Origin: Clostridiaceae bacterium | GTDB lineage: Bacteria; Bacillota; Clostridia; Saccharofermentanales; DTU023 | Assembly (NCBI GenBank): GCA_012518845.1 | Contig: JAAYRJ010000088.1 | Span: 1 to 37,221 of the forward strand | Direction of reading: 5' to 3' | Length of the DNA stretch: 37,221 bases | In this document: piece by piece, positions 1 to 37,221 of the stretch | How positions within the stretch are numbered: position 1 is the first letter of the stretch | Layout of the letters: every line of letters begins with the position of its first letter | Translations under genes and position numbers: made by a program | Notes under the pieces: generated by a model | What the model was told of the DNA's origin: nothing | What the model saw: only the letters and a program-made list of their open reading frames with translations | Database searches by the model: none

Positions 1-10
1 AAACTTCTGC

Positions 11-39
11 TTGACTTTAATTTTTATAATACATATTAT
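11..39 (+). promoter_or_regulatory. Sigma-A type promoter of tRNA-Ala
   Basis: TTGACT (11-16) and TATTAT (34-39) are separated by 17 bases. This is a near-consensus housekeeping promoter, and it would start transcription about 5 bases before the mature tRNA. A second TATAAT at 25-30 is too close to the -35 to be used with it. Confidence 0.75.
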
Positions 40-51
40 ATGGGAAGATTC

Positions 52-127
<76 letters not shown>

Positions 128-129
128 AT

Positions 130-163
130 AAGCTCTGTAATGCTGATTTACAGGGCTTTTTTA
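130..163 (+). terminator. Rho-independent terminator of tRNA-Ala
   Basis: An 11-bp stem (130-140 with 148-158, one G-T wobble) has a 7-base loop and is followed by a run of T. It lies 2 bases after the encoded CCA. Confidence 0.9.
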
Positions 164-336
164 TTTGATTGAATATTCTATTGTTAAAAATATTTTCTAT
201 ATCTACCAAAATCTGGCACAAATGTTCCAGAAATAGTTTGATTGATGAGTTAAGATATATTCAGCTAAAACTTAGATCAGATTGTTTTATCTAAATTTAT
301 GAACGAAAATTTTGCTTGATTAGAAAGGGAAAGATT

Positions 337-789
337 ATGTTAAAAGTAGGAGATAAATTACCAAGATTTGAATTAAATGACCAAAATGAGAATATTGTTT
401 CATCAGATCAATTTGAGGGAAAAAAATTATTATTAAGCTGGCATCCACTTGGATTTACTTCAGTTTGTACAGACCAAATGCGTGACCTAGCCAAAAATTA
501 TGAAGAAATTACCGCAAAGGGGTATGTACCTTTAGGTTTTAGTGTGGACACTCAGCCAGCTAAATTTGTCTGGGCGAACTCTATTGGGATTGATTATGAT
601 GAGATCAAATTATTATCCGATTTTAATCCTTTTGGCGCCTATGCAAAGGAACTTGGTATCTTTAGTGAAGATATAGGTGCATCAGAAAGGGTAAATATTT
701 TAGTGGATGAAAATGGCGTCGTAACTTGGATTAAAGTTTACGAGAAATCCGAATATCCAGACTTTGATGAAGTTTTAGCAAATCTATAA
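337..789 (+). CDS. Peroxiredoxin, AhpC/TSA family, single-cysteine type
   Basis: A 150-residue thioredoxin-fold peroxidase, predicted to reduce hydrogen peroxide or organic peroxides in the cytosol. The peroxidatic motif PxxxTxxC is visible, with Pro37, Thr41 and Cys44, and Arg118 fits the conserved active-site arginine. Cys44 is the only cysteine in the protein, so no resolving cysteine exists within the chain; recycling must use another thiol or a partner protein (inference). ATG 337 is chosen because AGAAAGG lies 8 bases upstream; an in-frame TTG at 316 has no such site. It stands alone between the tRNA terminator and its own terminator. The 170-base leader shows only weak promoter candidates (for example TTGAAT at 169 with TATTTT at 191) and no clear PerR-like palindrome. 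Confidence 0.88.
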   Translation: MLKVGDKLPRFELNDQNENIVSSDQFEGKKLLLSWHPLGFTSVCTDQMRDLAKNYEEITAKGYVPLGFSVDTQPAKFVWANSIGIDYDEIKLLSDFNPFGAYAKELGIFSEDIGASERVNILVDENGVVTWIKVYEKSEYPDFDEVLANL

Positions 790-824
790 TAGCAATTAGA
801 GTAATACCAACCTATTAACACATT

Positions 825-874
825 CGCCTCTATAAAATGATAGAATACGTTTTATGGGGGCGTTTTTATTTTTT
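825..874 (+). terminator. Rho-independent terminator after the peroxiredoxin gene
   Basis: A 13-bp stem pairs 825-837 with 850-862, allowing G-T wobbles (CGCCTC... with ...GGGGGCG). It is followed by TTTTTATTTTTT. It lies 35 bases after the peroxiredoxin stop. Confidence 0.85.
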
Positions 875-903
875 AAAATAGTTTTTCATTAGAAAGGACA
901 GAA

Positions 904-1443
904 ATGAAAGTATCACAAGCACTTAAACAAAGATCAAGTTGTAGAGATTTTAAATCTACAAAACTAAATGAACAAGAAATTCAAGCATTAATAGATGCAG
1001 CCTTAGCTTCACCAACTGCTCTTAATGCTCAAGATTTAAAAATCAATGTTGTACAAGATCAAAATCTACTCAAAGAGATATCAGACCAGTGTTTTTCAAT
1101 GTTTGACTCTGCAACACAAAAAAAAATGAAAACAAGAGGAGCAAATTCTATTTTTTATAATGCTCCTTTGGTATTTATTCTATCGTCACCAAGTGAAGAT
1201 TATGCTGATTTAAACGCTGGTATTGCAGCCCAAAGTATTTGTCTTACAGCGACTGAACTAGGGCTAGGTAGTTGCATCATTGGTCTTGCAAGTCAAGTAT
1301 TCGAATCAGATCGTAAGGATTATTTTTCTGAAAAATTGGATTTTACTTCAGATGAAAAATTTTGTGTCGCTGTAGCTGTGGGTCATGAGAATACTAGTAA
1401 AGATCCACATGAGTTTAATTTGAATCAAATTCGTGAATTTTAA
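904..1443 (+). CDS. Nitroreductase family flavoprotein
   Basis: A 179-residue FMN-dependent oxidoreductase of the nitroreductase superfamily, predicted to use NAD(P)H to reduce nitro compounds, quinones or flavins; the physiological substrate cannot be read from sequence. Family signatures are RSSCRDF at residues 10-16 (the family's R-x-S-x-R-x-F FMN-phosphate motif), SPTALNAQ near residue 36, NAPLVFIL near residue 86, and a glycine-rich GLGSCIIG near residue 120 following the LNAG..AAQ helix. It is short, like the compact clostridial nitroreductases. ATG 904 has AGAAAGGA 5 bases upstream. It is monocistronic, with a terminator before it and a hairpin after it. Confidence 0.88.
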   Translation: MKVSQALKQRSSCRDFKSTKLNEQEIQALIDAALASPTALNAQDLKINVVQDQNLLKEISDQCFSMFDSATQKKMKTRGANSIFYNAPLVFILSSPSEDYADLNAGIAAQSICLTATELGLGSCIIGLASQVFESDRKDYFSEKLDFTSDEKFCVAVAVGHENTSKDPHEFNLNQIREF

Positions 1444-1473
1444 TTACGAAACAGAAGAATAATCAACAGTTAT

Positions 1474-1515
1474 AGATGCCCAGCTCATTCAGTTGCAAGG
1501 GCATCTGTATTTGTT
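1474..1515 (+). terminator. Probable terminator shared by convergent genes
   Basis: AGATGCCC (1474-1481) pairs with GGGCATCT (1499-1506) around a 17-base loop and is followed by a T-rich tail on the plus strand. The hairpin overlaps the 3' end of the minus-strand serine hydrolase, whose stop codon lies in the loop. The tail is less T-rich on the minus strand. Confidence 0.5.
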
Positions 1516-2552
1516 TTATTTAAATAATTATAAATACTTAAGGACATTTTCTGTATTAAATAATCTGCAGAACCATCAAAATCATAGTTTTCACTCATAA
1601 CAATCAAGATGTAATCGCACCTAGGTGATTTTACTAGACAGCTATCGTGACTAAAGTTATCTAATTCCCCAGTTTTATTATAGGTGATTGCTTCTTCAGG
1701 CAACAGAAAAGGGATTTTACTTTTTCTTTGCTGTTGATTTAGTAAATTTAACATCTCTTCTGAAGCTTTTGGGCTGATCAGTTCACCCTTGTATAACAAT
1801 TCATAAAATCTGCCAAGATCAGTTACAGATGTTTCAAATGCATAACTTGGCAGATATTGAGCAAGATAAGAAAAATCAAATCCAGTTTCCTGAAAATAGT
1901 TGTAGGGTTTGGTTTCTACAAAATCATATTGGTCACATAATTCTTTTATACGCATAAAAGGATTACCATTTGGATCAACTTGAATCAATTCTTCCAGCAA
2001 AGCATTGTAAGAATAATTATCACTTTGCGTAATCATTGCAATAAGTAGATGCTCAACTTCCTCATATGTGATTTCTTCTTTCTCAATCTCATCAAAAATT
2101 TCTGCCATCAAAAACAACTTCATTAAGCTAGCTGGGTACATAGACTTACCCTGATCAATATAAGTTTGATTATTATCAAGTATTTTAAAATAGATCTGTA
2201 GGTCGCCATTAAAATTTCCTACATAAGATTGAATAATTTGTTCAGTAATATGTGTAAATTCAGATGCAGATACTGTTTTATTGTCAAAGAGTTCTAAGTC
2301 TTGATTTATTGATTTTTTTTCTCTGTTTGATTGAGTATTTTCTTTTGTTTTAGAAGATTCTATAGTTTGAGTGCTTTTATAAACATTTATTTGATCGTTT
2401 TCTAGAGATATTTGAGCATGATTTGAGCTAATAGTATCATCTGTAAATTTGGAATTAGCAATTAAGTTTTTCAACAAAATCGAGATTACAACAGTAAGAC
2501 TAATGATGATTATTACAATAATCAAGACAAATTTATTTCGATTTTTTTTCAT
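1485..2552 (-). CDS. Membrane-anchored serine hydrolase, class A beta-lactamase fold
   Basis: A 355-residue protein. Residues 8-31 form one hydrophobic segment after a basic start (MKKNRNK), so it is a signal anchor or uncleaved signal peptide with the catalytic domain outside the cell. Residues 32-95 are a Ser/Thr/Gln/Glu-rich linker. The beta-lactamase/DD-peptidase triad is present: Ser142-x-x-Lys145, SDN at 177-179, and KTG at 293-295. I could not find a clear ExxLN omega-loop glutamate, so penicillin hydrolysis is not assured; a peptidoglycan or cell-surface hydrolase role is equally possible. The start codon has a weak AAGGT site upstream. It is divergent from dtd and monocistronic. Confidence 0.8.
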   Translation of the reverse strand: MKKNRNKFVLIIVIIIISLTVVISILLKNLIANSKFTDDTISSNHAQISLENDQINVYKSTQTIESSKTKENTQSNREKKSINQDLELFDNKTVSASEFTHITEQIIQSYVGNFNGDLQIYFKILDNNQTYIDQGKSMYPASLMKLFLMAEIFDEIEKEEITYEEVEHLLIAMITQSDNYSYNALLEELIQVDPNGNPFMRIKELCDQYDFVETKPYNYFQETGFDFSYLAQYLPSYAFETSVTDLGRFYELLYKGELISPKASEEMLNLLNQQQRKSKIPFLLPEEAITYNKTGELDNFSHDSCLVKSPRCDYILIVMSENYDFDGSADYLIQKMSLSIYNYLNKTNTDALATE

Positions 2553-2688
2553 GGTTACCTTAATTTAATTGAAAGATTTTGCTAAATCAACTTAATTCAT
2601 ACTAACATATATTTCTCATGTATAATTAATTGGTTAGTAAAAGCTATTTAAGAGAAATATAAAACAAGGATTAGAATGTGAGATAAAT

Positions 2689-3135
2689 ATGCGAGCAGTT
2701 GTTCAAAGAGTTAATTTTGCAGAAGTAGAAATTGATAATCAAGTAGTAGGAAAGATAAATCAAGGTCTATTAGTTTTTGTGGGTGTAGGTAAGGAAGATA
2801 CAAAAAAAGAAGCTGATTTATTATGGCGAAAAATATCTCAAATGCGAATTTTTGCAGATGAAGAAGGAAAAACCAATTTAAATATCAAAGCAGTAAATGG
2901 TAATTTTTTAATTATTTCTCAATTTACTTTATATGCAAATTGCAAAAAAGGAAATAGACCCAGTTTTACTTATGCCGCTCCTGCCGAACTAGGAAATGAA
3001 TTATATGAATATTTTCTAGAATTAGCTAGGAATGAGTTCCCAGATGTTCAACACGGGGAATTTGGTGCAGATATGTCTATTAAATTGGAGAATGATGGGC
3101 CATTTACAATCATGTTAGACACAAATGAATTATAA
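2689..3135 (+). CDS. dtd: D-aminoacyl-tRNA deacylase
   Basis: A 148-residue enzyme that hydrolyses D-amino acids (and glycine mischarged on tRNA-Ala) from tRNA, recycling the tRNA in the cytosol. The start MRAVVQRV is typical of the family. The two family motifs are SQFTLYAN near residue 77 and the GP motif NDGPFTIMLDT near residue 134, which form the chiral-proofreading site across the homodimer. The length matches the usual 145-150 residues. The ribosome binding site is weak (GTGAG). Upstream, at 2621, is a TATAAT without a convincing -35. Its stop lies only 3 bases from that of the convergent YihY gene. Confidence 0.95.
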   Translation: MRAVVQRVNFAEVEIDNQVVGKINQGLLVFVGVGKEDTKKEADLLWRKISQMRIFADEEGKTNLNIKAVNGNFLIISQFTLYANCKKGNRPSFTYAAPAELGNELYEYFLELARNEFPDVQHGEFGADMSIKLENDGPFTIMLDTNEL

Positions 3136-3138
3136 ACT

Positions 3139-4248
3139 TTAAGTTTTTTTTCTAGAGCGGTTGATATTATTATCCACTTCATTAGAGTTGTCTGGTGCTT
3201 TTTTATAGTTTTCTGATTGCAAATAGTCAAATGGATTTTCATTCTCATCAATACTCCTTATTGTTTCATTTAGAATTTGATAATTTTCTTTCTTTTGAAC
3301 TTTATACCAAGCAATTTGATAATTTATTAATGCACCATAATGAATGATCTGGACGCTAAAATTAAGCCATAACATTAAGATAATAATATTTGCCAACCCA
3401 CCATATAAATTAGATATATTTGCTCTATTTGCAATATAAAATGAGTAAAGATATGACAAAGCAATCCAAGCAAAAGATGCTATTAATGAGCCTGGGATAA
3501 TTGGTAATTTTTCTGCTGAATTTCTAGAACTGATAAAATACAAAACAAACATTATAATAAAGATTAATAATAAACCAATACCATACGTAATTAGGTCAAA
3601 TGCAAAAAAGTTAAAATCAATAAAAGGCAAAAGGTCATCAATAAAATTAAATAAGGCCCTACCAAAACTCAAGATCAAATAAGAAAGAGCAAATAAAATA
3701 AAGATAATAACAGTAATGATAATGCCCGCAAATCTTGCCGGAAGTGAAAATCCTTTTTCTTTTTTAGGAAATATAGAAGCGATTGAACGAAAGATTTGCC
3801 CTATTCCGCGACTTGATGCCCATAAAGCTGTAATGCTTGAGATGGCTAGCGAGAGTGGAGATAGAGGAGCACTAATTCCTCTTGCCAAAGAACTTGTTAT
3901 ATCTAACACAGGATCAGGTAAAAGTGTTTGGGCAGCTTCAATTGTTTCTGGTGTTATCTCAATATTACGTGAAATAATAGCTGTAAAATACATTACTAAG
4001 ATTAATAATGGAAAAAAAGCTAACAGCAAGTAATATACAACCGAAGCTGACTGGGTAAATAAATCATAGTGCATAGTCAATTGGAAAAAATCAACAATAT
4101 AATCCCAGATTCTGCCAGGCTTACGGTCACGCCATTTTTCAGGGCCCTTTAAGATGAATCTTTTTGTAATTCTTAACCAAGATTGACGTCTAACAGATTT
4201 CTGGTCTTTATCCAGATCAAAATAATTTCTATTATTTTTTTGTGTCAT
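3139..4248 (-). CDS. YihY/BrkB family inner-membrane protein
   Basis: A 369-residue polytopic membrane protein of the YihY (virulence factor BrkB) family. About six transmembrane segments can be read, starting with the QSASVVYYLLLAFFPLLIL segment near residues 62-85. The central family pattern, an amphipathic region followed by LWASSRGI, lies near residue 140, and a last segment has LYGGLANIIILMLW. The tails are charged: basic at the N-terminus (about 50 residues) and Asn/Glu-rich at the C-terminus. The family is widespread but its biochemical role is unresolved; early names such as ribonuclease BN are known to be wrong. GGAG lies about 11 bases before the ATG. It is convergent with dtd and divergent from ruvC. 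Confidence 0.85.
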   Translation of the reverse strand: MTQKNNRNYFDLDKDQKSVRRQSWLRITKRFILKGPEKWRDRKPGRIWDYIVDFFQLTMHYDLFTQSASVVYYLLLAFFPLLILVMYFTAIISRNIEITPETIEAAQTLLPDPVLDITSSLARGISAPLSPLSLAISSITALWASSRGIGQIFRSIASIFPKKEKGFSLPARFAGIIITVIIFILFALSYLILSFGRALFNFIDDLLPFIDFNFFAFDLITYGIGLLLIFIIMFVLYFISSRNSAEKLPIIPGSLIASFAWIALSYLYSFYIANRANISNLYGGLANIIILMLWLNFSVQIIHYGALINYQIAWYKVQKKENYQILNETIRSIDENENPFDYLQSENYKKAPDNSNEVDNNINRSRKKT

Positions 4249-4331
4249 TAGTTATATTTCTCCTACAATTTATTTTACTAGCAAAAGCAAAGGATAACAA
4301 ATAGCAAAAGACTTTTTTAATAATATAAATA

Positions 4332-4340
4332 TGTTAAAAT
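4332..4340 (+). promoter_or_regulatory. Extended -10 promoter for the ruvC operon
   Basis: TG-T-TAAAAT forms an extended -10 element 30 bases before ruvC. The -35 position (4312-4317, CTTTTT) is poor, which is usual for extended -10 promoters. Confidence 0.5.
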
Positions 4341-4370
4341 AGAACAAATGTTTGAGGGGAGAAGATTTAG

Positions 4371-4874
4371 ATGATCATTTTAGGTATTGATCCGGGTTAT
4401 GCAATTACCGGCTATGCTTTTTTGAATTATAACAATAATAATTTCAAAGTGTTAGATTACGGTTTTATTAAAACCAAAGCAAAATCATATTTCCCAGAAC
4501 GTTTATTGCTGATTGAACAAAGTTTGTGTCAGCTAATAGAAAAATACAAACCAAATGCTTTGGCGATTGAAGAATTGTTTTTTAGCCGCAATACTACAAC
4601 TGCAATTGGAACTGCCCAGGCCAGAGGGGTAATTGTTGTTACAGGTGCTAGGTACAAAATACCTGTTTTTGAATATACTCCTAAACAAGTTAAATTAGCA
4701 GTAACAGGTTATGGCTTAGCAGAAAAAGAACAGGTACAAGAAATGGTTAAAATGCTTTTGAATCTAAAAAAAGTACCTAAGCCAGATGATGTAGCAGATG
4801 CCATAGCTGTAGCTATCTGCCATGCCCATCATGGAAATAGATATGATACACTTGCGGTTGGTGGCTATCAATGA
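4371..4874 (+). CDS. ruvC: Crossover junction endodeoxyribonuclease RuvC
   Basis: A 167-residue resolvase that cuts Holliday junctions symmetrically, acting with RuvAB in recombinational repair. The RNase H-fold catalytic acids are all present: Asp7 (GIDPG), Glu67 (AIEEL), and Asp140 and Asp143 (PDDVADA). The length is normal. The ATG has a strong GAGGGGAGAAG region upstream. It opens a five-gene run with ruvA, ruvB, queH and rqcH, with a 40-base gap to ruvA. The ruvC-ruvA-ruvB order is the common bacterial arrangement. Confidence 0.97.
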   Translation: MIILGIDPGYAITGYAFLNYNNNNFKVLDYGFIKTKAKSYFPERLLLIEQSLCQLIEKYKPNALAIEELFFSRNTTTAIGTAQARGVIVVTGARYKIPVFEYTPKQVKLAVTGYGLAEKEQVQEMVKMLLNLKKVPKPDDVADAIAVAICHAHHGNRYDTLAVGGYQ

Positions 4875-4914
4875 TAAAAATAAAATATAAAAATAATAAA
4901 ATAAAGGAAAAATT

Positions 4915-5553
4915 ATGTTAGCTTTTGTAGAGGGTGAAATTGTTCAAAAAAATCCGGAAAATATCATCGTGATGAATTCTGGAATAGGTTTTCATATTTC
5001 ATGTGACAGTGGTTTAATTGATTCTTTTCCAGCAATTGGACAAACAGCCAAAGTTTGGACTTATATGAATGTTAGGGAAAACGAAATATCTCTTTACGGA
5101 TTCCCAAGTCAAGAAGTAAAAAGTTTATTTGAACTATTGATCACAGTTAGTGGGATTGGACCCAAAGTTGCAAGCAGCATTATCGCTTCCATTAGTCCTG
5201 ATGCTTTTGCAATTGCGGTTATTGATGAGAATTACAACTCGCTCACAAAAATCAAAGGAATTGGCAAAAAAACTGCTCAAAGAATAGTTTTGGAATTAAA
5301 AGATAAGATCAAAAAATCCTTACCAAAACTAGAACAACAATCACAAACTGTTGCTGCAACTACACAACTTACAAATGAAAACCATTTAGATATTCGCAAT
5401 GAATCAATTGCAGCTTTAATGGTTTTAGGATATATGGAGACAGAAGCTAACTCTGCAGTAACGACGGCCTATGCAGAAATGAATGCCGAAGATAAAGAGA
5501 TAACACTTGAAGATTTATTAAAATTAGCTTTGAAACATTTGGCAATTCTTTAA
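4915..5553 (+). CDS. ruvA: Holliday junction branch migration complex subunit RuvA
   Basis: A 212-residue junction-binding subunit. It forms tetramers on the four-way junction and loads RuvB. It has an N-terminal OB-fold (MLAFVEGEIV..), two helix-hairpin-helix motifs (VSGIGPKVA near residue 78 and IKGIGKKTAQRI near residue 113), a flexible Gln/Thr-rich linker near residues 140-160, and a C-terminal domain III (ESIAALMVLGY) that contacts RuvB. AAGGAAAAATT precedes the ATG. It sits 27 bases before ruvB. Confidence 0.97.
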   Translation: MLAFVEGEIVQKNPENIIVMNSGIGFHISCDSGLIDSFPAIGQTAKVWTYMNVRENEISLYGFPSQEVKSLFELLITVSGIGPKVASSIIASISPDAFAIAVIDENYNSLTKIKGIGKKTAQRIVLELKDKIKKSLPKLEQQSQTVAATTQLTNENHLDIRNESIAALMVLGYMETEANSAVTTAYAEMNAEDKEITLEDLLKLALKHLAIL

Positions 5554-5580
5554 CTGATTGCCAAGTTATAAAGGAAAAAC

Positions 5581-6711
5581 ATGGAGCAAGAAGGATTTCA
5601 TAGTATTTTCAATCAAGATTATGCAGGTGATTTAGAACCTGAGGAAACGCGTGTCGTTGACCCTGAAATTAGGTCAGATGATTCTCCAGATGCTGCTCTA
5701 CGTCCATTAACTTTTGAACATTTTTATGGACAAACAAAAATAAAAGAAAACTTAAAGATTTTTATTGAAGCAGCAAAAAATAGAGGAGATTCATTAGATC
5801 ATGTTCTTTTATACGGTCCGCCAGGATTAGGGAAAACAACTTTAGCCGGAATCATTGCTAAAAGTATGAATTCGGATTTAAGAGTTACATCTGGACCGGC
5901 TATTGAACGTCAAGGTGACCTAGTTGCAATTTTAACTAATCTACAGCCGAATGATGTTCTTTTTATAGATGAAATACATCGTTTGAATTTTCAAGTAGAG
6001 GAAATTCTTTATCCAGCTATGGAAGATTACACTGTAGATATTATTATAGGTAAAGGTCCAGCCGCTAGATCAATAAGAATAGATCTACCTTCTTTTACCC
6101 TGATTGGAGCTACAACTAGAGCTGGTTTATTAAGTGCACCACTAAGAGATCGTTTTGGTATGATTCATCGACTAGAATTATATTCACCACAAGAAATTGC
6201 AAAAATACTCAAGCATAATGCTAGTTTAATGAAAGTAGAAATTGATGAAGCTGGTATGGAAATACTGGCTTCACGTTGTCGTGGGACTCCGAGGATAGCA
6301 ATTCGGATTTTGCGTAGAATGCGTGACTTTGCAGAAGTAAAAGGTGTTGGTATTATAGATCAAGAAATTGTAGAATTAGGTCTCAAGGCTCTAGAAATAG
6401 ATCATAGAGGTTTAGATAATACGGACCGCAATCTAATGCTAGCAATGGCAGAAAATTTTAATGGTGGTCCAGTTGGCCTTGATACCCTGGCAGCAATGAC
6501 TAATGAAGATCCCAAAACGATTGAAGATGTTTGTGAACCTTATCTCATGCAAATTGGCTTTGTTGCCAAAACTCCAAGAGGTAGAATCTTAACAAAACAT
6601 GGTTGGGAACATTTAAAAATGAAACCTAAACTAGATCAAAACAATAATACAATGGATACAAAACAAATGACCTTAGAGTCATTTCATAATAATCCTAAAA
6701 AAGAGGAATAA
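5581..6711 (+). CDS. ruvB: Holliday junction branch migration ATPase RuvB
   Basis: A 376-residue hexameric AAA+ motor that pumps DNA through the RuvA-bound junction. Walker A is GPPGLGKTT at 79-87, Walker B is DEIHR at 130-134, sensor 1 is GATTR near 176-180, and the arginine-finger region LRDRFG is at about 188-193. The C-terminal winged helix is recognised from [15 protein letters not shown]. The acidic N-terminal extension of about 40 residues and the Asn/Lys-rich C-terminal tail of about 30 residues make it longer than the usual 335-345. AAGGAAAAAC precedes the ATG. It is separated by 1 base from queH. Confidence 0.97.
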
Positions 6712-6712
6712 A

Positions 6713-7336
6713 ATGGCAGAAAAAGTTCAAAAAATGTTATTACATTTATGTTGTGGTCCCTGCGGCGAATATCCAATAGAAGCTATCAAAGCATATGAAA
6801 AATATGATCTTACGTTATATTTTTATAATCCTAACATTCACCCGGAAAAAGAATGGTATCGCCGTTTAGAGGGTGCGATGCGACTTGCAGAAATTCGAAA
6901 ATTACCACTATTCGTAGAAGAAGCATGTGACCCACAAACATGGTGCGGTTATGGTAGAACCATTGAACGTTGTAAATTTTGTTATTCAAGTCGGATGAAA
7001 CGAGTTGCTGAATACAGTAAAGAAAATAATTTTGATATTTTTACAACTAGTCTTTTAGTTAGCCCTTATCAAAAACATGATTTAATTCATACAGCAGGCA
7101 ATAAATATGCAAAAGAGCTAGGTATAGAATACTTAGAAGCAGATTTTACTGATGGATTTAGGAAAGGACAGCAAATGGCAAGAGAGGATGGTTTATACCG
7201 TCAAAAATATTGTGGTTGTGCTATTTCATTAGCTGATTCAGATTTTCGTAACAAAGTAATCAAAGATCAAGCTGAGTATATTATTCCTACCAAATTACAA
7301 AATCAATTAAAGAAAGAGCAGGTTGTATGCCTTTAG
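6713..7336 (+). CDS. queH: Epoxyqueuosine reductase QueH
   Basis: A 207-residue iron-sulfur enzyme for the last step of queuosine synthesis in the tRNA anticodon wobble position (epoxyqueuosine to queuosine). It is the non-cobalamin alternative to QueG. The cysteine pattern of the former DUF208 family is visible: Cys13-Cys14 and Cys17 (LCCGPC), Cys87 and Cys90 (RCKFC), and a later YCGC motif near residue 177. Its RBS (GAGGAA) lies in the end of ruvB, and its last 10 bases overlap rqcH, indicating translational coupling. No other queuosine gene is in the window. Confidence 0.9.
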   Translation: MAEKVQKMLLHLCCGPCGEYPIEAIKAYEKYDLTLYFYNPNIHPEKEWYRRLEGAMRLAEIRKLPLFVEEACDPQTWCGYGRTIERCKFCYSSRMKRVAEYSKENNFDIFTTSLLVSPYQKHDLIHTAGNKYAKELGIEYLEADFTDGFRKGQQMAREDGLYRQKYCGCAISLADSDFRNKVIKDQAEYIIPTKLQNQLKKEQVVCL

Positions 7337-9216
7337 ATGGTATAGGAGCAACATTTCTAACAAAAGAATTAAAATCAGATCTGTTAGAGACAAAAGTTGA
7401 TCGTATTTATCAACCATATCGTCACATGATTTTAATCTTTTTTAGGCAGGGACGAGATTTCAAGAAATTGTTAATTTCTGCTAATCCCTCATCACCACGT
7501 ATTCATCTAACAACGCGTGATTTTGTCAATCCAAAATCACCGCCAGGTTTTTGTATGATGCTACGTAAGTATTTAATTGGTTCAGTTTTGACAGATATTA
7601 CTCAGCCTGAATATGAACGAGTTTTTATTTTTAAATTTTCTACTATAAATGAATTTTCAGAGCCAGAAGAGAAATATTTGATTGCCGAAATAATGGGCAG
7701 ACATAGTAATATCATTTTTTTGAATGAAGACAAAAAAATTCATGATTCCATAATCCATATTGATCATGATATTTCTAGCAAAAGAGAAGTAATGCCTGCT
7801 AGAAGTTATGTTTTGCCACCCTCACAAAATAAACAACCAATCGAAGATTTTTTGGAAAGCAATGATAGCATTTTACCTTTTTTGAATTCGGGTCAAAAAC
7901 GACAAAGATTAGAAAAGGTCATATTAAATAATATTAGTGGGTTTTCGCCCTTACTATCAAGAGCAGTAGTGGCAGAGAGTGGTCTAGATGATCGTCTCTT
8001 TGTTGAAGACCTTACAGATGAACAAAAGGTGAGTTTAAGCCAAGCGTTTTATCATATAGCTGGTGAAATTCAACGTGAGGAGAGTAGTCCCACCTTATAT
8101 TTCAGAGATCAAAATGATACAAAACCTTTTGATTTTCACTGTTTAGAATTTGCAACTTATCCTTATAAAAAAAGTCTAGACAATTTTTCTATGGCAATGG
8201 ATGTGTTTTTCTCGTTACAAGATCAAGCTCAGGAATTTAGTCAAGAATTTAATCAAATCGAAAGAGTTATTAATCGTAATATTAAGAGTGTTCAAAAAAA
8301 ATTAGATTGGCACCAAAAAGATTATGCTGAAGGGCAAAAAGCTGATGAGTATCAAAAAGTTGGCGAACTATTAAACTCACAACTGTACCTGGTTAAAGAA
8401 GGAAGTGAGAATGCCAATATAATAGATTATTATGATCCCAATCAAAAAGAAATCGCTGTTCCGATCAAGTCTCACCTAAGTCCTGCAGATAATGCAGCTA
8501 GATATTTCAAAAAATACCGAAAAGCTAAGACTAAACTTAAAACTTCTAAGAAATTATTAGAATCTGATCAACTTGAGTTAAAGTGGCTTTTTTCTTTGCA
8601 AACAGCTTTAGAAAAAGCAACTACCAATGATGATTTATTAGCAATAAAACATGAATTAGAATTGTTAGATGAAAAGAAAACTAAAGCTAGGCAACATCCT
8701 AATCAGCCTCAGAAACATATTTTAATGAATGCTTTAAATCCAGGCAAACCAGGTAAAAAAAGTCGTAAAAAAAGATTTCAGCAACAGAAAAAAACTAATA
8801 AGAAACAAAAGTCAGGTAAGCAAGAATTACCATTGCCACCGAGAAAATTTGTTTTGGATGAAAACACAACTATTTTAGCAGGTCGTAATAATATTCAAAA
8901 TGATGAATTAACTTTTAGAACAGCTAAATCTGATGACTTATGGTTTCATGCTAAAGATATTCCTGGCACCCATGTAGTTTTAATGACAGATAATCCTTCA
9001 AGTCATACACCTGAGCAAATAGAAACTGCCGCATCAATCGCAGCTTGGTATGCAGGCAATAATCAAGTGGAAACTGGTTTTGGTGGTCAAGTAGCTGTTG
9101 ATTATACTTTAGTAAAAAATGTTCGCAAAATTAAAGGTGCAAGACCAGGTATGGTCATATACGACAATCACAAAACATGCTATGTAAAGCCCAAATTACC
9201 ATCTGAAAATGAGTAA
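7327..9216 (+). CDS. rqcH: RqcH/NFACT family ribosome quality-control protein
   Basis: A 629-residue homologue of Rqc2/RqcH, which binds obstructed 50S subunits with peptidyl-tRNA and recruits tRNA-Ala to add C-terminal alanine tails that mark the stalled peptide for degradation. It has an NFACT-N domain (MPLDGIGATFLTKEL start, EIMGRHSNIIFLN near residue 121), a coiled-coil middle region (about residues 300-450), and an NFACT-R domain (DDLWFHAKDIPGTHVVL near residue 538). The residue pair equivalent to the functionally important Asp97-Arg98 of B. subtilis RqcH appears as Glu97-Arg98. A very basic linker at about 474-498 separates the coiled coil from NFACT-R and helps make the protein longer than the usual 560-590. 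It overlaps queH by 10 bases. Confidence 0.93.
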   Translation: MPLDGIGATFLTKELKSDLLETKVDRIYQPYRHMILIFFRQGRDFKKLLISANPSSPRIHLTTRDFVNPKSPPGFCMMLRKYLIGSVLTDITQPEYERVFIFKFSTINEFSEPEEKYLIAEIMGRHSNIIFLNEDKKIHDSIIHIDHDISSKREVMPARSYVLPPSQNKQPIEDFLESNDSILPFLNSGQKRQRLEKVILNNISGFSPLLSRAVVAESGLDDRLFVEDLTDEQKVSLSQAFYHIAGEIQREESSPTLYFRDQNDTKPFDFHCLEFATYPYKKSLDNFSMAMDVFFSLQDQAQEFSQEFNQIERVINRNIKSVQKKLDWHQKDYAEGQKADEYQKVGELLNSQLYLVKEGSENANIIDYYDPNQKEIAVPIKSHLSPADNAARYFKKYRKAKTKLKTSKKLLESDQLELKWLFSLQTALEKATTNDDLLAIKHELELLDEKKTKARQHPNQPQKHILMNALNPGKPGKKSRKKRFQQQKKTNKKQKSGKQELPLPPRKFVLDENTTILAGRNNIQNDELTFRTAKSDDLWFHAKDIPGTHVVLMTDNPSSHTPEQIETAASIAAWYAGNNQVETGFGGQVAVDYTLVKNVRKIKGARPGMVIYDNHKTCYVKPKLPSENE

Positions 9217-9318
9217 TAACTGACAAATTTTAGCAATATAACTAAAAAGCTTTTTATTTTGTTATAAAGTTGTATTATCGTTTCAAACGGAGTAAAATTT
9301 CAAAAGAAATGGAGACAA

Positions 9319-9603
9319 ATGGCTAAATCGAAAAGTAAGAAAAAGAATAAAGACATACAAGAAACTTCAGCCTTTCATAATGTATTAGTGTTTTTTCGCT
9401 ATAATTCATTTGGAAAGTTTTTATTGTTCTTAACTTTGTTTGTCCTGTTAATCTTATTTAATATTATTATCTCAGGCAACGATTTAGAAGTGTTTTCATT
9501 AATTACAGGCATAGAACTAGTAATCACTATCATTGTTAGCTGGACAATATTTTTATTGAGAAGAAATTCGAATATTGAAGATAACGAGGACAATTTGGGG
9601 TAA
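9319..9603 (+). CDS. Small two-helix membrane protein of unknown function
   Basis: A 94-residue protein I do not recognise. The N-terminus is strongly basic (Lys/Ser-rich, residues 1-14). Two hydrophobic segments follow, at about 33-52 and 62-81, joined by a short loop (GNDLEVF), and the C-terminus is acidic (Glu/Asp/Asn). The positive-inside rule puts the N-terminus in the cytoplasm. ATG 9319 has GGAG 6 bases upstream, and the gene ends 2 bases before nagB, so the two are probably co-transcribed and coupled. A possible -10 (TATTAT at 9273) lies upstream without a good -35. Confidence 0.65.
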   Translation: MAKSKSKKKNKDIQETSAFHNVLVFFRYNSFGKFLLFLTLFVLLILFNIIISGNDLEVFSLITGIELVITIIVSWTIFLLRRNSNIEDNEDNLG

Positions 9604-9605
9604 AA

Positions 9606-10334
9606 ATGCGGATTATTATTGCAAAAGATTATGACGAATTAAGTAAACGTGCTGCAGATATGATGGCAAGCCAGATAAGGGTAGAAGGTCATACTGTTTT
9701 GGGTCTTGCTACAGGCTCAACACCTGTAGGAGCCTATAAAGAACTAATTCGTCAATATGAAGAAGATGGACTAGACTTTAGTGACGTAGATACTTTTAAT
9801 TTAGATGAATATTATGGTCTTTCACCGGATCACCCTGAGAGTTATCGTTATTTCATGAATGAAAAATTATTGAAGCATGTAAATATAGATATGGATAGAA
9901 CTCATGTTCCTAACGGACTTGCAGAAGATCCTGAGACAGAATGTTTAAAATATGATCAATTAATTGAAGAACTTGGTGGTATAGATTTTCAACTTTTAGG
10001 AATGGGGAACAATGGACATATTGGTTTCAATGAACCAAATGAGTGTTTTGTTGCTAATACTAATCTTGTAAATTTATCAGAAGAAACAATTGAAGCTAAT
10101 TCTCGTTTTTTTAATTCTGCTGCAGAAGTACCAAGACAAGCAATTACAATGGGTTTTGGTGCTATTATGAGAGCGGACAAACTGCTTTTTGTTGTTTCAG
10201 GTAAAAAGAAGGCTAAGGTTGTTGCAGCGGCTCTACAGGGAAACATCACACCCAAAATTCCAGCTTCCATCTTACAGTTACACAAGGATGTAATTGTAAT
10301 CTTAGATGAAGATGCAGCTTCTGAATTAAAATAA
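9606..10334 (+). CDS. nagB: Glucosamine-6-phosphate deaminase
   Basis: A 242-residue enzyme that converts glucosamine 6-phosphate to fructose 6-phosphate and ammonia, linking amino-sugar use to glycolysis. The phosphate-binding loop LATGSTPVGAY is at 34-44. The acidic pair in FNLDEYYGL is Asp67/Glu68. The lid and catalytic segment GMGNNGHIGFNEP is at 132-144, with His138 and Glu143. The Asn before GH is, as far as I recall, usual for the B. subtilis-like short form; the length of 242 also matches that form rather than the 266-residue allosteric E. coli enzyme. It starts 2 bases after the upstream small gene, using GGGG inside it as RBS. No nagA is nearby. Confidence 0.96.
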   Translation: MRIIIAKDYDELSKRAADMMASQIRVEGHTVLGLATGSTPVGAYKELIRQYEEDGLDFSDVDTFNLDEYYGLSPDHPESYRYFMNEKLLKHVNIDMDRTHVPNGLAEDPETECLKYDQLIEELGGIDFQLLGMGNNGHIGFNEPNECFVANTNLVNLSEETIEANSRFFNSAAEVPRQAITMGFGAIMRADKLLFVVSGKKKAKVVAAALQGNITPKIPASILQLHKDVIVILDEDAASELK

Positions 10335-10354
10335 TTATTTATTATTAGTAATTC

Positions 10355-10384
10355 AATAAAATTATTAAAAATTGAAATTTTATT
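10355..10384. terminator. AT-only hairpin between convergent nagB and the prs-like gene
   Basis: AATAAAATT (10355-10363) pairs with AATTTTATT (10376-10384) around a 12-base loop. It could act in both directions between the two stops, but it has no G-C pairs and no clean T tract, so it is weak. Confidence 0.3.
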
Positions 10385-10385
10385 A

Positions 10386-11612
10386 TTATGACTTCTTTTT
10401 TAATTTTTCTAATAAAGTGTTTATCTTAGCTGTAGGTGTAATTAAGCTTGACATTGCTGCATTATGGTTCATAGCATCAATTAATAAAGCAACAAATTTT
10501 GTCATATCTGCTTCGATAAACCAGGGAGTATTTAGGATTTCATCTGGCAAATAACATAGATTTGTAGCTATTACTTTGTCGATTAAACCTTTTTCATAGT
10601 AATTGTTAAATTCTTCAATACCATCTGTAAAAAGTGCAAAAGTAACAGCACAAAAAATTCTTCTGGCACCTTTAGACTTCAAAACTTTTGCTAAATCTAG
10701 CATTGATTCGCCGGAAGAGAGCATATCATCAATAATGAGAACGTCATAGCCTTCGACCGAATCACCTAAAAATTCATGAGCAATAATTGGATTTCTACCA
10801 TCAATGACCTTAGCATAATCTCTTCTTTTGTAAAAAGTACCAAGTGGAACATTTAACATTGAAGCATAATACATTGATCTACTAATAGCACCTTCATCTG
10901 GACTTATAATCATCAACGAGTCGGGCTGGATTTTAATATCTTTAACCTTTGAGGTTAAAGCTTTTAAGATTTGATAATTTGATTGTATTGATTCAAAGCT
11001 ATGGGTTGGTACAGCATTTGCAACACGATCATCATGGGCATCAAAGGTAATAAAGTTACTAATTCCTAAGTCAAAGATATCTTCTAGCATATAGGCACAG
11101 TCTAAAGATTCTCTACCAGTTCGACGATGCTGCCTACTTTCGTACAAAAAGGGCATGATTACATTGATGCGTCTTGCTTTACCAGAAGCTGCTAAGATAA
11201 TTCTCTTAAGATCTTGATAATGGTCGTCTGGGCTGTAATGATTAATTAAACCACGCATTTTGTATGTACAACTATAATTAGTTACATCACAAATTATGTA
11301 AAGATCATGACCACGCACTGTTTGTTCTAATACGCCTTTACCTTCACCAGTTGAAAATCTAACCGCTTCTGCTTTTATTCGATAATCATCACGTAAAAAA
11401 CCAGGGCTTGCCACTGATTCTGCATCAGTCATTTTTAAATATTCTTTTCTTCTTTTGACAAGTTGTTTGTTTACTTTTACACCAAACTCTTTTGCTCCTA
11501 CAAGGGAAATAATTCCAACAGGTGCATCTGCAGGCATTGGATTATCACCATATTGATCATAACGATAATAATTTTTATCATCACGCTTAATTGCTTTTTT
11601 ACTTTTTGCCAT
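10386..11612 (-). CDS. Ribose-phosphate pyrophosphokinase-like protein, second copy
   Basis: A 408-residue member of the PRPP synthetase family (ribose 5-phosphate + ATP to PRPP + AMP, feeding purine, pyrimidine, His and Trp synthesis). Family landmarks are GHDLYIICD near residue 103, MPFLYESRQHRR (the flexible ATP loop, canonical PYxxYxRxDR), FDAHDDR (the catalytic-loop histidine, canonical DLHxxQ), and the PRPP-binding loop IIDDMLSSGES. This loop departs from the usual DDxxDTxGT: Asp-Thr is replaced by Ser-Ser. It is about 90 residues longer than standard Prs (310-320). It overlaps the upstream paralogue by 14 bases, with AAGGGAG as RBS. It may be a true synthetase, a regulatory paralogue, or a partner in a hetero-oligomer. 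Confidence 0.82.
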   Translation of the reverse strand: MAKSKKAIKRDDKNYYRYDQYGDNPMPADAPVGIISLVGAKEFGVKVNKQLVKRRKEYLKMTDAESVASPGFLRDDYRIKAEAVRFSTGEGKGVLEQTVRGHDLYIICDVTNYSCTYKMRGLINHYSPDDHYQDLKRIILAASGKARRINVIMPFLYESRQHRRTGRESLDCAYMLEDIFDLGISNFITFDAHDDRVANAVPTHSFESIQSNYQILKALTSKVKDIKIQPDSLMIISPDEGAISRSMYYASMLNVPLGTFYKRRDYAKVIDGRNPIIAHEFLGDSVEGYDVLIIDDMLSSGESMLDLAKVLKSKGARRIFCAVTFALFTDGIEEFNNYYEKGLIDKVIATNLCYLPDEILNTPWFIEADMTKFVALLIDAMNHNAAMSSLITPTAKINTLLEKLKKKS

Positions 11613-12858
11613 TTGTAACTCCCTTGAAATTATTTAATAATTCTTGAATTCTTTTTGTGGGATTCATCAAGCTAGATAGCGATGCATCATGATTATAACC
11701 ATCTATTAGTAATGCAATATATTTTGCAAAGTTAACATCTGAGAACCATTCTCGTTCTAATAATTCGGGCGGTCTATAGGCTAAATTTGTTGCGAAAATT
11801 TTGTTGATAATTCCTTTCTCATAGGCCTCATCAAACTTTTCTATACCTTTAGAAAACTGAGCAAATGTAACCGCTACAAAAACTCTTCTTGCATTTTGCT
11901 CTTTTAATTGGGTTGCACATTCTAAAGCAGTCTTGCCTGTATCGATCATATCGTCAACTATTAATACATCTTTGCCTGCGATTTGATCTCCCAAAAACTT
12001 TTTTTGGGCATGTGATTTTACAGATCTTTCGGTATATTTTCCTTCGCTAATCAATCTTGGATCATAATGACGATAAAATAATCCAAGAGGTACTTGCATT
12101 AAAGAAGCATAATAAATACAGCGCTTGATTGAAGCCTCATCAGCACTTGCTACCATAAAATTATCTTTGTCAATTTTTAAGTCTGGATATTCAGTAATAA
12201 GTGCTTCTATTAATTGTAAAGAAGTTTTAACAGATTCGAAATTCTTAGTAGGTACTGCATTTGCCATACGATCATCATGTGCATCAAAAGTTAAAAAATT
12301 GTCTATACCTAAATCAAACAATCTATTGAGCATTACTGCACAATCTAAAGAGCCTCGATTAACTCTACGATAGACACGTCCTTCATAGAGATAGGGCATA
12401 ATAACATTAATGCGCTTTGCAACACCATGAACAGCAGAAATAACTCTAGATAAATCTTCAAAATGTTCATCAGGACTAAGAGAGACATCTTGTTCAAACC
12501 GTTGATAACGTTGCCCATAATTTAATACATCAGTAATAATAAAGAGATCATGCCCACGTACAGATTCTGTAATAATAGCTTTTCCTTCACCAGAATTAAA
12601 TCTATCTAAGATAGCTGGGATACGGTAGTCTGCGCGAAAATATCCAGGAATCGAACCTTGATTGGGATATTCGTCTACAGTAATAGCACGACGATTGCGC
12701 AAATGAAAATTTATTGAATCTGAGAGAGCTGGATCAAGTTGATCACTAATAATTGCCACAGGACCTATTGGATGTAAGATTTCCTCATCATAATTTCTTA
12801 ATACCAACAAGTCAGTGGTTCGAGTATATGAGCCTGGTTCGTAATCTGATTTTGACAT
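11599..12858 (-). CDS. prs: Ribose-phosphate pyrophosphokinase, long form
   Basis: A 419-residue PRPP synthetase family protein and the first gene of the minus-strand pair. It keeps closer-to-canonical motifs: MPYLYEGRVYRR for the ATP loop, FDAHDDRMANAVP for the catalytic histidine loop, and VDDMIDTGKTA for the PRPP loop. It shares colinear blocks with its neighbour along its whole length, including GHDL, SPDEHFEDL, FESV, GLFY, AVTFA.F..GIE.F and a C-terminal ALLIDG.NHD..LSSL..P. This indicates tandem duplication. GAGGT lies 4 bases before the ATG. The extra ~100 residues are spread at the N-terminus and in insertions. It is the better candidate for the house Prs. Confidence 0.87.
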   Translation of the reverse strand: MSKSDYEPGSYTRTTDLLVLRNYDEEILHPIGPVAIISDQLDPALSDSINFHLRNRRAITVDEYPNQGSIPGYFRADYRIPAILDRFNSGEGKAIITESVRGHDLFIITDVLNYGQRYQRFEQDVSLSPDEHFEDLSRVISAVHGVAKRINVIMPYLYEGRVYRRVNRGSLDCAVMLNRLFDLGIDNFLTFDAHDDRMANAVPTKNFESVKTSLQLIEALITEYPDLKIDKDNFMVASADEASIKRCIYYASLMQVPLGLFYRHYDPRLISEGKYTERSVKSHAQKKFLGDQIAGKDVLIVDDMIDTGKTALECATQLKEQNARRVFVAVTFAQFSKGIEKFDEAYEKGIINKIFATNLAYRPPELLEREWFSDVNFAKYIALLIDGYNHDASLSSLMNPTKRIQELLNNFKGVTNGKK

Positions 12859-12893
12859 AGATACCTCGCTTGCATATATTTTTGCATAAGCAT

Positions 12894-12922
12894 ATTATAA
12901 CAATGATTAGTTAGGGATACAA
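12894..12922 (-). promoter_or_regulatory. Candidate promoter of the prs pair
   Basis: On the minus strand a perfect TATAAT lies at 12899-12894, with TTGTAT 17 bases upstream (12922-12917). It occupies the 69-base divergent gap with engB, and its -35 would overlap the engB ribosome binding region. Confidence 0.5.
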
Positions 12923-12927
12923 AACAT

Positions 12928-13527
12928 ATGAAAATAAATTATCAAAATGCAAAATTAGCACAAGTAGCTGGCTTTAAAGAGCAATTTCCTCAGGACGATT
13001 TACCGCAAATCGCTATTTCTGGAAAATCTAATGTCGGAAAATCTTCATTAATCAATGCTCTATGTCAAAATTCAAAATTAGCTAGAACTGGTAAAAGTCC
13101 AGGTAAAACAAGACAAGTAATATTTTTTAATATTGACGACAAATTTTATTTAGTTGATTTGCCAGGTTATGGCTATGCTAAGACTTCCCAAAAAGAAATA
13201 GAAAAATTTTCTGAACTTACGGATACATATATATCTACCCAAACTATCCACATGGTGGTGCAATTGATAGATATTCGTCATAAACCGACTCTAAATGATC
13301 TTAACATGATAAATTGGCTTGCTCACTCTGGCATCCCATATTTGATTGCCCTGACTAAGGCAGATAAGTTAAAAAAGAGCCAGATAAATAAGCAAGTGGA
13401 ACTAATTAGAAAAAAATTGTATGAAAACTTGCAAGAAAATTTCAACCCAATTATTATTTCTTCGGTGAAAAAACAGGGATTAGATCAACTAAAAAGTGCG
13501 ATAGAGACGGTTTTAACAGGTGAATAG
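12928..13527 (+). CDS. engB: Ribosome biogenesis GTPase YsxC/EngB
   Basis: A 199-residue TRAFAC GTPase needed for late 50S subunit assembly. All G motifs are visible: G1 GKSNVGKSS near residues 32-40, G2 within GKTRQ, G3 DLPGYGYAK near residue 79, G4 TKADK near residue 145, and G5 SSVKKQG near residue 180. The length is standard. GGGA lies about 9 bases before the ATG. In many Firmicutes engB follows lon; here it is next to comEC instead. It is divergent from the prs pair. Confidence 0.95.
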   Translation: MKINYQNAKLAQVAGFKEQFPQDDLPQIAISGKSNVGKSSLINALCQNSKLARTGKSPGKTRQVIFFNIDDKFYLVDLPGYGYAKTSQKEIEKFSELTDTYISTQTIHMVVQLIDIRHKPTLNDLNMINWLAHSGIPYLIALTKADKLKKSQINKQVELIRKKLYENLQENFNPIIISSVKKQGLDQLKSAIETVLTGE

Positions 13528-13639
13528 GATAATCTACAATACCAATTCAAAATCCGTATTTTTATCATTTATCTAAAAAATACAAATATTACCAAAATAA
13601 AATGTAATTTGCTTTTTTTGACACTCCATAATATTCAGT

Positions 13640-16063
13640 ATGAGAATAATGTTATGGAAAAGAAGTCTAAGTTTTCTTTTTGAGGCAGAAAGATGGGGAC
13701 TAAAATATTTAGTCTTTTTTGCATGTGGTTTTATCTATCTTGCTACCCGGATGTTTTGGACATTTATTTTGCTTTATTGCTTTTATATATCAATTTTCCT
13801 CTTTTGCTTTGAAATATTAAAAAAATTGGATCGAATCTTTTTTGCTGTATTGATTTTCTTTTTGATATCTATTTCAGTTAGAGCAAGTTTCATGCAAAGT
13901 AATGCTCTTGCAATTAAAAATAATATAGATCAAAAGCTTTATTTAGACTTAGAGAAGATTTCTGAACTAGTCAAAGCTCAAAACAACAATGTTTTAGCTT
14001 TATTTCAAACTCCTAAAAAACAAAATATTGCGATCTGGCTCAGTGAAGACCAAGCAAATTTTAAAAAAATATCTGGTAGGTTTTTCCTTAAGCTACCAGA
14101 GAAACAAAGAAATCCAGGTGGATTTAATGAGGCAAGTTTTTTAGCACAATATAACTGTTATGCAAAAATAGATATAACATCTGAAGAAAATCTTATTGAA
14201 GCTATCACACTTAATCAAATTAATAACAAATTTTCAAAGGATATGGTTTATCGAGAATTTAATGATTTCTTGGAAGAAATAACAAATCCAAATGTTTCTC
14301 GTTTTTTATTGAGTTTTGGCTTTGGTCAAAAACAGTTCCTCCTGGAGTCTACCAAAAGAGATTTCAATAATTTAGGACTACAACATATTTTAGCAGTATC
14401 TGGTTTCCATTTTGAACTCTTTTTATTACCAATAATAGAATTACTCCAACTAAAAACAAAAAGGCCACTTAAGAAATTATGGCTAACACTACCTTTTATA
14501 TTAATTTTCTTGTGGCTAACAAATTATCCAATCGGACTCATTAGAGCAAGTTTAGTCTATCTTCTTGATCTTATTTTTATCAAAATAAACTGGATAGTAC
14601 CTAAAAAAAACTTGCTTTTAATAGTTGCTATAATTTTTATCTTAATTAATCCCCTTAGAATTTTTCAAATAAGTTTTCAATTAAGCTTTATAGCTGCTTA
14701 CATAATTTATGATATGCTCCCTCATCTTAATCAAATAAAGTTATTAAATAAATTACCATGGCTGAAAGGGATTGTCCTATCTATATTAATTCAAATATTT
14801 TTAGCACCATTATTATTATTTCATTTTAATCAATGGCAGATTTCAAATGTTTTTCTAAACTCTCTCGTTTACTATCCTTTGTTAATCGCTTTTTTAGGCT
14901 CATATCTTAGTTTTTTTATCTACTTTGTCTTTATGTATTTACCCAATCCTTTTTTATTGGATATGGTAAAATTCCTGGGTTGGCTGCTAGATTGTTTTTT
15001 GACTTTTATTAATCTCATTTCAAACTCAAAATTAACAACTTTTTTCTCAATGAATGGCGATTCAATCTTTATTAGTTTACTTTTTATTTTGGGAGCGATT
15101 TATATTTCTCGTTTTATTTTATATTTTTGCCGTCATTTACGAGGAGAAAAAATTACAAATTCACTAATACCCCAAAATTGGCTAGTCCTAGTTTTAGGAG
15201 TATTTATTGTACTAAACATTTGGAATTTTAATCAAAGAAATTGGCAAATCTATTTTCTAGATGTGGGACAAGGCGATAGTTGCTTAATTGTATCTCCGAA
15301 TAAAAGGACGATTTTAGTTGATGCAGGTAATATCAATAAAGGTTATCAAGTTATAATGCCTGCAATGAATGAATTAGGAGTGAAAAAAATTGACTATGCA
15401 ATAATTAGCCATTTTGATTTAGATCATATAGGTGGTTTTTTTGATTTGTTAAATCATCGGCTTATTAATTCTATTTATATGCCAATTACATCATTGACAG
15501 AGAATACAGACACAAATTCAAATGCTAACACTCTAAAAACTGAGTTTTTATTAGCTTGTCAAAACCAAAATCTTAAACTTAATTTTTTGCAAAAAGATGA
15601 ATTTATTGAATTTAAAGAAATGTCTATAAAAACAAAAATCTTATCGCCTATACCAGAATATGTTTATCAAAAAAATTCAAATCGTGAGAGTCTTTGTTTT
15701 ATATTGGAAATTGAACAATTAAAAATACTTTTTTCTGGTGATATTGATGAAAAGGTTGAGCATGATCTTCTGATTCAGGATAGTTCTAAACAAGAATTGT
15801 CTGAAAAAAGTTCTATTAAAGCAGATATTCTTAAGGTTTCTCATCATGGTTCTAAGACCGCAACTACATCGGCTTTTCTTCAGAGGGTAGATCCAGATTA
15901 TGCTATTATTTCTGTGGGATTTAATTGGTATGGACATCCACATCCAAATGTTATAGCTGAATTAGAGAAAGAAAATATTAATCTCAAACGAACCGATAAA
16001 AATGGTGCTATTATGTTAATATATAAAAATCATAAGTGGCAACTTAAGCCATATTTAGATTAG
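13640..16063 (+). CDS. comEC: ComEC/Rec2 family DNA uptake channel protein
   Basis: An 807-residue polytopic membrane protein that in competent bacteria carries single-stranded DNA across the cytoplasmic membrane. It has an N-terminal membrane region, then an OB-like domain, then the Competence domain with the signature LGLQHILAVSGFHFELF near residue 250, many transmembrane helices (about 275-510), and a C-terminal metallo-beta-lactamase-like domain (LDVGQGDSCLI, ISHFDLDHIGG, VSHHGSKTATT, GHPHP). The metal-binding motifs look intact, consistent with a nuclease role. The start is uncertain: ATG 13640 and in-frame ATG 13649 both lack a good RBS. A TTGACA at 13618 just upstream has no well-placed -10. 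No other com gene is in the window. Confidence 0.9.
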   Translation: MRIMLWKRSLSFLFEAERWGLKYLVFFACGFIYLATRMFWTFILLYCFYISIFLFCFEILKKLDRIFFAVLIFFLISISVRASFMQSNALAIKNNIDQKLYLDLEKISELVKAQNNNVLALFQTPKKQNIAIWLSEDQANFKKISGRFFLKLPEKQRNPGGFNEASFLAQYNCYAKIDITSEENLIEAITLNQINNKFSKDMVYREFNDFLEEITNPNVSRFLLSFGFGQKQFLLESTKRDFNNLGLQHILAVSGFHFELFLLPIIELLQLKTKRPLKKLWLTLPFILIFLWLTNYPIGLIRASLVYLLDLIFIKINWIVPKKNLLLIVAIIFILINPLRIFQISFQLSFIAAYIIYDMLPHLNQIKLLNKLPWLKGIVLSILIQIFLAPLLLFHFNQWQISNVFLNSLVYYPLLIAFLGSYLSFFIYFVFMYLPNPFLLDMVKFLGWLLDCFLTFINLISNSKLTTFFSMNGDSIFISLLFILGAIYISRFILYFCRHLRGEKITNSLIPQNWLVLVLGVFIVLNIWNFNQRNWQIYFLDVGQGDSCLIVSPNKRTILVDAGNINKGYQVIMPAMNELGVKKIDYAIISHFDLDHIGGFFDLLNHRLINSIYMPITSLTENTDTNSNANTLKTEFLLACQNQNLKLNFLQKDEFIEFKEMSIKTKILSPIPEYVYQKNSNRESLCFILEIEQLKILFSGDIDEKVEHDLLIQDSSKQELSEKSSIKADILKVSHHGSKTATTSAFLQRVDPDYAIISVGFNWYGHPHPNVIAELEKENINLKRTDKNGAIMLIYKNHKWQLKPYLD

Positions 16064-16084
16064 CAAATAATTAGTAAGGATATT

Positions 16085-17137
16085 ATGCAAAAATACAATT
16101 ACCGAACAATTAGAGCAGAAATAGATCAAGAAATTTGGCATCAAGGTTATCTCTTTTATGGTGAAGAGAAATACTTAATTGATCAATTAACTGATATGAT
16201 AATCGAAAAATTTGTTCAACCAGAAATGCATGATATTGATTATATTGAATTAAAAATAGATACAGTTATTTCTGATAATGATTTAGATCGTATAAAACAG
16301 GAATTACAAACTCCAGCTTTTCTTTCAGAAAAAAAAGTAATAATTGTCGAAAATAGTAAGCTTTTTTCAACTGCAGAAAAAGGTAAAAGTGAAGAACAAA
16401 AAAAGCTTGTTGAAAAATTATCTGAGATATTAAAAAATCTTAATCCATATTCATGTTTAATTTTTGTTGAAGAAAATATAGATGCAAGGAAAAAATCATT
16501 GTTCAAAATGTTAAATGAAAATGATTTAGTCGTGGTTGAAGTACAAAAAGAGCAGTTTAATGTTCTACGTCAATGGATTCAAGCTCTTGCTCAACAAGCA
16601 AATAAAGGAATAACAAAACAAGCAGCAGATGCTTTAATTGACCGCTGTGATTCAAGTATGTTTGAAATCAAGCAAGAAATGCATAAAGTAATTCTTTATG
16701 CCCAATATGGACAAGAGACTGGCATCGACTTAGAAATGATAGATTTGGTTTGCAGGCCAGATATTAATGGTAATATTTTTCAATTAACTGAGGCAATAGC
16801 TAGAGGTCAGGCCAAGGAAGCACTCAGGTTGTTAAATGTTTTATTAATGAGCAAAGAACCATTACCACTAATCCGTTTCATGTTTACTCGTCATATTAAA
16901 CAATTAATATGTGCTAAAGAATTACAAAATGAAAAAGCTTTAGTTAAGAAAGCAAAAGTTCATCCATATGCAGCAAAAAAATTAATGCAACAAATTTATT
17001 CATTGAAAATGGAGGACTTAGAATTTTTATATCGCTTATGTTTTGAATCTGATTGGCAGGTCAAAAGAGGTTACATGGAGGATCGTCTTGCTTTTGAAAC
17101 TTTATTAATAAAATCTAGCTTAACATTTGCAAATTAG
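16085..17137 (+). CDS. holA: DNA polymerase III subunit delta
   Basis: A 350-residue clamp-loader subunit that opens the beta sliding clamp in the DnaX complex. The N-terminal pattern YLFYGEEKYLIDQL (residues 22-35) and the central LIFVEENIDARKKSLFK are typical of the family; the C-terminal helical collar domain contains LPLIRFMFTRHIKQLI. There is no functional Walker A, as expected for delta. It starts 21 bases after comEC with AAGGA as RBS; the comEC-holA order is widespread in Firmicutes. The rpsT gene that often follows is not there. Confidence 0.92.
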   Translation: MQKYNYRTIRAEIDQEIWHQGYLFYGEEKYLIDQLTDMIIEKFVQPEMHDIDYIELKIDTVISDNDLDRIKQELQTPAFLSEKKVIIVENSKLFSTAEKGKSEEQKKLVEKLSEILKNLNPYSCLIFVEENIDARKKSLFKMLNENDLVVVEVQKEQFNVLRQWIQALAQQANKGITKQAADALIDRCDSSMFEIKQEMHKVILYAQYGQETGIDLEMIDLVCRPDINGNIFQLTEAIARGQAKEALRLLNVLLMSKEPLPLIRFMFTRHIKQLICAKELQNEKALVKKAKVHPYAAKKLMQQIYSLKMEDLEFLYRLCFESDWQVKRGYMEDRLAFETLLIKSSLTFAN

Positions 17138-17144
17138 AAGTAAA

Positions 17145-17190
17145 CGTCAAATGTTGACGATGAAATTGGTTCTGAACTATAATCTGAACT
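17145..17190 (+). promoter_or_regulatory. Strong promoter with inverted and direct repeats, upstream of the SEC-C gene
   Basis: TTGACG (17154-17159) and TATAAT (17178-17183) are 18 bases apart. The -35 is the right half of a perfect inverted repeat, CGTCAA-ATG-TTGACG (17145-17159). The -10 is flanked by two copies of TCTGAACT (17171-17178 and 17183-17190), 12 bases apart and touching both ends of the -10. The arrangement suggests operator sites; no regulator is evident nearby. Confidence 0.65.
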
Positions 17191-17215
17191 TATGAGATAG
17201 AAGAGGTGACAAACT

Positions 17216-17719
17216 ATGAGTTCATATATTAATCAGTGGAACAATATGTTTAAAGATCAACAGAGCCAACAACAAAATATGGCAGAAATTGATTTGTACT
17301 ATAAGTTGGAAACAAATGCATATGAAAAAATTCTTGCAGAGCCTGATAAAATTTGGCAAGGTCCATTTGAAGAATTACAATATGAATTAGGTTTTAGAAA
17401 TAAACCTGTGATTTTTGCAGGATTCTTAGAAGGTATCAACAGTAGTTTGAGAAATCAAATTGATCTAGAACAACTTTCAGAAGATAGCCAAATCACTCTA
17501 GAGCCGGATTTTCACAAATTATTTTTAGCTATGCATGATGCAAAAGCTGACTGGCTCTATTCAATTAAACATTGGGATAATATTTTCTCAGCAGAAGAGA
17601 GACAACAATTTCTCTTTGATTGGCGTCAATCAAAAATTGCTAGATCTGAAAAGATCGGGCGAAATGATCCTTGTCCATGTGGTTCAGGGAAAAAATATAA
17701 AAAATGCTGCGGTAAGTAA
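17216..17719 (+). CDS. SEC-C zinc-binding motif protein
   Basis: A 167-residue soluble protein. The helical N-terminal body (residues 1-145) matches a clostridial family often annotated only as SEC-C domain protein; recognisable blocks are [26 protein letters not shown] and [16 protein letters not shown]. The C-terminus is a SEC-C motif with ligands Cys153, Cys155, Cys164 and Cys165 ([13 protein letters not shown]), the zinc finger that in SecA binds SecB and ribosomes. The function is unknown; ribosome or chaperone association is an inference from the motif. It has a strong RBS (AGAGGTG), and asnS starts 21 bases later. Confidence 0.85.
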
Positions 17720-17740
17720 TAACGTAAAATAGGGGGAAAT

Positions 17741-19135
17741 ATGTCATACACACTCATTAGTGATATTTATCAAAATCCGGAAGAATATGCAGAGCAAGAA
17801 ATTACAGTTGGTGGCTGGATACGAACCATTCGAGACCAAAAAAACTTTGGTTTTATCATGTTAAATGATGGAACTTTCTTCAAACCATTACAGGTTGTAT
17901 TTGAAAGAAAGTTTGTAGAAAATTATGATGAAATTGCAAAAATTGGAAATGGTGCAGCTGTTACAATCACTGGAAATATAGTTTTAACTCCAAATGCAAA
18001 ACAACCTTTTGAGATGAAGGCGACTAAAGTAACTCTAGAAGGTGATTCGCCCGAGGATTACCCTTTGCAACCTAAGAGGCATACTCCTGAATTTTTACGC
18101 ACAATTGCTCATTTAAGACCACGCACTAATTTGTTTTCTGCCGTTTTTAGAGTTCGTTCCGAAGCATCATTTGCTATTCACAAGTTTTTTCATGACCAAG
18201 GTTTTGTTCATGTACATACGCCAATTATTACATCAAGCGATGCTGAAGGTGCGGGTGAAATGTTTAATGTTACAACAATTAATCCTAATAGCCCGCCATT
18301 AAATGAGGATGGAACAGTTAACTACAAACAGGATTTCTTTGGTAAAAAAACACATTTAACAGTTAGTGGTCAATTAGCTGCCGAAGCATATGCCTTGGCG
18401 TTTCGCAATGTATATACATTTGGGCCAACTTTTAGAGCAGAAAACTCAAATACTGCTAGACATGCAGCTGAATTTTGGATGATAGAGCCTGAGATTGCTT
18501 TTGCAGATTTACAAGATTGTGCACATTTAGCTGAAGAAATGATCAAAGCAATAATTAATCATGTGCTAGCAACTTGTCCAGAAGAAATGGCTTTCTTCAA
18601 TCAATTTATTGACAAAGGTTTGTTAGAACGCTTAGAGTCTGTTGTTTCCAGTAAATTTGCATTTATTACTTACACAGATGCAATCGAAGAATTATTAAAA
18701 GCTAAACAAAAGTTTGAATATCCTGTATCTTGGGGCATAGACCTTCAAACAGAACACGAAAGATATATTACAGAAAAAGTGTTTAATGGTCCGGTTTTTG
18801 TAACAGACTATCCAAAAGACATTAAAGCTTTTTATATGAAATTAAATCCAGACGGGAAAACAGTTAAAGCACTTGATTGCCTTGTCCCAGGAATTGGAGA
18901 AATTGTTGGTGGCAGTCAAAGAGAAGATGATTATGATAAATTAATCGAACGTATTCATGAAATGGGTTTAAAAGAAAAAGATTACACTTGGTATTTAGAG
19001 CTAAGAAAATATGGAAGTGTAAAACATGCAGGATATGGTCTAGGTTTTGAACGGATGATCATGTATTTGACGGGAGTCAATAATATTCGTGATGTCATTC
19101 CATTTGCAAGAACAGTAGGTCATGCCGAATACTAA
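17741..19135 (+). CDS. asnS: Asparagine--tRNA ligase
   Basis: A 464-residue class II aminoacyl-tRNA synthetase charging tRNA-Asn. It has an N-terminal OB-fold anticodon-binding domain ([17 protein letters not shown] near residues 23-39) and a catalytic domain with motif 1 around the [19 protein letters not shown] segment, motif 2 with [19 protein letters not shown], and motif 3 with [13 protein letters not shown] near the end. The [12 protein letters not shown] segment separates AsnRS from AspRS. The length is standard (430-466). GGGGGAAAT precedes the ATG. It probably shares the repeat-bearing promoter of the SEC-C gene. No T-box leader is seen. Confidence 0.96.
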
Positions 19136-19141
19136 TCATTC

Positions 19142-19173
19142 AAACCGGCAATTCGGTAGCAAATTGCCGGTTT
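19142..19173 (+). terminator. Perfect 12-bp hairpin after asnS
   Basis: AAACCGGCAATT (19142-19153) pairs perfectly with AATTGCCGGTTT (19162-19173) around an 8-base loop. There is no T run after it, so it may be a weak terminator, a 3'-end stabiliser, or a protein-binding palindrome. Confidence 0.5.
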
Positions 19174-19240
19174 AGATAAAAGAAAGTTAATTTACCTACA
19201 TTTATATTTGATTTTTCTATTAGAGAAAGAAGGTATAGAT

Positions 19241-19933
19241 GTGAAACCAAAATTGACGATAAATGAATGGCCAGAATTGGAAAGACCATATGAAAAAATG
19301 GAACAATATGGTCCAAACATTTTAACAGATGCTGAATTGATAGCAATAATAATTTCAAGTGGTACAAATGGCAAAACATCTTTGGAAGTCGCAATTGAAT
19401 TACTAAAGAAAGTTGAAAACTTAAGTCTGCTAAATGCCGCCGGTTTAGAGGAATTGCAAACTGTTAATGGTATTGGTAGAGTGAAATCGATTAGGTTAAG
19501 GGCAGCAATTGAATTAGGAAAAAGAATTCAACATTATGTTGAAACCGAAGAAAAAGAAGATTTACATTGCTCAAAAAATGCCATTAATTTTTTTAACAAC
19601 CATCTAAAATATTTGCCAAGAGAAGAATTCCATGTAGCATTATTGAATATTAAGCACGAAATGATTCGTACAGTACAGGTTGCGACAGGAAATTTGATGT
19701 CAATAAAGCATATTGATACGAAAGAAATTTTTCGAGAAGCGATTCGCTCCAATGCGGCTGGTATTATTTTAGCGCACAATCATCCTAGTGGAGAGCCAAA
19801 TCCATCCATAGAAGATATACAAACAACAAAATTAATTGTGAAAAAAGGTGAAGAACTTGGTATACAGGTTTTAGATCATATAATTGTTGCAAGTAAAAGT
19901 TCAATTAGTTTAAAAGCAAGTGGCTATTTTTAA
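19241..19933 (+). CDS. radC: RadC/MPN domain protein
   Basis: A 230-residue RadC-family protein. The N-terminal helix-hairpin-helix-like UPF0758 domain (LTDAELIAIIISSGT, VNGIGRVKSIRL) is followed by an MPN/JAMM domain with the metal motif AHNHPSGEPNPSIEDI. Despite its name, a role in DNA repair has not been supported for most members, and its activity is unknown. GTG 19241 is preferred over an in-frame TTG at 19208 because AGAAAGAAGG lies 7 bases before it and the length then fits the family (220-230). In many Firmicutes radC directly precedes mreB; here mreC follows instead. Confidence 0.92.
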   Translation: MKPKLTINEWPELERPYEKMEQYGPNILTDAELIAIIISSGTNGKTSLEVAIELLKKVENLSLLNAAGLEELQTVNGIGRVKSIRLRAAIELGKRIQHYVETEEKEDLHCSKNAINFFNNHLKYLPREEFHVALLNIKHEMIRTVQVATGNLMSIKHIDTKEIFREAIRSNAAGIILAHNHPSGEPNPSIEDIQTTKLIVKKGEELGIQVLDHIIVASKSSISLKASGYF

Positions 19934-19989
19934 TTTAAGCGTTAAAATATTACAATAGACTAAACTAAATTAGCGAGGCTGTTTTAACT

Positions 19990-21030
19990 GTGTTTAAGAA
20001 CAAAAGAAATCGATATTTATTAATTTTTATAGTAGCAATCATTGTTATAATTTTGATGATTTTTTCGCTTATTCCTACTAGCATTGTTAATAAAGGTAGT
20101 TCTCCAATTTCGTTTATAGTAAGACCAATTGAAAATTTAATTAACACTATAAGTGTCAACTCAAAGAATTATTTTTCTGCAATAGAGTTAAATAAACAAT
20201 TAACAGAGGAAAATAAAAATTTAACAGAGCAAAATGTAGATCTGCGGTTACAGGTAAAAGAAAATGAAGCTGCTGCTATCGAATATGAAAAATTAAAAAA
20301 TGTTTATAATATTTCTAATAAATATGATTATTTAAATTTTATTGGAGCAAGAATTTTACAAAAACCTCTAGGAAAAGATTTAAATCTCTATCGAATTGAC
20401 CGAGGTCTTGATGCAGGAATCAATTTATCCGAAAAATCTGGTTTTCCAGTAATTGATGCTGATGCTAATGTTTTTGGTCGAATATATAATAGTGATGCTT
20501 TGACTGCCAAAGTTTTACCTGTGACAAGCGAGGGATTTTCGGTTAGTTGCTTCATCAGTGAAAATCGCGGACAGGCTTTTATATTTAAAGGAGATGTTGA
20601 GTTAAAACAGCAAGGACTTTGTAAGATAGAAGATGTTCCTGCTGAAAGTATCGTCAACATAGGAGATGAAATCTATACTAGTGGATTAGGTGGTGTTTTT
20701 CCATATGGCCTATTGCTAGGTGAAGTAGTCGAAATATCTCCACTTAATTCTCAAGGAACACAAACTATATTAGTTGAGCCTGCTATAGATTTTAAGACAA
20801 TTGAAAATGTTTTCGTCTTAACGAACGATTTATTGCCCGATAATCTAGAAGATCCAGATGATGAATCGAGATTTAGAGAAGATAGTTCAGCAGCAAATGA
20901 AAATGAAAAAATAGACGAAACAGTGCAAGAAACAGCTACAGAAATTCTTTCAGAAGAATCTGAAGAAAAGGAACAAGATGTAGATACGGATACTGATGCT
21001 TCTGAAGTTAATGAGTCTTACGGAAATTAA
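19990..21030 (+). CDS. mreC: Rod shape-determining protein MreC
   Basis: A 346-residue bitopic membrane protein of the elongasome that links cytoplasmic shape factors to periplasmic or extracytoplasmic PBP2. A transmembrane helix at residues 10-30 follows a basic start. A coiled coil spans about 60-102 (NKQLTEENKNLTEQN), and the two beta-domains include LNLYRIDRGLDAGI and the GLGGVFPYGLLLGEV segment typical of the family. The C-terminal tail from about residue 280 is very acidic (Glu/Asp/Ser-rich), longer than usual. The start codon is GTG with GAGG 11 bases upstream. It is 5 bases before mreD. Confidence 0.94.
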   Translation: MFKNKRNRYLLIFIVAIIVIILMIFSLIPTSIVNKGSSPISFIVRPIENLINTISVNSKNYFSAIELNKQLTEENKNLTEQNVDLRLQVKENEAAAIEYEKLKNVYNISNKYDYLNFIGARILQKPLGKDLNLYRIDRGLDAGINLSEKSGFPVIDADANVFGRIYNSDALTAKVLPVTSEGFSVSCFISENRGQAFIFKGDVELKQQGLCKIEDVPAESIVNIGDEIYTSGLGGVFPYGLLLGEVVEISPLNSQGTQTILVEPAIDFKTIENVFVLTNDLLPDNLEDPDDESRFREDSSAANENEKIDETVQETATEILSEESEEKEQDVDTDTDASEVNESYGN

Positions 21031-21035
21031 TTAAT

Positions 21036-21611
21036 ATGAATTCATCCAAAATAAAATTAGTTTTTAAAATCCTTTTATATGTTATTTTGGCTTTTGTTTG
21101 TAATCAAATTGTCCAGCAAATCTTCCCAGGATTAGATATTTATCCTGATTTCTTTTTTGTTTTGATTTGGACTTTTTCTTATTTTCACAAAATTGAGTGG
21201 AGTCTACTTTTAGCTGTCATTTCTGGTTTGTTTAGAGATATTCTATTTGGTCAAGTTTTTGGATTAAGCATTATACTAGGGATACTTGGAGCTTATTTGG
21301 CAAGTCATCTTTTACAATTCGTTTGGCAACAACGTATCAGATTTCTACCTGTTCAGGTTTTATTGGTAAGCTTAATCATTAAATTTCTTGAGACCATCTC
21401 ATTAAACATAGTTACGATGTTTAAATTTAGCGAGACATTTTTATTAAATCAAGTATTTATATCGTACAGATACCAAATTCCTAGCTATATTGGATTAAAC
21501 TTTATTGCTACAGTGATTTGTTATATTCTAATAAATCATGTATTTCCTTTTGAAAAAATGGAAAAAGACGTTTACGCTGAAAATATGTTAAATCTAAATG
21601 GAGAATTTTAA
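21036..21611 (+). CDS. mreD: Rod shape-determining protein MreD
   Basis: A 191-residue membrane protein with five or six transmembrane helices. The family signature around IYPDFFFVLIWTFSYF and SGLFRDILFGQVFGLSII (charged Arg-Asp within the membrane region) is clear. It works with MreC, PBP2 and RodA in lateral cell wall synthesis. Its stop codon overlaps the start of the PBP2 gene by one base (TAATG), indicating translational coupling. Confidence 0.93.
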   Translation: MNSSKIKLVFKILLYVILAFVCNQIVQQIFPGLDIYPDFFFVLIWTFSYFHKIEWSLLLAVISGLFRDILFGQVFGLSIILGILGAYLASHLLQFVWQQRIRFLPVQVLLVSLIIKFLETISLNIVTMFKFSETFLLNQVFISYRYQIPSYIGLNFIATVICYILINHVFPFEKMEKDVYAENMLNLNGEF

Positions 21612-23830
21612 TGTCAAAATTTGAAATGGTGCCTTTTAAAAAAGTAAACTCAAAAAAATTTTATAGACAAAATGACTCTTTATTCCCACGTTTTTTTATT
21701 GTCGGTTTATTTCTAGTAGTGATGTTGATCATTATTTTATTTCGAACCTCAATATTACAGTTGAGCTCTGCAGAAATTAACCAGATTCCTGAAACTGTAG
21801 GACAAAAGTCACAAATGACTGTAGAGGCTCCACGTGGAGACATTGTAGATTTAAATGGCGAGACATTAGCTTATTCTGTAACTGAACCCATGCTTTATTT
21901 GAACAATGCTGACTTAAGCAATAAAGCTCTAAATCTAATGTTGTTAAATTTATCAAATTTAATGTTAGAAAATGGTGTTGATTTGCCGGATAATCTTACC
22001 CAGTATTTTGATTATTCTACAGATTCAAAATCTAAAGATGACAAAACAAATGCAACTTTTGTCTTTAAAAAAGATTTAAAAGAAATAGAACGTTGGCAAC
22101 AAAACTCTGATTTGTTTGGTTTAAAATCAGAAGATGATGCGAGAAATAAAGATGAACAGGTCAAACTTGACTCAAAAGAATTTTATGATTATCTGTTGTA
22201 TTCAAAATTCTCAATTGAAGACATTGAGGCAGGAGGAAATTTTTTATATACAACAGAGGAAGCATTTCAGATTATGCAAATGCGGTATCTTATCTTAGAA
22301 CATAATTGGCAATTTTTAACAGGTGAAGCGATTTTGGTAGGTGGTCCAGTCAATCAAAAAATGATTAACGTTATTGGCGAACAAAATCAAAAATACGCAG
22401 GTGCCTTAATTGCCGAAACTTCAAAGAGAAAATATACAAATAACAGTGCATTATTTTCACATGTTTTGGGTTATACAGGCAAAATATCTGAAGCAGAGTA
22501 TCAAAACTTAAAATCCTTTTCTTATGGACTTAATGATACGGTAGGCAAAAGCGGTGTAGAGTTATCCGCCGAAAGGTATTTACATGGAATTCCAGGTACA
22601 ATTCCTTATGGTTACTGGCAACGAAATGCAGAAGGGGAACCAGAATATATTCAAGGCGAGGGCGGGGTTGAGCCAAAAGCTGGCAACAAAGTTCGTTTAA
22701 CTTTAGATAAAAATGTCCAGGAAGCTACTTTACAAGCTTTGATGGAAAATCTTGAAGAACTTCGTGAGAGCGGTGAAGAGCCACAATCTACAAGTGCAAT
22801 GACAATGAATGCAAAAACAGGTGCAGTAATTTCTATGGCGTCTATCCCCAATTTTCATCCGCAAGATTTTTCATTAGCTCAATATGATGAAAAGGCAGCT
22901 GAGAGAGTGGAAAATTATTTTTCCGATAATGAAAATAAGCCTATGCTTAATCGAGCCATCTCAGAAATTTACGCCCCAGCTTCTACTTTTAAACCATTTA
23001 CAGCTTGTGCAGCTTTAGAAAATAATATAATTTCTTCGGGAAATCAAACCTATTCTTGTAATGGAACTGAGGAAATAGGTTATCGTGTCTGGCAATGTTA
23101 TGGGAGACCAATAGGTGGACATGGCCCTTTAAATTTACATGATGGAATGGTAACTTCTTGTAATTTATATTTCTATAAAATGGGAATAGACACTGGTATT
23201 GATAATTTAACTAAGACATTTAAAAAATTAGGGATGGGTGAGTATACTAATATTGATCTGCCAGGAGAAGTAAAAGGTATAAGACCCAGTCCTGAATTGA
23301 AGCAACAAACTCAAGCACTGCCCGAAGATCAGCAATGGTTTCCTGCCGATACAGCCCAGTCTTCAATTGGACAGTCTTTCAATTCTTACACATTGGTTCA
23401 ATTGTGTCGTGGAATTAACGGGATAGCGACGGGTAAATTGGTACAGCCACATGTTATAAAGGAAGTAACAGATGAAAATGGAGAAATTGTAAAACCAGAA
23501 GTAATAGAAGTTGAGGACTTAGGGTTCTCAGAAGAAAATATTGCATTAATTCGTGACTCTATGGAAGGCTTAGCGTATAATCCTGGGACAACAACCTTTG
23601 AAGCATTTAACGGTTATACAGTTAGAGTGGCTATGAAGACTGGTACAGCTGAAGTGCAAAATAGCTCCAGTCAAAACATTCAAATTAATTCACTTTTCGT
23701 TTGTTATGCACCAGCTGATGATCCAGAAATTGTTTTTGTTAGCGTAGTAGAAAATACAGGAAAATCTGGTTTATCCGGTGTAGCAAAGAAAGTTTTTGAT
23801 GCATATTTTGGTTTTAATCAGGATCCATAA
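21611..23830 (+). CDS. mrdA: Class B penicillin-binding protein 2 (elongasome transpeptidase)
   Basis: A 739-residue D,D-transpeptidase that cross-links peptidoglycan. A single transmembrane anchor lies at about 28-46, a pedestal/dimerisation domain spans about 65-350, and a transpeptidase domain follows from about 390. Catalytic motifs are Ser458-Thr-Phe-Lys461, Ser516-Cys-Asn518 and Lys676-Thr-Gly. A PBP2-type insertion of charged residues lies at about 135-190. Position after mreCD supports the elongation role. No rodA is nearby, although a partner SEDS glycosyltransferase is expected for this class. Confidence 0.93.
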   Translation: MSKFEMVPFKKVNSKKFYRQNDSLFPRFFIVGLFLVVMLIIILFRTSILQLSSAEINQIPETVGQKSQMTVEAPRGDIVDLNGETLAYSVTEPMLYLNNADLSNKALNLMLLNLSNLMLENGVDLPDNLTQYFDYSTDSKSKDDKTNATFVFKKDLKEIERWQQNSDLFGLKSEDDARNKDEQVKLDSKEFYDYLLYSKFSIEDIEAGGNFLYTTEEAFQIMQMRYLILEHNWQFLTGEAILVGGPVNQKMINVIGEQNQKYAGALIAETSKRKYTNNSALFSHVLGYTGKISEAEYQNLKSFSYGLNDTVGKSGVELSAERYLHGIPGTIPYGYWQRNAEGEPEYIQGEGGVEPKAGNKVRLTLDKNVQEATLQALMENLEELRESGEEPQSTSAMTMNAKTGAVISMASIPNFHPQDFSLAQYDEKAAERVENYFSDNENKPMLNRAISEIYAPASTFKPFTACAALENNIISSGNQTYSCNGTEEIGYRVWQCYGRPIGGHGPLNLHDGMVTSCNLYFYKMGIDTGIDNLTKTFKKLGMGEYTNIDLPGEVKGIRPSPELKQQTQALPEDQQWFPADTAQSSIGQSFNSYTLVQLCRGINGIATGKLVQPHVIKEVTDENGEIVKPEVIEVEDLGFSEENIALIRDSMEGLAYNPGTTTFEAFNGYTVRVAMKTGTAEVQNSSSQNIQINSLFVCYAPADDPEIVFVSVVENTGKSGLSGVAKKVFDAYFGFNQDP

Positions 23831-23870
23831 TAAACTAACAAACAAAAGAAACAAAAAAAACAAAAAAAGA

Positions 23871-23899
23871 TTGAAAAAATTAGCGAAAGTGTATAAAAT
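23871..23899 (+). promoter_or_regulatory. Promoter upstream of the MGS-like gene
   Basis: TTGAAA (23871-23876), a 17-base spacer, and TAAAAT (23894-23899) lie 30 bases upstream of the GTG start. An A-rich stretch (about 23832-23880) precedes and overlaps it and could act as an UP element. Confidence 0.55.
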
Positions 23900-23929
23900 A
23901 ATGATTGAGTTCTAGTTTAGGAGGCATTT

Positions 23930-24319
23930 GTGAATATTGTAGTAATCGCTGATTCAAGAAAATATGATTTATTGGTCAATTTCTGTATAGCTTATAATCA
24001 AATTTTATCAAAACATCACTTAATTTCACTTTTTAATATTTCTCGTGCTATTGAAGCTAATACTGATTTAGTAGTTGAAACGTTAGCGACAGATATTTCG
24101 GCAGGTATTGAACAGTTAGCTTCAAAGGCTACTTATAATGAAATAGACGCAGTTATTTATTTAAGGGATACATTACTAGGCACATATGATCAACCTAATT
24201 CACTATTAAAATCGTGTGACGCTAATAGTATTCCTTATGCAACAAATGTAGCTTCTGCAGAATTGTTAGTACTTGCTATTGACCGTGGCGATTTAGATTG
24301 GCGCGAATTAATTAAGTAA
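23930..24319 (+). CDS. Methylglyoxal synthase-like protein lacking the catalytic residues
   Basis: A 129-residue single-domain protein with the MGS-like fold. The hydrophobic pattern and blocks such as IPYATNVASAELL (compare IPVATNVATAD in E. coli MgsA), NEIDAVIYLRDTL and IVVIA fit the family, as does the position downstream of mre/PBP2, where Clostridium carries mgsA. The hand alignment shows the enzyme residues gone. The AHD motif (His19, Asp20) reads Ala-Asp8-Ser9. The phosphate-binding TGTTG reads LFNIS. The GGDQQ segment with the Asp71 base has no Asp. The HDPD segment reads YDQP. The only histidines are 29-30. It is therefore unlikely to make methylglyoxal. GTG start with GGAGG 7 bases upstream. 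It precedes an MBL-fold gene by 8 bases. Confidence 0.75.
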   Translation: MNIVVIADSRKYDLLVNFCIAYNQILSKHHLISLFNISRAIEANTDLVVETLATDISAGIEQLASKATYNEIDAVIYLRDTLLGTYDQPNSLLKSCDANSIPYATNVASAELLVLAIDRGDLDWRELIK

Positions 24320-24327
24320 TATTTAAT

Positions 24328-24981
24328 ATGTTAAAAAAATTAAAATACAAAATTATTCCAGAAAATTGGCAACATGCCAATTCGTACTTAATTCAGGCTG
24401 AAAAAAATTATCTAATTGATCCTAGCATTGATTTTGATTCTGGAATTGCTCAGGATTTAGATAGCATCTATGCTACTCATTTTCATTTTGATCATATTAG
24501 TCAAGTAGACATTTGGAGAAAAAATACAGAGGCAAAGTTTATCATGCCAGAAAATGACCAAGAATTGTTGAATGATGAAATTGCAAATTGTTCTACAATG
24601 TTTGGTCAGCCTCGTAGTTTTTCAAGTCCAGATTCTTTCTATAATGATGAACAAATTATCGAAGTAGAAAAGGATTTATTTTTCAAGTTTTATTTACTGC
24701 CCGGTCATTCTCCAGGTTGCTCAGCTATTTTGATTTCGTATCTTCATGCAAATGAAATGAAACCCTTTGTGTTAATTTCTGGTGATGTATTATTTGCAAA
24801 TAGTATTGGTAGAACTGATCTAAAAGGTGGAGATCCGCTCCAAATGCAAGAATCTTTAAAGCGTCTAATTACAATTATGAAGGACCTTCCTATGGATTTG
24901 CCTGTTTTGCCTGGACATGGACCTATTTTTACAATTAAAGATGCATTAACTAACAATCCATATGTTAGATATTTTCTTTAA
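24328..24981 (+). CDS. MBL-fold metallo-hydrolase (glyoxalase II-like)
   Basis: A 217-residue metallo-beta-lactamase-fold hydrolase. The metal site is complete: His51-x-His53-x-Asp55-His56 (THFHFDH), His127 (GHSPGC), Asp153 (SGDVLF) and His197 (GHGP). The size and motif set match the small cytosolic Zn/Fe hydrolases annotated as hydroxyacylglutathione hydrolase-like; the substrate is unknown. No proper Shine-Dalgarno sequence precedes its ATG, so translation probably depends on the upstream MGS-like gene. The pairing with a methylglyoxal-related fold is suggestive of glyoxal metabolism, but the partner appears inactive, so I do not infer a pathway. Confidence 0.85.
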   Translation: MLKKLKYKIIPENWQHANSYLIQAEKNYLIDPSIDFDSGIAQDLDSIYATHFHFDHISQVDIWRKNTEAKFIMPENDQELLNDEIANCSTMFGQPRSFSSPDSFYNDEQIIEVEKDLFFKFYLLPGHSPGCSAILISYLHANEMKPFVLISGDVLFANSIGRTDLKGGDPLQMQESLKRLITIMKDLPMDLPVLPGHGPIFTIKDALTNNPYVRYFL

Positions 24982-25128
24982 TTTGAGTTAGAAAAATATT
25001 CCAATTTAACATTCTATTTACTTATCTAATCTATATTTTCATTATTTATCTGATGTTTGTCGGATATTTTCTCATTAAAGTTTTAAATATGTTATCATTA
25101 AAAAGTTATATTTATGAGTGGAGGGCAT

Positions 25129-26175
25129 ATGGATAAACTATTATCTGAATTAAAGGCAATAGAGGATAAATTTAAAACTCGATTGGACGAAATTTCTGAA
25201 AAAAACGATTTAGAAAAATTAAAAATAAAACTTTTGGGTAAAAAAGGCGAAATAACAGCTATCATGAGAAATATGGGTAAATTATCGAATGAGGATAGGC
25301 CCAAGCTAGGACAAGCAGCCAATGTAACAAGACAATATATAGAAAAAAATATAGCTGACAAACTAGAAGAAATTCTTCAAGCAGAAGAAGATAGAAAAAT
25401 TGCCACCGAAACAATTGATATAAGTCTACCAGGTACAAAAGATGAGTTTGGCTCTAGACATCCACTAGCAATTATGTCTAAACAAATTTGTGATGTTTTT
25501 ATCGGCTTAGGCTATTCAATTGCTGAAGGTCCAGAAGTAGAGCTTGATTATTATAATTTTGAAATGTTAAGACTTCCTCCCGGACATCCGGCTCGAGATG
25601 AACAAGATACATTCTATATGGACTATGATCAGGGAATTTTATTAAGATCTCAAACATCACCTGTTCAAATTCGTGTCATGGAAACTCAGAAACCACCAAT
25701 TTATATTGTTTGTCCAGGTAGAGTTTATCGTTCGGATGCAGTAGATGCGACACATTCTCCAATCTTCCACCAAATTGAAGGTTTGGCAGTAGATGAAAAT
25801 TTAAGAATGTCTGATCTAGTGGCAAGTTTAGAATTGTTTGCCATAAAACTTTTTGGTGAAAATACAAAAATACGCTTGCGTCCACATCATTTTCCTTTCA
25901 CCGAGCCAAGTTGCGAGGTTGATATTTCTTGCTGGACTTGTGATGGTCAGGATCATGAATGCAAAACCTGTCAAGGTGAGGGTTATATAGAGATTCTAGG
26001 TGGAGGCATGGTTCATCCAGAAGTTTTAGAAAACTGTGGTATTGATTCCAAAAAATATTCAGGCTTTGCTTTTGGTATAGGCATGGAACGTGTAACTATG
26101 GCTAAATTTGATGTTAATGATATTCGTTCTTTTTATGAAAACGATTTACGTTTCTTAAAACAATTTAATTTATAG
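25129..26175 (+). CDS. pheS: Phenylalanine--tRNA ligase alpha subunit
   Basis: A 348-residue catalytic subunit of the heterotetrameric PheRS. The N-terminal coiled coil (residues 1-90) contains LLGKKGEI. Class II motifs follow: GPEVELDYYNFEML, LLRSQTSPVQIRVM (motif 2 region), FTEPSCEVD and GFAFGIGMERVTM (motif 3). A Cys-rich loop CWTCDG..HECKTCQGEGYIEIL is the usual bacterial PheS zinc-knuckle-like insertion. ATG 25129 is preferred to in-frame ATG 25114 because GGAGG lies between them and the shorter form fits other PheS N-termini. The 147-base leader shows no T-box features and no clean promoter. Confidence 0.95.
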   Translation: MDKLLSELKAIEDKFKTRLDEISEKNDLEKLKIKLLGKKGEITAIMRNMGKLSNEDRPKLGQAANVTRQYIEKNIADKLEEILQAEEDRKIATETIDISLPGTKDEFGSRHPLAIMSKQICDVFIGLGYSIAEGPEVELDYYNFEMLRLPPGHPARDEQDTFYMDYDQGILLRSQTSPVQIRVMETQKPPIYIVCPGRVYRSDAVDATHSPIFHQIEGLAVDENLRMSDLVASLELFAIKLFGENTKIRLRPHHFPFTEPSCEVDISCWTCDGQDHECKTCQGEGYIEILGGGMVHPEVLENCGIDSKKYSGFAFGIGMERVTMAKFDVNDIRSFYENDLRFLKQFNL

Positions 26176-26186
26176 AGGTGTGATAG

Positions 26187-28646
26187 ATGAAACTTTCTTT
26201 AGAATGGTTAAATGATTATACAAATTTTAATGGTACGCTTGAGGAATTTGTTGAAGGCATGACAATGTCAGGTTCCAAAGTAGAATCTTTTGAAATAGAA
26301 GGTCAAAATTTATCTCACATCGTAACTGGTTTGGTGACCGATTGTGTTAAACATCCAGACGCTGATAATTTGTCAGTTTGTCAAGTTGATGTTGGTGACA
26401 AAAATCTACAAATTGTTTGTGGAGCTCCCAATGTTGCCAAAGATCAAAAAGTGATTGTAGCTTTACCTGGTGCTAGTTTGGGACCTGAATTCAAAATCAA
26501 AAAAGTAAACTTACGTGGTATAGAGTCAAATGGCATGATATGTTCAATCGATGAATTAGGTTTTACAGTTCATGATTTTCCAGAAGCTACCGAGGATGGA
26601 ATTTATGTTTTACCTGAGGAGACTCCAGTAGGCATAGACGCCCTTGAATATTTAGGTATTGGTCAAACAATTATTGAATTTGAAATAACTTCTAATCGTC
26701 CAGATTGTCTATCAGTAGAAGGTTTAGCCAGAGAATCTGCTGTAACATTTAATGGTGAATTTAAACCAATCAATAATAAACCAGAAAAATTTTCAGATAT
26801 TAAGACAGAAGATATTTCTTCAATTTCGATTGAAGATACTGATTTATGTCCAAACTTTATTGGTAGAGTAATTACAGATGTTAAGATTGAGCAATCACCT
26901 TTTTGGATGCAACAAAGGCTTCGAGCTGCTGGGATGAGACCTATTAACAATATTGTTGATATCACTAACTTTGTGATGCTTGCATTGGGTCAGCCGATGC
27001 ATGCTTATGATTTAGACTTTCTTAATGACAATTCAATTATTGTTCGTCGTGCTAAAGAAGACGAACCGATGACTTTGTTGGATGGTACAGATATCAAAAT
27101 GAATTCAGACAATCTTGTCATCGCAGACAGTCAAAAACCTGTTGGTCTTGCTGGTGTAATGGGGGCAGAAAATTCTGAAGTTCGCGATACCACAAAATCA
27201 ATTTTGTTTGAAGCTGCTAATTTTGATCCTATGTCAGTCCGTAGAACAGCCAAAGAGTATAATCTTAGATCAGAGGCATCGTTACGTTTTGAAAAAGGAC
27301 TACCGCTAGAAAATTCTCTAAGAGCTATGGATTTAGCTTGCTATTTAGTTGAGTTATTAGATTGTGGAAAAGTAGCCAAGACAAAAATAGTTGTAGGCAA
27401 AACTGAAACTGATAAAACAACAATTGAATATAATTTAGATCATTTAAATAAAATTTCAGGCTTGAATTTAGATGCAAAAGAAGTAAATCAAATTTTAAAT
27501 TCGCTTGAAATCAAAACTAAACCAACTGATGATCCAAACACATTTATCGCAACAGCGCCATTCTTTAGAAATGATTTATCATTAGAAGCTGATTTATCTG
27601 AAGAAGTCACTAGAATCTACGGTTATAATCGAGTCAAAGGTGAATTTAGCAAAGATAATTCTGTTACTTTAGGTGCTAGAACAGATAGACAATTAGATAT
27701 TGAGAATATCCATTCAGTCTTAAATGGTTCTGGAGCTTATGAGGTATATACTTATACATTTGTTTCACCAAACAATACTCGAAAATTGAATTTGCCTGAG
27801 GAACATGTTCTTAAACAAGAATTAACAATTCTTAATCCACTCAGTGAAGAATATTCTAAGATGAGAACCTCAGTCTTGCCAAGCTTACTTAAAGTAGTCG
27901 AATATAACTTAGCTCATGGTAACAGTGAAGGCTTGATTTATGAATTAGGTAAAACTTTCCATCCACGCAATGTAATGCCATTTACAGAAATAAATGTCTC
28001 AAAACGTGATCTTGTCTTACCTGATGAAAGAGTTCATTTGAGTCTTGTTAAGTTTAGCTCGCAAATTCAAGACAAAGCCGATGGTTATTATTTAATTAAA
28101 GGGATGATCGAAGAACTATTTGAAATACTACGAATTCCAGAGTTTAAAATAATAAGAACTAATGATAATTATCCATATTTACATCCAGGTCAGTCTGGCT
28201 TAATTTATCTGCCAGATTACGATTACGAGATAGGATATATTGGTACAATTCATCCTTCCTTAAAGAAAAATTTTGAAATTAGTGATTTTGTATATGTTGC
28301 AGATCTTGACTTAGATTTGATTTTAAATGCAAATCGCGAGGACTTTAGCTATAAACCTTTACCAAAATTCCCTGCAATTATGCGTGATTTAGCTTTTGTC
28401 ATGCCTGAAACAATTTTAGTAGATAATATAAAAAATGAAATTGCTAATTTAGCCGGTCAATATTTAGAACAAATTGAAATATTTGATGTTTATCAAGGCA
28501 AAGGTATACCGGAAGGTATGAAGTCTGTAGCATTTTCTTTAACTTTCCGTTCAGCCGATCGTACTTTAAAGGATCAAGATATTACTTCGAGTATAGAAAA
28601 TATTATTTCCTCGCTGGCTAAAAAAGATATTGAATTAAGAAAATAA
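26187..28646 (+). CDS. pheT: Phenylalanine--tRNA ligase beta subunit
   Basis: An 819-residue tRNA-binding and editing subunit. Domains in order are an EMAP/OB tRNA-binding domain (about 40-150, with HPDADNLSVCQVDVG and CGAPNV), a B3/B4 editing domain (about 210-390, with ITNFVMLALGQPMHAYD), a B5 domain (about 405-475, with EEVTRIYGYNRV following), a catalytic-like domain, and the C-terminal ferredoxin-like anticodon-binding domain (KPLPKFPAIMRDLAFV, SADRTLKDQDI). The length is standard. AGAGGTG precedes the ATG, 11 bases after pheS. A terminator follows. Confidence 0.96.
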   Translation: MKLSLEWLNDYTNFNGTLEEFVEGMTMSGSKVESFEIEGQNLSHIVTGLVTDCVKHPDADNLSVCQVDVGDKNLQIVCGAPNVAKDQKVIVALPGASLGPEFKIKKVNLRGIESNGMICSIDELGFTVHDFPEATEDGIYVLPEETPVGIDALEYLGIGQTIIEFEITSNRPDCLSVEGLARESAVTFNGEFKPINNKPEKFSDIKTEDISSISIEDTDLCPNFIGRVITDVKIEQSPFWMQQRLRAAGMRPINNIVDITNFVMLALGQPMHAYDLDFLNDNSIIVRRAKEDEPMTLLDGTDIKMNSDNLVIADSQKPVGLAGVMGAENSEVRDTTKSILFEAANFDPMSVRRTAKEYNLRSEASLRFEKGLPLENSLRAMDLACYLVELLDCGKVAKTKIVVGKTETDKTTIEYNLDHLNKISGLNLDAKEVNQILNSLEIKTKPTDDPNTFIATAPFFRNDLSLEADLSEEVTRIYGYNRVKGEFSKDNSVTLGARTDRQLDIENIHSVLNGSGAYEVYTYTFVSPNNTRKLNLPEEHVLKQELTILNPLSEEYSKMRTSVLPSLLKVVEYNLAHGNSEGLIYELGKTFHPRNVMPFTEINVSKRDLVLPDERVHLSLVKFSSQIQDKADGYYLIKGMIEELFEILRIPEFKIIRTNDNYPYLHPGQSGLIYLPDYDYEIGYIGTIHPSLKKNFEISDFVYVADLDLDLILNANREDFSYKPLPKFPAIMRDLAFVMPETILVDNIKNEIANLAGQYLEQIEIFDVYQGKGIPEGMKSVAFSLTFRSADRTLKDQDITSSIENIISSLAKKDIELRK

Positions 28647-28692
28647 TTTGAGTAGCTATTAAAATAATATTTAAACTTAGTCATTAATTACT

Positions 28693-28741
28693 CCCCCCCC
28701 CAGAAGTTGACCAAAATTGTAACAACTGAAGGGGGTTTTTT
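28693..28741 (+). terminator. Terminator of pheST, with a nine-C run in its stem
   Basis: A C9 run (28693-28701) can pair with GGGGG (28731-28735), and AGTTG pairs with CAACT further in; six T follow. The internal loop is AGA against GAA, which can form tandem G-A pairs. It separates pheST from the pseudopilin-like cluster. Confidence 0.8.
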
Positions 28742-28742
28742 C

Positions 28743-28771
28743 TTGAAATTTTTACTTTTCCTAAATATTCT
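28743..28771 (+). promoter_or_regulatory. Candidate promoter of the pseudopilin-like cluster
   Basis: TTGAAA (28743-28748), a 17-base spacer, and TATTCT (28766-28771) lie directly after the pheST terminator and 78 bases before the first gene. Confidence 0.45.
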
Positions 28772-28849
28772 CAAAAAATTCAAACATCTAGTAGAAAAAT
28801 TCTTTTATTCTATTTTAAAACTAATTTATTTATCAGAAAGGAAAAAAGC

Positions 28850-29119
28850 ATGTTTTCTCTAGAAGCTATGTTAACAGTCCCGTTAAGTTTAACAGTTTTT
28901 ATTCAAGGGATTGTCTATTTGAATCCAATCGTAAATGAAATCGAAACACAAACAATTATTGTTGCAGAAGAAAGGATCATTAAAGAAAAAAATCAACATT
29001 TATACTCTATTAATTTAGAATCAGCAATTACAAATTTAGAGGTAAATCCACAAAAATCACAAGAAATAATCTCATTAGCACATGACTTAGCAAATTTATT
29101 TTTACAAGAGGATAATTGA
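28850..29119 (+). CDS. TadE-like small pseudopilin-type protein
   Basis: An 89-residue protein whose first 24 residues form a hydrophobic helix of the TadE/pilin type, with the S-L-E-A-M-L-x-x-P pattern (compare xxVEAxLxxP in TadE-like proteins of Clostridia). The glutamate is residue 5 counted from the initiator Met, and there is no basic leader or Gly cleavage site before it, so the protein begins where a processed pilin would. Residues 30-89 are a soluble helical tail. GAAAGGA lies about 8 bases before the ATG. It is followed after 22 bases by the DUF5702-like gene. A role in a cell-surface assembly is inferred from this pattern and the neighbours only. Confidence 0.6.
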   Translation: MFSLEAMLTVPLSLTVFIQGIVYLNPIVNEIETQTIIVAEERIIKEKNQHLYSINLESAITNLEVNPQKSQEIISLAHDLANLFLQEDN

Positions 29120-29141
29120 ATTGAGTCAAAAGGGGTCTAAA

Positions 29142-30626
29142 ATGTTAATAGAAAAATCTAATAAAACATTAAAATTATTCAGGAAAATTATCAATCAAGA
29201 TGGTGAATTAAGTTTACTATTTCTTATTATTCTTCCTGTGACCATGTTAATTTTATTTTCTTTTTTTGCTAATGCACAGGTTGATCGGGATGAATTAGAT
29301 TTTATAAGAGCATGTCAAAATGAATTAGATTTAACTTTAGCAGACTATGATCGTCAACTCTGGAATGAATTTGGTCTTTGGGGGACAGATATTAATAAAT
29401 TAAATCAAAATAATGAATTCATTTCGAAAAGTTATATGGGATCATCCAATTATATGCCGTATGTTTATGACACCAATATAGAGATGAAACATGATTTGTC
29501 TGATAATCAACAATTTAAAAAACAAATTTTAAGACATATGAGTTATAGGGCGCCGGCTCTTTTAATTGATGAAATAATTGACCGTTATTCAAATTATTCA
29601 AACTTAAACAATAATTTGAGTCTAGTTTCTACAAATAACCTAGGCTCTGAACTAGTTGATCCAGAAAAAATTCAAAAAAATCCAGAGAATTATCTTGGAG
29701 ATATTTCTGAATTAGATGTTGAAATTCCAAAACAAGAATCTTCTGATGATGAAACAGAATCGCAAGAATTGACTGAAGAAGAACAAAATGAGTTATCTAG
29801 TAAAGCAATGGAATTGTTAGGTGACAAAATTTCAGAAGCTAAAAGCTTACTTATTCCAGTTTATGAGTCGAGTGGCACTGATATACCTGCAAATCCATTA
29901 GATCCAAATTCCATCAGTACTATTACAAGTCATCTAGATTCCATTTTAGTAAATAATGAAACACCTGTATTAGATAGTGTATTAATTTCAGAATATTTAT
30001 TTAATTATTACACAATGCATTGTTCTCAACTTGAGCTTAATACAGGTAAGAAAACACTGGTAACGCCAGATGGTAGGAAACATCAAACATTAATTGATGC
30101 AGGACGAAAACATGAGATTGAACAAATTGTTTTTAATGAGGACGATCCAGAAAAAGCATATAAAACAGCGAAAAACTATATCTCAGGTATTTGCTTTTCT
30201 TATCATCTTATTGATTGTATGACTGATCAAGTAAAGCAAAATATTTATTTCGCTGAAGCAATAGTTTTAAGTGGAGCTATTGCCCTGGCAAGCTTAGGTG
30301 GTGTAGTCATAGACCCAGAACCATTATCTTATCTTTTTATGCTGATAGATGTTTGTATAAAAACGCATCGTGATGTTAAACAAGTAATATCTGGTAAGAT
30401 GATTAATCTAAAGTTTTCGGATATAGATATTAAACTAAATTATAAAGACTTTATGCGGATGTTTTTGCTTACAAAATCGGAAGATGCTTTGTTAGAAGGC
30501 ATGACAAGAATCCGTGAAAAAACAATTCCAAAACAATTTGCAGTAAGCTTTGTCTTAAGTGGAAATTTTGAGAATAAGGAAATATCAATGCACAGAAGTT
30601 TTTCTGATTATCGTGATTCAGAATAG
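29142..30626 (+). CDS. DUF5702-like membrane-anchored surface protein
   Basis: A 494-residue protein. After a basic start, a hydrophobic helix (GELSLLFLIILPVTMLIL, about residues 24-42) leads into the segment DELDFIRACQNELDLTLADYDRQLWNEFGLWG. This resembles the DUF5702 family, found with Tad pilus genes in Clostridia, whose members share an A-Y-D-x-x-L-x-x-x-Y/F-G-L pattern. The middle has an acidic low-complexity stretch (about residues 200-225), and a second hydrophobic region lies near residues 378-405 (AEAIVLSGAIALASLGGVV). ATG 29142 has AAGGGG 6 bases upstream; an in-frame TTG at 29121 is the alternative start. It is 38 bases before the third cluster gene. The molecular function is unknown. 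Confidence 0.65.
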   Translation: MLIEKSNKTLKLFRKIINQDGELSLLFLIILPVTMLILFSFFANAQVDRDELDFIRACQNELDLTLADYDRQLWNEFGLWGTDINKLNQNNEFISKSYMGSSNYMPYVYDTNIEMKHDLSDNQQFKKQILRHMSYRAPALLIDEIIDRYSNYSNLNNNLSLVSTNNLGSELVDPEKIQKNPENYLGDISELDVEIPKQESSDDETESQELTEEEQNELSSKAMELLGDKISEAKSLLIPVYESSGTDIPANPLDPNSISTITSHLDSILVNNETPVLDSVLISEYLFNYYTMHCSQLELNTGKKTLVTPDGRKHQTLIDAGRKHEIEQIVFNEDDPEKAYKTAKNYISGICFSYHLIDCMTDQVKQNIYFAEAIVLSGAIALASLGGVVIDPEPLSYLFMLIDVCIKTHRDVKQVISGKMINLKFSDIDIKLNYKDFMRMFLLTKSEDALLEGMTRIREKTIPKQFAVSFVLSGNFENKEISMHRSFSDYRDSE

Positions 30627-30664
30627 ATCAATTGAATTCGAGCTTAAATAACGGAGACTATCTC

Positions 30665-31669
30665 ATGCAAAAGATAACAAGAAAAATAAAATCACAAAAT
30701 GGAAATTTAGTGTTAGAAACAGCCCTTATTATTCCAATAATTCTCCTGATTTCATACTTCATGATTTCAGCAACTATGACTGTCAAGCATGAGATAATCA
30801 TGCGTTATGCTTTAGATCAAACTTCAAAAGAATTGTCTGTGATAATTCCTTTGGCAGAAGTGGCAGGCGAACAAATTGGTCAGCCGATCATAGAGGATGT
30901 CTGGGAACAAATCGATGAATTAGGAGAAGATTTCAAGCAATCAATGGGAGATTTTGCGGCATCGATCTTTTTACAAGATTATCTGCAAAAGACAGTAGAT
31001 AAATGGATTCAAGCAGGAGCAAGTCAATTAAATATAAGAATACCGCCCGATCAAAGACAAATAATCTTAGAAAAAACAACAGATCATGCTCTTGAACTAA
31101 AAATGAATTACCATATTTACACTCCTTGGACAAAAACTAAAAAAACAGCTATTACATATTTACCTTTGTGGTCTAAATTTGATCAAGATTATGATGGAAA
31201 AACTGAGGAAAAAGATTCTGATCAAGAAGCAGATAATATCTGGTCAGAACATAATTTTGTGAGAGGATCATACTTTCGAGATAAATACAATGCTAATTTA
31301 CCTTTTAATTATCCTATAATTTCAAGTTTTAACAATGGCAAGGCAACTTCTATCAGAAGTATAGACTTGACTTCGCCAACATATCAAGACGAAACCAAGC
31401 TTGAGAAACAAATACAATATGAAATCAATCAATTGGCAAACTTTCAAGGTTCTAATCGAGATACAAAAATTAATCCCAGCCAAATCGGCGCAGATGATAT
31501 AATTTCCCGCGAATTAGTTTTGGTAATACCCAAAAATTCTAAATATGAGATTAATGATCCTATTTTTTTATCAATGAAAAGTGAGGCAAATTATCAAGGT
31601 GTAAGTTTGCGGATAGATCAACATGGCAATAGCTATCGCTATCAAGAAAAACCAAGTAATGAAGAATAA
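30665..31669 (+). CDS. TadE-like protein, large
   Basis: A 334-residue protein with a pilin-like N-terminus: a short basic leader (MQKITRKIKSQNG), then NLVLETALIIPIILLISYF with Glu followed by the hydrophobic helix. The region after the helix is helical and soluble. Near residue 198 the segment W-x-E-x-x-F-V-R-G, followed by PFNYPIISSFNNGKA and SIDLTSPTY, matches a pattern I associate with TadE-like proteins of Clostridia. ATG 30665 is preferred to a TTG at 30632 because CGGAGA lies 7 bases upstream. It ends the cluster; a 221-base gap precedes secA. Likely a minor pseudopilin or surface-exposed membrane protein. Confidence 0.62.
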   Translation: MQKITRKIKSQNGNLVLETALIIPIILLISYFMISATMTVKHEIIMRYALDQTSKELSVIIPLAEVAGEQIGQPIIEDVWEQIDELGEDFKQSMGDFAASIFLQDYLQKTVDKWIQAGASQLNIRIPPDQRQIILEKTTDHALELKMNYHIYTPWTKTKKTAITYLPLWSKFDQDYDGKTEEKDSDQEADNIWSEHNFVRGSYFRDKYNANLPFNYPIISSFNNGKATSIRSIDLTSPTYQDETKLEKQIQYEINQLANFQGSNRDTKINPSQIGADDIISRELVLVIPKNSKYEINDPIFLSMKSEANYQGVSLRIDQHGNSYRYQEKPSNEE

Positions 31670-31796
31670 TATCAGAAAATTAGTTTTCATTACTTATCGA
31701 TACATCTTCTTTTTATTATAATAAATAGCCAAATTAAGAATCAAGAAAGAAAAGGAAATGAGATAAAGAACATTATTTCAAACAAATATCATGGCT

Positions 31797-31835
31797 TTGT
31801 CACATTTTAATGTATACTTAGAATAGCGTAAGTAT
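31797..31835 (+). promoter_or_regulatory. secA promoter with an overlapping inverted repeat
   Basis: TTGTCA (31797-31802) and TAGAAT (31819-31824) are 16 bases apart, about 66 bases upstream of the secA start. A perfect inverted repeat, ATACTTA (31814-31820) and TAAGTAT (31829-31835) with 8 bases between, spans the -10 and the expected transcription start. Confidence 0.5.
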
Positions 31836-31890
31836 TAATAATTCAGAATACAATTTATTTAATAACAAATAGATATGAAAAAGGAAACAT

Positions 31891-34716
31891 ATGGGACTTT
31901 TTGAAAAGATTTTCGGAACTTATTCCGAAAGAGAAATAAAAAAAATTACTTCAATTCAACAGCAAATTTTAGATCTTGCTGATCAATATTCTGCTATGTC
32001 AGAAAATGAATTGCGGGGACAAACTCAAGTATTAAAAGATCGTTTGAAAAATGGTGAAACTACAGATGATATATTGCCTGAGGCTTTTGCTACTGTTAGA
32101 GAGGCTTCTCAAAGAGTATTAGCTATGTATCATTTCCCAGTTCAAATTCTAGGTGGCATTATCCTGCACCAAGGTCGGATTGCTGAAATGAAAACTGGTG
32201 AAGGTAAAACTTTGATGGCAACCTTACCAGTATATCTTAATGCTTTGACTGGAAAAGGAGTTCATGTAGTTACTGTCAATGATTATCTAGCCGAAAGAGA
32301 TAGCGAATGGATGGGAAAAATATATCGTTATCTTGGTCTTTCTGTTGGTCTAGTTGTTCGTGGACAATCTAACGAGGAAAAACAAAAGGCGTATAACAGT
32401 GATGTTACTTATGGTACTAATAATGAGTTTGGTTTCGATTATTTAAGAGACAACATGGTTACAGACTCTAGTAGTTTAGTTCAAAGAGAACTAAATTTTG
32501 CCATCATCGATGAGGTTGACAGTATCTTAATTGATGAGGCTAGAACACCATTAATTATTTCAGGTTCAAGTGGTGAATCATCAGATCTATACCGTCAAGC
32601 CAATCAGTTAATTGCTGGTATGAAGTCCAAAGTATTTAAAGCAACAGACGATAAACTTTCTTATGATGAAAGAACTGAACTACAAGGTGATGCAGACTAT
32701 GTAGTGGACGAAAAAGCAAAGAGCACAGTGCTTACAGAAAAAGGTGTAAGTAAAGCAGAACGTTTTTTTGGTATAGATAATTTAACAGATCAAGAAAATT
32801 TTCAGATAAACCATCATATTAATAATGCTTTAAAAGCACATGGAACTATGTTTCGCGATCAAGATTATGTAGTTCAAGATAATGAAGTTGTTATTGTTGA
32901 TGCAAATACTGGACGTCTAATGCCGGGTAGAAGATATAGTAGTGGTTTACATCAAGCTATTGAAGCCAAAGAAGGTGTAGATGTTGCTGATGAGAGTAAA
33001 ACTTTAGCAACTATTACTTTTCAAAATTACTTCAGGATGTATCAAAAACTTTCTGGTATGACCGGTACAGCCATGACGGAAGAAGATGAATTTAGAGAAA
33101 TTTATAAATTAGATGTGGTTGAAATTCCAACTAACAAACCTATGATTAGAGAAGATCTAGAGGATTCTGTTTATAAAACAGAAGATGGTAAGTTTCTTGC
33201 AATTATTGATAAAGTAAAAGAAATACATGCAACTGGTCAACCGATACTGATTGGTACCATTTCAGTTGAAAAATCTGAAAAAATATCATCTCTATTTAAT
33301 CGAGCTGGAATCAAACATAATGTTTTGAATGCTAAACATCATCATCGAGAAGCAGAAATAGTAGCTCAAGCGGGTCGTCTTGGTGCTGTTACGATCTCAA
33401 CAAATATGGCTGGTCGTGGTACAGATATTATGTTAGGTGGTAATAGTGAGTTTATGGCAAAACAGGAAATGCGTAACTCAGGCTATGATGAAGAAATGAT
33501 TGAACTGGCCAATTCATTCCATGTTACTGATGATGAAGAAGTTCTTGCTGCCAGAGAACTGTTTTCAAAATTAGAAGATAAGTTCGAGCAATCAATTGCA
33601 GATGAAAAAAGACAAGTTATTGAAGCTGGTGGACTTTATATCTTAGGCACAGAACGACATGAGTCACGTCGTATAGATAATCAGTTACGTGGCCGAGCTG
33701 GTAGACAAGGGGATCCAGGTACTTCAAAATTCTTTTTATCTTTTGAAGATGATCTTTTACGCTTGTTTGGTGGCGAAAGAATGGAACGAGTCTTTGAATC
33801 TTTTGGGTTGGGAGATGATGTAGAAGTTGATCATCCAATGCTCTCGAGAATGATAGAATCTGCTCAAAAAAATATGGAAGGACGTAACTTTTCGATTAGG
33901 AAAAATGTTCTCCAATATGATGATGTGATGAACCAGCAAAGAAATTTAATTTATGAGCAAAGAAGACAAGTTTTAGATGGTCAAAATGTTCATCAATATT
34001 TTGTCAAGTATATAGAAGACATTATCAATGATGCTATAGCTAATTATAGTATGGGTTCAAATAATGCAGAAGAATGGGATATTCCGGGACTAGTTACACG
34101 TTTAAATTATTTGTTGGGAGATCTAGATTCAATTACTGAATTAAAGAATCTTTCCAATAATGTATCTGTTGAATCTATCAGTGAAAAGATTATTACAGAT
34201 GCTGAAAATACACTTGCAGAAAAAAAGGAAAGTCTTGGTTCGGAAGAAGTATTCTATGAAGCAGAAAGATATATACTCTTAAAGGCTGTTGATAATCATT
34301 GGATGGACCATATTGATGCAATGGATCATTTGCGAGATTCTGTGGGTATGCGTGGTTATGCCCAACACGATCCAGTAATTGAGTATAAGAGAGAAGGCTT
34401 TGACATGTTCGAAGCAATGACTCAAGGCATTCAAGAAGACTGTGTCCGCTTAATGATGCGTGCAAGAATTGATGTTGAGAGTACAGAGAAAGCCAAAAGC
34501 AAACAACCCACACGAGAATTAAAAGAAGGATTAAAAACTGGTCAAAGAGCAGTTGATCTTGCTAAAATGGCAGCTGGAGAAAAGGCTTCACAGCCAACTC
34601 CACAAAAATCTGCTCCGGTTCAGAAAAAAGTAATGCCTGGTAGAAATGATCCCTGTTGGTGTGGTTCAGGTAAAAAATATAAAAAATGTCATTTGCGTTC
34701 AGATGAAGCTAATTAG
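31891..34716 (+). CDS. secA: Protein translocase ATPase SecA
   Basis: A 941-residue motor that drives preproteins through SecYEG. It has a DEAD-like nucleotide-binding domain 1 with Walker A TGEGKT (102-107) and Walker B DEVDS (207-211), a preprotein cross-linking domain, NBD2 with STNMAGRGTDI and GRAGRQGDPG, a helical scaffold/wing with NHWMDHIDAMDHLRD, and a C-terminal SEC-C zinc motif ([13 protein letters not shown]). The linker before it is Pro/Gln/Lys-rich. It is longer than B. subtilis SecA (841), largely because of charged inserts (for example near residues 240-290 and 540-570). AAGGAAACAT precedes the ATG. It is monocistronic, with its own terminator. Confidence 0.97.
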   Translation: MGLFEKIFGTYSEREIKKITSIQQQILDLADQYSAMSENELRGQTQVLKDRLKNGETTDDILPEAFATVREASQRVLAMYHFPVQILGGIILHQGRIAEMKTGEGKTLMATLPVYLNALTGKGVHVVTVNDYLAERDSEWMGKIYRYLGLSVGLVVRGQSNEEKQKAYNSDVTYGTNNEFGFDYLRDNMVTDSSSLVQRELNFAIIDEVDSILIDEARTPLIISGSSGESSDLYRQANQLIAGMKSKVFKATDDKLSYDERTELQGDADYVVDEKAKSTVLTEKGVSKAERFFGIDNLTDQENFQINHHINNALKAHGTMFRDQDYVVQDNEVVIVDANTGRLMPGRRYSSGLHQAIEAKEGVDVADESKTLATITFQNYFRMYQKLSGMTGTAMTEEDEFREIYKLDVVEIPTNKPMIREDLEDSVYKTEDGKFLAIIDKVKEIHATGQPILIGTISVEKSEKISSLFNRAGIKHNVLNAKHHHREAEIVAQAGRLGAVTISTNMAGRGTDIMLGGNSEFMAKQEMRNSGYDEEMIELANSFHVTDDEEVLAARELFSKLEDKFEQSIADEKRQVIEAGGLYILGTERHESRRIDNQLRGRAGRQGDPGTSKFFLSFEDDLLRLFGGERMERVFESFGLGDDVEVDHPMLSRMIESAQKNMEGRNFSIRKNVLQYDDVMNQQRNLIYEQRRQVLDGQNVHQYFVKYIEDIINDAIANYSMGSNNAEEWDIPGLVTRLNYLLGDLDSITELKNLSNNVSVESISEKIITDAENTLAEKKESLGSEEVFYEAERYILLKAVDNHWMDHIDAMDHLRDSVGMRGYAQHDPVIEYKREGFDMFEAMTQGIQEDCVRLMMRARIDVESTEKAKSKQPTRELKEGLKTGQRAVDLAKMAAGEKASQPTPQKSAPVQKKVMPGRNDPCWCGSGKKYKKCHLRSDEAN

Positions 34717-34750
34717 ATCCTAGTAAATGGCAATAAAAAATTAAATTAAG

Positions 34751-34790
34751 AAGTTGTGCAAAAAAAATAATTTGTACAACTTTTTATTTT
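34751..34790 (+). terminator. Terminator of secA
   Basis: AAGTTGTGCA (34751-34760) pairs with TGTACAACTT (34773-34782), with one G-T wobble, and is followed by TTTTATTTT. On the other strand the sequence is also T-rich, so it may serve the convergent GH13 gene as well. Confidence 0.85.
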
Positions 34791-34796
34791 GAGAAA

Positions 34797-36797
34797 CTAG
34801 TAGATTTTTACAATAAAAGCTTCAAATGCTCTTAATGGAGAGTTTTTCACAAGTTCTTGTTGACTTCGGTCTGGGTAATTCCCAAGAAGAACTATTTGTT
34901 CAGAATCTTGGGGCATTTTTAGATCTAGATCATAAACATCAATAAGTCGTTGTATAGTTTTTTTGTCCAGACCCATCGTATTAAGTTGGTCATCAGTTAG
35001 ATTAATTTCAATATAAAATGCATGTTCATTATCATATCTTAAATATCTCAACATATTTTTGTTTTCATTGTTGATGATAAAAAGCGAACCATAGATCAAA
35101 GTAGTAAAATGAGTACGCATCGAAATTAGGTTACGATAAAAATTCAGGACAGAATGAGAGTCATTTCTCTGATCTTCAATAGTCATTCCAGGATCTGCAA
35201 ATGCATCAATCCAAGTTTTTTCATTTTTTGAAAAACCATTGTTTTTTGAATTGTTCCAAGCGAGAGGTATCCTAGCATGGTCTCTACTTCCTCGAATGAT
35301 TTTTTCAAACGAATCTGTCTGATCAAAGATCTCTGGATTTTTATTCAACTCTTCATATTTGTTTTGGCTCTCAATATCACGTATTTGTTCAATATCATGA
35401 AATGATGCATTAACTTGACCTAGCTCTTGTCCTTGATAAACAATAGGTGTACCTTTGGCAGTAAGTTGTAACATGGACAATAATTTTGCAATTTGTGTCC
35501 GAAAGTATTTATTTTGAGTTATTCGACTGACTATTCTGGTATGTTTGGGATCTTCACAAAACAAAACTGGCCAAAAGGAATTGTCAACAAGCTTTTGCAT
35601 TTTGAACCAAGTATTACTTAAATGATAAAGAGATAAATCAACAGAAGCAAAACGTCTTTCCCCCGGGTTTTCAAATTGTAAATAACTTAGCCCAAGATCA
35701 CTTCGTAGGGTAGCATCTCCGGAAATTAATTTATTATAATTTGAATGCATTCTTTGATTGTCGGCAATTATTAAAAACTCAGAATTATCTTTTTTGAGTT
35801 CTTGATATATTTCCTCAAGATAAGTTAAAAGTTCGTATTGGTATGTATAATGTTCGATCCCTGTTATTCCTGTCAGGTTTGTAAGTATTCTATTTCCATC
35901 TGGATAGTTTTCATCCTTTACCATAATGCCAGACGACTCAAGGAAAAATCCATCAATGCCAAAATCTTGCCAATATTTCATAGCTAAGATCATTTCTTTT
36001 CTTAACTCAGGATTATGCCAATTAATATCTGGTTGATGATTACTTTTTAGGTGTAAAAAATAACTCTTTGGTATTCTCTCATATCTCCATGCAGAAGCAC
36101 TGTAATGAGATAACCAGTTATTGGGCATATCTTTATTTATATAGTAATCTTTGTACTTATTTGCTTTCTCAGGATCCCTGTTTGATTCGGTTACTTCTAA
36201 AAACCATGAGTTTTTCTCAGAAGTTTGATTCATAGGAAATGTTAAAATTAACTTAATATTATGTTGCTTACAAAGAACTATTAATTCTTTTAGATCTTCT
36301 TTTGTGCCTAATTTAGGATTGATTTCATAGTGGTCACTTATATCATAACCAGCATCATACATCGGCGAATCAAAAATTGGGCTAAGTAGGATAGCGCTAA
36401 TATTTAAACTTAGCAAATATTCAAATTGTTTAATTATTCCTTTGAGATCGCCATACCCATCATCATTTGAATCAAAAAAACTAGGTACAAAGATATGATA
36501 AATTATACCTTCTTTCCACCATTTTTTCTCGAAATCTAATTTTTCCAACATTTCGAAAGGAAATCTATCTTCTTTGTTTAGTTTTTCAATAATCCAGCGA
36601 ATCAGTTGACGATTAAATTCAATCCCGGACAATTTAGAAATTAGTTTATAAGCTTTTAAAGGTAAGGGTAACAAATAAATTTTTTTTAATTCTTCAATAG
36701 ATTTTCCACTGTAATAGGTAATAAAAGACAATAGTTCATAACCCAATTTGGATTCAAGTACATTTTCAATCGTGTTATTTTCAGTCCAATTTTTCAA
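34797..36797 (-). CDS. GH13 alpha-glucosidase-like protein with replaced catalytic residues
   Basis: A 666-residue protein. Residues 93 to the end align by eye along the whole length of the oligo-1,6-glucosidase subfamily of GH13: WWKEGIIYHIFVPSFFDSNDDG, GYDISDHYEINP at 150-161, GTPIVYQGQELG at 449-460, DHARIPLAW, and a C-terminal beta domain. The catalytic positions are changed: the nucleophile Asp reads Glu287 (GFFLESS for GFRMDVI, its Arg also lost), the acid/base Glu reads Asp346 (IIADNQ for TVGEMP), and the His-Asp of NNHDQPR reads Pro417-Lys418. Region I DLVVNH reads TFPMNQ. Residues 1-90 are an extra helical domain. The start is TTG with GAGG 8 bases upstream. No signal peptide. Probably a non-catalytic or altered sugar-binding protein. 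Confidence 0.8.
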   Translation of the reverse strand: MKNWTENNTIENVLESKLGYELLSFITYYSGKSIEELKKIYLLPLPLKAYKLISKLSGIEFNRQLIRWIIEKLNKEDRFPFEMLEKLDFEKKWWKEGIIYHIFVPSFFDSNDDGYGDLKGIIKQFEYLLSLNISAILLSPIFDSPMYDAGYDISDHYEINPKLGTKEDLKELIVLCKQHNIKLILTFPMNQTSEKNSWFLEVTESNRDPEKANKYKDYYINKDMPNNWLSHYSASAWRYERIPKSYFLHLKSNHQPDINWHNPELRKEMILAMKYWQDFGIDGFFLESSGIMVKDENYPDGNRILTNLTGITGIEHYTYQYELLTYLEEIYQELKKDNSEFLIIADNQRMHSNYNKLISGDATLRSDLGLSYLQFENPGERRFASVDLSLYHLSNTWFKMQKLVDNSFWPVLFCEDPKHTRIVSRITQNKYFRTQIAKLLSMLQLTAKGTPIVYQGQELGQVNASFHDIEQIRDIESQNKYEELNKNPEIFDQTDSFEKIIRGSRDHARIPLAWNNSKNNGFSKNEKTWIDAFADPGMTIEDQRNDSHSVLNFYRNLISMRTHFTTLIYGSLFIINNENKNMLRYLRYDNEHAFYIEINLTDDQLNTMGLDKKTIQRLIDVYDLDLKMPQDSEQIVLLGNYPDRSQQELVKNSPLRAFEAFIVKIY

Positions 36798-36874
36798 AAT
36801 ATTTTCCTCAAAAGCAATCTATAATCTTTAACTATTATTTTAGACTATTAAACTAAATAATGAAATATGTAATT

Positions 36875-36905
36875 GAAAAAGCCATGCTTATTTGGAGCAT
36901 GGCTT
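36875..36905 (-). terminator. Terminator of the transketolase gene (minus strand)
   Basis: AAGCCATGC (36879-36887) pairs perfectly with GCATGGCTT (36897-36905) around a 9-base loop. On the minus strand it is followed by TTTTT. It lies 30 bases after the transketolase stop and separates it from the GH13 gene. Confidence 0.85.
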
Positions 36906-36934
36906 AAAACTAAAAAGTAATAAATAAATTATTC

Positions 36935-37221
36935 CTATAATAATTCCTCGGCAGCTTTAAGAACTGCATCTTTATCAAGTCCAAATTCTTTAAACAAGAT
37001 ATCAGCAGGAGCAGAAGCACCAAAATGATCTATTCCTAAGACAATACCATCAGAACCAGTTAATTGATACCAAGGCAGACTTGCACCAGCTTCAATTGCA
37101 ATACGCTTTGTGACATTTTTGGGTAATACTGATTCGATATAAGCTTCATCTTGTTCTAAAAAAGCATCTAAACAAGGAATAGAAACAACACGAACTTGTT
37201 TACCTTCTTTTGTTAATTCTT
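36935..37221 (-). CDS. tkt: Transketolase, C-terminal part (continues beyond window)
   Basis: The reverse strand from 37221 down to a TAG stop at 36937-36935 encodes 94 complete residues open at the 5' side. They match the third (C-terminal) domain of transketolase: VRVVSIPCLDAFLEQD, then YIESVLP, RIAIEAG, WYQLTGSDG, GIDHFGASAPADIL and KEFGLDKDAVLKAAEELL. The family transfers two-carbon ketol units in the pentose phosphate pathway, which supplies the ribose 5-phosphate used by the PRPP synthetases in this window. The N-terminal thiamine-binding domains lie outside the window. Confidence 0.93.
   Translation of the reverse strand, partial: ELTKEGKQVRVVSIPCLDAFLEQDEAYIESVLPKNVTKRIAIEAGASLPWYQLTGSDGIVLGIDHFGASAPADILFKEFGLDKDAVLKAAEELL

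What the first reader, a model, noticed from the sequence alone, without database searches (positions are those of the whole stretch)
23930..24319. Methylglyoxal synthase fold without its active site
The gene lies where Clostridium genomes carry mgsA (after mre/PBP2) and keeps the fold pattern, but the catalytic His19/Asp20, phosphate-binding TGTTG, Asp71 and His98 of E. coli MgsA are not present. The only two histidines (29-30) are outside these positions. It may be a ligand-binding or regulatory descendant, and its cotranscription with an intact MBL-fold hydrolase invites a functional link.
Basis: partly seen in the sequence, partly recalled or inferred. Interest (0 to 1): 0.6.

Follow-up and report, generated by a model that had tools for sequence, protein, structure and literature searches.

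The report
Order-wide catalytically dead methylglyoxal synthase
A whole order of gut and anaerobic bacteria keeps, next to its cell-shape genes, a highly conserved protein with the fold of the enzyme methylglyoxal synthase but none of that enzyme's catalytic residues, which points to a second, non-enzymatic job for a protein family usually annotated as an enzyme.

Summary
ORF 23930-24319 (129 aa) is a genuine MgsA descendant: TIGR00160 E 8e-18 but 64.7 bits against a cut-off of 146.9; AlphaFold2 pLDDT 92; the best structural matches are all MgsA (Z up to 20.8). Yet His19, Asp20, Lys23, TGTTG, Ser65-Gly66, Asp71 and Asp101 are replaced, and the loop carrying His98 is deleted.

It is not a decaying gene. 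The same dead form occurs in 87 of 87 good genomes of the order (Saccharofermentanales). It forms one clade (SH-aLRT 100), has dN/dS of about 0.02-0.09, and is the most conserved gene of its neighbourhood. The window's genome has no true mgsA; only 3 of 118 genomes in the order do, all as an additional E. coli-type copy. The gene sits in radC-mreC-mreD-PBP2-[MGS*-MBL]-pheST, and the MGS*-MBL pair has a conserved promoter of its own.

Other Clostridia have independently lost Asp71 in the shape-cluster copy. In 11 of 11 inspected genomes carrying a second, intact E. coli-type MgsA, the cluster copy lacked Asp71.

Best reading: an MgsA-derived pseudoenzyme that acts by binding, probably with the adjacent YcbL-type hydrolase. 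Loss of activity is near certain by inference; the partner and ligand are unproven. New variant of a known kind.

The parts
23930..24319 (+). MGS*: 129-aa MgsA-fold protein without the MgsA catalytic residues
23871..23899 (+). Promoter-like TTGAAA-17-TAAAAT; the element recurs at -56 to -63 in relatives (21 of 28 dereplicated leaders, shuffle mean 0.1)
23919..23924 (+). Ribosome-binding site AGGAGG of MGS*
   Evidence: sequence
24328..24981 (+). MBL-fold hydrolase (YcbL/GloB-like), 8 nt after MGS*; metal ligands H51, H53, D55, H56, H127, D153, H197 conserved in the order
21611..23830 (+). PBP2/MrdA elongation transpeptidase, directly upstream; shape-gene context
21036..21611 (+). mreD
19990..21030 (+). 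mreC-like gene (named by position before mreD/PBP2; recurring cluster in synteny, no family search run on it)

Best explanation
MGS* is a pseudoenzyme derived from methylglyoxal synthase. It keeps the MgsA fold and the residues that all clostridial MgsA proteins share outside the active site, but it lost the catalytic base, the general acid/base residues and the phosphate cradle once, before the divergence of the order, and has been held under strong purifying selection since. It therefore works by binding and not by making methylglyoxal. It is transcribed from its own promoter together with a catalytically intact YcbL-type MBL hydrolase, and I infer that its most likely partner is that hydrolase, as a regulatory or targeting subunit (about 0.35 for this partner; the elongation machinery next). 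Shown: homology, fold prediction, loss of residues, order-wide fixation, constraint, synteny, conserved promoter-like element. Inferred: absence of MG synthase activity, use of the promoter, oligomerisation, binding role, identity of the partner.
For: Residue losses in 69 of 69 unique order sequences. Fixed in 87 of 87 good genomes of the order, with a true MgsA in only 3 of 118. One clade, SH-aLRT 100. dN/dS 0.02-0.09 (many dS values are near or above saturation, the least saturated pairs give 0.03-0.07). Median identity to the window across 39 order loci: 57% for MGS*, against 47% pheS, 41% radC, 39% PBP2, 32% MBL. Fold pLDDT 92, MgsA the best match at Z about 20. The phosphate cradle is chemically reversed: K23->N/T/Y, G66->D/E in 67 of 69, His98 loop deleted in 67 of 69. 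MBL adjacent in 35 of 39 loci with 5-40 nt gaps in most; metal ligands at least 95% conserved. Own promoter-like element. The three order genomes with a true MgsA keep MGS* as well.
Against: No biochemical data. The MBL gene is not next to the cluster copy in any sampled Clostridia outside the order, and some order loci have MGS* without an adjacent MBL (L055, L059, L061, L063), so the MBL may be only a neighbour. Newly conserved polar residues in the old pocket (D8 97-99%, N36, T37, D/E55) would also fit a new catalytic site. The structure is a monomer model; oligomerisation was not tested.
Confidence: 0.6

Rival explanations
1. Shape-cluster MgsA of Clostridia has an old second role tied to cell-wall elongation (mreBCD-PBP2-min-rodA cluster), and MGS* kept only that role; the MBL gene is a local neighbour.
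For: The cluster copy sits with mreBCD, PBP2, minCD and rodA across Lachnospiraceae and with mreCD-PBP2 in the order. The catalytic base was lost independently several times while the gene stayed (7 changes of D71 on the tree). In 11 of 11 inspected genomes with a second intact E. coli-type MgsA the cluster copy lacked D71.
Against: The conserved promoter-like element separates MGS*-MBL from PBP2; the MGS*-MBL pair persists in two loci where PBP2 is not upstream (L054, L087); gene adjacency is not function.
Confidence: 0.25
2. MGS* is a new enzyme: the pocket was rebuilt around D8, K11, R10, N36, D/E55, Q62, R79 and D80 for another, probably non-phosphorylated, substrate feeding the MBL hydrolase.
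For: D8 97% and K11, D80, C96, D97 100% conserved in 37 dereplicated order sequences; pairing with an intact hydrolase.
Against: Other former pocket positions are variable (S9, L34, I60, Q88). K11, R79, D80, C96 and D97 are equally conserved in true clostridial MgsA, so only D8, N36 and D/E55 are new.
Confidence: 0.15
3. MGS* still makes methylglyoxal with displaced residues.
For: Fold retained; Asp91 equivalent kept.
Against: Base, acid, phosphate ligands and the His98 loop are absent throughout the order sequences; the roles of D71, H19, H98, TGTTG, Lys and Ser in catalysis and phosphate binding are set out in PMC7843640.
Confidence: 0.03
4. A functionless relic carried along in the operon.
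For: None beyond loss of the active site.
Against: dN/dS 0.02-0.09, 87 of 87 genomes, most conserved gene of the neighbourhood.
Confidence: 0.01

Closest known systems
Methylglyoxal synthase MgsA (B. subtilis 6f2c, Thermus 1wo8, E. coli 1b93; TIGR00160)
   Same: Fold over nearly the whole length (Z 19-21), 35% identity to 6f2c in the structural alignment, position in the shape cluster, residues outside the site such as K11, C96-D97, P102, A104, N106, E111, R125
   Different: No catalytic or phosphate-binding residues, two-residue loop deletion at His98, bit score 64.7 against a cut-off of 146.9
MGS-like domain of carbamoyl phosphate synthetase (allosteric) and of PurH/ATIC
   Same: Same superfamily fold (Z 12.9 to 1a9x, about 9-10 to PurH); a precedent for an MGS-fold domain with a non-MgsA role
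   Different: Those are domains of large proteins; MGS* is a free protein with 7-15% identity to them
B. subtilis MgsA-Crh regulatory complex
   Same: Precedent for MgsA being bound by a regulatory protein (PMC12291648, citing Landmann 2011)
   Different: There MgsA is the active enzyme being inhibited; no Crh search was done here
YcbL/GloB-type MBL hydrolases (2xf4, 7l0b), for the neighbouring gene
   Same: Metal-ligand set and sequence similarity (E 3e-17, 4e-18)
   Different: The partner's substrate is unknown; far below the GloB equivalog cut-off (34 of 200.8 bits)

Membership tests
Methylglyoxal synthase (MgsA, TIGR00160 equivalog) | Score over the curated cut-off (146.9 bits) | tested here: not met
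   64.7 bits; order members at most 84 bits
Methylglyoxal synthase (MgsA, TIGR00160 equivalog) | MgsA fold | tested here: met
   pLDDT 92; Z 20.8 to 1wo8, 19.9 to 6f2c, 18.8 to 1b93
Methylglyoxal synthase (MgsA, TIGR00160 equivalog) | Catalytic base Asp71 | tested here: not met
   Ile60; hydrophobic or aromatic throughout the order
Methylglyoxal synthase (MgsA, TIGR00160 equivalog) | His19, Asp20, His98, Asp101 | tested here: not met
   D8, S9, loop deleted, Q88; role of H19/H98 from PMC7843640, D20/D101 from own knowledge
Methylglyoxal synthase (MgsA, TIGR00160 equivalog) | Phosphate cradle Lys23, TGTTG, Ser65-Gly66 | tested here: not met
   Y12, LFNIS, T54-D55
Methylglyoxal synthase (MgsA, TIGR00160 equivalog) | Converts DHAP to methylglyoxal | not testable with these tools
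   needs an enzyme assay
Methylglyoxal synthase (MgsA, TIGR00160 equivalog) | Homohexamer | not testable with these tools
   only a monomer model could be made
Pfam MGS-like domain PF02142 | Profile match | tested here: not met
   no Pfam family up to E 10
MGS-like regulatory domain of CarB/PurH | Part of a CarB or PurH protein | tested here: not met
   stand-alone 129-aa ORF; the genome has separate PF02142 matches in long ORFs elsewhere

The most novel reading that the evidence does not exclude
The mgsA gene of the clostridial shape cluster encodes a protein with a conserved non-catalytic function that is older than, and separable from, methylglyoxal synthesis. Several lineages discarded the catalysis (Asp71 lost independently), some then acquired an E. 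coli-type MgsA elsewhere in the genome, and Saccharofermentanales kept only the non-catalytic role, now in one transcription unit with an MBL hydrolase.
Probability: 0.4. Interest if true: 0.75.

Novelty: new variant of a known kind. Interest (0 to 1): 0.6.

Why it matters
Annotation transfers 'methylglyoxal synthase' to proteins lacking the catalytic base: several D71-less Clostridia copies pass NCBI's equivalog cut-off (for example G142:C16, 156.8 bits). Predictions of methylglyoxal or 1,2-propanediol production by gut Clostridia built on such annotation may be wrong. An order-wide, strongly constrained pseudoenzyme in a cell-shape gene cluster also makes testable the idea that MgsA couples glycolytic state to wall growth by binding and not by its product.

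Tried and rejected
Active-site residues displaced in sequence: rejected by alignment over 69 unique order sequences. Chance ORF or pseudogene: rejected by constraint and distribution. True mgsA hidden elsewhere in the genome: PF02142 and TIGR00160 searches find none, though the assembly is 88% complete. Glyoxalase pathway link: no glyoxalase I over the curated cut-off in 59 relatives, only weak matches, so a classical MG-detoxification role for the MBL partner is not supported. Cotranscription with PBP2 alone: weakened by the conserved promoter-like element in front of MGS*, although read-through cannot be excluded. The generic sigma-70 scan of the window was no better than shuffles; only the comparison across relatives made the promoter credible. 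Literature searches found no report of a dead MgsA; a C. difficile Tn-seq/CRISPRi paper does not mention mgsA.

Full report
OBSERVATION. The ORF at 23930-24319 (+) encodes 129 aa from GTG with AGGAGG 5 nt upstream. Pfam finds nothing, but NCBIfam TIGR00160 methylglyoxal synthase matches residues 2-117 with E 8.3e-18 at 64.7 bits, far below the curated cut-off of 146.9. The best solved relative is B. subtilis MgsA 6f2c, E 2.6e-17. An AlphaFold2 model from 43 sequences has mean pLDDT 92 and pTM 0.87. Every top structural match is an MgsA: 1wo8 Z 20.8, 6f2c Z 19.9, E. coli 1b93 Z 18.8; the MGS-like domain of CarB follows at Z 12.9 and PurH at about 9-10.

ACTIVE SITE. By alignment to E. coli and B. 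subtilis MgsA (the two reference sequences were typed from my own knowledge and agree with the PDB alignment), E. coli positions map to this protein as H19->D8, D20->S9, K23->Y12, T45-G49 TGTTG->L34-S38 LFNIS, S65->T54, G66->D55, D71->I60, P97-H98 deleted between T85 and Y86, D101->Q88. The roles of D71 (base), H19, H98, the TGTTG motif, Lys and Ser are described in PMC7843640. Over 69 unique sequences of the order, position 19 is D/E in all, position 66 is D/E in 67, position 71 is F/I/L/V/M/Y, and the His98 position is gapped in 67. Retained at high frequency in both the order and true clostridial MgsA are, among others, K11, F18, A21, Y22, D73, D80 (E. coli D91), C96, D97, P102, A104, N106, E111, G120 and R125. 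So the framework is kept while the site is gone, and where a phosphate cradle was there is now an acidic residue.

DISTRIBUTION AND CONSTRAINT. The window lies on contig C10 of a 1.77-Mb assembly, 88% complete. Relatives' records are titled Mageeibacillus and Saccharofermentans, so I take the order to be Saccharofermentanales. In the order, 115 of 118 genomes, and 87 of 87 of at least 90% completeness, carry this protein; only 3 of 118 have anything over the MgsA cut-off, and these three carry it as an additional E. coli-type copy with the full catalytic set. The window's genome has no other MgsA. The order's proteins form one clade with SH-aLRT 100 in a 109-row tree (quick search, few columns). 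Pairwise dN/dS among congeners is 0.03-0.09, and 0.02 in a further close pair; many dS values are near saturation, but the least saturated pairs give 0.03-0.07. Against the window, median identity across 39 order loci is 57% for MGS*, 47% pheS, 41% radC, 39% PBP2, 32% MBL and 31% mreC (not every gene is found in every locus).

NEIGHBOURHOOD. In the order the arrangement is radC-mreC-mreD-PBP2-MGS*-MBL, often followed by pheS-pheT. PBP2 and mreD were checked by profile; mreC is named by position. The MBL gene follows MGS* directly in 35 of 39 loci, mostly with gaps of 5-40 nt. It resembles YcbL/GloB-type hydrolases (7ev5 1.9e-21, 7l0b 4e-18, 2xf4 3e-17), and its metal ligands are at least 95% conserved in 37 members, so it is probably an active hydrolase. 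Between PBP2 and MGS* lie usually 80-180 nt. There a TTGNNN-17-TANAAT element occurs in 21 of 28 dereplicated leaders against 0.1 in shuffles (mononucleotide), at -56 to -63 in 20 of the 21; in the window it is TTGAAA at 23871 and TAAAAT ending at 23899. MGS*-MBL is therefore probably its own transcription unit within the cluster. In Lachnospiraceae the MgsA copy lies in mreB-mreC-mreD-PBP2-minC-(minD)-rodA-MgsA, which supports orthology by position.

A WIDER PATTERN. In the class, 126 of 243 genomes have an MgsA over the cut-off. Of 60 class sequences inspected outside the order, 31 keep Asp71 and 19 keep all of H19, D20, K23, D71, H98 and D101; this sample was picked from the hit list and is not random. 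On the tree D71 changes 7 times by parsimony; starred branches force fewer (group counts of 2-3). In 11 genomes I inspected both copies: the second, E. coli-type copy has the complete catalytic set in 11 of 11 and the cluster copy lacks Asp71 in 11 of 11. These 11 fall in only three families, so this is about three events plus those within the order, not 11.

MECHANISM. Best reading: a pseudoenzyme that binds something. Shown here: homology, predicted fold, residue loss, fixation, constraint, synteny and a conserved promoter-like element. Inferred: no MG synthesis (about 0.95), a binding role (about 0.7), and the MBL hydrolase as partner (about 0.35). The main rival is a role in wall elongation inherited from the shape-cluster MgsA; a rebuilt enzyme is less likely but not excluded. 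A precedent for regulation through MgsA is its binding by Crh in B. subtilis (PMC12291648); a precedent for an MGS-fold domain with a purely regulatory role is that of carbamoyl phosphate synthetase (own knowledge; structural similarity).

MEMBERSHIP AND NOVELTY. It is not an MgsA by function-defining features, which were tested and not met, but it is an MgsA descendant by fold, sequence and position. The literature searched has no report of it (open-access subset only). I rate it a new variant of a known kind.

Noticed in passing
L094, L096, L100, L123, L178, L179, L184, L197 and others: Shape-cluster MgsA of Lachnospiraceae and other Clostridia lacks the catalytic base Asp71 (GGxQQ with x = T, S, E, K, M, A, C, I), yet mostly keeps the other site residues; some of these score above NCBI's MgsA equivalog cut-off.
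   Followed up: partly
L201-L212 compared with L170, L178, L179, L181, L187, L213-L218: Genomes with a second, E. coli-type MgsA with all catalytic residues have an Asp71-less shape-cluster copy (11 of 11 where both were inspected; three families).
   Followed up: partly
L092, L093, L095, L097, L107, L108, L110, L112, L120-L122, L131: A further Clostridia group (Oscillospiraceae/Ruminococcus-titled records) with degenerate MgsA: D71 replaced, H98/D101 region rewritten, C-terminal extension, mostly not next to PBP2.
   Followed up: partly
window 10386-12858 (-): Two tandem, diverged genes of 408 and 419 aa that look like ribose-phosphate pyrophosphokinases by eye; no family search was run.
   Followed up: no
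window 28850-31669 (+): A run of three envelope-type ORFs (89, 501 and 345 aa; TadE-like by eye), of which the last two are conserved with the cluster through much of the order as clusters c6 and c7; not identified.
   Followed up: no
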